A stretch of DNA of 64,000 bases. Origin: Nitzschia sp. pyKryTriq1. Taxonomy: Eukaryota; Bacillariophyta; Bacillariophyceae; Bacillariales; Bacillariaceae. This document shows, in pieces, positions 1 to 64,000 of the stretch. The notes below the pieces were generated by a model. The model saw only the letters and a list, made by a program, of their open reading frames with translations. It did not search any database and was not told the DNA's origin. The translations under genes and the position numbers were made by a program. The stretch covers positions 1,450,722 to 1,514,721 of the forward strand of contig OY101121.1 of NCBI GenBank assembly GCA_956465555.1, in the 5' to 3' direction. How positions within the stretch are numbered: the first letter of the stretch is position 1; each line of letters begins with the position of its first letter.

Positions 1-1860
1 CTTGTAGTCCAACGCAAGACATCTGAGGGACGTCATCCTTGGCGAGTACTCCAAGGCTTGAGTTTTCTCGCGACTCAATCTCCAAAACTGAAGCAGGACG
101 ACACACCTTCTTTTCTGGATTGAGGCCATGTCCTTCCACACAAGCTGCCACCTCTGGATGTCCTCGGCAATAGACAACCTCACTACCCTTGTAAGGGTAT
201 TGGTAAGATTTCATCGTGGCGCTGTCAAAGAAACGCAAAGGTGACCTTCCATCCAGACTGGGTAGTACTCGTATACGGATCTTAAGTGCAAAAGTTGCCT
301 CATCGTCAAACCATTGTGCCTGTGACTCGAGAGACTTGAACGCAACTACGAACTGCCAAGGAAGAAAGAAACCCCCTCGTGCCTAGAAAGAGGAATGAAC
401 ACTTGAAAGTGAGTGCTGAAAAGTCTTCTTCAATTAAAAGTCAGACAGGGTATGTCTTTCTCACCTCTTGGTAGTCTCGGATGCCTTCAAACCCCAAGTC
501 TGTTAGGCTTCTCAAAAAATTTGCGCGGTTCTTATTGGAAGTAAGGTGCTCAGCTGGATCATGCAGCAACGGCGACTGACCAACTTGAGCGACAACTATC
601 CCAGTGTCATTCAATGCGCGCGGAAGAGATCGCAGGAATGGACCACCGTCATAAAGCGCTTCAACAAAAGAAATCTGAATCTGAGGGTCCCTAAAAATAA
701 AAGGCCAAAATCATCTCACTGCCTGTCAGAAAACATCAAAATAGTAACGGTATAGATCAATCCTTCCACTCCAAAGCACTTACAGAGCATCCATGATGAT
801 GACATCAAATGATTCTTCAACACGGTCCTCCTCATTCCCACTAAATCGATCAATGAACCACGCAAATGCATCTTCGCAATACAGTTCAACTCTTGGATCC
901 TCAAAGCAACTGTCAGCGCTGCCCTCAAGCATGCTACAGTCGCTCCAATCAGGTAGATACTCTCTCGACAGTTTTACCATCTGCTCGTCAATTTCGATCA
1001 TGACAACCTTCTCGACTGTTTTATGTTTGAGTACTTCTCTCAATGTTGCACCTTCGCCTCCCCCAATAATGGCAACGCGTTTTGGATTGGAATGGGCAAA
1101 CATGGCTGGATGAACCAACGCCTCGTGGTAGGCTGCATCACCTGACCTTCTCGATTGCATCACTCCATCAAGAAAAACTATACGATCCGGCTGAAAAAGC
1201 TCTGGATGGTCCGCTTCGTAGGATCCGTCGTTTTTCAACGACTTCTCGTACCCGTCAACGCTTTGAGTCACAGGCAACAATACATCATAAATGTCAACAC
1301 GCTGGAAATCAGTTTGCGCGGATACAACCTACCAAGGACAAGAACGGAACGTTAGTATGTCACACAAAATATTCATGAAGATGTGACATGATTGACGATG
1401 TCTAACCGTTACCTTTTCTTTCATATCTATCATTTCACCGATCGGAAAGGCATAGAAATCAGTGGCCGCGGAATCACCGCTTGTGTCTTCGCCTGAAAAT
1501 CCTCGGAGCTTGTGAGCCCAGATCGCATGAGGTTTCTGATCGGAGCCCTCATTTGCAATACCAAAGAGCCTCTTAGCCACAGGGACAACAGGCAACAGCG
1601 ACTCATCTCCACATGTGTACAAGTCCAGGGTAATAACTCCCTCGACAGGCCAGGTGTGGAATGAAACGTGACTTTCCAGTAAGACTCCAGCGCAGCTGAC
1701 TCCGCTCGGTTTGAGACCGTGACAATGATACGACAGCAAAGTCAAACCGCATTCTGCGACCAGATCCAACATTGCGTGGGCCAGACGCACTTGAGAGTTG
1801 AGGAAGTCCCCCTTGACATGTTCGATGTCCATGAGCAAGTGTTGACCTTGTGGAAGGTGC
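1..1860. repeat. Direct repeat, left copy (pairs with 3656-5515)
   Basis: Every base I compared matches 3656-5515 at an offset of 3,655, except one A/T difference (1789 against 5444) that changes Val to Glu. The identity includes introns as well as exons. It stops abruptly after 1860, inside the first coding exon just upstream of the HLPQGQHLL segment. The left end runs off the window. Confidence 0.95.
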
Positions 1861-2291
1861 TCGGATTCATCGTGAAGTAGAGAATTATTGACTTCTTGCA
1901 AATTTGGACGAACTTCGTGGCACTCATTATATGGGAGATCAACGCATTGCCTTCTCCCTTCCTCCGTAACAACCCAACGAGAATTGGCCACCGACCTTGC
2001 TGTGTCAAAATGTTTCGAAGCATACACCGTGGGTGGCAAAAATTTTCCTAAAGGGAGGACAGGGTTAGGAAGTTTCAAGTTAAGAGGACTTTCCAAGCCT
2101 TCAGCGTTGACGCTTGCTCTTTTTACACTGCGCACGAGATAGACTTTTGCAGACAGCCCAGTTGTGAAAGCTATAGTGGCACTAGTAACCAGGGTCCAAA
2201 GAACAAAGAGAAGTGGTACTCCGTCGCCCTTTTTATTGTCGTTGGGACTTTTCGACATCTGTCTACTTCCTTCTAAGGATGGTTTGCACAT
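1..2291 (-). CDS. AdoMetDC-spermidine synthase fusion, copy 1 (3' end outside window)
   Basis: Exons read as complement(<1..382, 465..690, 784..1328, 1413..2291), with GT-AG introns. ATG at 2291; a second in-frame ATG lies 11 codons in. A hydrophobic segment at about residues 26-48 suggests a type II membrane anchor. The first catalytic part is the bacterial-type S-adenosylmethionine decarboxylase (SpeD), with the pyruvoyl-forming ESH motif followed by HTWP and YTCG. The second part is a spermidine synthase fold with GGGEG for decarboxylated AdoMet. Together they could make aminopropyl donor and transfer it to an amine. Such fusions were described in diatoms and linked to long-chain polyamines of biosilica (established for the family; inferred here). 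The last exon is open at base 1, so about 380 bp of coding sequence present in copy 2 is missing. Head-to-tail with copy 2. Confidence 0.88.
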
Positions 2292-3169
2292 GATCTCAAT
2301 GGATGAGGTCTAAAAGCATAATAGTATTTTGTGAGCCACTCTCTCTGATGGTGCTGTTCTATCTTCCCCGTTGCTTACTTGCGTACTTGGTAATCATTTT
2401 TTGTCTGAAGGCGGGAACCTCGCATCTCGGAGAAAGAAAGATCCAAAAAGCAGCACGTGCCGGCCTCCACCTCGTTCTTATAGATTTCGCGTGCTGTGCC
2501 CTCCTGCTTACTGCTACCGGTATCCTACCGGTACCTTGTTGAGGTACCGGTACATAAAATTTCTTGTACAGCGTACCAGAAATCGCGCGTATCTCTCTGT
2601 AGTAGAGAGTGATTAGATAGACCCCTCCTGCAGCATCCTATTTAAGGTTGAGAGCTCGTTTATCTCTGTCGCTACCGGTATATCGGTAGCACTGATGCAT
2701 GGCTCGTTTTTACTCTTCTCGAAAGAATTTTTTTAATTATGCCCCACATGAATGAAATAATATTCTTGCACGTGCCATTTATCTCACTTCTTGTCTTTCT
2801 TCTTCAGCACGTGCTGTGCAAGTGTGGCGCGTGTGTGGGTTGGAATGTGGTACTACATACTGCTACCAGTAAGTACAGTAATAGTACTACATCACTAATT
2901 TTTATGGCAAGCAAAGCAATCAGTTGTATGAAATCGTTTTATTGTACTCGGCGCTGCCAGCTATGCATGGAAGGGCATACGTGCTTCCTGGCAGCAGCCC
3001 TATCTTTTGTTGAATGAATCATCCATCGCGCAAGTGAGCTCGATGAAGCATGCAAGCACAGATCTACTGAGGTTCTATCGTCTCTGTACGTACCGGTAGA
3101 CTACAATACCAGTACCAGTACAGTAGATGTGCAGATTAGCGCTGATAATCCCCCGTACGTTTGAAAAAA

Positions 3170-3192
3170 GTCCACTGATTCAATCAGTGGAC
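3170..3192. repeat. Perfect 11-bp inverted repeat with 1-nt centre
   Basis: GTCCACTGATT, a single C, then AATCAGTGGAC. It follows an A-rich run and lies about 240 bp beyond the stop codon of fusion gene copy 2, on the 3' side of that gene. It could be a 3'-end RNA hairpin, or a chance or mobile palindrome. No function is shown. Confidence 0.7.
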
Positions 3193-3281
3193 TGTGCTCT
3201 CGACCGTCAAGGTAGTAACTAAATTAGACAGGGCACTTTCGCTGCTTTGCGATATACCGGTATACTACTACCACTACCAGT

Positions 3282-3306
3282 AGAGAGAGAGAGAGAGAGA
3301 GAGAGA
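3282..3306. repeat. GA dinucleotide microsatellite
   Basis: Uninterrupted run of GA dinucleotides in the spacer between the two fusion genes. Similar CT/GA runs recur at 10437-10468, near 39764-39781, near 39947-39968 and at 45079-45098. Confidence 0.9.
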
Positions 3307-3428
3307 TGATTATTGATCATACCGTAGGGTACTACTTGTACTACCGGTACCTGTAGACAAGGTCGATACAGGTACAGTACAGTACTGGTGAAGGGAGCAG
3401 TACTGGTACACATGATATTCTTGACAGG

Positions 3429-6003
3429 TTATGGAATGGCTCTGGCGTAGGACGAGTAGTGACGACTCTGCCTCTCCGCCGCAGGATTGTAGCCACCCGT
3501 TGTTTCCTCAAAAAAACTAAGAAAAGCTGGTACTGCCGAGGTTATAGCAGAGATAGCGGTCGCCATGTTATTACCCAAGAGCGAGGCACAGCGCTGGTCC
3601 ATTTCCGTTATCAAGTTGAACGACCTTGGCGGCATATAAATTATGGGAACTTTTTCTTGTAGTCCAACGCAAGACATCTGAGGGACGTCATCCTTGGCGA
3701 GTACTCCAAGGCTTGAGTTTTCTCGCGACTCAATCTCCAAAACTGAAGCAGGACGACACACCTTCTTTTCTGGATTGAGGCCATGTCCTTCCACACAAGC
3801 TGCCACCTCTGGATGTCCTCGGCAATAGACAACCTCACTACCCTTGTAAGGGTATTGGTAAGATTTCATCGTGGCGCTGTCAAAGAAACGCAAAGGTGAC
3901 CTTCCATCCAGACTGGGTAGTACTCGTATACGGATCTTAAGTGCAAAAGTTGCCTCATCGTCAAACCATTGTGCCTGTGACTCGAGAGACTTGAACGCAA
4001 CTACGAACTGCCAAGGAAGAAAGAAACCCCCTCGTGCCTAGAAAGAGGAATGAACACTTGAAAGTGAGTGCTGAAAAGTCTTCTTCAATTAAAAGTCAGA
4101 CAGGGTATGTCTTTCTCACCTCTTGGTAGTCTCGGATGCCTTCAAACCCCAAGTCTGTTAGGCTTCTCAAAAAATTTGCGCGGTTCTTATTGGAAGTAAG
4201 GTGCTCAGCTGGATCATGCAGCAACGGCGACTGACCAACTTGAGCGACAACTATCCCAGTGTCATTCAATGCGCGCGGAAGAGATCGCAGGAATGGACCA
4301 CCGTCATAAAGCGCTTCAACAAAAGAAATCTGAATCTGAGGGTCCCTAAAAATAAAAGGCCAAAATCATCTCACTGCCTGTCAGAAAACATCAAAATAGT
4401 AACGGTATAGATCAATCCTTCCACTCCAAAGCACTTACAGAGCATCCATGATGATGACATCAAATGATTCTTCAACACGGTCCTCCTCATTCCCACTAAA
4501 TCGATCAATGAACCACGCAAATGCATCTTCGCAATACAGTTCAACTCTTGGATCCTCAAAGCAACTGTCAGCGCTGCCCTCAAGCATGCTACAGTCGCTC
4601 CAATCAGGTAGATACTCTCTCGACAGTTTTACCATCTGCTCGTCAATTTCGATCATGACAACCTTCTCGACTGTTTTATGTTTGAGTACTTCTCTCAATG
4701 TTGCACCTTCGCCTCCCCCAATAATGGCAACGCGTTTTGGATTGGAATGGGCAAACATGGCTGGATGAACCAACGCCTCGTGGTAGGCTGCATCACCTGA
4801 CCTTCTCGATTGCATCACTCCATCAAGAAAAACTATACGATCCGGCTGAAAAAGCTCTGGATGGTCCGCTTCGTAGGATCCGTCGTTTTTCAACGACTTC
4901 TCGTACCCGTCAACGCTTTGAGTCACAGGCAACAATACATCATAAATGTCAACACGCTGGAAATCAGTTTGCGCGGATACAACCTACCAAGGACAAGAAC
5001 GGAACGTTAGTATGTCACACAAAATATTCATGAAGATGTGACATGATTGACGATGTCTAACCGTTACCTTTTCTTTCATATCTATCATTTCACCGATCGG
5101 AAAGGCATAGAAATCAGTGGCCGCGGAATCACCGCTTGTGTCTTCGCCTGAAAATCCTCGGAGCTTGTGAGCCCAGATCGCATGAGGTTTCTGATCGGAG
5201 CCCTCATTTGCAATACCAAAGAGCCTCTTAGCCACAGGGACAACAGGCAACAGCGACTCATCTCCACATGTGTACAAGTCCAGGGTAATAACTCCCTCGA
5301 CAGGCCAGGTGTGGAATGAAACGTGACTTTCCAGTAAGACTCCAGCGCAGCTGACTCCGCTCGGTTTGAGACCGTGACAATGATACGACAGCAAAGTCAA
5401 ACCGCATTCTGCGACCAGATCCAACATTGCGTGGGCCAGACGCTCTTGAGAGTTGAGGAAGTCCCCCTTGACATGTTCGATGTCCATGAGCAAGTGTTGA
5501 CCTTGTGGAAGGTGCGTCATTTCCTCCTCATCCTCCGTCGATACTTCATCGTGAGAAGCAACACCAGTTGCACGAAAATCCCCTTCTTCATCATTCTTGA
5601 CATCCGCAACGCATTGTTGTTGTTCTCCTACTGCGTCAGTAGTAACCCAACGAGAGTTGATATCCGAAATTGTTGAGTCAAAATATTTTACGGTGTACAA
5701 CATCTCCGGTGGACCCGCTTTTCCCTCTTTGACTACAGTATTTGGCAGTGCTTGAACTTGAACTGGTGTCCCCCCATTATTATTTGCGGCATGGGTTTCG
5801 TCGACAAAGACTTTGAAAAATGCTTCCAGGAATTGTCCTTCGATAAGAACGCAAGATATCTGACCAACTGCGAACGCTACCAGTGTGCTCGAAAGCAAGC
5901 TCAAAACAACGAAACGAGTGGACACCTGTACAAAGAAATGGTTCTTGGAAGTCCCTTCTTTATTTTCATGAATACCACACGATCCTGATTGATTCGACAC
6001 CAT
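3429..6003 (-). CDS. AdoMetDC-spermidine synthase fusion, copy 2 (complete)
   Basis: Exons complement(3429..4037, 4120..4345, 4439..4983, 5068..6003); introns 82, 93 and 84 bp, all GT-AG; 771 residues. Residues 30-50 form a membrane anchor. Residues about 164-312 are class 1b AdoMetDC: Ser226 in ESH (pyruvoyl precursor), His231 and Cys246 sit at +5 and +20 from the serine, exactly the spacing of bacterial SpeD Ser63/His68/Cys83. From about residue 313 comes an aminopropyltransferase with GGGEG at 400-404, and DALDPQ where canonical enzymes have DSSDP. The last roughly 190 residues, starting near MKSYQYPYKG, form an extra cysteine-containing C-terminal region that I cannot assign. Inferred role: bifunctional production and transfer of aminopropyl groups, probably on an endomembrane and possibly for silica-associated polyamines. 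Confidence 0.9.
3656..5515. repeat. Direct repeat, right copy (pairs with 1-1860)
   Basis: Second member of the near-identical 1,860-bp pair. It spans part of exon 4, exons 2 and 3, all three introns and the AdoMetDC half of exon 1. Beyond 5515 the two genes remain recognisably related at protein level (for example NSRWV in both) but are clearly diverged. Confidence 0.95.
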
Positions 6004-6492
6004 GGTGTGGTTCTTTTGATAAGTCTGTCTTGCTGTCTCGATCTATTATCGTTGTCAGGCTGCGAAAAGATTGCGAAAAGTGGATATGCGCCAGGATGTT
6101 TCATCTGGCGACTCCTCATTGTCGTCATCATCAAATACCAGGTATTGGATATTGGAAAGGGTGTTCGGATATTTATTCTCTGATGAACCAGTATGCTTCG
6201 TGCGAGTATTATGGTACCTGGTACCGGGAAACGTACATGATCATGCACAACCCTCTCATACTGTAGTCAGGGATCAATAAATACGAGGGATGTGCCAAGC
6301 CGCGCGACGGCTCGTGAAAAGAAAAATTCCCTTCGTGGCAGAAAGCAAGGCATCTTCATCACGGCGCATCGCGCACAATTTTTCTCCGTGTTAAATCCCC
6401 GTATAACGCCAAAAGGTGGGCGACATTCGCATCTCTTTTTTCGTAGAATTGTACACAAATTTAATACTACACGTTGAAATCCTACCAAACTC
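6004..6492. other. Upstream region of fusion gene copy 2
   Basis: No gene recognised. Short open frames on both strands lack family features. It presumably holds the promoter of the copy 2 gene, which begins at 6003 on the minus strand. No clear core promoter motif is seen. Confidence 0.45.
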
Positions 6493-6946
6493 CTACGTGT
6501 CCCCCGAAATATTCCTTCCACAAGCACCGAGAAAACCACGATCAAAATCAAAGGCTGATCGATGCGTTTTGAACTCTTTCGTTAACCTTTCAATGTCGTC
6601 GAGCAACAATGGTCCCATGGCGACTGTATTGTCCCCCTCTCCCTGTTGACGGCCTAAAAAGTGGTACGAGCAAATGTAAGCCCTTGCTCGGGCAGAAAAC
6701 CTTGGCACTCGTCGCGTCGTCAAGTTCTCACGCCCGATGCACTCTTTTACCAGGTTGCGGAATGACGCTATCGACTTCTTCAGCTGCAACAGTCTCCGTC
6801 GGTAACAACCCTTGGAGTGGGCCCACGAATACTGCCTCGACTCCTTCTCCCGCAATCTCTGCATGGAATTTAGGTGTAAAGTCCACCTTTATTCCAAGGG
6901 CTTCCGCCATCCGGGTTGAAGGAATATAGCGTGCAATAGAGTGGTC
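6493..6946 (-). pseudogene. DDE transposase C-terminal relic
   Basis: Minus-strand frames give, in order, a PKFHAEIAGEGVE segment, then YSWAHSKGCYRR, FSARARAYICSYH and KEFKTHRSAFDFDRGF. This matches the C-terminal layout of IS630/Tc1-like and related DDE transposases of fungi and algae (PKFH.E.N.IE..W...K..R, then RR..YI..Y, then KSHRR). The first and second parts lie in different frames, so there is a frameshift within GAGGCAGTATTCG near 6825. A stop (TAG at 6947-6949) closes the 5' side. The N-terminal and central catalytic parts are absent. An alternative gene model with an intron joining 6910-6755 to 6660-6493 is possible but would discard the conserved YSWA to ICSYH section, so I prefer a decayed element. 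Confidence 0.6.
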
Positions 6947-7246
6947 CTAGCAGACATTTCGACGGGTCGTAGCTGTTGTTCGGCATGTTTGATAGAACAA
7001 CAACAACAACATCATCATCGCGATCCTCCGCGCGCTCTTGTCGAAATGCGAGAACAAAATTTTTTTAGTAACCCATCCATCACATCATGTACTCGTACAC
7101 AGCATCGCATATCCATCAAGCCAACGGCGCTTCTACGAGTAGACTATCATATCTTTACTTGAGTGTATTGTAATTGGCACGCTTGTGCTGAAGAGAAGAA
7201 TCCATAATTCTACACAATACAAAAGTATAAGTACAAGTATACAATC

Positions 7247-7492
7247 ATGTCCGAATCATCATCGTCGTCGTGGTCGTCGTTGCCGTGGTCTCTGTTGCTG
7301 CTACTGCAGATTGCGCTTATGGTGCCTCAAGGATCATCCTTTACCATGCCCCAACAACATTTAAGCACCGGTACACGTGGTAGTAGTAGTCACCGCTTCG
7401 TCTTGGATCGATCAGTCATCATGCTGTCGGCGAAACAAAGAGAGACACGAGGCACTGAAGCAGTCGACTTTTCGGACATGCCCCTGTGGTGA
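7247..7492 (+). CDS. Small secreted or plastid-targeted ORF (uncertain)
   Basis: 81 codons from an ATG, with a serine-rich start, a strong hydrophobic core (LPWSLLLLLQIALMVP) and GSSF as a possible signal cleavage site with phenylalanine after it, as in diatom plastid pre-sequences. The remainder is short and of no recognised family. The stop lies inside a 51-bp tandem duplication, and GTGATG directly after codon PLW could also act as a splice donor, so this may be exon 1 of a longer or broken gene. I found no convincing downstream exon before the next gene at 7932. Confidence 0.35.
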   Translation: MSESSSSSWSSLPWSLLLLLQIALMVPQGSSFTMPQQHLSTGTRGSSSHRFVLDRSVIMLSAKQRETRGTEAVDFSDMPLW

Positions 7493-7585
7493 TGATCTTG
7501 TTGATGATGTGGTGTCGACTTTTCGGACATGCCCCTGTGGTGATGATCTTGTTGATGATGTGGTGATGATCTTGTTGATGTTGTG
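7463..7585. repeat. 51-bp tandem duplication plus partial third unit
   Basis: Units 7463-7513 and 7514-7564 are identical in all 51 bases. They are followed by 21 bases (7565-7585) that repeat the GATGATCTTGTTGATG part with one change. The unit carries the last codons and stop of the small ORF. The 7586-7931 stretch beyond it holds no recognised gene and should contain the promoter of the 7932 gene. Confidence 0.93.
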
Positions 7586-7931
7586 CTTCATTTTTTTCGA
7601 TTTTACGACTACAAAAAGGGTGCTAACTTAGTTACAAAGGGTTCTAATTTAGTGCTTATTTGGTTTTGTACCAGGCCTACGTGATGTCGGAGTCGTGAAA
7701 AATAAACTCGTATGGGGTGCGGTGTGACCGGTGTGACGGGCAGCCAGACGTCTTGTACCAGTCTACGCGTCCTACTACTCCGGGCTGGCGAAAGTCGCCA
7801 GCCATACCAGTACACATCCACTGCACCACACTGTTCCGTCGCTAGGCGTTTGCAACAATCCATGATCCATTCTTGTCGATCCATTGCACTGCAAGCTGCA
7901 AGCTGCGAGCTCACGATAAGCAATTATTAAA

Positions 7932-8963
7932 ATGAACACGCCAGAACACCTTGAAAATGACAGGGGTGGCGACGATAGCCCCGAAACCATTGAAGATGCC
8001 TTGGTCTTACTCAAGCAAGGAAAGGAATTTGAGAAGAAGCAAAAATTCTGGGATGCCTCAGACAAGTTCATTCAAGGTCGTAAAATTTTAGATTCCTTGG
8101 CGAAGAAACAAAGCCGTGCGACGGAAGAAGATCGACAAATTCTTTCTTTGTACGAAGAGAAATCACAAGAATATCTTCGTCAATCGCGCAAGTCACTACT
8201 CGAGGCAATGACGCTTGAGATGGAACCCGACGAGAAAAGTACTGATTTCTATGAGAATCTGACCGAGGAAGAAGCGCAACTGCGGCTTCGCATATTTTGT
8301 ACTTTATTTTCAAGGAAAGTGGATCTTCAAGATTCTTCTGAGAAGAATGTAGATGATCTACAATGGTCAATTGAAGAGCGACTACAGGAACTGAACGCAT
8401 CCTTACCCAGTGGTTTCAAGACAGACGATGAACGAATGGACTCCTTAAATCGGGGGTTAAATCGCCTCGGCCTATCGCTGTATCCACAGAAAAAACCGTT
8501 TGAAAGATTTGAAGAACAATTGCCCAAGAGTGATGAGGAGCGAATAGAAGCCATTATGGCTCAAGCAAAAGACGAAGTTGCTTTTGAGAAGCAGTTTGGC
8601 GGCGGTCCCGGTGTAACTGCGAAATCCTTGGATGCTGACGATCTTGACGACGCTGACGACGACGACGACGAAGAGGAAGATACCGACGAAGATTTGAAAT
8701 TAGATGATGATCAACTTGTGATAAAGCACATACGACAGCGAGTGGTAAAAGCGCAAACAAAACTAGCGGAGATCGTGGCCCTTTTGGACGAGGCGAAGAC
8801 AGCAAGAGACGAAGAAGAAAGGGACGTTGAGCGATACGACGACGATAGCATTGAAAAGCCATCAAGTGATTCGTATTTGACGTCTGGTAAAAAGAAGCTG
8901 AGAGGCGCACAAAGAGATCTCAAGAAAGCGATGGACGAATGGAACGAGGAAGCTCTTTTATAA
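7932..8963 (+). CDS. MIT-domain-like acidic coiled-coil protein
   Basis: 343 residues, intronless, ATG at 7932. Residues about 20-95 (from EDALVLLKQGKEF to YLRQSRKSLLEAM) show the three-helix pattern of MIT domains, which bind ESCRT-III tails; this is a resemblance by eye. The rest is highly charged and helical, with an Asp/Glu run at about residues 235-260 and a C-terminal coiled coil ending WNEEALL. No signal peptide or membrane segment. A soluble trafficking or scaffold role is plausible. It could equally be an unrelated helical protein. Confidence 0.7.
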   Translation: MNTPEHLENDRGGDDSPETIEDALVLLKQGKEFEKKQKFWDASDKFIQGRKILDSLAKKQSRATEEDRQILSLYEEKSQEYLRQSRKSLLEAMTLEMEPDEKSTDFYENLTEEEAQLRLRIFCTLFSRKVDLQDSSEKNVDDLQWSIEERLQELNASLPSGFKTDDERMDSLNRGLNRLGLSLYPQKKPFERFEEQLPKSDEERIEAIMAQAKDEVAFEKQFGGGPGVTAKSLDADDLDDADDDDDEEEDTDEDLKLDDDQLVIKHIRQRVVKAQTKLAEIVALLDEAKTARDEEERDVERYDDDSIEKPSSDSYLTSGKKKLRGAQRDLKKAMDEWNEEALL

Positions 8964-9554
8964 CCTTGTCTTCGAACATCGTGGGTGAATAAATCACTCT
9001 ATCACTCTACCAACTGCAGACAGTCTTTTCTATCCCCTATTTGAAAGAAGAGAGTACGTCCATCCATTTCTAGCTAGTTCCATGGATCTAGCCGACTAGC
9101 TAGTCGACTCCTCTACGAGTATCCTTTTCTCACTCTCCCTACTCTCAACTAATAATAGACCATCCCAATCAATTTCATTTACAGTACATTACCGCATCTT
9201 TTCAGTCGTGACGTCCCGCCGTCGCCCGCGTCCTGCGGTTTGTACGTCACACGGGTGCCAGATCAAAAAAAAGATCCGTTCCATGCCGGCGCGCGACGGC
9301 AACGGATTAACAAACAACAAGAGCGAGTATGACTACCGGTACTGCTACCGTTAACTACAGGTAATAACGACGGAATGGAGGAATATTCTTCATCGACCAA
9401 GAAGATAAAAAGCAAGACATCAGACAAAAAATAATTATTATTCTCTCACCACAATCCACAACCAACTCTGCTTTCCTCAAGACGAAATACTAGCAAGTAC
9501 AGTACCGGTATATCAGCATTTCCACCGACGACATTGAAAACCTGTTTTGCCAGT
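8964..9554. other. Intergenic region
   Basis: About 590 bp without a recognised gene. It holds short palindromes (CTAGCTAGTTCC to CTAGCTAGTCG near 9070-9105; TACCGGTA near 9335 and 9503) and should include the 3' end of the MIT-like gene and the promoter of the coiled-coil gene at 9555. Confidence 0.5.
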
Positions 9555-10205
9555 ATGCGGAAGTTCCAGCTGTTGAAAAAGAAGCAACCAACGACCACAA
9601 CGACGACCACCAAGAATAAGTCGCGGGTATCCAAGTCGTCAACGCCGACGACGGTTCTATCACCGAATGAGGCGCTGGCAGGTTTCAACTTCCCAGAGTT
9701 GATCGAAGATGATGATTCCTTTTTGGCTCCTGAAATTCTGCCGGGTCTAGTCAAGTCTACTAGCTCTTCAGATCAGGACGATGGCTTCGCAGTGCCGATC
9801 GAAGTGACAGTGATCGAAGAGTTGCTTCTGGATAGGGCCGCTAACAAGGAGAGGAATGATTCGGGGGAAAGTGCAAGAAAAGTTTCAGAAGTAGAAGTGC
9901 AAGAATACCTTCAGCAGATCAAAGACATCCAAAAGCTCGTCGATCAGCGAACGATGGATCTGAATCGGTCACGACAGCAAGTTGCAGAACTGATCAAGCA
10001 CAATAGTCGCCTCCTCCAGGAGCTAAAGGCAACAACTGGGAAAGGTGACGCATCTTTGGAAGATCATCGGATGATAAAACAAGAATTGAACGTGCTCAAA
10101 TTTTGTTTCTTCATCGGGGCGCTCTGGATATGGTTTGGAGGACGGGCAGACGTGATTGGCATCGTCGCATTTGTTTGGATATTGGCAGATGCTTCATCCT
10201 ACTAG
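9555..10205 (+). CDS. Coiled-coil protein with C-terminal membrane hairpin
   Basis: 216 residues from ATG 9555; an in-frame TTG upstream is not a plausible eukaryotic start. The N-terminus is basic with a run of threonines, then an acidic linker. Residues about 115-165 form a coiled coil (EVQEYLQQIKDIQKLVDQRT), and two hydrophobic segments close the protein (FCFFIGALWIWF and VIGIVAFVWILA). This is the layout of a tail-anchored or hairpin-anchored protein facing the cytosol. The same layout occurs in the gene at 16297-16980. Family not recognised. Confidence 0.7.
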   Translation: MRKFQLLKKKQPTTTTTTTKNKSRVSKSSTPTTVLSPNEALAGFNFPELIEDDDSFLAPEILPGLVKSTSSSDQDDGFAVPIEVTVIEELLLDRAANKERNDSGESARKVSEVEVQEYLQQIKDIQKLVDQRTMDLNRSRQQVAELIKHNSRLLQELKATTGKGDASLEDHRMIKQELNVLKFCFFIGALWIWFGGRADVIGIVAFVWILADASSY

Positions 10206-10921
10206 ACTACTCGTAGTGCACACACTCATGATGGAACTTGCCCCTCCTGACGCTGAATTCAACTATAGATTTACAGCATCTAGACAGACTAGATTCAATG
10301 AGAACTCGTCTTGTTGCCTTCTCTAGAGCCAGTACACCGAAGCACGACTAGACAAATTACTCATTGTAGAATGCTATTTGGGGCACTACAGACACTGCTG
10401 CGACTTGTTTGATACTAGAAGATAAATGAGACTACTCTCTCTCTCTCTCTCTACTAGAGAGAGAGAGTATCAGTAGTAGAGAGATACCGTAGTCTACTTT
10501 TACCGGTAGCGAGAGAGAGCGAGACCCCAAAGCGTACCTCTCTCGCTTCACTCTTCAGCATGATTATGATGATGATGATGGTCGAGATCGGGGAATGCAT
10601 GGAGGAATGAGCCCGCCCGGCGAAGGGAAATGATTGGTTCAAAAAATTCAAGTTCCATCATTAGCGCGCCTGCACGGCCGAGTGGGGAAAATCTCCAACC
10701 GACACAGTCTGTCCTGCACCCGTACACTAGATCTCTCTGCTGCACATTATTGAGCGAAATCCAACATCCAACAAAACCAAAACAAACAAACTACCATGGC
10801 GACACAAACCGCATGGTCCAGACAAACTACTTGAATAACCTACAATATACGAATATGGAAACAACAAAAGAGGAGTCGCCCACGTCGCAGTAATGCTAAC
10901 GCATGCGAGAGAACCAATGCA
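10206..10921. other. Intergenic region with CT/GA inverted repeat
   Basis: About 715 bp without a recognised gene. A CT run at about 10437-10452 and an AGAG run at 10456-10468 form a hairpin-capable pair around CTACTAG. TACCGGTA occurs near 10501. It presumably includes the promoter of the gene at 10922. Confidence 0.5.
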
Positions 10922-12643
10922 ATGAAGCGCTCCTCTGCAACACCTTCAAAGTCCTCTTCCACCAATGCTTTCGCGTTGTTAATGGGAAGCCAGACAAAGA
11001 AAAAGAAACCGCAAAATAAAAGTAATAATAATACTGGTGTGAGTCGTTTTGTGCCGTGCCCGGCAGGTTGTGGAAGACATGTCTTGGAAAAGGATATCAA
11101 TGCCCATTTGGACTTGTGCATTTCGAATGATGGCTCTGCCCCAGAAGTGAGCGAACTATCTGTCCAGATACAAGAAGGACCAACTACTATCGAACAGTCC
11201 TCGGAGAATGTGTCCACAATCACCTCGGCAGGAACAGAAAAGAAAGCAAGTACATCGGAACGTACGACCATCACCAGCGATGAACACGCCAATGCATTTG
11301 CCCATATGATGAAGCGATCGGCCAAGGTCTTTACTTCAGGTCACGACGTTGTCAAACTAGCCCAACGTTGTCATTTGCACACCAACGGCAGTCTGAGTGT
11401 CACGTGCTATAGTACAAATCCCGGTCTTTCGCAACCCGACGATATCAAGTGGAGTACCAATATTCAACTCAAAGCAAAGAGGAAAAGCGCTACCCCCAGT
11501 AGCAGTAATGATGATGACGCCAGCCCTGTACCCGCATCTGTGGATTTATCCTTGAGCTCTGCAATTGCTAGTTCTCCTCGGAAGGTGCGCCTGGTCCGTC
11601 GGCATTCTCGATTCTCCATACCGGTATTGAAATCCATTCTGCAAAAAGCCATCCGTCGCCGCAAACCACTACCGGCGGTGCGTGTCGCCATGGAATTGGC
11701 GGATAAGTCTCTGGGGGACTTACTCCGTCGTCTACCTATTATCATCTTGGAGGACTCGTCCCTGCACCCATCCTTTGCTTTGCTGACCTGGTTGATGGCG
11801 GCGCATTCCAAAGATTTTGAACCCAATCAGTTTCTAATGACGAAAATCCTTTGTATAGTCTATGAAATGGCCTCGTGTCCTTGGCAGGACCACTTACTTG
11901 ACAACGACAACGACGATGGTGAACCAATGGATTTTGATGGACGACTCCTCTCCTTTGAGTCATATCACAAACCTGGACTCGACAATCTGCTGGAGGACCG
12001 TGAGACTATCATCTGGTCCATGCTAGTGCGATCGCGATATGGGGGGATGGGAGGTGATATGGCAATGTTGCATTCGTACGCCAAAGAATGGAATCAACGA
12101 TTTGCCAACGATTGCGAGGTCCCTAATCCAGTCAAGCAGCGAGTGGCACCATCCTTGCCGGAAACAGAATGTCTGCGTTGGTCCACGTTGCCAACAATAA
12201 TCCACCAAACTTCCATTCGTCAAAGTACTGCGCGAGTGCAACCAATGGTAGAAAAGGGTTTGTTGGCATTGACTTTTATGGACATTACTACAGAGGGCGT
12301 AGACTTTCATTGTTCATCCATTCTGGACATGGTGACAACCGACCAAGACCTCGTTGACACTTGTCTCGCTCAGCTCGGCGAGATCACAGCAGCGATAGGA
12401 CTTGGACCCATACCAACAGCTTCCAACGAGAAAAGACCATGGTTAGAGCGGGTCTTGAAGCGCTGCATGTGGAATTACAGCGCTGGTGTTAATCGAAGGT
12501 TGCCACTGATAATAAGCGATGGACGAGAATCATCATCTTCCTCCAACAAAAAGGATGATCCGCTGGAAATGATTTGGCAAAACCTAATTTTGCCCAAGAC
12601 CAAAGTATTTGCGGAACAATACGTGAAAGAGCGGCTCCCTTGA
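10922..12643 (+). CDS. UBZ4-type zinc-finger protein, probable DNA-damage factor
   Basis: 573 residues, intronless. A UBZ4/RAD18-type zinc finger spans residues 46-66 (Cys46, Cys50, His62, Cys66; VLEKDINAHLDLC), a ubiquitin-binding module typical of DNA repair and translesion proteins. A short motif, NAFA followed by two residues and Met, appears twice: NAFALLM before the finger and NAFAHMM around residue 126. The middle region (LKSILQKAIRRRKPLPAVR, then LLRRLPIIILEDS) is helical and recalls the C-terminal helical domain of WRNIP1/MgsA-type clamp-loader relatives, but no AAA ATPase motifs are present. A nuclear, ubiquitin-dependent role in replication stress is inferred. The exact family is not identified. 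Confidence 0.75.
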   Translation: MKRSSATPSKSSSTNAFALLMGSQTKKKKPQNKSNNNTGVSRFVPCPAGCGRHVLEKDINAHLDLCISNDGSAPEVSELSVQIQEGPTTIEQSSENVSTITSAGTEKKASTSERTTITSDEHANAFAHMMKRSAKVFTSGHDVVKLAQRCHLHTNGSLSVTCYSTNPGLSQPDDIKWSTNIQLKAKRKSATPSSSNDDDASPVPASVDLSLSSAIASSPRKVRLVRRHSRFSIPVLKSILQKAIRRRKPLPAVRVAMELADKSLGDLLRRLPIIILEDSSLHPSFALLTWLMAAHSKDFEPNQFLMTKILCIVYEMASCPWQDHLLDNDNDDGEPMDFDGRLLSFESYHKPGLDNLLEDRETIIWSMLVRSRYGGMGGDMAMLHSYAKEWNQRFANDCEVPNPVKQRVAPSLPETECLRWSTLPTIIHQTSIRQSTARVQPMVEKGLLALTFMDITTEGVDFHCSSILDMVTTDQDLVDTCLAQLGEITAAIGLGPIPTASNEKRPWLERVLKRCMWNYSAGVNRRLPLIISDGRESSSSSNKKDDPLEMIWQNLILPKTKVFAEQYVKERLP

Positions 12644-12689
12644 CCCGACTTTCTCCTCCTTCCTGTGTACTCCTAATGCACTTGTTGTA

Positions 12690-14064
12690 CTAAGTGGCAG
12701 ACGACTCCTCTCGCAACAACGGATCCACCAAAACGTCATCTCGCCATCGTACAGATCTGGGAGGGCTAGCCGCCGATTCTAGGGGGTGAATGGTAGGTGG
12801 CAAGTTTGGTGTCGCCTGCGTGATTAGTGATCCTTCTTCCTCCTCTTCCCATCGAATCTCGACACGCTCTAGACCGACCAACGAGAGGTAGCTGTAGTCC
12901 AGCAGCGCAATAATGGGAAGAATTTCGCACACAAAGAACATCAAGAGAAGCACCGCAAAAGACCAGACGGGAGTATTGGAGTCCTGAAGGAGCTCAATCT
13001 TATAGACAAAGACAAGAAGAGTTGCAAGGCCCCAAATCACGCGTGTTAGCGACCATAATGACATTGCCTTGCTGACCCGAGTCAAGGAGACACGTAGACG
13101 CTGGGAACGATACGGAAATCCCTGTACATCGTAAAAAGAAAGAAACCGTGTGAGAATATCACAGTCAAGCAAATGCCCAGCTTGTCGTGTCCCTTCTACA
13201 ACTTCTCACGTACCGAGAATCGAATGTTGAGATATACATAAAAGATCAGCACAAGGATCACTGCTGTAAAGTTAATTCCTGTGATGCCCACATAAATTAC
13301 ACTTCTGTACATCATAAAAAGAAAGAAACCGTGTGAGAACATCACAGTCAAGATAATACCCAGCATATCATGTCCATTCTACAACTTCGTCCTTACCTGA
13401 CCATTTTGGTAGGCGGCGCCAAGAAGAGGCTTCCATAGAGGGTGAGTTGTAGCGCATATAATAGTGAATTGAATATCATGAAATAGATGAGCCACGTCCT
13501 TTTGAGGGTTGCCGCACTCTCAGTGTGCAATCGAGCCTTGACAAAACATTCCGCCCACACCAGGGTCAACAAGACGTAAGTCGAAACCACCATACAGTTC
13601 GGCAAATCAAAGAGTACGGTCATGGACTTGTCATAAAAGAGCTGGTGCTGGTCTCTCGGTATATCCCCATTATGGTGTTCTGATGAGGAGTCGTCACTGC
13701 TCCCGCTCGACTGGGGCGACAATTTGTAATGCGCTCTCACATTCGCAATGTTCATGGCCGCCACTCCCAAAATAGTCATGATGCGCACCACGGACACCAA
13801 TGCCACGCTCAAGAGGAGTAGCTTTTTCGTGCTCAATTCGGGACGATATCGGTTCAGGACTGCCAGCTTGCGTTTGGCGAGGATCAAACAGAAGATGTAC
13901 AGGACCGCACATATCAAGAGCGCGGGCGTCAACACATCCACCGTCACGGTCGGATCTCCTCGTCGATTATTGCTGTTGCTGCCGAAGATTGATGACAGAA
14001 CCGCCATCGTCCCGGCCATATCGACATCATCACCTGCAGCCGAACTACCAGTGAGATGCACCAT
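12690..14064 (-). CDS. TOM1/THH1-like multi-pass membrane protein
   Basis: Exons complement(12690..13121, 13214..13304, 13397..14064), 396 residues, ATG at 14064. About seven hydrophobic segments are visible, including LLICAVLYIFCLIL, LLLLSVALVSVVRIM, VVSTYVLLTLVWAECF, FMIFNSLLYALQLTLY, the middle exon VILVLIFYVYLNI, and two in exon 3. The order, with a cytosolic KRKL loop and a W-ECFVKAR segment, resembles the THH1/TOM1/TOM3 and GPR137 family of endomembrane seven-pass proteins (by eye). The C-terminus is acidic and probably cytosolic. Both introns are 92 bp and 86% identical to each other. The gene starts 487 bp from the divergent methyltransferase gene. Confidence 0.78.
13122..13213 (-). 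repeat. Introner-like intron, copy B
   Basis: The second intron of the TOM1-like gene. It matches the first intron (13305-13396) over its whole 92-bp length without gaps, with 79 of 92 bases the same by my count. The match ends at the splice borders; the 91-bp exon between the copies is not itself duplicated. Confidence 0.85.
13305..13396 (-). repeat. Introner-like intron, copy A
   Basis: The first intron of the TOM1-like gene (GTAAGG donor, TACAG acceptor), near-copy of the intron at 13122-13213. The acceptor half is most alike, including the shared ACACGGTTTCTTTC pyrimidine tract; the donor-proximal bases differ most. Confidence 0.85.
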
Positions 14065-14551
14065 CTTGTCGAAAGAATGAAGAGAAAACAATGAATGATG
14101 GTAGATACTTGCTTTTTGCTATGCTGTGTTGGTGATGGTTGATCATCACGACTCAACATCATCAAGCATCAAGCATCCAAAGAAAACATCATCAACGCAT
14201 TTTAGTACACGTAGTAGTGTACTGTACCGAAACAAACGGGAAAAGCACGTTCTTCTTTCATCGCGGCGTGCGTTGGGCTCGTAGGAAGAAAATCGACTCC
14301 TGCGACCACATTGTCCTTGTTCGACTCCTCCGACACATACAGTCGTTCGTCCATAATACCGCACATGCCGCATGCCACACAAAAAAGATTTCGACTTTGA
14401 ACTTTCAACTTTCAACACTTTTTGCTTCTTTATCATCATCGTTTTGTTGATGACCATGTTGACGTCGTTGATCCTGTCAAGACAGTCAGTCCTACGTACA
14501 GACAGCGCTGTGAATGATTAAAAACGAGGCGAAGACATTGACACAGAAGGC
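14065..14551. other. Divergent promoter region
   Basis: 487 bp between the start of the TOM1-like gene (minus) and the methyltransferase gene (plus). It must carry both promoters. Short overlapping frames on both strands have no family features. No clear core promoter element is visible. Confidence 0.5.
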
Positions 14552-16006
14552 ATGCTGTCCTCGTTGATTCTTCTTCTCTTGCTTCTTACATGCTTGCCGA
14601 CCATAATATTTTCCACGTCCCCACCGCCACCATCAAGTGATGATGATAATGATATTAATATCCAAGCGGAAATTCGGCAGCTCGTACATGAAGGGCGACT
14701 GTCAACTGCTCGATGGGTGGCTTTGCAGTACCTACTAGACCAGTTTTACAGTACAAATAGTGCTGCTGGTAGCAATGAACTTCGCAAGTCACTTGCGTCC
14801 GCGTTTGTCGACTCCTTTGATCAAGCCATCACTACGAGTAGTACTGCTTCCCGAGGCCCACACGAGTATTTCGACAAACTTTACCAAGCCCTTCAAGAAC
14901 AGGACAATTACAACATCAATAGTACAATGGGATCGAGACGCAACCTTGTCAAGCGAGATTTTCCTGGTTGTGTTCCTGCTATATCCTTTGGAAGTGATGA
15001 TCCAACCAAAGATTGGGATGATTGTTGCTCGATGCTACCAAAGGAACGAAACAATAATATTATCGTGGGCAAGGAGACGAATCACCATCAAGCAATGCTG
15101 GAAATGCTCGAAGGTGATGCGGACAATGTACCTGGTGATGATGGATGTGCTATATCGAAACCGTGCTGCGACTTTTCTGTGGGATCCTCCTCGCATCTAC
15201 GTCTTCCTGCCTTGCACGAACCAGCCTTGGCAGTGCGAATTATAAGCCAAGGAACACGAAGAAGAATTTTGGATTTGGAGCAAGATGGTTATTTGAGACT
15301 CTTTGATGTGGCAGGGATATTATGGCCGAGTGGGTATCTATTAGCACAGTGTGTGGCCAATCCTTCGATATGTGGCATTCAGGGCGAAATGGATAGAGCA
15401 CGGTCTCGCCATAGAAAATTATCGAAAAGACAGGGTTCCAGCCCCTTGGCTGTTGAACTAGGGACAGGAATTGGAGCACCGAGCATCGCCTTGGCTTGGT
15501 ATTTGCAACAATACGGGGCCGAACGCCATCAAGTTGTCGCCACCGATGTTGCACCTCACGCACTGGCTTTGACCGTGTCGAATGCCTGGCACAATGATGT
15601 CAGTGTGGCTGTTGATCTTTTGAACTATACCAACACAACAACTGTGAAGGAAATAAGGGAAAAATACTTCCTTACGCCAATGGGTACAAGTACCAGGAGC
15701 CCGGACAAACAATCTGGCTTTGCAGTTGTCATGGGCTCGTCTTTGCAATCCCTCTTCCGGGATTCGCACGAACCCAGCAGCATCCTTTGGAAGACACTAG
15801 GAATTCTCATGGATCGAAGCAATCCCCACGCGATTGCAATCTTGGTGCATGTAAGGTCTGATCCAGTCATGCCTCCCTCTGATGGTTCCTTTGAGCTCAT
15901 TGCGCAGATTTCAGGCGATCGGTTCGACATGCAAACACGCGCTGGCGACTCATCGGATTTTGAAATTTTTATCTTTCGTCGGCGATCTCAAGAAGATGAA
16001 CTATGA
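14552..16006 (+). CDS. METTL21/23-like (Methyltransf_16) methyltransferase with signal peptide
   Basis: 484 residues, intronless. A hydrophobic leader (LSSLILLLLLLTCLPTIIF) suggests entry into the secretory pathway or a membrane anchor. The C-terminal half has a seven-beta-strand methyltransferase fold: LAVELGTGIGAPSIALA is the AdoMet-binding motif I, VVATDV the motif II acidic strand, and FAVVMGSSLQSLF a DxxY-region equivalent. The family contains protein-lysine methyltransferases. The N-terminal half has a cysteine pair (DDCC, KPCCDF) and is unassigned. A lumenal or membrane location is unusual for the family, most members of which are cytosolic. Substrate unknown. Confidence 0.75.
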   Translation: MLSSLILLLLLLTCLPTIIFSTSPPPPSSDDDNDINIQAEIRQLVHEGRLSTARWVALQYLLDQFYSTNSAAGSNELRKSLASAFVDSFDQAITTSSTASRGPHEYFDKLYQALQEQDNYNINSTMGSRRNLVKRDFPGCVPAISFGSDDPTKDWDDCCSMLPKERNNNIIVGKETNHHQAMLEMLEGDADNVPGDDGCAISKPCCDFSVGSSSHLRLPALHEPALAVRIISQGTRRRILDLEQDGYLRLFDVAGILWPSGYLLAQCVANPSICGIQGEMDRARSRHRKLSKRQGSSPLAVELGTGIGAPSIALAWYLQQYGAERHQVVATDVAPHALALTVSNAWHNDVSVAVDLLNYTNTTTVKEIREKYFLTPMGTSTRSPDKQSGFAVVMGSSLQSLFRDSHEPSSILWKTLGILMDRSNPHAIAILVHVRSDPVMPPSDGSFELIAQISGDRFDMQTRAGDSSDFEIFIFRRRSQEDEL

Positions 16007-16296
16007 CTTGAACATTATCATACGATGCACTGTAGCTTGTTCACCATCCAGCCTATCGTGCAGAACGCCTATGAGCACCTGTATGTACGTACAGTAAAGT
16101 TCTTTTTACGTAAAATACTAAAGACTCGTCTACTAAAGTGTTACAAGTATCCATGCATCCTGATAGTAGTTCATTACGCACGGCAGATCCGTTGCCCCAC
16201 TGAACCAAGAAACCTCAAGAAATATCTAGTGCCTCCCCGGAAAGAACGGTATATCCTCGTTTGCTGGAGTCAGCAATCGCGCAAAAGCGTACATTC

Positions 16297-16980
16297 TTAC
16301 ACTATGGCGTTGACGGTGTCAGCTATGAGGTTGAGACCGACCGAACATGTCAAAAAGATCGGTGAACCCCCCAACATGTAGTAACACAGGCTTGAAGCCA
16401 TGATGACCTTCATAAGCATGTACTGGTCGAGATGAGTGCGCTCTTCTTTTTCCATTTCATGGACTTGTTGCAGTAGATTATTGCGATCGGCCAACAAATC
16501 CTCAGCAATAGTTTGGGCTTGCTTTAGGTATTCATGAAGATTGTCCGTCAACTCTTCTGTCGATTGCATTTTTGCCTTGTAGGATTGAGCAAGAGTCTCT
16601 GCTAGAAGTAAGCGTTGGTGAATATCGGTGACCTCCTGCTCCCTAGAAAAGGCATCTTCGTCCAACACAAAGATTTCCCTGGGGATTCCGTCCGGCATTA
16701 CGACATCATTATCGTTCGTGCAGTCTAACAAACTCGTTCTCGAAGTCACCACCGATATTGAATCCTTCTCATCGTCGCTTACTAGTAGAAAGTCGTCTAT
16801 CCTGATGGCACCGATGCAAGGTCCCGAATGGTCCTTCTCATCTCCCTCTTCAGAAAATGAAGCTGTATACGTTTCTGCTGTCAAGAACGAGCGATTGGCT
16901 TGAACGATGTCTTTTGTTATTGATGGTCCATCGGTATCGCTGGTGATCATCGGTGTTGGCAATTCGATCTTGTCGCTCAT
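16297..16980 (-). CDS. Coiled-coil protein with C-terminal membrane segments
   Basis: 227 residues, ATG at 16980. The acidic N-terminal half is low complexity. Residues about 110-185 form a coiled coil (EYLKQAQTIAEDLLADRNNL), followed by hydrophobic SSLCYYMLGG and IFLTCSVGLNLIADTV. Layout and several positions (EYL-Q at the coiled-coil start, a small C-terminal hairpin with ...IADT/ILADAS) match the protein at 9555-10205, suggesting distant paralogues. Its 3' end faces the methyltransferase gene, with about 290 bp between the stop codons. Function unknown. Confidence 0.7.
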   Translation of the reverse strand: MSDKIELPTPMITSDTDGPSITKDIVQANRSFLTAETYTASFSEEGDEKDHSGPCIGAIRIDDFLLVSDDEKDSISVVTSRTSLLDCTNDNDVVMPDGIPREIFVLDEDAFSREQEVTDIHQRLLLAETLAQSYKAKMQSTEELTDNLHEYLKQAQTIAEDLLADRNNLLQQVHEMEKEERTHLDQYMLMKVIMASSLCYYMLGGSPIFLTCSVGLNLIADTVNAIV

Positions 16981-17717
16981 CCTTGGCTGTATATGTGATT
17001 TGTATCTTGTGCGATATACGGTGTGAGAACTGGTGGTTGATGCTCCTTGGTGGGAAAAGGATTCCGTTTTGCTTTAGTTGCAGCAAACGGGCGGCAGCAC
17101 GGTGATGCTCAACACTCCAGACACGATGACGGATTCTTCGGCGCTGGAGCACGTCCTTCCTTCTTATCTTCTTGTTGTCTTTTCTTGCTTTCGTCGCAAA
17201 CCAACGCAGATAGAGAGAGTTGTGAGAAAAAGAGACGACCGCGGATGACTCAGATGAGCCTGCGTGTTGCATCCAATAGTTCAAAATCTTCGGCAGATGG
17301 AAAGGCATATATGTCATTCGTTCTCTTCAATAAATTATACGGAGGACCTCCGGTACAGTACAGTACCACACTGTACAAGTACATGTACTGAACAGTCCAA
17401 GTAGAGTACCGGTATGGACACTAACTGTACGCGGTACAGTGTCTGTGCAAACGAACGTAAACGAACACTGACATCATCGATCATTCTTCTTCTCCAGATA
17501 CCGGCATTATTTACCGCGACGATGATCGACCATGATGGCGCTGCTGTCTGCGGTCGGTGTCAATAGTAGTTGCTGCTTTACGATATACGATATACCTGTA
17601 CCGGTAGGTTGCAACCAAGTCCACGTTGACTTATCCAACGGGCAAAATCACGCGACGGGTGATCGGTGCGCCCCCTGATTGTATCACCAACGAGCAGCTT
17701 CAGCTTTCATAATCTAG
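16981..17717. other. Divergent intergenic region
   Basis: About 740 bp between the minus-strand coiled-coil gene and the plus-strand lumen-protein gene. Open frames occur on both strands in 17000-17390 but lack recognisable domains. Palindromes are dense at 17350-17420 and near 17590 (TACCGGTA, GTACAGTAC). Confidence 0.5.
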
Positions 17718-18746
17718 ATGGCTTCTTGGTTCCTTCTCGCCGTTGTACCGTTGTGTTTGTCGCTGCAGCAGACGCCCTTGACTCGACGACAGCTCGTTGA
17801 AGCAAGTCTATTGGCAGGAGGAACAGTGATTTCAAATCCTTCCCCTGTGGTGGCCGCAAGGGGAGCAGCTGAGTTGGATTTGGAATTTTATATGCGAGAC
17901 TTGATTGGAGGCAACAAGAAGGAGGGAAATATCCTTCAGTCAGCACCTCCTGTGGTTTCTCCGCCGAGGACCTTAACCGGGAAATTACTGCCCATCCTGT
18001 TGGACGACCGGTGCTCTGCAAGCTGTATTCCTTGCGAGGCCCTGATCCAGCAAGTTCAACAACGTACCGGACAAGATGCGAACTCAATTGCAGTGGACAT
18101 AGAGAAGCGGGTGCAGGATCTGCGCGAAAGGTCTAGCCGAAGCTTCCAAACTCGAGCACCTTGGAAGAATGAGAATGTGGCCGACCAATACTATTTTGAC
18201 TTCACATCGTATGCATTGTGGCGAACAGCTGGAGATCTTTTGCCAGACTACCTGGACCGCGACAAATTTGTGCGTAGAACAGGAAGACTGATATACGAGA
18301 AACTTGTTTCCGAAGGTCTCGTCAAGCAAGCTAGGACAGGAAAAGAAGGGGTTCTAGAGGGTGTGATCCCCGCGACCACAGAGCTTTTGGAGTTATTCAA
18401 GAGCAGTGGATTCTGCAAGGACTACCGAATACGTGGCGATGACAGTAAGGAAGCGAATGATGCTGTATTTGACGAGCTTGATGACGAAAGCCTTCTCACT
18501 GGGAACACCGTCGACTGCCTTGTTAGCGTCTTTGAGCCGGCGACTCTTGGTGCTAGCTTACAAATAACGGGAGAGCAATCACGTTTTGGACCAGACTTTG
18601 TGGGGACTACCCTCGCCGCTTTATGGGAAACCGTCGGTGTAAAATCATCCTGGGAAACTTTCTTCGTCGATCCCGAATATCGACCCAATCCAAAAGATTA
18701 TTTCCCAAACGAGCAACTTATTCAATACACGCTTAGTAAAAAGTAA
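17718..18746 (+). CDS. Probable thylakoid-lumen protein, Tat-type bipartite leader
   Basis: 342 residues, intronless. The start has the multi-part look of a diatom lumen precursor: an ER signal core (WFLLAVVPLCLSLQQ), a short transit region, then TRRQLVEASLLAGGTVI and VVAARGAAE, a twin-arginine plus hydrophobic segment ending in an Ala-X-Ala-like cleavage site (seen; targeting is inferred). The mature part begins ELDLEFYMRDLIGG, contains a CSASCIPC cysteine cluster and a YFDFTSYALWRTAGDLLP segment. The two cysteines in SCIPC could be redox active. Family not recognised. Confidence 0.72.
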   Translation: MASWFLLAVVPLCLSLQQTPLTRRQLVEASLLAGGTVISNPSPVVAARGAAELDLEFYMRDLIGGNKKEGNILQSAPPVVSPPRTLTGKLLPILLDDRCSASCIPCEALIQQVQQRTGQDANSIAVDIEKRVQDLRERSSRSFQTRAPWKNENVADQYYFDFTSYALWRTAGDLLPDYLDRDKFVRRTGRLIYEKLVSEGLVKQARTGKEGVLEGVIPATTELLELFKSSGFCKDYRIRGDDSKEANDAVFDELDDESLLTGNTVDCLVSVFEPATLGASLQITGEQSRFGPDFVGTTLAALWETVGVKSSWETFFVDPEYRPNPKDYFPNEQLIQYTLSKK

Positions 18747-18901
18747 ATACACGGTGAATTGAACTATCAACACATGCATTTTCTAAACGAAGAAGATGAT
18801 TATGCGATACTAATAGTGCTTGCCTGGGTCTATTCAGAAGAAATTATTTCGATATTGCTGATCTCTTGAGATAGATAGTCATTAGCGATAGTCTATCATT
18901 A

Positions 18902-19486
18902 TCATCGGACAGAAATAGAACCGGCGCACATATTTGGTCTCACTGTGCTTTTTTCCATACTGTCAATGGGTTGTCTTCCGGGTGGCGTTTTCGAACTCTT
19001 CCTGGATGCTTCTCGTCCAGAGTAGAGACCTGCTCCAGCGACCTTGTCTACATGCTGGTCTAGAGACTTTTTGTAAAATCGAGCTGCCTTAGTCCTGTAT
19101 TGAATGTCAAGTGCTTCTATGGATTCTCCATGCATATGGTGACGTTGAAAGAATTGTTTCATCTGCTGATTTCCACCTTCCAAAAGCGCAAGAACCTGGG
19201 AATGAGACCAGGCGTCCATCGCGATAGATCGGACACGAGATGTTTGGACTCCATATGATCGGTGACGTCCAGAGCAGTTGACGCATAGAAGGACGCCATA
19301 AGTTACACTTGCCCATTCTGGATTAGCATTACCGCAGTCGATGCAGTTCGAGTTGCCAGGAATCTGGTAGAGGAGTCGTCTGCAGTTTCGAGGGAATGGC
19401 AAGCCATCGTGCTTGGGCACTTTTCGGAACGATTCAAGTTCTGATGCCGCTCTCTGGACAACGATCTGGTCTTGAGAACAGTGCAT
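18902..19486 (-). CDS. ArfGAP-domain protein
   Basis: 194 residues, ATG at 19486. An ArfGAP domain spans residues about 20-130. Zinc ligands Cys48, Cys51, Cys68 and Cys71 follow the C-x2-C-x16-C-x2-C pattern, and SGRHRSYGV supplies the catalytic arginine. Members stimulate GTP hydrolysis on Arf-family GTPases in vesicle coats. The protein is little longer than the domain; the basic, serine-rich C-terminal tail has no PH or ankyrin repeats. It converges with the lumen-protein gene, with about 155 bp between stop codons. Confidence 0.9.
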   Translation of the reverse strand: MHCSQDQIVVQRAASELESFRKVPKHDGLPFPRNCRRLLYQIPGNSNCIDCGNANPEWASVTYGVLLCVNCSGRHRSYGVQTSRVRSIAMDAWSHSQVLALLEGGNQQMKQFFQRHHMHGESIEALDIQYRTKAARFYKKSLDQHVDKVAGAGLYSGREASRKSSKTPPGRQPIDSMEKSTVRPNMCAGSISVR

Positions 19487-19928
19487 GCTACAATAGTGTT
19501 TGATGGAGCGATGGGTGGGGATGGTTATGATGGGTAGTCTACTCTAGTAGCTAGTAGATCAGTGGCCAAAAATGAGAGAGAGAGGCAGGATGCGGGAAAT
19601 GAGAACGGAGATGCTTCGTTCGCTTCCCTCAATACTAGTAGACTACGACGTTATCTTCCCTCCAGTTGAATTTGTTGATTTTGTGTGGCTCATTCAGCAG
19701 CATCAGCGGTGCGGTGGTGTGTGGTGTGACACCACCACGCACAGAAAAAGGGCTTATTCATGGTGGATTATGTCGTTGTATTATTTCTCCGATCCCGGAC
19801 GGTTCTGATTTCTGATGACTCCTCTTTGCGGTCTACATAGACAGTGGTTGTCAACATAAGTTTGGGCCCAAAGAACAAAAATCTTGAAGCCTGGAAGAAT
19901 CGAAAAGCACTTACGTATACTCGAAGAA

Positions 19929-19963
<35 letters not shown>

Positions 19964-20628
19964 GAAGGAGTTGGCTAGTGTGAACATGCATTGATTTTCA
20001 AACAACATGCAGAAGTCCCATCCTGGACCATCCAATATCAATACTTTCCACTCGTTCCAGATGGGTATGTTGTCTGTGTTGTAGTGGGTCCCAGACAGTA
20101 CAGTACTACATCTAATCAGCCTTGCATCAGCACGTGTATACAATATAAATCCAAACACCGAAGATGCAACTATGACGATGATCGGTCGTCACGCACAGTC
20201 CTAAGAATTTTCAAATTCACGAGTCTTGTCAGATACTGACTAAAACTACCGGTGATCTCTCAACAAGATATTTTCCACCGATATACAATTGCTCTGTATA
20301 GCTTAAGACTCATGGGTTGTAATAAACCGAATAAATCTAGCCAAAGAGTGTAGGATAGTTGCAAGTAGTAACATGAAAGTTATAAAAGGTATTACGACCA
20401 GCAACAAGCGATCGATAACAGTCATTCTCAAATGACCCGACCGCTACTGACCTGACTAATATGACCACATCAATTCGGCGGGTCAAGACCACTGCGGCTC
20501 CATAATCAGGAGATGCCGCGTGCCAAAACTCGCCAGCACATGCCAATACCTGATTTCCTGCAAGTCCCTGGGTTTCCTGTAAAAGCCCCCGCATTTTCGA
20601 GTCCACATACATTCTACCTTTTGGGACC
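19487..20628. other. Intergenic region with CAGA microsatellite
   Basis: About 1.1 kb without a recognised gene, between the divergent ArfGAP and CDK-like genes. It holds the CAGA repeat at 19928-19962 and short palindromes near 19540-19560, 20097-20106 and 20247. Both promoters should lie here. Confidence 0.5.
19928..19962 (+). repeat. Tetranucleotide (CAGA)n microsatellite
   Basis: About eight to nine uninterrupted copies of the CAGA/GACA unit. Confidence 0.9.
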
Positions 20629-21981
20629 ATGGCACTAAAGCGACAACGCGGCGACGAGAGCCCCAAAGCTGCATTGAATTGTGATGATATACTACTCGAA
20701 CCATTCGGAGAAGAGTCAATTTCTGAGCTTGCGAAAGATGGAAACCCGAACTTTACCCGTGGAGCTTTTGGTGATATTTCCATTGCACTTCGTCGTCGAA
20801 AGCAATGCGACGAGAAATGTCCGCCATACGATTTTGTGGCCATAAAGACGATCGAGCAGGCGATCTCATCTCCTGGAGGTATGCAGTCCTTCGGCAAATC
20901 ATCGACTGAAGAAGCAATGCTGTCGCGTGATGTTTTCAACGAGCTGTGCGCACTTTCCCACTTGAACCCGCACCCAAACATCGTCTCATTGGTCGCTTGT
21001 TTCCCCTCGAAATTATCCTATGCGTCGTCCACCTCATTGTCCTTGGCATTCACATACTCTCCTGTGGACTTGCATTTGACACTAGAGTGGAGACGACGGA
21101 CGTGTTTGCCTCCTTTGCCGTTTCGGGCAATCAAGGCCGTGGCACAAGATTTGTTTGAGGCTTTGGCTCACTGTCACAAGCTGGGTGTGTTACACCGAGA
21201 CGTCAAGCCAGGAAACTTATTGGTTTCACCTTCTGGGGCGATTCAACTATGTGACTTCGGACTAGCAAAGCCTTTCCTAGATGAGCAGAATCGTCCAATA
21301 GCTAGTCTGCCGTCCCCTACACCTGGCGCGACAGGGACCAAGGGCATGTGCACATTGCTTTACCGGCCACCCGAGCTGTTGCTCGGAGGACCTGCCAACC
21401 ACCCTGCTATAGACATGTATAGTGCGGGTGCAGTCGTGGCAGAACTAGTAGCCGGAAAACCGCTTTTCGAAGGTCAAAATGTCATGGGACAGTTGTCTTT
21501 GGTCTTCGATCAACTGGGGACCCCGACTGACACTCGCTGGCCAGAAGCTCGACTCCTTCCAGACTATGGCAAACTAGAGTTTGCGCCCAGAGAACCTAAA
21601 CCTTGGCAGGAGAGTTTCCCTCAAGCAACAGAGCACAAAGATCTACCAGAATTTTTGGATCAACTTGTGAACTTGGATCCCTCCAAACGAATGTCTGCCT
21701 CCGAAGCTCTACATAGTCGCCTATTTCAGTCGCCCGCGCCGGGCGACGACACTAAGCCATTGACCAGTCCAGACTTTCGCCGGATACTTGTCCAAGAATT
21801 GACACCCATCAGTCTGAAGATTCCACCACTATTGGCACCCAATAATACCACCGTGATGACACGCCTAGCTCTTGACATGGCATCCAAGCGTCGGACATTC
21901 TTTTCTCAACGTCTCGCATCATGGAAGGGTGCGGATCTTTCCACAACTACACTGCAAGACATTATGGTTGACGCGTGCTAA
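20629..21981 (+). CDS. CDK-like serine/threonine kinase (CDK20/CAK-related)
   Basis: 450 residues, intronless. Kinase motifs in order: FTRGAFGDISIAL glycine loop, FVAIKTI (VAIK lysine), HRDVKPGNLL catalytic loop, DFGLAKPF, and LLYRPPELLLG, the CMGC-type activation-segment end. The GTP/WP segment (LGTPTDTRWPEARLLPDY) is typical of CDKs. An insert between DFG and the APE-equivalent (ASLPSPTPGATGTKG) lengthens the activation loop. The C-terminal helix is cyclin-kinase-like. It resembles CDK20/CCRK or CDK-activating kinases, but the exact subfamily is not certain. Nuclear or cytosolic signalling is inferred. Confidence 0.85.
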   Translation: MALKRQRGDESPKAALNCDDILLEPFGEESISELAKDGNPNFTRGAFGDISIALRRRKQCDEKCPPYDFVAIKTIEQAISSPGGMQSFGKSSTEEAMLSRDVFNELCALSHLNPHPNIVSLVACFPSKLSYASSTSLSLAFTYSPVDLHLTLEWRRRTCLPPLPFRAIKAVAQDLFEALAHCHKLGVLHRDVKPGNLLVSPSGAIQLCDFGLAKPFLDEQNRPIASLPSPTPGATGTKGMCTLLYRPPELLLGGPANHPAIDMYSAGAVVAELVAGKPLFEGQNVMGQLSLVFDQLGTPTDTRWPEARLLPDYGKLEFAPREPKPWQESFPQATEHKDLPEFLDQLVNLDPSKRMSASEALHSRLFQSPAPGDDTKPLTSPDFRRILVQELTPISLKIPPLLAPNNTTVMTRLALDMASKRRTFFSQRLASWKGADLSTTTLQDIMVDAC

Positions 21982-22111
21982 GAGTAAAGCTACGGTGGTT
22001 CAGCCGGAATGGCCGTATATTGGAATCGATGGGGGGGGGGGGGTGTACCGGTATACTCGTAGGTAGTGAAAGTGCGCTATTTGCCGGAAAAGATTAGACC
22101 ACTATGAAAAA

Positions 22112-22166
22112 CTACCAATACCCGGAGTAGTAGTTTGGAGGTGGTTGACCCTGTTGTTGAGGGTAC

Positions 22167-22198
<32 letters not shown>

Positions 22199-25100
22199 AT
22201 GCAACCATTGCAGCTGCTGAAGCTGAGATTGGAGCGCTTGCTGCTGTGGCTGTCCCGGCGCGTGGAAGTGCTGTTGTTGAAGACCCAGTAAGGCCTGTTG
22301 CAATTGGGGATGTAAGGATGGATCGAATTGCTGCTGCTGTGAGATTTGGGGCTGTACCACATAGTGCTGTGGATTCAGTTGGGCCAGCTGTTGCTGCTGC
22401 AAATAACCTTGCGGATATATTTGCTGGCCATGCAATGCGTTCGGTCTGTGTTCGTAGGACTCTTGTCTGCCAGTCGAAGGAATGTTGTACCCATTTTGTC
22501 CGCTTGAGCTATACTCTGACATGTAAAATTTTTGACCAGCTGGTTCGCCTATAGCCTGGTTGTTATGCAGATTCGATGAAGGCAATCTTGCATCTGCATT
22601 GTGATATCCAGATTGTTCTGAAGGAGGTATCTGGCGGATATTGCGGCTGTCGCCTGATGGCATTCGTCGTGATTCGTTCGGAGAGTCAAAGATGTCATCA
22701 AGATCGCTGCCACTTGCATCGAATTCTGAAGAAGTCTCTCGTGATGCATATCCATTCATCCCACTAGGGCTAGCCATCACCATTGGACTGTTTCCATATT
22801 GTTGCTGCCTGCGTTCCTCCATCGCGTTGTTGAACACATCTCGATGCGCTGGAGGCTGGCCAATTGACGTCCTATTACCCTGGCCAGGCTCGTTGAGGCT
22901 CGGGTTAGCCTGGGAATTGGCAGGCAGTGAGCTAGACATTTTTTGAAGAGCCTCCGTTTCGCAAGAGGTGATTAATTTCGCAAGATGCTCGTCGTTGGTT
23001 TGAAGGGTGTTCCGCTTTCGCAGAGTAACCGATGCGTAATTCAACCGCATCATGGTAGTTTTCCTCATGTCCGATAGCTTTGATTCTGGAATGGGATAGA
23101 CCCCTGCTTGGAGACATTTCTGGATCAGCTCTGCCAAATCCACTTGGTGTTGCATTAGAATGGCATTCGAGGTTTGCTTCCACTGATTGAGTTCGCGCTC
23201 CAGCTTCGCATCAGACGATGGCTTGGCTTGACCGAACGATTGTTGCTTTTGTAAATTGTTGATCGTTGCGCCAACAAGCTCCTTCGCCGCCTGTATTTTA
23301 GCCGCTTCCGTCTTTGCCAGCTCTGATCTCGCCCTCACTTCGGCTGCCTTTTGGAGGGCCCTCTTTTCCGCCATTTCTGAGGCCTGTTTGGCCATCTCTT
23401 TCTCCTTGCGGTCTCTTTCCGCCTTTTCCTGTTGTTGCAAATATAGATTCCTTTTGTTGATCTGCTTCTGTCTTCGTCCGAATGCGTCAAGGATCAATCC
23501 TGACACGTCCAAGTGTTGAGACGAAATCCAACACCCTTTTCGTTTCCCCTTGTTGACCACAAAATGTTCTACAATTCCGTTTGATGGATCTCTCTTCGTC
23601 ACTTTTACTACCTTCTGAATCTGAGCTTTACCGCGTCTGGCAACATTTTCACATGATTGGATAGTCTTAACAGGTGTTAGCATGTAGCCAATAAACCAAC
23701 AAACATACACATTTTCCCGCAGACTTCTTACCGACCGGTCCAAGAATGACTCTAGCACCCGAAGCTGAAGGACTAGTCCTTCGAAATCGTAGCATTGCTC
23801 CGTTTCTTTCCGCCACACATGAGAAAAGCTGACCTGCCCAACTTCATGGCTTGTTTGGTAGGCGACATGCGGTGCTTTAACAACGCCTCCATTACGGCCG
23901 AGCCGCTTCATCTCGTGCGGCGGTAGATTACCCATAGTCGCAAAAAGAATCCGCCCGCAGATTGGCCACTCGAGTTGTTTCTGGAATCCTCCTTTTACAA
24001 CTTTCTCGATTTTCGGTATCTTTCTCAGTTTAAAAACTTCTATGTGCGTCTCGATACTGTCTGACGCAGTAAGAGGCCTCTTGGCGCTCAGCTCCTGCGG
24101 CGGTGCAGCGTCTCCCGGCGTGTCCTTTTCCGTGACAACAGGAGCGTATCTGCCGGCAGATCGACGAGTTCGGCGTCTACTTGATGCAGGAGTGTCCAGT
24201 CGTCTCTTTTTCTTAGGCCGTTCAGCTTTCTTGGCAGCGGAATCATTATTGCTTACGTCGGGAGAAACGTTCGATGTTGATACCGCCAGATCAACAACCG
24301 ACTCATCTGGTTGTTTTGCTTGTGTCATAGTTCCAGGCGATGATTCGGGAGCCGATCTGCCCTGGGTTTCGATATCCATTTGCTTTACCGGCGAGGAGTC
24401 TTCGACGATATTTTCAGAACCAGTGGTTCCGCTGTTTGGAGTCGGGACGTTCAATCTCACTTGTACCGACACAACTTCATTCAGTGGGTCAAAATGTTCC
24501 GCTTTGTTCTCTTCAGTCGATCGATTTAGGGCTTGGTATCCCATCGTATCGACATGTACTCGGTTGCTGTCAGGCAGAACGTGAGTACCTCCGGTAGGTT
24601 CATTCTTTTCGGAAAGCCTTGGGCGACCGTCGTTCCCCGTTTCTTCCTGCGTCGCTGCGCCGGGCATAGGGATGTACGAAACTGGTGAATTGGTCACGAT
24701 CTGGGATAGGTCATTATCTGGGACTAGGGATACGGAGGACTGTATAGCAGCTTCACCACTTCCGCCCTCAGCATTTGGATTTGACTGTTTCGCCCCGACT
24801 GGTGTTGGCGCCTCATTGGCGATTTCCGTGACTGCTGTGATGATCACATTCTGGGACGTGCCATTGTCAGGTACCAGAGGTGCGGAGGAACTTGCAGCTT
24901 CACCGCTCCCACCCACAGCGTTTGGATTTGACAGCTTCATCTCGACTGGTGCTGGCGCATCGTTGGCGATTGCGGTTGCCGTGACTGGTTTACATGTCAC
25001 ATTTTGGGACATGTCATTGTCCGATACCAGAGGTGCGGAGGAACTTGCAGCATCACCGCTCCCACCCACAGCGTTTGGATTTGAAAGCTTCATCTCGACT

Positions 25101-28100
25101 GGTGCTGGTGCATCGTTGGCGATTGCAATTGCCGTGACTGGTTTAATGGTCGCATTTCGGGACATGTCATTGTCCGGTACTAGAGGTGCGGAGGAACTTG
25201 CAGCTTCACCGCTCCCGCTCTCGGCGTCTGGATTTGACAGCTTCACCTCGCCTGGTGCTGGCACCTCGTTGGCGATAGACGTGACTGATGCATCGTCCAC
25301 ACTCTGGGACGTTTCATTGTCCTGGACCAGGGATACGGAGGACTGTTTTGGACCCTCACCACTCCCACTCTCAGCGTTTGGATTTGATATTTTCGCCTCG
25401 ACAGGTACTAGTGCACTGTTGGTACTCAGGGATATGCCATTCTTTGGGAGCGGGGACACTGAGGGCTGTTTTCCGATTTCGCCACTCCCTGAAGTAGATT
25501 GAGGAGCAATGCTACTGTCAGCATTTTGATTTGACGGCTTGACCTGAGATGAAGAAGATGCCGCATTGCTTGCTCTCGCACCATCACCTATTTCGAGAAT
25601 TGTTGAGATGCCCGGCAAAGGTTTTTCGACATCTTCAGGCTTTGGAGGGGCAGCAGCTTTGATTTGCTTTCTCTTGCTCCTTGACGCCACGAGCGGTCTA
25701 CTGATATGCTCTCGGATTCCTTGCACGAAAAAATCCAAGGAGCAGCCTTCTTTCTCGCATACTCTCAGAATCGAATCTTCGGGAGTTTTCTCCCACGCGC
25801 GTTTTCGACTTTCTTGCTTCGCTGTCCAATCAGAAGGAAGATCTTCAAAATGACGGTCCGTATCAGTGACAACTTCGTCTCCTTTGATATGCGGGTTGTG
25901 AAACCACCCTTCTTCAAAGGCTCTCGAGTGGACACAATCGACAAGTTGCAGCAACAAACGAGCAAGCCTATTGATTGATCTTGCTTTTCGGACATTGTCG
26001 CGCCATTTCTCGTGCTTGGTCTTTTCCGTTCCTGCTTCCCAGAATTCGTTCACCAAACAAGCCTTTCGCAAAACGATTTCTAATCGGCTCATATATCCTT
26101 TGAATAAATTGTACGGATCAAAAAGGACCGCCTCGGAACGAAGGTTTTTTGATATCAGCACGTCGACGCTGAAATCCCGAATAAGACTGTCCGAAACCCG
26201 GTAGGTGCTACTTTTGGTGCATTCGCTCTCAAAATCCATTGTCATTAGTTTGGGTACCTGCGCACCCCCACCAGCGCTCATCCAAAGAGGAATTGGCGCC
26301 TTGCTGTACTTGGAGCTGTACATATTCGGGTCAAATGATTCAAGTGGCATCAGATATTGACGCAAAGGCGGAAAGTGAACAGTGGTTGAGTCCCCATCAT
26401 TGGGAATTTGCACTAGCGGCCATGCCTTCTTTATTGCGGGATCCATTTGATCAAGGATCTGCTTGACCACGTCTTTCGACAAGACAAGCGGCGAAGACTC
26501 TGCTCGATCTTCCGAGCGAGAGAAAACAAAACCATGAACCACCAGAAATTCTTTTCCTTCTGTCATCGAAGCAATTGTACTTTTCTCTTCCGGTAATGCC
26601 AAAGACATCACACCCTGTGCTGTTGACTGGGTTCCACCTGCGATAAGCATCGAAGTGGTCCCTTCTTGAGGATGATGCGAGGGGAACGCTGAAGGTCGCC
26701 ATAGGTCTATTCTGCTCCCCCCAGGCATAGTGTAGGGGGTCTGGGATAGATATTCAGCGTTCAAGATGCTTTGACGGCGCAGTTCCTCCATTTTTAGGGA
26801 TTCTTGGATGTCATCCACTGAGACCCAGTCGAGGGACGCTTTTGCGCCCCCTCGAAGCGGTCCGAAAAATGCTGGGTCGACCACTCTACATTCCGGGCAG
26901 AGCCATTTCCCATCGGGAAGTTGCTGTCCCATGGTCATGTCTAGACAGCCCCTGTGGTAACTTGACACGCAACCATCGCAGCAAAGTAACTCTCCTTCGC
27001 CGCCACACACGCCGCACTCGTCACCGTTGTCCAGATTTTCAAACTCTTCGTTGGTGGGCCATGCCCCATATGGGACAGTGTAGCAATCACCAACTGCTTT
27101 TCGTGTGCTGAATTCGGCGGATATTCCTTCTATGGACAAGAGCTGATCAATAAGAAATTCCAACATTATCACCTTGTCCTTTGGGGATAGCCGAAAATAT
27201 GGGACACCCGCTCTCAACTTTTTGAGTGGTTGGAAATGAATCCACTGCTGATCATACATCTTCTGTTCAAAATCGTCCGTGGTATCCTTGGGGTTGGTCG
27301 TTCTTTCTTTTGCATTGGTGTCATCCGGAGACTCTAACTCGGCGCCACACATGAAACCTCTCAAAGCCTTGGCAACGTCATCCTCCACCTCCAATCCTTT
27401 CCGCTTTGGTTCGCTCTGTGGTGGTTTGGATGCCGGGGCGCTACGATTAGCAGAAGCCATGCTACTCAAAATCGCCATTTGCTGCAAAAGAAGCTGTTGG
27501 TGCTGGTGGTGCCTCTGCCTCATTGATAGAGCATAGGCATCCATTACGCCCCCAGCTTGTGACAAGTTTAGTCCTCCCGCCGACATTGCAATGTTCTTAT
27601 TTTGACCCCCTGGATTTTGCATTCGCGTCATTTGTTGTAGTTGCTGTGCTTTCAATGCCTCTGCCATTTGTAAAAAATGCGATTGACCATGGAGCATACT
27701 TTTTTGTGGCAACGTGTCGGAAGAAAGAGGAAGCTTGGGACGGGGCTGCTGTTTCGATGAGTAGTTAGAGCCTGAGTGGGTTTGCTCCGAAGATGGCGGC
27801 GACTTGCCTGAGATGGGCAACCGCCTTCGATTGTTCCCTTTCAAGCCAGATTGGGGTTGGATGGGAGCACTGTTCTCCTCCGGGGAAACTTTGCTGCTAG
27901 AACTCTCGACAGTATTGAGTTGAGATGAATATTTCTCTTTAGCCTCGTGCTTTTCATAATCCATATCCTGCAAAGGCGCCGATTTTGGTTGGGGTTCACT
28001 TTGACTATCGCGGAACAGATCTTTCGTTACAGAAGAACCCACCTTTAGATCATTGAATTGTGGAATTTCAGCTTTGGTTGCCGTTGCTGGATCCATACTC

Positions 28101-29293
28101 GGGCATACGGGTACTTCAAGGTCCATGACCTTGGAGCCAGAAGTGGGCGGCGTTTTCTTTTTGGTTTCTGGTAGAGCAGGTACAGCAGGCGGCGAAGAGA
28201 GTGTCGCGGAGATAGTAGTGGCAGGGCGTTGTTGTTGGGTCTGCGATGGTGTATTTCGCTTGGGCTTCTTATTCGAGTTGCCACGACGACGTCCCCGGGG
28301 TCCTCTCCTCCAAGAACTACTACGATATTCAACCGAGTCGTCGTCTTCCTCTTCACCATCGTCCCCGTACTCACTATCGGAATCAGACTGATCCATCCCC
28401 TGGTATGCTCCCTGATTGTGTCCTCCCCGTTGCCCCCTTCCCAAGGGTTGTGGTGGTGCTGGGGCTGGGGCTGGTGGTTGCAGGAGCTGCCGTTGTTGTT
28501 GTTGAAGTTGCAATAAGAGTCGCAACGACTCACTAGTCGAAGCAGATGCAGATGATGAGGCGGCCATTCTCGCCCGGTGTTCGTCTTCATCCTCGTCGTC
28601 GTCATCGTTGTCGCCAAAAGCAGGGTAGTCAAACTCGTAGTTGTCAGTATCGACGGGCTGCATTCCGACCAGACGAAAATCCAAATGCGTCCCTTCGTCA
28701 TGGTAACTCGCAAACAACCGGTCTGCTGTCAAATTGCAGTAGTCGTCATAAAATAAGGGCCAAGAGAATCCATCCAAATAAGTCAAATTGTCTCCCCCTC
28801 GCAAAGGAATGCGAATATTGTCCAAGCTCCGGCGCTTGTGCAACGCCAGTCCCTTGGATTTGTACGAGTAGCCCAGGTGCAAATGCGGAAGGAGGATCCG
28901 TAGCAGTGCCACGTGCACTTGGCCCATCACCTTGTTCGGATACGGCAGATACAGGGCCCGCAAAAAGACATTCGGAGTAAAGGGCGAGAGTCGCAGCGTG
29001 ACACTCAAAGTCCGCAACAAGGAATACGCCGCCAGCGAGCGAAAGGCCAACTCGGGAGGGAAATCTCCCGGCAAGTCACAAGCCGAGAGAAGACTTTCAT
29101 CGGCTTGAATCACTCTCTGGCGCGTCTTGATATCTCGTAAGATTTCATCGGTGGAAGGTTGGGGAGGTGTCAATTTGCGTCGTTTAAAAGGGCGACGAGG
29201 GGCCTTGGAAAGAGGTACTTCGTAGAGCATTGGTGGGCCAGCTCGACGCCCTGCGCCGTAGATGGACGTTTGCACCAACCGTGGATCGTCCAT
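22112..29293 (-). CDS. DDT/PHD-finger chromatin protein with polyglutamine C-terminus
   Basis: 2,393 codons. Near residues 70-180 lies a DDT/WHIM-type helical region (DLPGDFPPELAFRSLAAYS). At about 750-800 a PHD finger is clear (CGVCGGEGELLCC, CPECRV), which reads histone H3 tails in related proteins. It is preceded by a WHIM-like KDKVIMLEFLIDQLL. Residues 1010-1180 continue the WHIM-like region; about 1260-1530 carry tandem 50-residue repeats. A long charged helix (about 1950-2030) and a glutamine-rich end follow. The architecture resembles plant PTM and BPTF/ISWI-associated subunits, so a nuclear chromatin-remodelling role is likely. Bases 23666-23731 look like a 66-nt in-frame intron. Low-complexity segments cover much of the rest. 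Confidence 0.82.
24690..25500 (-). repeat. Intragenic tandem repeats encoding about 50 residues each
   Basis: About six units within the DDT/PHD gene, each built on SGSGEAASSSAPLVPDND, then SQNV, then IANDAPAPVE and KLSNPNA. The two central units differ at only a few residues, and the outer ones are more diverged, as expected from slippage or unequal exchange. The periodicity also creates long open frames on the opposite strand. Confidence 0.85.
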
Positions 29294-29932
29294 GCTGATG
29301 GCTACGCAATCAGTCTAGTCTAGTTGAGTCTAGTCTAGTCTTAGTCTACTAGCACAAGAAGAGTACGCAATGTGATGGTGATCGAATGAATAATATATGG
29401 TCAAGCTTTTCGACAAGTTGTGGTTTGTGGTTGCTGCTGGGCCATGGTCGCAACACTCACTCCAACAACCGAAATGTGAGAAGCCGCGAATGATGCGGTC
29501 AAAAAAATCCGTCTGCCACCAACCAGATGATTATTTTACGGCGCAAATCTACGCGGCGCGCCAGCCATTCGCTTTTAAAGAAAAAGTGCGCCAGGTCTCT
29601 CCTGTACTCAACTGTGTAGAATTCAACGTTGGAACTCCAGTAAAGCCCGGCGCGCGGCTTGACGTGTGGCGGACAGACAGCTAGGATGCACTAAAATAAT
29701 ATTTTGAATTATTGAAATCACGTTTTCATAGCATCATAATGTACTCGTACAGTACATGGTATTCGTAGAAAGGCTAGTAGGTATGGTATAGTACGAATGT
29801 TAGAGTCTACTCGTACTCGGGCATGTACCAGTACAGTAGCAGTACTAGCAGGATTACAATAGCAGTACCGGGACTAGCAGTATCGTTTGAACCTGTAGAA
29901 TGTTGTTGTTTTATGCTGCAACAACAACGCCA
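29294..29932. other. Intergenic region
   Basis: About 640 bp between the start of the DDT/PHD gene and the 3' end of the membrane kinase gene. TCTAGTC-type direct repeats (29312-29345) and GTAC/CTCGTAC palindromic clusters (29740-29860) are present. No gene recognised. Confidence 0.5.
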
Positions 29933-32311
29933 TTACCGTTTTTCTGGAAGAGGCGCCAGTGCGGATGGTTGTTGCTCTTCTTGCTGCTGGTCTTTGTTTT
30001 TGTTCTTCTTGTTGTCGACATCCCCTTCTTCTTGCTTTATTTTCCCGTACTCCTCCTTGGCAAGTCTCAACATGCGGACTGCTTCAAAGATCTCGATTCG
30101 ATCCTCTGGCAGGTAACTCCAGCACCTTTCCATCACTTCTACTAGTTTCCCACTGATGAAACTTTGTGTCCGGTATCGTTCATCAATAAATGCCGTTTCT
30201 CCTTTTTTCATCTTTTTCTGTTCAAAGAAGAAGAAGAAGAAGAAGAAGAAAGGAAAGACAAAGGAAGAATCAGAGCACATAGTCATCAAATACTTTGGAA
30301 AAAGTAGGACTGCATAAGCATCATCTATCATCAAAGTCAAGTCAGGAGTCAACTTACATGAACCACTCCGTCGTCTTCATCTTCGTAGAACACCCACAGT
30401 CCGGTCAGCTATGTAATGCACCAGCACCAAACATCGTGTTAGAAAGAATAAATGAAATGCAGTTGTTCGCGTTGACACAACCAACTAATCCCTGCTTACC
30501 AAACCGTAAATATTGTTCCCAAAAGACCATATATCAATCTTCTCGTCCAGATCCTTTGCGGCGAATTCCTCCGGACTTCTATAGTTCCCATAGCCATGAC
30601 CGTTGTTATACTTGCAGTACTCGTGTTTTTCGGGATCAAACAATGGTATTTCGGCACGATTAAAGTCACCAAGTTTCAGGTGGCCATCGTTCGTCTCAAG
30701 CCATTGGCAAAGTTGGATGTCTGTAGTTCGTAGGAACAGAATAGAAAAAATGCAAGTGAATGAGAAATTGTAATGATCGCGGTGCGGGCTGGAAGAATGA
30801 TAAAGGCAATGCGCAAGTAAACTACTAACCATCGTGGATACTGCCAATCGAAGAATAACAATGCACGTTTAGTAAAAAGACAAGGGGGGTGCATAGACAC
30901 TCGTTCGAGTGAGGGCATTTTTGTTGTATCATACAATATTCAATACTTACATGAGACCATCCTTGAAACCATGGAGATCGGCAATGGATTCTGCCATGGT
31001 CAAAGCAATGTTCAGTTTCTCCTCGTCGGTATAATGATTCTGTGGGTTGAGCTTCTCTTCGTCGTGCAAGTCTACTTGCTTAATGTAGCCTTCACCTGGG
31101 ACTACAACCCCTTCGACTTCATATGGAATCGCTTCGACCCAAACAGCAAAGCCGCAGTGTCCAAAGAGGTCCACAATCCTGGGCGATTTCGTCAATCGTT
31201 CCATTATCAAGGCATCGTTCAAGTTGTACTTGAAGATTTCCATGTTGTAGTCGTGTTTCCATCGAGAAAGTTTGAGAATGCTCCTGACATCTTGCTGCAC
31301 CTGGTGAACCACCCACACGTCTCGCCAGTAGCCATGACTAATGTAAAAACTGTCGAACATTATTTGATCATCCCCCAAACCGGCTCGTTTCGGATCGAAG
31401 TCATAAGTAAGATCAAGTTCGTGGACAGCATTGCAGGAGGGATTGTACAGTTCCATCCAGCTCTGCCGTTGACACTTGCGGTCAAGATCTTGAATGTTCT
31501 CGTTGGTGTCATAGGCTGTCTCAACGTAATGCTTATCGGCGTGTATTTTTTCCAGATACTTCTCAGCCACCTCTGCTTCATCGGGTCGCGTGGAACGAGG
31601 TTTGCCAAACTCTCCCACAAAAATAAGGCCATCGAAGTACCCGCGTGAACCGGGGGTATGGACACGTGAGCTTGGCTGGAAGAAATGATGGAACAATTGC
31701 CAACCCCCCAGATCACTGTTGGAACTTTTGAAGTCGAAGCGAGATATCAACAGAGGAATTCGGTTGACTTCTTCGTCAGTAGCCGGACGTCCCGAAAAGC
31801 CTACTGGTATCGTGCGGAACAGGCCAGGAAAGAAACAGTAAAGACAAGCCAGGGCAAACGTGGCAGCTCCCGCGACAAGAAATAAATCGACGTAGTCCAT
31901 CGCCTTTCGACGCAGATGATGATTCCGTCGGTGTTTTTGTTTTCCATTATTGGAAGACAGAGGAAGTGACGACGCCCCCCTTGATTTCGATATTCTGCGC
32001 ATTGTCACCCAGCACGCTTGCCCGCAATCGGCCATACAGTGACATGGATGATTCAAAACAAACTGACCAAAGGAGCAGGAGCAGGCACTCCCGAACATTC
32101 TCTCTTCATGAGAGCCTCGTTCGCCTTTGCTTTCCGAATCTGAATCATCATCGTAGTAGTATTCATTGTTCGATGGGTCCTTCTTCTCTGCGGATCCTGG
32201 GGCAACAATATCCGGTCCTGGGGAGGGGACTTGGGTTCCAGCACGGCGTCGACGACGACTAGGAGTTTCGCCCATCATTGTTCTCGGTAGGAATGGAGCA
32301 TGCAATTGCAT
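29933..32311 (-). CDS. Divergent membrane-anchored protein kinase, five exons with 11-nt micro-exon
   Basis: Exons complement(29933..30217, 30358..30408, 30500..30720, 30830..30840, 30951..32311), 642 residues, phase consistent throughout. ATG at 32311; a later ATG-ATG pair before GETPS is also possible. A membrane span near VDLFLVAGAATFALACLYCFF follows a basic N-terminus. The kinase part shows ILKLSRW (candidate ATP lysine), ADLHGFKDGL, IIHDDIQLCQWL, LKLGDFNRAEI and YRSPEEF, then IDIWSFGNNIYGLLTGLW. So HRD is HDD, the loop asparagine is replaced and DFG is DFN. Diatoms carry many such kinases; activity is uncertain. The final exon is charged and glutamine-rich. Confidence 0.8.
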
Positions 32312-33637
32312 GAAAAGCACATTGCATTCTTGTGTCTTGTGTCATCAGTGATAATTCATCATCTCCCAGCAACGCTCCCGAATTGCAAATTGCAATGCAA
32401 CTACGCAACAACTTCAAAACTCATCTCGCACTACCGCGTACAGTACTTGCACCGTATGTACGAGTGCAAATCGCACATCATCGCTGGGCGGGAGATGGGG
32501 GACAGGCGTGCGATTCCGACGCGCACGAAGAGCACAAGCGCCGATATACAAAACAGAATGTGAATCGACCGATTTTTCAAAATCGCTCAACTGTGATCCG
32601 TTTCGAACTCAAAAGCATCTCAAAGCATCGGTTTCTTCCTTGGAACACATGATGCAGTAGCAGTAAAAGTGCTACATACTCCACCCTCTCACCGTTGCAT
32701 TGAACCATGTGCAAGATGTCCGAATTTGAAGAAAAACGACCGGCGACACCGTTCACTTTCTACGTCCGCCCGTACATGTGGCCGCCCGAACACCGTTGCC
32801 GCGGTCGTTTGCAATTTCGACGAAAAACGATCACCACCTTCGTTCAATCCTACGCTCCGCAGTAGACAAAATGCCGTTACAGTTGATCTTGGATCGATCC
32901 GAACTCGACAGAAAGTCCTCGCATCGTCCTCACTTTTCCGCTCATTTTGCGGTCATTATTTTGACTTCGGTCGATTTCGTCACCCCCGTTGGAATTGAGG
33001 TTGCCGCGCCGCTGGACCAGCCCACCCGCGTGTTGATCGTGTCTCTGAGAGTGAGCCTCCCTTCCGTGCTGTGTATAGTAGAAATTGTGGTAAAGTTGAA
33101 AGATTCCCGTTTTAGCATCGAGCGACTTTGTCACGTCGTTTGATGTGGGAGGAGCCGGTTTGGGGTTCCGGAGAAGGCGCGTTGAGAGCCGGACAGTTTT
33201 GGGTTGCCCACAGCCCCGTCCGAACAGCTCGTTTCCGCTAATTTACGTCCCCCCATGGACCCGCATCAGAAATGGTGCGGTTCGTGCAGCCACAATAAAA
33301 ATCTACTGACAAACACATGCCATGGAAGAGGGGCTCGACCATGGACTTGATCATCACGCGGGTAAGTTGGTTTGGCGGTGTGCCACTTTCTATACTGACG
33401 GGGGTGTCGGAAGTGTTTGACGCTGGAACAATGATAGAAATATAGCTATATTCTAATAGTAGTATTTGATTGCTACCGGAGTATGATGTTTCACTGTCTT
33501 CCATGAACGATGTGGTCGCTTGTTACTATCGTATTCTCGTTCTTCGTTTTTGTTCGTCTCGTCGTCGGCGGTGCGTTTGCTATCATATCCTCCTTTGTCA
33601 AGTACAATACAGTACAGTACAGTACAGTACTCTAGTA
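32312..33637. other. Gene-free 1.3-kb region
   Basis: No convincing gene. 32960-33070 (plus) and 33310-33430 (minus) are diverged inverted relatives: both read TPV.IE followed by P..Q.TRV.I.S. They could be remnants of one repeat family. A GTACA-type run (33602-33631) lies next to the LRR fragment. Confidence 0.45.
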
Positions 33638-34286
33638 TTAGTTTTGCTGGTCTTTGTCGCAATAGTAATAGTCCCGCTGTTCTTGGATGCGATGCACGTC
33701 ACTCCGAACCAACTGCACACATACGATTTTGAGATTCTTCTGAAAGCCAGTTGTCCGACTGAGCCCATGACTCGCCTTCTGTGCCAAAATGAAAAGGCTC
33801 GCAAGTGCATATCGTTCCCTTCCAGCGGACTCGCTGAACTCATAGTCGTTCGGAGTAGACAGCCAAACAAGTTCAAAGTGCTTGGTTGCGAACACTGCAT
33901 GAACCGATGGGTTCATCATACTCCTGATATCGCCGAGAAATAAAGTCTTGAGGGTGAAGCTGGTATCGATGTTTTACGTCAATGGGAATGATTGTGATTT
34001 CGCCACCGCACCGACACTGGTCAATATCACGAGGCATCGCAGAATCCGAGAAGTCACAACTGTCTAGGTTGATATCATCCATAGCTGATGTTGGGGTCCC
34101 CTGTGGGGTCTCATCATCGTCCAACAAAAACAAAACGCAAGCCGCTACTCCCCCACCTACCATCAAGATGTAGATGAGAAACACAAGTCTGTGAAAGCTG
34201 CAGTCGGTATGGAGCTCGGCCGAAGGAGATGCTCTTGGTGCTTGCTTCATCTCGCGGTCTTGATCCAATGCATCCCAGATCCCCAT
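33638..34286 (-). pseudogene. Broken N-terminal fragment of an LRR receptor-like gene
   Basis: From ATG 34286 the frame has an acidic start, a membrane span (FLIYILMVGGGVAACVLFLL) and a segment ending YDEPIGSCSVRNQAL. Diatom LRR receptor-like proteins have a matching SCSPRNQALxWLS...NDYEFS...RFALATLF section before the repeats. Here the continuation VWLSTPNDYEFSESAGRERYALASLF lies in another frame: a 7-base duplication (TGAACTT next to CTT) near 33870 adds a stop and shifts the frame. The fragment ends about 65 residues later with no leucine-rich repeats. Upstream the frame stays open to about 34361 and may have had another exon. Confidence 0.7.
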
Positions 34287-34536
34287 TTCTTCATCTTCAT
34301 CCGACGGAACTGAATAGTCATCTTCTTCTTCTTGTGCGGTTCCGGTAAATGCAGAGTGAGCGACTTAAAGAAGGATAAGAAGCTAAACAACTCACCTCTA
34401 GATTTAAGATTGGTTTTATCAACTCTAGGTTCGCTAATTGTATTCTTCAATTTTAGTATGACATGAATGCATTGGCTACAAATGTCTACTTCTTGAGTCG
34501 AGCGGTCATACCGTGGCTCGTTCTTTCGCTACTTGT

Positions 34537-35520
34537 TCATGGCGTAAAGCCACTTAGAGTGAGCTCGGGAGGGGTATCGCTCTCACGGGAAAAAAAATGG
34601 TCTCCAATTTCTTGCTCCTGGTTGCGCGTCTGCAACATGAGGAACAACATATTATCTTCCAACGGAGTATTGAAGAATAGATTAGTGATGTCAAAGGTAG
34701 CTTGTGTCGCATCTGTAGGGACTTTCACACTGGGACCATCCTTTATGTTCTTAGGGACAAAGGTACTTCCGCTGACAGCCTCGATTAACAAGGGGGTACT
34801 GGGCAGCCTCGATACTGTAATAGGGGCCGGTTCCCGATTCTGATCTTCAACAGCGAGTGGCTCATGGTACAACGTGAGCTCCACCTTTTTTTCGCTACTT
34901 TCGGCAAGCTTCTCCAAGCCGGGGATTCTCGACAAATCAAAGATTAACAAGCCGATAGCATCGGGAATGTCATCGTTCCTGACGAACCCAGTCTGCACTA
35001 AGAATGTCTCCTCGTTACCATAGGTCCTACTAAAGTCGACTCCTTCCGTAAAAATATACGTATCCTGAGTGGGATTCAGAGTGTAGGATTCCTGAAACGA
35101 CAATGTAGGTGCAGCGGTTGCTGGGACAACCGGTTTCAATGTGGGAGCTGCTGCCGTCGGTGGCTTGGTGGTAGGTGCTGGAACCTTGACAGTTGGATGC
35201 GCCACGGTTGGCTTGTAAGTGGGGACCGCGGGCATGAATGTCGGTGCAAGAGTTGGGGGGGCCGGAGTGGTCACAGCAATCGCGGCCTCAGTCAGCACAA
35301 TCGTCAGGACAATGGCCGTAATAATACCCACACAACACACGCAAACCGCAAGCTTTCCGAGTCGCTCAAGCCGTTTTTTACGCTTCCTCTTCCTCTTCTG
35401 GCGCTTGCGTTCAACGTCGTCCATATTCTCGATAACCAATTGATTCCCCGAAAACTCCTGTGCCCGAACCGAGGTCATCGGCTCGTCCTCGAACATTGCC
35501 AAGTCATGATCGTCGTCCAT
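34537..35520 (-). CDS. Type II membrane protein with P/T-rich stalk and DNRLRE-like domain
   Basis: 327 residues from ATG 35520; a TTG 10 codons upstream is unlikely to be used. Cytosolic N-terminus with a strongly basic stretch (RKRQKRKRKRKKRLERLGK), a membrane span (VCVCCVGIITAIVLTIVL), then a Pro/Thr-rich stalk with repeated PT units (residues 93-150). The outer domain has PTQDTYIFTEGVDFSRTYGNE, GLLIFDLS and VELTLYHEP, close to the DNRLRE/CBM96 pattern of surface and carbohydrate-associated beta domains (by eye). A cell-surface or cell-wall location is inferred; ligand unknown. Confidence 0.7.
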   Translation of the reverse strand: MDDDHDLAMFEDEPMTSVRAQEFSGNQLVIENMDDVERKRQKRKRKRKKRLERLGKLAVCVCCVGIITAIVLTIVLTEAAIAVTTPAPPTLAPTFMPAVPTYKPTVAHPTVKVPAPTTKPPTAAAPTLKPVVPATAAPTLSFQESYTLNPTQDTYIFTEGVDFSRTYGNEETFLVQTGFVRNDDIPDAIGLLIFDLSRIPGLEKLAESSEKKVELTLYHEPLAVEDQNREPAPITVSRLPSTPLLIEAVSGSTFVPKNIKDGPSVKVPTDATQATFDITNLFFNTPLEDNMLFLMLQTRNQEQEIGDHFFSRESDTPPELTLSGFTP

Positions 35521-36187
35521 TTTGAATATATTGTTGCAAGTATAACTCAAAGCTCCGTATTATGTAAAGTATCCTCAGGTGCTGGAATCTCAAGCGATTG
35601 AAAGTAAACACCAAAGGAAGGAATGCAATTACTCTCACCGGGAGGTCATCCTGACCATACTTGTCCCTTCATTGTTGTCGCCTTTCTACTCTCTACGAGT
35701 ACTAAGTGTACAGTACAAGTACTGTGCCGTACCTGGTACTGGTACCTGGTACTGTACCTGTACTTCGCTCGGAGCACGATGATGTTGGAGGGAAACACGC
35801 GATGGGTCATTCCGAAAGTGTAAAGATGACTCTTCAAGGATAAGCTATTATTATTCGTATGTATGACACATAGGTTCAAAAACTGTTAATATTTGTTATT
35901 TTTACACACTAATAATTAACTACCATCATACAGATTAACAATGCAAATCCACAACCAGGCCCAAAAAGATTCTCAAAACGCCCCTTCGCGTGCTACTGTA
36001 GCTTCCGCCGCCTGCTAGATGGTCTAATAGTACCGGTAAGCTCTATTACCGATACGAGCTGCGCGCTCTGTACCGGCAATATCGGACAGCGCATGTGTGA
36101 AGCTCATCATGATGAATGCATGATGATATGTGTCGATATTTTGTTCCATCCAAAACACAAAACACAGGGCACCACAAATTCACCATC
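35521..36187. other. Divergent promoter region
   Basis: About 665 bp between the membrane protein gene and the exportin gene. GTACTGGTACCTGGTAC palindromic clusters at about 35715-35765 and TACCGGTA near 36031. ATG 36116 is in frame with the exportin but its 24 codons have no conserved character. Confidence 0.5.
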
Positions 36188-39100
36188 ATGGCTACCACGG
36201 AGATTCAACAACTCTTGGCTGTCTCTCCAACAAATTACAATGGTCAGGCTAGAAATCCTCATGCGATAGCACATGCTGTTCTGGAGAATCTCCGAGACTC
36301 GGGGGATCCAAACTTCCTTTTTATTCGGACGATTCTCGAACAACCAAGTTCTGAAGAATTGCTGTTCCACTGTATTACTGGCTGTAGGCATGTGGTCCTG
36401 ACGCGATGGGATGCCTTTTCGGAACCATTCACAAGCACTTTAAGGGATTTATTCATGTGTCGGGGGGATATGCACCAATCCACAACTATTCGAATGGCCT
36501 GCTTCACAACATCGGTGGCATTTTGGAAGCGACAGTGGTGTGATAACTCCGACATTCCCAGCATCAGCAAACGGCAAACGACTGAAATCAGTGGTCCAGA
36601 ACAGATGATTCTAGACCAGATTGGGTCTATTCAGCGGTTGCAGACCAAATCGGATCTCTTTAACCACCTTCACACCCGAATGGCGACGCAGACAAAGAAT
36701 TCCTGCGAGTACATGTCTTCGCTCATAGGCGAATTCTCTGGTAAATCGGTAGTGCCTTATCGGTTGCCCATGGAATTTCACAAGTGCGCCTATCGGACAT
36801 TCGAAAATGAGAATCTTGAAGATTGTCTGAAGATTTCAATGGGGGCGCTATCACAAGTGGTGGGGAACCTGCCAGCTGAGGATGTTGCCACCAGCGTGGT
36901 GCAAGCAACAATTGACGTATTGTCCTGGGAATTTGGTGGAGCAGAATGGATGCACTTGCCCTCATCTAGAATCCTAATCCGTCCACCGGGGAGCTGGTCC
37001 CAGTATTTAATGAGACCCGACTTTATCGGGGCAATGTTTGCTGTGCACGAGGAACATATTCGAAAGACCCACCTTGCACATGGAATCCGGCAGCTACTCT
37101 TGTTGCTGTGTTCCTTGACAGGGCCAATCTTTCGAGAAAAGTCGGATCGTCAGCAATTTGCAAATTTTTTATGTGAAGGGACGCACAAACTGCTAAATCT
37201 ATTTCAGGAGTTCCCGGAGCCATCTTTGATCAATGATGCATATTCGTTGGTGTCCAGACTCGTGGCGAACTTTCGGCTTGGCATGTTGTCAGAATTACCG
37301 TCTTTCATTCCTTTTCTTCACTCTATTGCTGCGACTGGTAAAAAGCTGTTGGAAGATAATCTTCGTGAGTGTGAGGAAGTAGCTGGGGATTTCGAAGCCA
37401 TGGAAAACAAAGAATGGCGAGACGAGGCCTTGTCTCTCCTGCTTCAGGACATTGTTTTGCTTTGTAAGGACCCTTGGCTAAATGATAGAAAGGCAAATGA
37501 AAGCAGCCGGCGAGAGGCCCAGTTGAAATTGATGCAAACCATAGGAGGTCTTTATCCGCAGTTTGTTAGATGCCGAACGAAGGAATCGTTCATGGGCGAG
37601 CATCATATTGTATCAAACAACCTGGAGGCAGAGGAGGCTGACGAAGAGATTGTTGCAGCGGAACTGGATGACGAGTTGGCGGCTGTAGCTTGCATCGGAA
37701 GGCTCCATTTAATGAGCTCTTTGTCTACCATGAGCTCATTATTCCAAGAAGTTCTACCAAGGCTACAAGCGATATGGCACGAAAATGCGATCATTACAGC
37801 AGATGCGTCAGCGCTGCTGAAAGAAGCCAGTCTCTTGATGAAATATTTGGGTCATTTATTGACGGATGAAATAAAGACCGATTCTACTAGCAAAATCCCG
37901 TGCTCTATCGAGACTGCTTGCCAATGGGATGACAGTCTTATCAACGAGCTCGCCTCAGTCATTCGAGGTGTACTGTCTTTGATGGAGGCACAAGCTACAG
38001 GTATTGCAGCCTGCCCATCGAACCCAGGACTATCGCCAAGTCTAACTCGAGACTTCGTTTGGTTTCTGAAACAGTGGGTGCCCGCTTATGTGTGCTCCGA
38101 TACTAGAAGTGACAATCCCAGTAAATTGTCAATTTTCTGGTCTAGCCAAGAAGCAGCACATCAAGTCATTGAATTTTCAATGTGGGTGTGCCAGAGGTAT
38201 TTCTGTTGCTGGCCACACATCGAGAACGGCGTTAATGAAAGTGCGACTGAGTTACTGATCGAGCTTGCCAAATGCAATGCTACCATACGGGCAGTAATGA
38301 TTCAGTCGAACTCATTCGGAGAAATCTACCAGACCGAGTGCCATGTTTTGAACCTACGGCAAGGGCTCAATAGAAACGAAGTCGAAGTGGAACTTTGTGG
38401 CGGCCAGAGCCTTGCTGTTTCAACGGAAATGGTGCAGGCCTTCTACAGTCTTCCCAGCGAGACAAAGTCTGGTATTCTGGCAGTCATGCTCATAGCTTCG
38501 GGGGACCCCACGGACACTTCTAGAAACGCTTTCAATGGTTGCCTGAAAGCGGTTCACGATTCTAGTTTGACGGTGATGGGCGCTGCGCAAACAGACACAG
38601 CTGTGGCTCGTGCCATGATCGCTGGGTGTCTTGACATGCTCCGCGGAGTTGTCTACGCAGCCTCAGAGATAGCGGAACCGAAGAGAATACCACATTTCAT
38701 GAATCCGCTTCTACCGCATCTCTCAAATCTGATGGACTGCTACTCGGGGGATATTTCGATATGCGAGGGTCTGCTCTGTCTGTTTCGAGACTATGCAGAA
38801 TCCTGTGCACTAAGCATGTCTCCAGAGGAGCGCTTGGGGCTCTTTGACGCATCATCAAATCTGCTGAAAAAGTATTCTGAACATCATTGTTCTGCCCGTG
38901 TCATTATAGCAAAAGCAGGAAAAGAGGCCGATGAGGAGGAAGATCAAGCCTACAGTGATATTCTTTGCGCTCTTGAGCTCCTCATCAATCTCTCGAACAC
39001 AATTGATCAGAATCCAACTTCGCATGCTACCGACGTTGTATTCTACGGATTACAGCAGATCGTGCCTCTTATGACTCAAGGGCTGCTCTCGTATCCATCT

Positions 39101-39646
39101 CTATGTACAAAATATTTTTCGCTGGTGAGCTTCATGATGGAAAAACACCCGGCAAGGATTACCATTTTTCCCTTCGAACTACTTGAGTCGCTTCTACAGT
39201 CACTTTTATACGGGTCGACCCATCATGATTCCAAAGTGGCAAAAACTTGTCTTGAGGGTTTGGCGGGGCTCGCAAAGGCGCATTTACAATCGGAGATAAT
39301 GCGTGGACACCTCGACGTCCTGGACAGATGCACCAAACATTTGTTCCTAGAAGTCATATTTCAGCAGCTGGTTTGGGATCGATTGGATGAAACTTCGAAT
39401 GCTTTGCTGGTGTTGGTGGCTGCAGATGTTGGTAGGTTTGGCTTGGTTGCTCGGGAGCTCGAAGAAAGAACGACCAACCCAGATGAGCGGGGACGATTGC
39501 ATAGAGCTTTTGAAAGACTTGTTCAGGAGGATGTGATAGCAGGGGCACTGCTTGATGGCTACGAAGGGCGAAGTAATCGCCGAAGATTTAAGGACGACCT
39601 GGAGGCCTACGCAAACGAAGTCCATTCCTTTCTACTTGTGAAGTAG
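36188..39646 (+). CDS. Exportin-4-like karyopherin
   Basis: 1,152 residues from ATG 36188 (MATTEIQQLL); an in-frame ATG at 36116 would add 24 residues. No introns. The whole protein is helical and HEAT-repeat-like. The N-terminus (FLFIRTILEQPSSEELLFHC, then IRMACFTTSVAFWKRQW) and C-terminus (SNALLVLVAADVGRFG and RLHRAFERL) parallel those of exportin-4, and the length is that of human XPO4 (about 1,150). Exportin-4 is a Ran-dependent transporter at nuclear pores with cargoes such as eIF5A and Smad3 in animals. Other large beta-importins, such as RanBP17/XPO7, are an alternative. Confidence 0.72.
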   Translation: MATTEIQQLLAVSPTNYNGQARNPHAIAHAVLENLRDSGDPNFLFIRTILEQPSSEELLFHCITGCRHVVLTRWDAFSEPFTSTLRDLFMCRGDMHQSTTIRMACFTTSVAFWKRQWCDNSDIPSISKRQTTEISGPEQMILDQIGSIQRLQTKSDLFNHLHTRMATQTKNSCEYMSSLIGEFSGKSVVPYRLPMEFHKCAYRTFENENLEDCLKISMGALSQVVGNLPAEDVATSVVQATIDVLSWEFGGAEWMHLPSSRILIRPPGSWSQYLMRPDFIGAMFAVHEEHIRKTHLAHGIRQLLLLLCSLTGPIFREKSDRQQFANFLCEGTHKLLNLFQEFPEPSLINDAYSLVSRLVANFRLGMLSELPSFIPFLHSIAATGKKLLEDNLRECEEVAGDFEAMENKEWRDEALSLLLQDIVLLCKDPWLNDRKANESSRREAQLKLMQTIGGLYPQFVRCRTKESFMGEHHIVSNNLEAEEADEEIVAAELDDELAAVACIGRLHLMSSLSTMSSLFQEVLPRLQAIWHENAIITADASALLKEASLLMKYLGHLLTDEIKTDSTSKIPCSIETACQWDDSLINELASVIRGVLSLMEAQATGIAACPSNPGLSPSLTRDFVWFLKQWVPAYVCSDTRSDNPSKLSIFWSSQEAAHQVIEFSMWVCQRYFCCWPHIENGVNESATELLIELAKCNATIRAVMIQSNSFGEIYQTECHVLNLRQGLNRNEVEVELCGGQSLAVSTEMVQAFYSLPSETKSGILAVMLIASGDPTDTSRNAFNGCLKAVHDSSLTVMGAAQTDTAVARAMIAGCLDMLRGVVYAASEIAEPKRIPHFMNPLLPHLSNLMDCYSGDISICEGLLCLFRDYAESCALSMSPEERLGLFDASSNLLKKYSEHHCSARVIIAKAGKEADEEEDQAYSDILCALELLINLSNTIDQNPTSHATDVVFYGLQQIVPLMTQGLLSYPSLCTKYFSLVSFMMEKHPARITIFPFELLESLLQSLLYGSTHHDSKVAKTCLEGLAGLAKAHLQSEIMRGHLDVLDRCTKHLFLEVIFQQLVWDRLDETSNALLVLVAADVGRFGLVARELEERTTNPDERGRLHRAFERLVQEDVIAGALLDGYEGRSNRRRFKDDLEAYANEVHSFLLVK

Positions 39647-40210
39647 CACCAAAATGTGCTGGTATTAAAATATCCACATACCATAATATTAGTAATTGGA
39701 TCCAAATCTTCCTTGAGACCTGTATCGTCGCCTACTAGAGCAAACTATACCGAATACACACCCTCTCTCTCTCTCTCTCTCTAACGCGGACCGTACAGGC
39801 GACAACAAACTAAAAACCCTTCAAGCAATTTACTTATCCAACTAAAACATTTAGAAAGCTAGTAGGCGATGGTGTGGAGCGTGCCCTCTGTCCGGCCACA
39901 TCATGCCCCGTGTTCGTGGCTGATAATCTTTGGTCTAGTAGCTACTCTCTCTCTCTCTCTCGCTCTCTCCTAGTACTAGTAGAGCAGTGGAGCTACTTAT
40001 CTCTACTAGAGCTACTACTAGTAGAGGTGCTGAGAGCTCTACTCTCTATACTACTACTACTTAGAAGAGAGAGTAGTAGACAGAGATACTACTCGTAGTA
40101 CGCACCACCTACCGAGAGAGAGCGTCTACGACTACTACTAGCTAGGTACGGTACTAGTAGACTACCGGTACTGTACCAGTACTGTACCGAATGGGGCCTC
40201 TTCTGCCTGC

Positions 40211-40266
40211 CCCTTGTGGCAGAGGGGGGGGGGGGGCAGAGCCCATGCGCGGGGGGGGGGCGGGGG
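40211..40266 (+). repeat. G-tract cluster with quadruplex potential
   Basis: Three long G runs (about 13, 9 and 5) separated by CAGAGCCCATGCGC and a single C. A 12-G run also occurs at about 22031-22042 downstream of the CDK-like kinase. Confidence 0.75.
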
Positions 40267-40737
40267 TCATTGGCTCGGTACATAGTACCAGTACCAAGTA
40301 CAGAACACTACTGTACTTGTACATTATTGGGAAAATGTTACGAAAGTAACATCAGACAATATCGGTCATAATTCACGCTATTTCAACGGTGCGCACCAAA
40401 ATACGTCAAAATTCTGTCAGGTACAGGTAACATTTTATTGCTGATTTCTGCCGCGGTGGCAGAGGTATTGCCCCAAAATAAGTAACACGCGGAGTCAACA
40501 TTTCTGCGCGAAAATGTTGACAAAATGTTACTATTGCTCGACGTATTTTTACGTACTCGTACTATCAGTGCCGTCGATGTTATGTAACTCAACAAAAAAT
40601 GATCAATTTCATGATCCGAGACCGGCGCACTGAGGGCATCCGAACTGGCATTGGTCGTACTAGTAGTCATAACAATAGTATGTACTCGTATTTTATTGAT
40701 ACTGGACTACTACTTGCTCGTAGTAGTACTACCACTT

Positions 40738-41300
40738 GACTTTGAATTTCTGGGGGCAGACGACGAGCAGTGTACTAGTAGTAGCTCCTCGACTAGAAGA
40801 CCGTTTGGAGCCGTTCTTTTTTCATTAATTGTTTTATAAATATGTCAAAGTCGATATTATTGAGTTTGACTACTTTTAGACGACGGAGTCAAAAGATAGA
40901 ACCGTCGAGCAAAATTCAAGCGCGAGCGACGAGCAGGTCTACTGGTAGTAGCTACTCAACTAGTAGACCATTTTGAGCCGTTCTTTTTGCTTTTGTGCCG
41001 TTACTACCATCCTTGAGTGGTTTGTTTCACGTCTGGGTACTATTTGACTGCGGAGTAAAGAGATAGAGTCGCCGGTCTGTTGGATTGGTTTGAACTTTGA
41101 ATTTTTTGAGGGATCTACTAGTAGCGTCTACTACTAGTAGCTTCTCGACCACTGGACTGTTTGGGTCCGTTCTTTTTTCATTCATTTCACTAATTCTGCG
41201 TGTCGAATGAAATTCTTTAGTTTGGATAATAGTTGAGTGATGCGTCAAAAGATAGAGTCGCCGGTCTGTTGGATCGTTTTGGACTTTGAAATTTTGGGCG
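40738..41300. repeat. Diverged tandem repeat, three units of about 170-190 bp
   Basis: Landmarks recur in the same order: a CTACTAGTAG-type block, GAGCCGTTCTTTTT (near 40808, 40975 and 41164), then AAAGATAGAGTCGCCGGTC (near 40891, 41057 and 41247), then a GAATTTTTGAG-like block. Spacings are about 167 then about 189 bp for both landmarks, so the units are true tandem copies with indels. Transcription or coding is not evident. Confidence 0.82.
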
Positions 41301-41972
41301 TTCGCCTTTCTCTAGCAATTCCTAAGTAGTAAGTTTTTGCACTTCGCGTATTCGCCGCGTCCTTTACCCGTACAAGCCCTTCCCTCTGTAGAATCTGGTA
41401 CAAGGTCTACAGTAACATTTTGTGTTATTACTATAAATACCATATACTTTGACAGTACCGGTACTGTACACACACAAAAGTACAGAACTGGTACTGTACC
41501 ATACAAGGACGACACGTGCTCTTGCTTCTACAGTAAAAGGATATGAGATCTAAAAGTGCGGGTTTTCGATGATGAGCACGTGCTCATTCAGGCGTGCTCC
41601 AAATTGAGGGCATATTTTAAAACTAATGCAAGAGAAATATCCACTATCAATACACGAAAATGAATTAGCCGGTGGAATTAAATAATAAGTCGAAGAACTC
41701 ACCGAATTTGCGCCTTCCCCCCTCGCCCCTCTCGCTATTATTATCATACTGCACGTGCCGGTACACCACCGGTACACTACCGATAACCCGGTACTGTACA
41801 TAAATAATGATCCCTGTCTGGCACCCACCCACTACTGGTACGAAAAATCAGTCTGGGGTTCTCAAATTACTATCGCATCCTTCGCGATCCATCTTCGGAC
41901 TTCAGGTTTTTACCAGTTCCCATTTTCCACAATACACAACAATACACTTCTTTCTTTTTTTACGTTGTCACG

Positions 41973-43310
41973 ATGACCAGATTCTCGAGCTTGATTCTGA
42001 TTTTGCTCGCCATTGAGTTTTGTCTATGTCGTGCTGGGACTGAAAGATTAGGGGACGGTGTCCCGTTGAATCGAATCGGTGAGATCGAGCAGAGCATCGG
42101 TTTTTATCAGGCCATCGAAGTATTAGCAAATTCCTTGCTTTATGAGAAGAAATCCAAATATCAAGCGATTGAGGTGCACCAAACAAAACATTTTGGCAAA
42201 TTGCTGCTTCTCGATGGAGTTATTCAACTCACCGAACGAGACGCCGATTCGTATAATGAAATGATGGCTCACGTCCCAATGTTTCAGCACAACAACCCGC
42301 GAAGGGTACTTATTATTGGTGGGGGTGATGGCTATGTCTTGAAAGAGGTATGTATAGATGGATTGGTTTGAAATTGGATAATCAGAACACCTGTTCTCAC
42401 GTCCTGGTTCAAACTCAGGTATTAAAACATCCCAGCGTTGAACTCGTCGATCATGTAGATTTGGATGAGGAAGTTATCAAGACGTGTCAAGTTCACTTCC
42501 CTCAGTGGGGAGACTGCTGGAAAGATCCGAGGGCTAAGCTTCACATTAAGGACGGAGCCCAATTTGTTCGAGATACACCTGACAACTACTACGACGTCAT
42601 CATTCAAGATTCATCAGATCCTTGGGTGGTTGAAGACGATGGTAGCGCAACACCTCTACCCTCGAGTGTTCTATACGAAGAGGATCACATCTGCCAGCTC
42701 TACAGGGTCCTTGCTCGAGACGGAATTCTGAATATACAGGTATGGAGTGATCTCGTCTTAGAATCGCATTAGAGAAGTGGAATAGCCCTACTAACATCTA
42801 CCTCGTGTGGTTGTGCCTTGTATTGTTTGACGATGAACAGGGAGAATCGTTCAATGTGCCTTTCAATGTGCCTTCCATTGCGTCATGGAGGAAACACATG
42901 GAGAATTGTGGATTTGTCCGTTCGAGATATGGTTCCATCATGACTGTCTCGTATCCAACGGGTCATATCGGAATGTTGATGGGCGAAAAAGATCCCTCTT
43001 CTTCAACAAAGCAGGAGGATATCATCCGTCGCTTTAGCCAGATGGTCAAGAATGGTGGTCGTACCACCTACTATCACCCCGCGCTGCAGATAGGGTAAGT
43101 TTTTATATGTACACTCTACCTGCACATTTCAACATTCCCCCTCCTTGATAGTTTCTCAATTCTTTGTTTTTCGCATTCAACAGTGCCTTCGATCTTCCAC
43201 TGTGGGCCCATGATAGCATTTATGGCGAGGAGGATACCTCTGATCTCTACTGCGAGCGCGCAGTCGTCGACACCAAAGCGACAGTCGAACAAGCCAGTAA
43301 AACGATTTAA
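41973..43310 (+). CDS. Secreted spermidine/thermospermine synthase-like aminopropyltransferase
   Basis: Exons 41973..42347, 42419..42739, 42841..43094, 43184..43310; introns 71, 101 and 89 bp; 358 residues. A signal peptide (residues 1-20, SSLILILLAIEFCLC) is followed by a full aminopropyltransferase domain: GKLLLLDGVIQLTERDADSY, GGGDG at 116-120 (dcAdoMet site), and DSSDP at 189-193 with the catalytic aspartates. Canonical enzymes continue DP.GPA; here DPWVVEDDGSATPLPSSVLY has a longer loop. The C-terminal part (AFDLPLWAHDSIYG) is ordinary. Unlike the fusions at 1-6003 it lacks AdoMetDC and is probably lumenal. The product could be spermidine, thermospermine or a longer polyamine. Confidence 0.88.
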
Positions 43311-43864
43311 GACCACCAGGCAGTGGAATATGATGTGTTTGCATGAACAAGGAAGGAAATCCTCAATCGCTAAAACATTTCAGGTAGGCTCCTGTTGACC
43401 AAGTCCAGCGTTGTCGTTCCGGCCACCACCGTATACGCGTAGCATGCCTCTAACTAGAGGAATGGTGAACATGAAACATTTCCTTTCCATTCTCTCCTGT
43501 CCAACTCTAGAGGACATACACTAGAAATTGTTAGGTGACAACTTTGTGAGAAGTCCGGTTAGTTGCGGGGTTGCTGGGAAGGGAATCATCAAGACAAACG
43601 TAGGTTACGATCGAGCTGATAGTGCGATTCAAGATGGAAAGTTTAAATTCAGACTTGTTCACAAAAGAAGTGTGTATTTACTGTCCCCTCGCCTATAACT
43701 ACCACTGATTCATATACGACGACTCGTCATCGGCCCCCCGCTCTGCTACTAATATCGCTACGATGCTTGACTAGCTACAGCTGGTTTGGCCTGCCACCAA
43801 CAGCCAACCAGTTCTGAAATCGTCCAGGCAAAAATATTATCAGCGAAACTTGACTATTTTTTGC
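43311..43864. other. Convergent intergenic region
   Basis: About 550 bp between the stop codons of the aminopropyltransferase and RPL31 genes. No gene recognised; presumably 3' untranslated sequence of both. Confidence 0.5.
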
Positions 43865-44215
43865 TTAGGATTCAATAACGCTCTCTGTTTGCAATCCCTT
43901 GAAGGACGAAACTTCAACGAGCTGTGCCAAAGTGTAAAGCTTTTCGTCGGCATCCTCGTCTTCATTGCGCTTTCGCGAAAGTCGCACACGAACTCGAACG
44001 GGAGGGTTCTTGATTCCAGTGGACCACACGTGCTTGTTCAATCCAGAGTCGATTCGGACATCTTGAGTTCCCATGGCCTTTTGTGCAAACTTCTTGATCT
44101 CCTTGATCGCCCGTGGTGCTCGGCGCTTGTGTTGGAACTTGTGAACACGCTTCGAGATGTGGATGGTGAAATCCCGGGTCACAAGATCGGGCTTTGGGGC
44201 AGAAGACTTGACCAT
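43865..44215 (-). CDS. RPL31: 60S ribosomal protein L31 (eL31)
   Basis: 116 residues, single exon, ATG at 44215. Nearly every family landmark is present: [52 protein letters not shown], and [21 protein letters not shown] followed by the conserved LQT region. It is a component of the large cytosolic ribosomal subunit near the peptide exit tunnel. It starts directly with a short [10 protein letters not shown]-terminus, as usual. The 5' leader may contain an intron (GTAGTTG near 44295), which I cannot confirm. Confidence 0.97.
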
Positions 44216-45113
44216 ATTTTCTGGTTGTATAGATTCTGAATAGAAAGACAGTGTGAGATATGTTGAAAGGGTAAAGCCCGGGTGAATTCAACTACCGGCA
44301 AAGGAAGACACAACTCCAGAACGGCCCGAAATTGTCATCAAACTTTCAAAATGAAAACGATCCAGAAAAAAGCCACTCCAGTAGCCCAACAGGACATCAA
44401 ACGTCGTCGATACGACCCACCTCCTTCGACTCAATGAATGCACAACAAATGGTTTACTCACCACAAGGTAACAAAGAAAGTTGACAATGGCGTAGCAGGT
44501 CGTAACGTAGCTGCTGCATCCGCTCTTGGCGTTGCCCGCATCTCTCCGTTTTTCTTGGCCATTGACCATCGCGTGTCTGAAACGCTGGACGCTTACCTCT
44601 TTACTATATTTTTAATCCGTTTAGTCCAACTATCGGAAAGGGACTAAATTATACCATATACGTACGTACTTGTACTCGTGCTTGGTAGTACGAGAAGTAC
44701 CCACGTTCCACGTACATACATACGTACCGCGTGCCGCGTGCCAGCGGTCCGTTCGCCGTCCGTCCGTTCGTCTATCGCTATCTTCACTTTCCGGCGGATG
44801 TGCTTCTTTTCTGATCTGGGATCCTGGGGGTCGATCGTACCGGCAGGTCGCGGTAGTCGGTACCAGGTACCGGTAGTCGGTAGTACCGGTACCGGTACCG
44901 GTACCTGGTACAGTGCAAGTCGTGGTCGAACCTGGCACAAAAATCTTACCGGTAGTAATAACTTTTGAACTTCGACATGCACGCAAGCAACAACAAGAAG
45001 CGCATTTAAGAACAGCAGTCAGTAGTTGTGAAGCTTCACTCCGAGTTTGTCAGATGTCAGATCATTAAACTTCATTTCTCTCTCTCTCTCTCTCTCTCTA
45101 GCAACAGTTGACC
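44216..45113. other. Divergent promoter region with palindrome cluster
   Basis: About 900 bp between RPL31 (minus) and the dehydrogenase (plus). 44845-44912 is a dense cluster of GTACCGGTAC units (TACCGGTA at 44868, 44884, 44890 and 44896). A CT run at 45079-45098 ending in CTAG lies just before the dehydrogenase ATG. Open frames at 44288-44569 lack family features. Confidence 0.6.
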
Positions 45114-47900
45114 ATGACACCAGCGTGGTTATCAGGCCAACGAAGGCTCTTGGGCGCAGCGTCTCGACAGGGATTGCCTTCTTGGAGAACCACAAGAACT
45201 GTTGCCGGCGCTTTACATCAGGATCCCGGGTCGTTCTTTTCGACCAAGTCTTCCGCGCTTCCCTTGCATGCCAATGTGGTGGTTGTGGGAGGTGGTATCA
45301 TTGGTACATCCGTGGCATATCACTTGGCAAAACTTGGAGTTGAAGATGTGGTTTTGTTGGAACGCGATCGTTTGACCAGTGGCACTACATGGCACGCCGC
45401 TGGCTTGATGACTACTTTTGGATCGTTGAGCAGTACTAGCATGGATATGCGAATGTATACGCGATCATTGTATTCCGAGATTCTCCCTCAAGAAACGGGT
45501 TTAGAAACTGGATTCATGGACATTGGATTCATCGAGTTAGCTTGCGACGAGGATCGTTTGCACTACTTTCGACGGGTTGCGGCTTTTAATCGCCTGTGTG
45601 GGATTCACGTCGAGGAGATTACTCCCGGAGAGGTGGTTTCGAAATTTCCCTTGACCAATCCGGATGGAATTTTGGCAGGATTTTACGTGGCAGGAGATGG
45701 GAGAGTCAATCCTACTGATGCCACCATGGCGCTAGCGAAAGGAGCTCGTCAACGCGGAGTCAAAATATTTGAAAACGTCCAAGTCACTGGCGTTACGACG
45801 ACTAACCCAGTGGAAACAGGGCGGCCTAAAACAGCAAACGGAGTGACAGTTGAAGAGGACAAATCGGGTGGATTGACAACTATCAATGCTAATGTGGTGG
45901 TAAATTGTGCAGGCATGTGGGCCAGGCAGTTCGGGGAGGCGACGGGAGCTACCATACCGAATCAGGCTGCAGAACATTATTACTTGATTACAGAAGAGAT
46001 TCCTGGGCTGGATCCCGGCTGGCCAGTGTTAGAAGATCCTTCCAAGTGCATCTATATCCGGCCAGAAGGCAAGGGACTGCTAGTCGGCTTCTTCGAATGG
46101 GAGGGAGCCCCTTGGAATTCCTCTGAGATACCTCAAGACTTTTCGTTTGGCATTTTGGAACCTGACTGGGACCGCATGACGCCATACCTCGAGACGGCCA
46201 TGGAGCGGCTGGTTCCCGAAATCCACAATGTAGGTCTGAAAACCTTCTTCTGTGGTCCCGAGTCCTTTACACCCGATAATTCACCAATCGTCGGCCCAGT
46301 ACCCGAGATTCAAAACTATTACGTGGCTGCAGGATTGAATTCGGTTGGAATTCTGACGGGAGGAGGCATCGGAAAGACGTTAGCACAGTGGATTAAAAAT
46401 GATGGTATTTCACCCATCGATACGGATACGACAGGCATCCATGTCAATCGATTTCAGAAATATCAAGCCAACCAGAAGTATCGTGAAGACCGTGTGACTG
46501 AAGCCCTTGGGAATACCTACCGGCTCCTCTATCCCGATCACCAACCCCATACATCTCGTGGGGCCAAAAAGTCCGTATTGCACGACCGACTAGTCAAGCA
46601 GAATGCCTATTTCAAGGATGTCAGTGGCTGGGAGTCACCTAGTTGGTACGCACCAAAGGGTGTAGCTCCTATTATCGAGTCCGAGTCGTTTGGTCGGGAA
46701 CACTGGTTTCCATACTGGGAGGCTGAGCACAAGGCGTGTCGCGAGAATGTGGCCCTCTTCGATATGAGTTTCATGAGCAAGTTTTTAGTCCAAGGCTACG
46801 ATGCAGGAAAGTTTCTCAATTGGTTATCGACTGCCAACGTAGACGGCGACTGCAACCTGATCACGTACACTCAATGGTTGAATGAACTGGGGTATCTGGA
46901 GGCTGATTTGACAGTTACCAAGCTAGCAGACGATCAATTCCTGGTGGTGGCAACAGACACAATGCATAACCACGTCCTTTCGCACATGACCCGTCGATTG
47001 TCCAGGGATTGGCACGCGACTGTCACGGATGTGACGGCACGGTATGCTCAAATCAATTTGCAAGGCCCTCGGTCTCGAGAACTGTTGCAGCGGTTGACGA
47101 AGACGGACATGGCCACCCATTTTGACTTTCGCACCGCTAAAGACATCGATATTGGTATCGCACGAGCCCTGTGCATGAGGATTACCTACGTGGGAGAACT
47201 TGGATACGAGCTTTTTGTTCCAGCAGAACAAGCGGCCTACGTCTATGACCGGATCTTGGAAGAGGGCGAGGATTTTGGCTTGAAGCATGCAGGGCTCAAA
47301 GCTTTGGGGAGTTTGCGCATGGTAGGTTATTGCGTTATCGCGTACTGTACATCAGTTGTCAGAATTACCAACATCTAGGTCAAATTGTGGCTGACCTTCT
47401 AACACCGCTGTTTTGTTTTGTCCAAAATATAGGAAAAAGGCTACAGAGACTATGGTCATGATATTGACAACACCGATACTGTAGTGGAGGCAGGACTGTC
47501 GTTCACGTGTGATTTCGACAAAGGCGGCGTTGGATTTATCGGCATGGAACACGTACAAGCCCAAAAGGCTTTAGCCAAACAAAATGGTGGCCTATCCCGT
47601 CGCATGGCGCAAGTCCTCGTGGAAGGATTGGCGGAAGATCCCTCTGCGCCGTTGATGTACCACGGCGAAGTTTTGTGGCGCAATGGCGAGCGTATCAGTG
47701 ACATTCGTTCTGGATCTTACGGGCACACTGTGGGGGGAGGGCTTGGCTTGACCATGCTGGAATCTCCTACTGGAGAGCCAATCAAGAAGTCTTATATTGA
47801 AAGCGGGGAGTGGGAATTAGAGATTGGCGAAAAAATGTATCCGTGCAAGGTATCTTTGGCGCCACTTTATGATCCCAAGAACACCCGGATAAAAGCGTAG
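45114..47900 (+). CDS. Mitochondrial sarcosine/dimethylglycine dehydrogenase-like flavoprotein
   Basis: Exons 45114..47321 and 47433..47900, 891 residues, close to the usual 860-920. The basic, Ser/Arg-rich first 50 residues look like a mitochondrial presequence. Residues about 52-70 (VVVVGGGIIGTSVAYHLA) are the FAD-binding Rossmann motif. SGTTWHAAGLMTTFG carries the histidine that binds FAD covalently in SARDH/DMGDH. The second half is the folate-binding GcvT-type domain (LNELGYLEADLTVTKL, YVGELGYELFVP, and the C-terminal RSGSYGHTVGGGLGL). The reaction is oxidative demethylation of sarcosine or dimethylglycine to give methylene-tetrahydrofolate. The choice between the two substrates is not resolved; the ERDRLTSGTTWH context favours SARDH. 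Confidence 0.9.
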
Positions 47901-47909
47901 CCAAAATTG

Positions 47910-48119
47910 TTATGGACTTTCTGTCCGTAGCTCCTTGTCTATGGATCCAGCTTGAATCACCTTTATATCTTCTTTCGTCGCAATGGCATCATTGAAGATC
48001 CTGGGCCAGATGAATGGGATATGGATGAGAAAGACAAAAAGTACGAAGTAGAAAAAGATTTTGACCCACGGAATTTCGTCAGCACCCAACGGAACCACTT
48101 TCCGTCGCCTCTGCGCCAT
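47910..48119 (-). CDS. 69-residue single-pass membrane microprotein
   Basis: ATG at 48119. A basic start (MAQRRRKVVPLG) precedes WVKIFFYFVLFVFLIHIPFIW, a clear membrane span, then a polar tail (ATKEDIKVIQAGSIDKEL). Positive-inside charge places the N-terminus in the cytosol or matrix. Its stop codon lies 9 bp from the stop of the convergent dehydrogenase gene, so the mRNAs must overlap. Family not recognised; the composition makes a real gene likely. The start is supported by being the first ATG of a compact open frame. Confidence 0.6.
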   Translation of the reverse strand: MAQRRRKVVPLGADEIPWVKIFFYFVLFVFLIHIPFIWPRIFNDAIATKEDIKVIQAGSIDKELRTESP

Positions 48120-49184
48120 CGCTCAAGGGGACTCTGGGTAGCGACGGGATCGCACACAGGTAACTGGTACAGAACTTGCACCGTACTTGTAGTGGGGAGA
48201 CTTCGGCAATAGCAATGGCAATGGTAATCTAACGATCGCAACGAGTGAGTCAGTCGTCCCTGCGGCACCAATGACAATGTGGTACGAAAGTTGACCGTTG
48301 CCTTGCCGATTCTTCTCGAACGAGAAAATAAGCTTCGACAACTTCTCGGGTTCCCAAACCCCAAATCCAAATAATAATGAGAGTAGTAGACTACAAGTAC
48401 CAAGTACCTGGTATGATGCAGTACCACTGCTGGGTAGTCTCTCTACCGGTAGTAGTACATTACTGGTAGTGCCTGGTAGCGATAACTGCTGGTAGATCGC
48501 CAGTTTCTCGAAAAGAGCTCAGAATAATGAATTCAAGATGAAGAAATGATTGTGACTGCTGGTGACTGGTGACGATGATGTTGTTGTTGAAGTGATCGCT
48601 CGACGGCCGTTAACACTTCCCAAACTTCGCGCCAAAAAGATGCTGGAAACCCACGCGGTTCCTCGTGCAGTCAGTCAACAACAGTTCGAGCGCTCCATTC
48701 CTTTTTTGAATAAATAACGGGCGAGAACTACAAGTCCCTAAATACGACGTCCAGTGCGACATTGATTTTTCCGTTCATTGGATCTTTGACCGACCTGCGC
48801 GGAACCGCAGCCGCGAAAGCAACGCCCTTTCGGCTTCGTCGCGCTCGTTATTGTTGTTGTCGTCCGTCGCGAATGAAGTCGACGCGCCGTGGTTCATCGA
48901 TCGAAGATCGCGACACCATCACACTGTTGATTGATTGCTTCACATTGCCACTCCAAACCCACTCATTCTCAACGAGTTATTGTTGATTGAGACCCCGGTC
49001 TACCTCGAGCACTTTCCAGTTAACCTGTTTGATCTGTCGTGTTCGGTTGTAGCGTCCGTTTGAAACGTTGGTTGAATTCCTACCGGTACATACTTGAACT
49101 TGCGCTGAGAATAATCTCTTGGGCCTTCGCGAGAAAACGCGGGGATTTCCGTGTGCGCCGGCGAAATTGAATTTACGTATCGAG
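48120..49184. other. Divergent intergenic region
   Basis: About 1.07 kb between the microprotein gene (minus) and Wee1 (plus). GTAC-rich palindromes at 48385-48490 and TACCGGTA at about 49081. No other gene recognised. Confidence 0.5.
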
Positions 49185-51656
49185 ATGACCTCTTTCAAAC
49201 CCATGAAATGTTTAGAAGCGAGTTCGAACAACAACTTTGATGATCATTCTGAAATGAATACGTCGATGGACGAAGGCAGCCATTGCTCCGAGAGCCTCAT
49301 GTTGTCTTCACCTCCAACGTCTGCTCGCGGTCGATTTTCTGCCTCGAGACCGGCCGGTGGCGGATTCGGAAGTGCTGCTAGTCGACTCTTTGACGATGAT
49401 GAGGAAGAATGCTTTCAAAAGCAACCCTCGATTCTCAAACCTCTCGATCTCAACATGGAAATGTCAGTAGCTTCGAATTACGCTAGTAGCGGTCCGGGTG
49501 GCTCTGGTGGCAGTGCCCCCGGTGGTTCACGAACGCCATTTCGAAATAGGTCGAGTCGTCATCATCTGGAGAACACCGTGCGCAAGCGACATGCTGAACA
49601 GCAGTTGATTGCAAGAGACCTAAGTTTTGATGATGTGGATGGAGGCGACGATGACAAGGTGCGGCAGGACAGTCCTGTCGACATGATGCAGTCACCTCGA
49701 ATTTCTCCGTCCTGCTATCGCTCGCCGACTGCCTACCGGGCGGCACCCGCTCACGTTAACAAGTCCCCTTGCTACCGAACTCTGGATGGCCGCACTGTCC
49801 AGTCCAAGAACCCGTTCTCTCCCATGTACACAGACGAGAGTGGAGCTGCATCTGTTGCAACCACCACCGCCCCTCTGTCCGAGTCACTCAATTTTCCAGT
49901 CTCCCTCGAGAGTGGCTCGTTCGGAAATACAGGTCAAGGACCGCCACTGCTGCGTCATCGACTACAAAAGCGCGATACGAACTTGAATCCCTCTGCCTTT
50001 CCATCCTTTGCTGCTTCTGCAGCAGCTCAGTACGAGACGTTCACTAGGGACGGATATCCTGAACGGAAAGGCCGCTACAGCTTCACTGGATCACCCATTC
50101 GAGAAATGGAGTTTGACCACCCCAGCTCGCCTCCGCAACAACAAGCGCGGGACGACTCTATGTATCCGATCCCTCACAAGGTCCGCAGGCTTAGCAAGCA
50201 AGACGATGCTGCCGCTGCGCAATCCTCGTCACAATCCGATGCCCCGTTCTACGTTTCCCTCAATCAGGAGAAGAAGCCACCTTCTCGACTAGACATAAAG
50301 GAGGCAACCTATGGTGTGCGAAACAAGAACCACGCGAATTACTCTTGGAATGACGAAGTCAGTCCAACGGATGTCGCATCCTTCCCTATGCTGATGGGTG
50401 AATCGTCACCCCCTAGCACTCCGGTTCCGCCCACACCATCGAAACCTCGCAACTCAAACTACCGTCGACGCCCCAAGACACGCTACACACCTGTCCGCAA
50501 GCCAGCGGTGCCGCAAACTCCCATGCCCGAGCGACGCGCTAGAAATAATTTCTGCAGTCAAAGTACCGACGAAGATGACAGCGACTTGGAAATGACAACT
50601 GGCGGCGGCAATCACTCCAGATCGCAATCTCGATTCCATTCTGATTTCGATGTCATTGGGGAGCTAGGCAATGGAAGCTTTGGAAACGTATTCAAGGTCA
50701 TGAGTCGTCTGGATGGCTGTATGTATGCCATCAAGGTGGCGCACCGACCTGCCAAAGGGCATTCCGATAAGGACCGCATGCTAAAAGAGGTTAGTGCTAA
50801 CGGGCTCCGTTTTTTCTCGGCCCTTGGGTTGTCCAGCAATCAGTCTCTCACGCCTTTTTCTTCTCTTGGTTTACAGGTATATGCTTTGGCCGCGTTGTCG
50901 GACCAAGCCGATACAGCTACATTTCACATTGTGAGATACCATCAGGCGTGGATGGAAGATCAAAGGCTCTACATCCAGACAGAGCTCTGTACGACCACGC
51001 TATCGGCGGAAATAGAGCAACATTCTCCGGCTATTATCTCTGTAGAGAGACGATACAAGTTCTTGAGGGAGATATGTCTGGCGCTAGAATTCATTCACAG
51101 GAAGGGTATGATTCATCTCGATATCAAGCCAGAAAATGTGTTCATTAAGAACGACCAATTCAAGCTGGGAGACTTTGGTCTGGTTTCGAAGGTATCATCG
51201 CACGATGTAGAAGAGGGAGACTCTCGTTACATGTCAAGGGAGCTTTTGTCGGGTGATCACACTGATTTGACAAAGTCGGACATTTTCTCCCTCGGAATTT
51301 CTCTTTACGAGATCTGTTTGGGAGGCGTTCGAGCTCTACCTAAAAATGGACAAGAATGGCAATTGCTACGCGAGGCCAACTTTCTGCCTCTCGCCAGTAC
51401 GCCCGGCGAAATGCAACGAATCATCCAACTCATGATGAATCCAAACTTTGGGGCACGCCCCAGTGCGCACGAACTCCTGAAGCGCCCCCAGCTATTGAGT
51501 GAAGAACAAAAGGCACTTTTGGCGGAAAGGAACAAGGTGGTGCAAGCAAATCTTGCATTGGCGGAGCAGGCCAACCGATTGGAAAAGTTGACTCATCCTC
51601 CGATACCAGCGCGAAAGAAGTTGCTGGTTCGAGCCAATACCTGGAATGGAAGCTAA
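49185..51656 (+). CDS. Wee1-family kinase
   Basis: Exons 49185..50789 and 50877..51656, 794 residues. ATG 49185 (MTSFKPMK); the frame is open upstream only from a TTG. The intron, 87 nt and in frame, begins GTTAGTGCTAAC and ends TTTACAG; removing it restores MLKEVYALAALSD, the Wee1 motif. The kinase domain (about residues 485-765) shows GELGNGSFGNVFKV, MYAIKVAHR, IVRYHQAW followed by LYIQTELC, HLDIKPENVFI, GDFGL and EGDSRYMSRELL, the last being diagnostic of Wee1/Myt1. It would phosphorylate the CDK1 inhibitory tyrosine and delay mitosis. The N-terminal 480 residues are serine-rich and disordered, with many SP/TP sites expected for cell-cycle control. Confidence 0.93.
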   Translation: MTSFKPMKCLEASSNNNFDDHSEMNTSMDEGSHCSESLMLSSPPTSARGRFSASRPAGGGFGSAASRLFDDDEEECFQKQPSILKPLDLNMEMSVASNYASSGPGGSGGSAPGGSRTPFRNRSSRHHLENTVRKRHAEQQLIARDLSFDDVDGGDDDKVRQDSPVDMMQSPRISPSCYRSPTAYRAAPAHVNKSPCYRTLDGRTVQSKNPFSPMYTDESGAASVATTTAPLSESLNFPVSLESGSFGNTGQGPPLLRHRLQKRDTNLNPSAFPSFAASAAAQYETFTRDGYPERKGRYSFTGSPIREMEFDHPSSPPQQQARDDSMYPIPHKVRRLSKQDDAAAAQSSSQSDAPFYVSLNQEKKPPSRLDIKEATYGVRNKNHANYSWNDEVSPTDVASFPMLMGESSPPSTPVPPTPSKPRNSNYRRRPKTRYTPVRKPAVPQTPMPERRARNNFCSQSTDEDDSDLEMTTGGGNHSRSQSRFHSDFDVIGELGNGSFGNVFKVMSRLDGCMYAIKVAHRPAKGHSDKDRMLKEVSANGLRFFSALGLSSNQSLTPFSSLGLQVYALAALSDQADTATFHIVRYHQAWMEDQRLYIQTELCTTTLSAEIEQHSPAIISVERRYKFLREICLALEFIHRKGMIHLDIKPENVFIKNDQFKLGDFGLVSKVSSHDVEEGDSRYMSRELLSGDHTDLTKSDIFSLGISLYEICLGGVRALPKNGQEWQLLREANFLPLASTPGEMQRIIQLMMNPNFGARPSAHELLKRPQLLSEEQKALLAERNKVVQANLALAEQANRLEKLTHPPIPARKKLLVRANTWNGS

Positions 51657-51789
51657 AATCATTCCAAAATAATAGTCTAGTAAAACAATTTCAACGCAAC
51701 TTGAGTACCGTAATGTACTGGTCGTATGTGACAACCTACACTCAGCACGCAAAGAAAACACCATTGCTTGTTTCACCATAGCATCGTTT

Positions 51790-54192
51790 CTATTCTTCGG
51801 GGAGACAATTCTGAAGCACGACAGCTTTCATAACGGCATAGGGTGCTGTCCGTCCGGTCCAAAGTTCAAACTGTCCGACCCCTTGTTCCCATAGCATCTC
51901 CGATCCTCGCACCACCGAGCAGCCAGCCGCTTCTGCCTGTTCCAATAATTTGGTATGGTATGGTTTGTAATTGACATCAAAGATAACAGGTTTTGTAGAC
52001 TGCTTTCCGAGAAGCCACTCGGGCAACACGAATTCGGCTCCCGCTGGCAATGTACTGATCACAACTCTGATATTGCTTGCCGTGGCTCCTTCGTCGCTCA
52101 AAACACCACCCAGACAATCCTCCCCTTCCTGGTCCAAGCTCGTTATCACTGTGCCTCCAAAAGATTCGGACAGATCTGCAGCCTTGGCCGGTGTCCGGTT
52201 GTAGTAAATACGTTTTAGTCCCAGCTTCGTGGCAGCATAGGCAGCCGCTCGGGCAGTTCCGCCTCCCCCGAGGATCAAGGCAAATGCGGCCGATGTCTCT
52301 TTCGACTGCACCCCAAGCTGACGCTCCAAAGGATTGAAGATGCCCTTCCAATCAGTGTTGTCGCCGTAGATAACTCGCTGGATTTCGTCATCGTGGAATT
52401 CTTCCTTGGCTACCAGCGTGTTGACACTTCCTATCGTTTCAGCCGCATCGCTCATAACGTCCACGTATGGGATAATGGCTTGCTTGTGTGGAATCGTCAC
52501 ACTGCAACCACCAAAGAGAGAATCCTGGAAGAACTCGGATTCCACAAACTCTTCCACTTTTTCAACGTCGGCGCGGCCATATTGGTGGGGCAATCGGACG
52601 GCTTCAAAGGCGGCGCCCTGCATCTGAGGACTCACAGAATACGCAATGTTGTGGCCCAAAATAGCGTAGCGTCGGCCCTTTAAGATTTTCGTCAAGATTC
52701 TCGCGGCCATGATCTCGCTGGCGGTCATTTGACCCGGGGCGGCTTTGAACGGCAGAGATTCGTGTGTGACGGGAGTGAATGGCAAGTTCACAATTCGCGA
52801 GAATGAACCGACGTCACCAAGAATAAGTGATACGTTCGGAATCACTGGCTTTTTCTCCTTCATAGCCAAACTGGTGGCAATCAAGGCCGCTTCATGAGCC
52901 ATTCGATCCTTTTCCTTGGACTCAATGGACAAAACGACCTTCGCACCGTGTGCCCTTCCTTCCAGTGCACATTGCTGGAAGAGACGAACAGCCTCTTCCG
53001 ATGACACCTCTTGACCCACGACATGGTGGCTACCCAAGATCTGACTCGAGTATCGTTCTTCGGACAGAGATAGCAACGCATCTGTCTTCTTTGGATCCCA
53101 GGCACTTTCCACGTCCAAGACTTCTACACCACCACGCAATCCCCATTGTAGCATGTCAAACATTTTGGCGATACCTTCCTCATCATCGGGATAAGTACCA
53201 GCTTGATTTTGGGTCCGAACAGTATATACAATAGGCATGACATCCTCCAAGACACGCCCCGAAAAAGGCAGAGCGGGGACCCGAACCACATGGGGACGGG
53301 AGTATCGACGGAGGAGTTGCATTCCGTAAATCAAATCAAAGCGGCTATCTCGGCAGGCCAACAGGTCTGTGCGATACTCCATTGCGTCCACGTCGACACA
53401 CATTTCTTCCACATAAGGCTCCACCTGAGAAATTTCAGGAAAACTCAAGGACAAGAAAAACGTGTGATCTCCCATGGTGAGATGGGCCGTATTGGTGGTT
53501 GGCATCATAGATCCAGGAACGGCCGGGGAGAGTCGAGCGCGAGCAATCAAACGAGAAAGCTCCCACTGAATGTGTTCCCAGTCGGCATCCTCGTCACCTT
53601 TGCTACCTTCCCCTTTGATGCATAATTCATAGTCTGAGTTTGGAATGAGCAATTCGCCTTCTGCTTGTGCCTTTCGAGCATTCGCCTGGTCGCTTGCCAA
53701 GTCTTGCACATTGACGTATACTGACAAGATCCCCGACTCGTAAAGGCTTTTTGCGGTTGCTGCCAGATCATCCCTGTCACCTTTACTCAAATCCACCACA
53801 AGAACATTAGGCCAACGATATTTTTTGCTGTCAATATCGTTTAGGATCCCCGGTTGTGGGAGGTGGATGACGGCACCCTCGTCGGCTTGAGGAAAGTTTT
53901 GTTCCAGAAACGCACCGGCCAGTCGACCGAGTTCATTCCCGCCTTCGCTGGAATAACCAATCAACATGATTGGCTTGTCATATTCATGAAAAATGTTGCG
54001 CTGGATATTATGATGGGTTTCTGATGACAATGATGTGACCGACGACGCGGAAAGCGCCGTTGAGGCACACGTTCCGCCGTGGTGGCTCTTATTGTTGATC
54101 CATCCGCTGGATGGAGACTGCTGAGCGACAAAGCCAAACGAAGATGGAAGCAGCGCCAACCCTGTCAATAGAAAGGTACGTGCAGTTCTCAT
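51790..54192 (-). CDS. Plastid dehydroquinase/shikimate dehydrogenase with degenerate N-terminal domain
   Basis: 800 residues, intronless. A signal peptide ending SSFGFVAQQ matches the diatom plastid ASAF-like cleavage pattern. Residues 74-215 hold an extra domain starting [16 protein letters not shown], where a shikimate kinase would have a P-loop; the loop is not intact. Residues about 235-500 are a type I dehydroquinase fold (EYRTDLL at 272-278, [15 protein letters not shown] at 388-390, SRIV, APGQ at 485-488). The catalytic Schiff-base lysine expected in GADIVKIA is not seen in GAKVVLSI (416-423). Residues about 508-800 are shikimate dehydrogenase with an intact site: YSVSPQM, SVTIPHK with Lys570, GDNTD, and [10 protein letters not shown] for NADP. 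Pathway: aromatic amino acids. Confidence 0.9.
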
Positions 54193-54489
54193 TGTTGAAG
54201 GAGGATGTGCTCTCCAAACTACTAGTCTTCGCTATCGTTATCTACTAACTGTCCACCACCAACACCTGTTGTCGGCATCACAATGTCAAGTTACGTGGAG
54301 GGACGAGGTCAGTGGGGGCACCTGGCTGGGGTGCAGGCTACCCATCATGTTTGTGGATGGAGATGGAATACTGGAAATAGGGGGTGCTGCGGATGGGGGA
54401 CGGAAAGGGTAGGTTGGGGTGGAATAATGGTCATTGGGGGGCTCTAAGTACGTCATTTTAGGGGATTAGTGGTTGGGGGGGCTCGGACT

Positions 54490-54801
54490 TTAGGAAGAAT
54501 GATTCGTTGCCGAAGGCACCATGCCAAAGGCACCTATTGTAAAGTGATCATGAAAATTAAAACAGCGTCTTTTAACGGAATGTGACTCAATGGACTGCTT
54601 TCGATGTTGGTTGGTCCTTTTGGTCAACCAACATGCAAAATCCCTCCAAGTCGGAAGGACACGGGTGAAAGCGATCCACCATTGGAACGCGGGTAGGTGC
54701 GATATCCCGTTCTCAACGGCGTATTCCGCGAGTTGTACCAGGTAGGATTCTTTGGCGTCCTTCATTTTGGACCAGGTGGTCGATCCGTCTCTCCACAGCA
54801 T
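54490..54801 (-). mobile_element. Ty1/copia-like retrotransposon fossil fragment
   Basis: A short minus-strand stretch reads LWRDGSTTWSKMKDAKES, then QLAEYAVENGI and PAFQWWIAF, matching the connecting region between integrase and reverse transcriptase in copia polyproteins (WxDGSxxWxxLxDLKES, then AEYAxxN...PAFxWW). No other pol parts, capsid region or long terminal repeats are seen nearby. It is a small, clearly broken fragment, probably old. Confidence 0.72.
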
Positions 54802-55701
54802 GTTTATCTCGTATCCGATCGTTCTCGCCGTGTTACTTGCTGCGTTAGCGCTTGGGTCTGATGAACCGTCGTGTTAATCCTCTCTAACCAACTATCTGAA
54901 GATGGCGGATACGCTAGAAGCTGATAGCTAGTGGTAGTTCACAGTAGTAACAATAAAGCTAACCTTACAAGGATAACAAGAAGTGAGATGGCATTACCAT
55001 GGTCTCATACCATTACAGATGGCTGGCATACTGTTCTATCTCGACACGTGTGTCCACCGTTGCCCCGATCTCCAAGTACGTCGTCACATCGTCATTAGAC
55101 GTACTGCGCACGTACACGTACTGCGCACATACATAATAATTCGAGCCAGGTGGCCAGTGACCTCGTCCCTCCACGTACCTCCTTGAGATATCATAGAGTT
55201 CGTATCGTGGCGAGAGCCAAAATCGGAAATTTTACAGAGAATTGCAGGAGGCTGCGAACCTTTCTATGTGGGTTTCTGCGTGGGTTTTACGAGAGTTTCT
55301 CCGCAGGTGCGACACATGCGAATCCCTCCCATGAACTTTAAATAAGGAACCCGAACACCTCGAATGATGGGACAAACAGTTGAAGCTGTCAGTAGTGCAA
55401 GGAGGCATATGATATTGTACCGGTACACCAGGTCGGCGCGGTAGGGAGAGTTTGACAATCGACTTCTTGAAAGCTAGCTCTATGTATTTACAACATGCTC
55501 GCTCGGAATGATGATTGATGGATTGTCGAACCGAACCCGTCAAAATACTGCTTGGGGCTTGTTGGGCCAATGGTGCGAAAACGAGGGATGACATTTTTCA
55601 TCGTAGCAATAGCAATACAAAATCTACTTTCGGAGAAAAAGAAAGGACCAACAACACTTTTCACAACTCAGAGACCCAGAAGTCGAGAGGAACAGGAAAC
55701 C
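54802..55701. other. Intergenic region
   Basis: About 900 bp upstream of the histidine kinase. Palindromic GTACG clusters near 55075-55130 and GTACCGGTAC at 55418-55427. The kinase reading frame is open from 55552 (TTG) but without a convincing earlier start. The 54193-54489 stretch on the other side of the fossil is G-rich and also without a gene. Confidence 0.5.
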
Positions 55702-58700
55702 ATGGCAAAGTGCTCACAGAATGAACCCACTGAAATCGAAACTGAAAAAGGAATCGTCGAAGACAGCGGTCCAACTCATCGAAGCAATAGTGTGGAGTCG
55801 GGATGTTCTGTCATGGCTGCACCAATTCTCACATTATCATCATCACGGGACGCCACAAGAAGGAGCATCATGATCCTGCGCTGCCTTTTCGTGGCAAGTC
55901 TCGTTTTGGTCATTGTCATTTGTACTTCCGTATCCATCAGAGTGATCCGCAATCTGGAGGAGCAGATTTGTGTCCAAACCTACCAAAGTGTGGCTGCCAA
56001 TGCTCTGAACACCGCGAAGGCCGTCACACTAAGAAAGACACATGTCGGTGAAGTCATGGAATCTATCATGGCTCGTGCATATCCTGATGCCGATGTGTGG
56101 CCAATGGTTGGTCTCAATGGGTACCAGGAAACTGCTAGCACGGTAGCATTGACCTCAGGGAACACTTCAGTTGCCCTTATCGTTTTGGTGGATCCCAGCG
56201 AAGCATTCGAATTCGAGACTCATGCGAAAAAGTACTACGAGGACCAAGGATACCCTGAGGATGCAGGGAAACCTGAAAACGATCTGGATTTTGGTATCCG
56301 CATCAACGGCCTGGATGATCGGTCTCAGCTCGATCACACGGGCAATTATACCACATACGGAAGCAATAATACGATACTGACGCCAGTTCTAGACCATTCG
56401 TCATGGGGGTCAAAAATGCTCATGTACAACGTACACGTGTCGAGTACAGCCGTCGACAGCATCATCGAATGTTCCAAAGCCTTCGCAACCAAATATTTCT
56501 CCAAACCCAATTGCACCGTAATAACTGGGTTTAGATTAACTGATGAGCACGACTTGGTGGCACTGATTTACAGACCCATTTACCCGAGAAATGATCCAAC
56601 AACGCTGGTGGGAATGATGGGTCTTTCAGTTAACTTCAAAGACGTTCTAGTCCATGTGGTTCCCGATTATTTTGATGGGGTGACAGCTGTTCTATCCACC
56701 AGTACCAAAACAGCAGATCATACCACAATCGAGTATGATACCGTGACGTACAACATAGTCAGTGGAGTGCCGTCACTTGTTGGGGCGGGCGACCTCCATG
56801 ACAAGACCTTTCACGAGTATGCCCGCAGCGTAGTCCTCAACGACTTTGACACAGAGGCTACCGATGCTGTGACCTATACTCTCACCTTCTACCCTTCGAG
56901 TTTGGACCAGTTCAAAACAAGAAGTCCAGTGGCAGTTTCACTGGGCTTTATTTTGATCATCTTGATGTCGACCTCATTCTTCTGCTTGTACGACTATCTG
57001 ATGCGACGTCAGTCAAACGAGCAGAAAGTTGTTTTGGATCTCAAACGTCGCTTTGTTCGCTTCATCTCGCATGAGATTAGAACACCTTTGAATACCGTGT
57101 GCATGGGCCTGGAGCTTCTTGAGTCAGACATGCAAATGCATCGTCAAAGGACAAGTCAAGAAGGAATTGCCAGTCTGGAGAGTGTACCGGAAGAGAGCGA
57201 TCTGACCATGTGGCATAACATCACTCTAGATCTCCAGGAGAATGTATCCAGTGCTGTTGGAATCTTGAATGATTTATTGAACTATGACAAGATTGAGAGT
57301 GGCACTCTTCAGCTTGAAGTCGGCACTGTGAATATTGTTGACTTGGCTATAAAGGCCGTTCGCAAATTCAAGGTACAGGCTGCCAACAAGGACATCACCT
57401 TAAGTTTGAAAATCCTTCCTTGTAAGTGCAGACTCTTCCCGGGAAAGTATGGCATACCGGATCCATTGGCCGATGAACATCAAGAAGGCTCAGCAAGCGG
57501 CCAAAACGAGCTTGACAACGTCATGGTCGTTGGAGACGAGATGAGACTTTGCCAAGTGGTGTGCAATCTCGTTTCGAATTCTCTCAAGTTCACACCAAGC
57601 GGCGGGTCCGTCACTGTTTGTATGGAACATCTTTCACCTCCTGATTGCGCCCAACTTCGGCGATTTTCTGAAGCGTCTACCTCGAGCAAGTACGTAACTT
57701 GTAAGCATCAGCAAAGAGGTACTGTCCGTATCACGGTGGATGATGATGGAGTAGGGATGACCCCAGATCAACTATCGCAACTGTTTACAGAAGGAGTTCA
57801 GTTTGATCCCAATAGACTGCAAGGGGGTGGAGGCAGTGGACTTGGTCTGTCAATATCCAAAGGAATCGTCGAAAGGCACAACGGTTTCATAAGCGCAGTC
57901 TCCCAAGGCCCAGGTAAAGGTGCCGCGTTCATGGTCGAATTACCACTTTACAACTTCAAAGAAGGCCAAGATACAACAGGGGTCGACTTCAGTGGCTCTC
58001 AAAACAAGCTTCAGACTATTCACAGTACAGAAGAGATTCAGTTGTCACTCGAAGATTCCAGTAATCCCAGCCGCATGGTAGCTCATATTGGGGTTCAGAA
58101 TTCCACCGATCCCATTGGCCCAGAATCACAGCATGAAGAATCAATGGACACTGTTGTTCAAAACGACATTCACATGAATAACATCGCTCCACAAGCGATC
58201 CAAGAAAAGCCTCGTCACGTTCTCGTGGTCGAAGACGTTTTGTCTAGCCAAAAGATGCTGGTGCGGCTTCTCCAACGATCCAACTGCACCTGTGTAGCTG
58301 TGTCCAACGGTCAGGAGGCTGTCGACGCGGTGAGGGCCACACTTGTTGTTCCTCAGGATGAAGGAGGTGGTGATATAGAAGAAGGGGACATTCACCAGCA
58401 GCCTTTCGATACTATTCTTATGGATTTTGAAATGCCTGTGCTGAACGGGCCCGATGCCACCGAGAAGATCCGAGCAATAGGTTATCGAGGGCTCATCCTT
58501 GGGGTTACAGGGAATGTCCTGAGCGAGGATGTCAGATATTTCGTTTCCAAAGGTGCCGACAGCGTCGTGGCCAAGCCAGTGAGCATGAAGGTACTCAAAG
58601 ATGTCTGGACAAATCCGCATGCTCACGGTCACGGGCCGAGCCGACGAGGCAGCCGACATATGCTCATAAGGCTCTCTTCAGGAGCAACAGCAGGAGAAGA

Positions 58701-58743
58701 AGAAGACGAGGGTAAGTGTCTTGCTGCAGCCCTGGCGATGTGA
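55702..58743 (+). CDS. Hybrid sensor histidine kinase with extracytoplasmic sensor and receiver domain
   Basis: 1,013 residues from ATG 55702, chosen for the AAACCATGG context; in-frame ATGs at 55570 and 55588 would add about 40 residues. Two membrane spans (CLFVASLVLVIVICTSVSI and VSLGFILIILMSTSFFCLY) flank a roughly 330-residue sensor, of CHASE type by position. Cytoplasmic parts: FVRFISHEIRTPLNTV with the phosphoacceptor histidine, CNLVSNSLKFTPSGG (N box), TVDDDGVGM (G1) and GGGGSGLGLSI (G2). The receiver starts HVLVVEDV and has phosphoacceptor Asp in FDTILMDFEMPVLNG and the conserved Lys in VVAKPV. A two-component signalling role, with relay from the histidine to the receiver, is clear; the ligand is unknown. 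Confidence 0.92.
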   Translation: MAKCSQNEPTEIETEKGIVEDSGPTHRSNSVESGCSVMAAPILTLSSSRDATRRSIMILRCLFVASLVLVIVICTSVSIRVIRNLEEQICVQTYQSVAANALNTAKAVTLRKTHVGEVMESIMARAYPDADVWPMVGLNGYQETASTVALTSGNTSVALIVLVDPSEAFEFETHAKKYYEDQGYPEDAGKPENDLDFGIRINGLDDRSQLDHTGNYTTYGSNNTILTPVLDHSSWGSKMLMYNVHVSSTAVDSIIECSKAFATKYFSKPNCTVITGFRLTDEHDLVALIYRPIYPRNDPTTLVGMMGLSVNFKDVLVHVVPDYFDGVTAVLSTSTKTADHTTIEYDTVTYNIVSGVPSLVGAGDLHDKTFHEYARSVVLNDFDTEATDAVTYTLTFYPSSLDQFKTRSPVAVSLGFILIILMSTSFFCLYDYLMRRQSNEQKVVLDLKRRFVRFISHEIRTPLNTVCMGLELLESDMQMHRQRTSQEGIASLESVPEESDLTMWHNITLDLQENVSSAVGILNDLLNYDKIESGTLQLEVGTVNIVDLAIKAVRKFKVQAANKDITLSLKILPCKCRLFPGKYGIPDPLADEHQEGSASGQNELDNVMVVGDEMRLCQVVCNLVSNSLKFTPSGGSVTVCMEHLSPPDCAQLRRFSEASTSSKYVTCKHQQRGTVRITVDDDGVGMTPDQLSQLFTEGVQFDPNRLQGGGGSGLGLSISKGIVERHNGFISAVSQGPGKGAAFMVELPLYNFKEGQDTTGVDFSGSQNKLQTIHSTEEIQLSLEDSSNPSRMVAHIGVQNSTDPIGPESQHEESMDTVVQNDIHMNNIAPQAIQEKPRHVLVVEDVLSSQKMLVRLLQRSNCTCVAVSNGQEAVDAVRATLVVPQDEGGGDIEEGDIHQQPFDTILMDFEMPVLNGPDATEKIRAIGYRGLILGVTGNVLSEDVRYFVSKGADSVVAKPVSMKVLKDVWTNPHAHGHGPSRRGSRHMLIRLSSGATAGEEEDEGKCLAAALAM

Positions 58744-58842
58744 GGGTAACAGGAGACCAATTCTAAATTTGTAAATAGCAAAAATACATTTTCATTCACT
58801 GCACGTGTACGCGATGGTTGCTTGATTCGCTTGTTCATTCAT

Positions 58843-59973
58843 TCACTTCTTGAGACTCTTTTGTAGAATCCCTGTGAGCACATTGTTGGGCAGGTCAAAG
58901 CATTTCCACACGGTGGCATTGGATTGAATGTGTGACTGTGCCATGTCTGGAATGGAGAATCCTTGCATACTTTCGTCAGCGACCTTTAATCTTGGGATAT
59001 TTGACCAGTAGTTGCTGTTTGCAAGCACGCCTTTGGCCAATTCTTGGATGATGGGACCAATACTCCCCACATCATTACTACTACTATTACTTTTCGAGGA
59101 GGCAGATAATGATGATTGTAGGGCATGGCACAAGCCCGGCACCAAACTTGCCCAAAACGTGAGAATGTGAACGTCTGGAAATATGGGAGGGATCAAAGCG
59201 GAAGCCAAGGCCATGGGAGCGGACCGGTCTTCGCTTGCGAGACCATAGGAGAGGATGTTGCCGGAACGATAACAGAGATCTAGTAGGACGTCGTGTGAAG
59301 GTTCTTGGGTGGGATCTTTCACACAAAATCCGTACAGTTCTTGGACAATGTCACCAAGCAGAGGATGATGACTCTTTCTAAGGCCTGCATCCAAGACAAT
59401 CGCCAGCGATGCATATAGGACATGCGAAGAGGAGTGATCCATACCGGTAGTCGCAGTGTGTTTCAAATCCAAAGGCGCCACCACCGTCGTAAAAGAAGGC
59501 TTCTCGCCTGGAGTCGGCACCAAGGTTTCTTCGACCGTATCCAACAGTAACGAGTGGGAAGCTCCCGACGCAATCACTGCGCCGTAAGTAGAGGGCACCA
59601 AGATCAGCTGCTCGATAGCATTCTTCTTATCTCCTGCCAGCGCCTTGGCTAGATCCATAGCTGCTCCAGACCCTACCGCCACAATTGAAGAAGCCCCTGT
59701 TCGTCGCAACAAATCGATGCGAGATTCCATATCTTGAGTGCTAGGAAATGCCGACGAAATAGTAGCCGGCACGGTTCTCAGTCCCATTTGTTGCGAGAGT
59801 GTGAATTGTACCAATCGCGAGGCATCGCTCACCGGCGTGAGAGGTACGGCAGTAGCACTGGGTTCGCTAGTCACCACCAAAATCGGAGATTGCTGGAGGA
59901 CCGGCAATTCGTTCTGAAGAAACTGCTGCAGAGCCTTCATACCAGCAGGTTTCAACAGTGATTTAGTTGCCAT
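58843..59973 (-). CDS. Iron-containing alcohol dehydrogenase family protein
   Basis: 376 residues, ATG at 59973. SSIVAVGSGAAMDLAKAL is the GGGSxxDxAK nucleotide-binding motif with the expected serine and aspartate, and LILVPSTYGAVIASGASHSL follows the family strand. Metal ligand candidates are HTATTGMDH and PIFPDVH. Family members reduce aldehydes or maleylacetate, or act on glycerol, using NAD(P). There is no plastid or mitochondrial leader, so it is probably cytosolic. It converges with the histidine kinase gene, with about 100 bp between stop codons. Substrate not predictable. Confidence 0.82.
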   Translation of the reverse strand: MATKSLLKPAGMKALQQFLQNELPVLQQSPILVVTSEPSATAVPLTPVSDASRLVQFTLSQQMGLRTVPATISSAFPSTQDMESRIDLLRRTGASSIVAVGSGAAMDLAKALAGDKKNAIEQLILVPSTYGAVIASGASHSLLLDTVEETLVPTPGEKPSFTTVVAPLDLKHTATTGMDHSSSHVLYASLAIVLDAGLRKSHHPLLGDIVQELYGFCVKDPTQEPSHDVLLDLCYRSGNILSYGLASEDRSAPMALASALIPPIFPDVHILTFWASLVPGLCHALQSSLSASSKSNSSSNDVGSIGPIIQELAKGVLANSNYWSNIPRLKVADESMQGFSIPDMAQSHIQSNATVWKCFDLPNNVLTGILQKSLKK

Positions 59974-60853
59974 TCTTTCCTTTCAATTAAAAACACTTTA
60001 CGATGTGTTATGCTTGCTTGCTTTGTGTGTTGTGTGTAGACTACTCGTAGCCTCCAGAGGTATTAGACAATACAGTACGTAGAGTTGCGTCGAATGGAAA
60101 AGGGGCAGATGGAAGAGAGGTTGTTGTGAGTTGGTTGCTCATCAGACGACGACGACGACTCCTCACACCTCACGACCTGCGGTGCAGACCGACAACAACA
60201 CGAAAATATTACTGTACCAGTACCGGTATGGTATCATACTGTACACGTACCGGAAGTCGATTTTTAGACCCGAAAGTGTCTGCACGTCGGCAGTAAGTTT
60301 TGAGAACCTGGCGCATGTATGATATGTTCAATATTCATTCATGAATAATATGTCCTGTATTACGTTAAATATAAAATCCACAAAAGGCTGGCTGTCTCTC
60401 GATGTGCCAATAAACTGCTATGTGTGATCAGGTCTCCTTGGGGTGGTGTAGAATCTCTCGCGCCAGCCAACCCTTTTTTCCATTTCCAGCGTTTTTCGGC
60501 CGGCCAGTGGGCTTTTCAGTCGGTACGTACCGGTACTGGCTGGTACGGTCGTACCGTTATGGCAATGCGAGCAAGATACGACCGTGCTGAGTGAGTAAAG
60601 CATGGCGCCGATCGAAGACTGACTGTCTGTTGCGAAAACAACATGTTGAATAATGCTATCATTCCTTCCGATCATTTTCAATATTTGAACGAAATCGGCT
60701 CTTTCCATCATCACCCTACGAACAGCCAGTGCGAGTAGTCTACTAAGACGGTAGAGAGGTGCGGGAAGAGATCAATCAAGCTTTCTCTTTGGGAGACCGA
60801 CCGTCATTGGAGTATTCCCGCACAGCAAGGTGCTTGTAAAGAGTAGGAGTAAA
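59974..60853. other. Divergent promoter region
   Basis: About 880 bp between the alcohol dehydrogenase (minus) and WD40 (plus) genes. It contains GTACCGGTA clusters near 60215, 60245 and 60525-60555, and ACGACGACG runs near 60147. No gene recognised. Confidence 0.5.
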
Positions 60854-63800
60854 ATGCAGCACGCTACTCCCGAGACAACTTCGTATTGTGAGCCGTTTCC
60901 CTGTATGAATGACGACAACGATGACGGCGATAGATCGACGCCCCCAGGCTCGTCATATTCTTGTAGTATGGATCTGCCACAGCTTTATTCTCCCCCGGAG
61001 GAGGAGGAGCACGAGCACGAGCAACTACGGCTCCGAGCCAGTTTCAAACGACCACCTCCCATTTCCACTTTGGCAAGTACTGACGACGTTGTTGACAACA
61101 ACAATGCCGCTAGTTCAGAATCACATGAACTAGGTACTACTACTGTAACTCCTAATATTTCTGCTGGTGTTGCAAGGAGGAAACCTATGGGTAGTCCTGC
61201 GTCCACGTCTTCTGCAGAAAGTCTCAATCTACCCGATCTGAATGAAGAATCTCGGAATGATCGAGAATGGATACGATTTCCTTTTGCTCATTCTTCTTTG
61301 GAATCGGCGGTCGCTGCCGCCACACCATTTGACGTCAAGACGACGTGTAGCGAAGATGGCGCCGAGTGGGAGGTATCCTTACGGCCAGTAGCAGCATTGA
61401 AGAAGCAAAGTGATAAAGAAGAAGACGACGACGATGATGATGATAACGGTGGCGAAGAAAAAAAGACAGAGGCGCCGTCAACGCCGACTTTGTCCGGGGT
61501 GATGATGATGGCAGCAGCAGCGAGTAGAAGTAGTAGTAGTAGTGCTATTGTTGGTGACATCGCGCTGTCACCCACCACGTTGGAACTCCAAACAGAGAAA
61601 ATCATACAGGAAGCGAGAGCCGAGGCATTGAAATGGAAACAATCGCCAACCTCATCCACAGATGGTCTTCGAAGGCAAGAAATTATCCAACGAGCACTCA
61701 AGCGAGCATCCGCACGAAGTAAAGAAGAAGCCAAAAGTATTGCTGCTACGACTGCGAGTATACAACATCTTGACGTAGCAACAAGTGGAGCCGGAGCTTC
61801 CTTGGATGGTGCTGCTGGGATGGAGGAGCCTTCCACGCCAAAGATGCGAACAAACCCCGAAGCTATCTCCGTTACGACGACGACGACTACTACTACTCAC
61901 ACAGAAGTACCTCAATCTCTCAGTTCTCGGCAAATCCGGCCGCCGGAAGGCGGCGATGAAACACTTACGGCCGCTCTTTCCCCGCGAACGAGGGCTTTGC
62001 AAAGGTTGGAAGGTCGACCACCGATGTCGCCAATGACTCCTACCGGTATTATGGGATCAAACATTTCATATGATCCACACGAAAGGTTCCCGACGAGCCC
62101 TGCGGAAAGTAGCTTGGGGTCAATAGAAGATTATGAACAAGCCATGAACAACTTACCAATCCAGATCACAGCAGAGGAAGGACCTGATCGCGAAAAGGTG
62201 CTGCGACAGATTGATGGAATAGTTTCTCCCCCGGTGATTCATGCTACTCGCTCGCCGTCATCCATGTCATCTATTGCGTCCACGGCTGCATCGCTGCAGT
62301 TTTTTGAAGAAGAAGAAGACTCAATCGTAGAACCCGACCAGAACTCGGTATCAAGGCTCGATCAGGATCATGACTATAATACTGATATGGTTTCCCAAAC
62401 GTCCAAGAAAGTTAAGAAGGTCAAGACAGTGGTCATCAAGTCATCCAAACCGAAGAAAGATCCAGATGAATCCTCCTTTGGTAGTTGGTTCAATTTTCTT
62501 TGGGGCGGCCCTCCAAATTCCAATTCAGATCACGACGCCGAGGCAGAAGAATATGAAGAAAGCCTGGCCCCAATGTCGTGCGGTCGACAACGCTTGCCAC
62601 TGCACGATCAATTGAGTGTCCCCACTTCCTTAGTACGCGTGGCTAGTCGAGATTTGATGGATGGATACGCCGAAGCAATTAATGCTCAAGAACTTTATAT
62701 TGACCCTCGCATGCCCGAATGGATTGACAACCAATTTGCTGATAGGGAGAAGCTACCAAAAGATGGTACATATCAGCTGGGAGAATCTCGAACTGTCATT
62801 GTGCATGAACTAATACGTGGAGCCTGGACCTGGTGCACGGCTTGGTCTCCTGATGGGAGGTGGCTTGCGATTGGAACCGAAAATCATCATTTGGCGGTGG
62901 TAGATACCTTTTCTTCGTCCGTCTGGCGAATCAAGCACGACAAGCGCGTGTCTGGAACATCCCGGGAGAGCGATGCCACTCATTCCATTCGAAGTATTGC
63001 TTGGGGAGCACAGTTCATTGCTATTGGTGGGGTAGGCAGCTCCGTTTCTATCTTGGCCCCGACGGAGCCTTACCCCATTTTACACAGGATCACCCCTACA
63101 GGTTTTGTGGGTTCTCTGGACTGGCTGAAGGGTTCGAACACGCTGCTTATTGGCAGTCGCAACGGAAAAGCCATGATTGTGAAGATCTGGGCTGAGTTTT
63201 CAGACGCTTCTGCGCATTCCGTAGCCCCGGAAAGAGAGATCAGAAGCACGGTCCTTCACACCATCGACAGAGAGCGCGCTTGGGTAAATGTTGCCAAGTT
63301 CAGTCCTGGAGGAACGGCTTTGGCTGTGGGTGATAGCAAGGGTATACTTGGCGTATATAGCTACGAAGAAAAACCAGGCTCCCCAGTCACAGTGTCAAAC
63401 ATTGCAAACTTCAAGCTCGAAGATTCAATTCTCGATCTTGATTGGTCGCCTGATGGCCAATGGCTCTACGCTGGCGGGGAAGATTTTGTCGTTACAGTCA
63501 TTAATACCCAATGGTGGGAAGCTGTTCATCGCATCAAAAGAGATCGTTGGGTCCAATTCATTTCGTCGTCCCGTGGTGGTTCCCATGTAGCGCTCGGTGG
63601 GGTTTCATCAGAGGTTTCAATCCTGGACGTGGACAGGGGATGGGATGCCGCAATCAATGTCAGTCTGAAGGGGCTCGTTCCGCTATCGGCGAAATGGCAC
63701 CCTCAAGATCAGTATCTGGTTGTCACAGGACAGAACAACAGCATTCTGGCCGTTGAGACAACCCCGACTCGTTATGTCTCAGGTCATTTTCTCAGGTCTG

Positions 63801-64000
63801 TCTCTCCCATTCTGGCAATTGAATTTTCACCGGATGGACGCATGGCCGCCATTGGAAACGAGGCAGGGGTCATAACCATCTTCAAGCTCTCCGGAACAAC
63901 CTTCATCACTACGTACGAACTCGTGCTAGATGGTGACGGTTCCCTGTCGATTGAATGGAGCATGAACGGTGCATACCTCGCCGTTGTTGCTGGTAGCAAG
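60854..64000 (+). CDS. WD40-repeat protein with long disordered N-terminus (3' end outside window)
   Basis: Open from ATG 60854 to the window edge: 1,049 codons without a stop. Residues 1-600 are low complexity (Ser/Thr/Glu-rich, with poly-Asp, TTTTTT and SSSS runs). From about residue 640 to the edge there are at least seven WD40-type blades: WCTAWSPDGRWLAIGTE, SIAWGAQFIAIGG, SLDWLKGSNTLLIGS, VAKFSPGGTALAVGDSKG, DLDWSPDGQWLYAGGED, AIEFSPDGRMAAIGNEAG and SIEWSMNGAYLAVVAG. WD40 propellers are interaction scaffolds. GSWFNFLWGG near residue 545 is a short aromatic motif. Partner and pathway are not identifiable, and the C-terminus is unknown. Confidence 0.85.
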   Translation, partial: MQHATPETTSYCEPFPCMNDDNDDGDRSTPPGSSYSCSMDLPQLYSPPEEEEHEHEQLRLRASFKRPPPISTLASTDDVVDNNNAASSESHELGTTTVTPNISAGVARRKPMGSPASTSSAESLNLPDLNEESRNDREWIRFPFAHSSLESAVAAATPFDVKTTCSEDGAEWEVSLRPVAALKKQSDKEEDDDDDDDNGGEEKKTEAPSTPTLSGVMMMAAAASRSSSSSAIVGDIALSPTTLELQTEKIIQEARAEALKWKQSPTSSTDGLRRQEIIQRALKRASARSKEEAKSIAATTASIQHLDVATSGAGASLDGAAGMEEPSTPKMRTNPEAISVTTTTTTTTHTEVPQSLSSRQIRPPEGGDETLTAALSPRTRALQRLEGRPPMSPMTPTGIMGSNISYDPHERFPTSPAESSLGSIEDYEQAMNNLPIQITAEEGPDREKVLRQIDGIVSPPVIHATRSPSSMSSIASTAASLQFFEEEEDSIVEPDQNSVSRLDQDHDYNTDMVSQTSKKVKKVKTVVIKSSKPKKDPDESSFGSWFNFLWGGPPNSNSDHDAEAEEYEESLAPMSCGRQRLPLHDQLSVPTSLVRVASRDLMDGYAEAINAQELYIDPRMPEWIDNQFADREKLPKDGTYQLGESRTVIVHELIRGAWTWCTAWSPDGRWLAIGTENHHLAVVDTFSSSVWRIKHDKRVSGTSRESDATHSIRSIAWGAQFIAIGGVGSSVSILAPTEPYPILHRITPTGFVGSLDWLKGSNTLLIGSRNGKAMIVKIWAEFSDASAHSVAPEREIRSTVLHTIDRERAWVNVAKFSPGGTALAVGDSKGILGVYSYEEKPGSPVTVSNIANFKLEDSILDLDWSPDGQWLYAGGEDFVVTVINTQWWEAVHRIKRDRWVQFISSSRGGSHVALGGVSSEVSILDVDRGWDAAINVSLKGLVPLSAKWHPQDQYLVVTGQNNSILAVETTPTRYVSGHFLRSVSPILAIEFSPDGRMAAIGNEAGVITIFKLSGTTFITTYELVLDGDGSLSIEWSMNGAYLAVVAGSK

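Follow-up and report, generated by a model that had tools for sequence, protein, structure and literature searches.

Two similar introns in a THH1/TOM1-type gene of the diatom Nitzschia sp. pyKryTriq1 and their probable origin by copying within the gene

The host gene and its introns

The stretch of DNA analysed here (the window) comprises 64,000 nucleotides of contig OY101121.1 of Nitzschia sp. pyKryTriq1 (forward-strand positions 1,450,722 to 1,514,721 of the contig, assembly GCA_956465555.1), and coordinates given without a contig or locus name refer to it. A THH1/TOM1-type gene with three exons and two introns occupies positions 12690-14064 on the minus strand. Exon 1 (13397-14064, 668 nt) starts with an ATG at 14064 and ends before a phase 2 intron. 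This is intron 1 (13305-13396, 92 bp), which reads GTAAGGAC...GATGTACAG and is flanked by the exon bases CAG and AAG. It is followed by exon 2 (13214-13304, 91 nt), the peptide of which looks hydrophobic by eye. Intron 2 (13122-13213) is likewise 92 bp long, reads GTACGTGA...GATGTACAG, and lies in phase 0 between TCG and GGA. Exon 3 (12690-13121) adds 432 nt including the stop codon, so that the joined frame stops at 12690.

Both introns have GT...AG ends on the minus strand and, by eye, a T-rich tract before the acceptor. The removal of each is needed for an open frame. Among five splice models, the sole one that stays open is the excision of both introns, which results in an uninterrupted frame of 396 codons (396 aa). 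The alternative models stop early, at 223 codons if nothing is removed, at 258 if only the first intron is removed, at 223 if only the second is removed, and at 235 if the middle exon is skipped. Judged by their GT-AG ends and by the frame restored upon their removal, the two introns are presumably spliceosomal and presumably spliced.

The assignment of the gene comes from Pfam: residues 148-324 of the joined product match PF06454 (THH1/TOM1/TOM3) with 33.1 bits against a cut-off of 25. Since exon 1 alone gives 31.0 bits, which is most of the full score, homology supports the splice joins weakly, and their main support comes from the splice sites together with the open frame. With the exon 2 piece (30 aa) and the exon 3 piece (145 aa), no Pfam family scores above its cut-off. 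A protein search of the genome at E up to 1 returns three matches, and these are the three exons of the gene itself. A scan of viral contigs for orthologues, based on the peptide of exon 1 (222 of the 396 aa), produced six pattern matches, none of which was confirmed. An Rfam scan of 12601-14100 for intronic RNA such as snoRNA gave nothing up to E 10. Exon 1 also contains a 17-nt inverted repeat (13839-13855 / 13998-14014, 88% complementary) that may be due to chance.

Similarity of the two introns

The two introns can be aligned without gaps over their entire length, and 79 of the 92 positions are identical. Whole-genome BLAST reports the pair over 84 positions with 89% identity (E = 7.2e-25), and the local alignment of intron 1 with intron 2 scores 123, the maximum in 500 shuffles being 23. 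An earlier, sequence-only reading of the window had reported this identity, and alignment, BLAST, and shuffles all bear it out. In the region 12601-14100, the repeat finder recognizes a sole family of direct repeats of at least 14 bases, namely the intron pair; its unit of 93 nt corresponds to the introns plus one base, and the copies are spaced 183 bp apart, start to start. The 13 mismatches are made up of 6 transitions and 7 transversions, giving a K2P distance of 0.157.

The similarity of both introns reaches the exon boundaries without entering the exons. In four comparisons with the exons on either side, exon 2 shows no similarity beyond that of shuffled sequence (p 0.35, 0.84, 0.19, and 0.64), and the repeat finder extends the copies by one base at most. 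That the similarity stops at the splice sites, and that the exon between the introns is not duplicated, had also been stated in the sequence-only reading and holds true. The BLAST match stops 8 bases inside the donor end; the published introner method, as described in passages of PMC9860276, allows 10 intronic bases.

The differences appear to crowd towards the donor end. Four of the 8 donor-end bases differ (GTACGTGA in intron 2 versus GTAAGGAC in intron 1), as against 9 of the 84 bases elsewhere, an excess for which the Fisher p is 0.013 with a cut that was picked after the data had been seen. Divided by half, the mismatches number 11 of 44 positions in the donor half and 2 of 48 in the remainder. 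A permutation over all cuts gives p 0.056 for an uneven distribution, which is suggestive only. With four of eight donor-end bases mismatched, clear similarity is confined to 84 of the 92 bp. Such crowding in the donor half is not what a clean copy of the full length should leave behind, and it may reflect later conversion, constraint, or a donor site that was recruited separately. Of all observations, this difference at the donor end counts most against simple copying of the full length, and one of the two sites may have held an earlier intron.

Copies elsewhere in the genome

The genome searched comprises 40,651,789 bases in 20 contigs. DNA searches with either intron lead to the same two places only, genome-wide, at a sensitivity at which copies of identity below roughly 85% could escape. 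Mismatch-tolerant patterns (up to 3 mismatches) return the two introns alone in three of five cases. The remaining patterns are GAAGTTGTAGAANGGACAYGAN, which with 3 mismatches hits 12 further places as compared to 8 for the backward control, and TTGACTGTGATNTTCTCACA, which hits 11 as compared to 7 for the control. At 10 of these 11 TTGACTGTGATNTTCTCACA loci, the local alignment to the introns is not above the best of 30 shuffles, and the remaining locus (L036) exceeds the best shuffle by 2 points (34 versus 32). The genome-wide search for more intron-bounded copies, which the sequence-only reading had proposed as a check, thus yields no third copy above control level.

A sample of 264 kb, consisting of the window and 20 spaced stretches of contig 1 (~0.65% of the genome), was studied further. 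A profile of the intron pair finds nothing else in it up to E 10, and the best other gapless match to an intron is 44/92. No second copied-intron pair was recognized in a self-comparison of the sample, which is limited to one contig and the window, so that a rare process elsewhere would be missed. Judged by their ends, lengths, and positions, the other repeats in the sample are probably tandem, coding, or intergenic; the sequence read among them was 40561-41400. A home-made intron caller for adjacent-pair counts was discarded: in its strict form it made 11 calls and missed both known introns, and in its loose form it made 188 calls versus 145 in reversed sequence at one cut-off and miscalled the known introns.

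Several of these and other repeats are recorded here in their own right. Starting at the window edge, an 1860 bp direct duplication (1-1860 / 3656-5515) is 99.95% identical and is either a recent tandem duplication or an assembly effect. Diverged repeats at 40739-41295, with offsets of 166 and 355 bases and 65-77% identity, seemingly form about three tandem units. A tandem repeat at 24681-25422 has units of ~150 bp that are 73-79% alike and is possibly coding. A dispersed repeat of ~45-80 bp (80-95% identical) occurs at 3195-3284 of the window, at 4111-4606 of locus L010, and at 6743-6806 of locus L021, and is present on contigs 1 and 7; it may belong to a small transposable element. Locus L012 has long direct repeats at 183-6352, which measure 1.3-1.8 kb and are 90-99% identical. 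On contig 1, four near full-length matches to silicon transporters lie within ~42 kb (275839-317295), and one more is near 80 kb. There are eight silicon-transporter matches in the genome, all above the family cut-off, as would suit a diatom, and one of 14 control genomes gave a match, which is below the cut-off. Silicon-transporter genes may also occur in other silica-using algae.

Origin of the intron pair

The sequence-only reading had named a mobile introner element as one of two possible sources of the pair. The introner survey of Gozashti et al. 2022, as described in passages of PMC9860276, retained only families of at least four introns and dropped pairs with alike proteins; given this cut-off and this removal, a same-gene pair would apparently not be counted there. 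With two similar introns found and a published minimum of four, the pair is below the threshold for an introner family. No copies were found in unrelated genes, both introns being in one gene that is itself without a paralogue in the protein search. A search for terminal inverted repeats (TIRs) found none above chance, the end-against-end scores being 8 and 10 (895/1000 and 396/1000 shuffles do as well), nor was a target-site duplication (TSD) found beyond chance, the longest shared junction word being 4 bases in each intron (reached by 754/1000 and 698/1000 shuffles). At intron 1, exon and intron share the terminal bases CAG, perhaps as a 3-base duplication and perhaps as part of the splice consensus, and there is no such match at intron 2. 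Because the TIR scores and junction words are at chance level, a DNA transposon is not indicated. Among known introner families, passages of PMC9860276 list TIRs in 72 of 177 and TSDs in 49 of 130. The copy at 13122 has a predicted fold, pairing its ends, with a z of -1.86 (8/200 shuffles fold as well), and the copy at 13305 has a z of +0.48 (129/200); a fold shared by the two introns was not found, end-pairing being predicted in one copy only. The mobile element is not sustained, as no other copy of roughly 85% identity or more rises above control genome-wide, TIR and TSD are at chance, and the pair falls short of four introns. What survives of the original interpretation is that the introns stem from one source; an introner family visible in the genome does not.

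The reading that we favour, at somewhat better than an even chance, is that one intron was duplicated splice site to splice site in its own gene, most likely via spliceosomal reverse splicing. In this scenario, the spliceosome would have inserted an excised intron, by reverse splicing, elsewhere in the same transcript (or in its DNA strand). Reverse transcription and recombination would then have made the reverse-spliced copy a permanent part of the genome, and the two copies may since have diverged by 14% and become ordinary introns. Common descent of the two introns by copying is suggested by their similarity; the route would have been spliceosomal, and one of the two positions would be newly gained. 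When a whole intron is copied and no exon sequence comes with it, the copied unit is likely to be one delimited by splicing. Moreover, an inserted 91-nt exon would also shift the frame, which counts for copying of the intron alone. Two homologous introns lie in one gene and the intervening exon is not duplicated, as is looked for in same-gene intron transposition. Paralogous gene copies were considered as the source of the pair and rejected, because the protein search finds just the gene's own three exons. The full-length similarity, the uncopied exon, and the lack of a further copy above control level fit the suggestion, also made in the sequence-only reading, that one intron was copied into a neighbouring site. 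Its description as recent is doubtful in view of the K2P distance of 0.157, and the 14% divergence indicates that the copying event was not very recent.

Several other explanations have to be weighed against within-gene copying. It is possible, though not probable, that the second position already had an intron, which was overwritten with the sequence of the other intron, either by ectopic conversion or by reverse splicing at an already used site, so that content was changed and no position was gained. The four differences among the 8 donor-end bases look as though they were left from such an older intron, but conversion would have had to stop at the acceptor AG. Ordinary gene conversion requires homology at the tract ends. 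We consider it unlikely that the two introns are the last recognizable members of a once-mobile introner family, DNA-type or RNA-type, of which the rest has decayed or been lost. The similarity does cover the whole intron, and fungal introner-like elements rapidly turn indistinguishable from regular introns according to passages of PMC4457414. However, there is no third copy above control genome-wide and none by profile in 264 kb; TIR and TSD are at chance level, though many known introner families lack them too; and two survivors 183 bp apart would be a coincidence.

The short spacing of the introns (183 bp between their starts) makes a local template more plausible and would suit a DNA-level templated insertion, in which break repair or template switching placed the neighbouring intron into an exon and only copies with usable splice sites survived. 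Such an insertion would not predict that the similarity ends at both splice sites without exon bases, which makes it quite improbable. The same spacing and the two direct copies could come from tandem duplication of an intron-plus-exon unit, the exon having diverged afterwards. This is contradicted by the shuffle comparisons, in which exon 2 is unlike either neighbour (p 0.19-0.84 in four comparisons), although exons should change less rapidly than introns; we therefore regard tandem duplication as very improbable and reject it. Chance similarity or an assembly artefact hardly deserves consideration: the former is at odds with the BLAST E of 7.2e-25, and the latter would not be expected to produce 13 of 92 differing bases, an unduplicated exon between the copies, and an open frame around them.

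The copied intron pair is real, rare, and informative, yet of an already described kind. A more speculative view, which we hold to be rather unlikely, is that within-gene spliceosomal copying operates in diatoms without an introner family and that the mobile unit here is the 84-bp body (presumed branch point, pyrimidine tract, and acceptor), with the donor bases supplied by the site. How new introns originate has long been an unsettled question, and pairs in which one intron is visibly a copy of another are rarely seen. The pair described here provides a concrete diatom locus at which orthologues could reveal the parent, the direction, and the date of the copy. Roy and Penny, in a paper of 2007, reportedly argue by its title that intron gain is widespread in the diatom Thalassiosira pseudonana. 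Among the matches listed from the open-access literature, no diatom case of an intron pair within one gene was recognized.

Comparison with known systems

One of the routes of intron transposition set out in passages of PMC3443670 starts with an excised intron that is reverse-spliced into an mRNA, either its own or a different one, after which this mRNA is reverse-transcribed and recombined into the gene. These passages tabulate 14 transposition events, in Mycosphaerella and Oikopleura, and state that there was no in vivo demonstration as of 2012; passages of PMC2891723 and PMC3488318 are also sceptical of intron transposition.

Introner elements of Micromonas and others, as presented in passages of PMC9860276, resemble the pair in that the similarity runs from end to end of the intron and halts at the exons. 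In contrast to them, here there are two copies in one gene, below the threshold of four used in PMC9860276, with TIR and TSD at chance level. The likeness to fungal introner-like elements and to transposition in Mycosphaerella (passages of PMC4457414, PMC3879977, PMC8469720, and PMC3443670) consists of the seamless insertion and of the end-pairing fold, which is predicted for one copy here. The fungal elements, as described there, have copy numbers between a few tens and about 500 and are located in unrelated genes. The fold is not common to both copies in our case.

The Oikopleura dioica pairs are a precedent for the diatom pair. According to Denoeud et al. 2010, as cited in passages of PMC3879977, four nearly identical intron pairs are present among ~75,000 introns of this species, the members of each being in the same gene, and they are ascribed to reverse splicing. 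As in the gene described here, these are pairs and not a family, both members reside in the same gene, and reverse splicing is the proposed route. The differences are that Oikopleura dioica is a tunicate and Nitzschia a diatom, that its pairs are nearly identical as against 86% here, and that the gain of an intron is in our case presumed.
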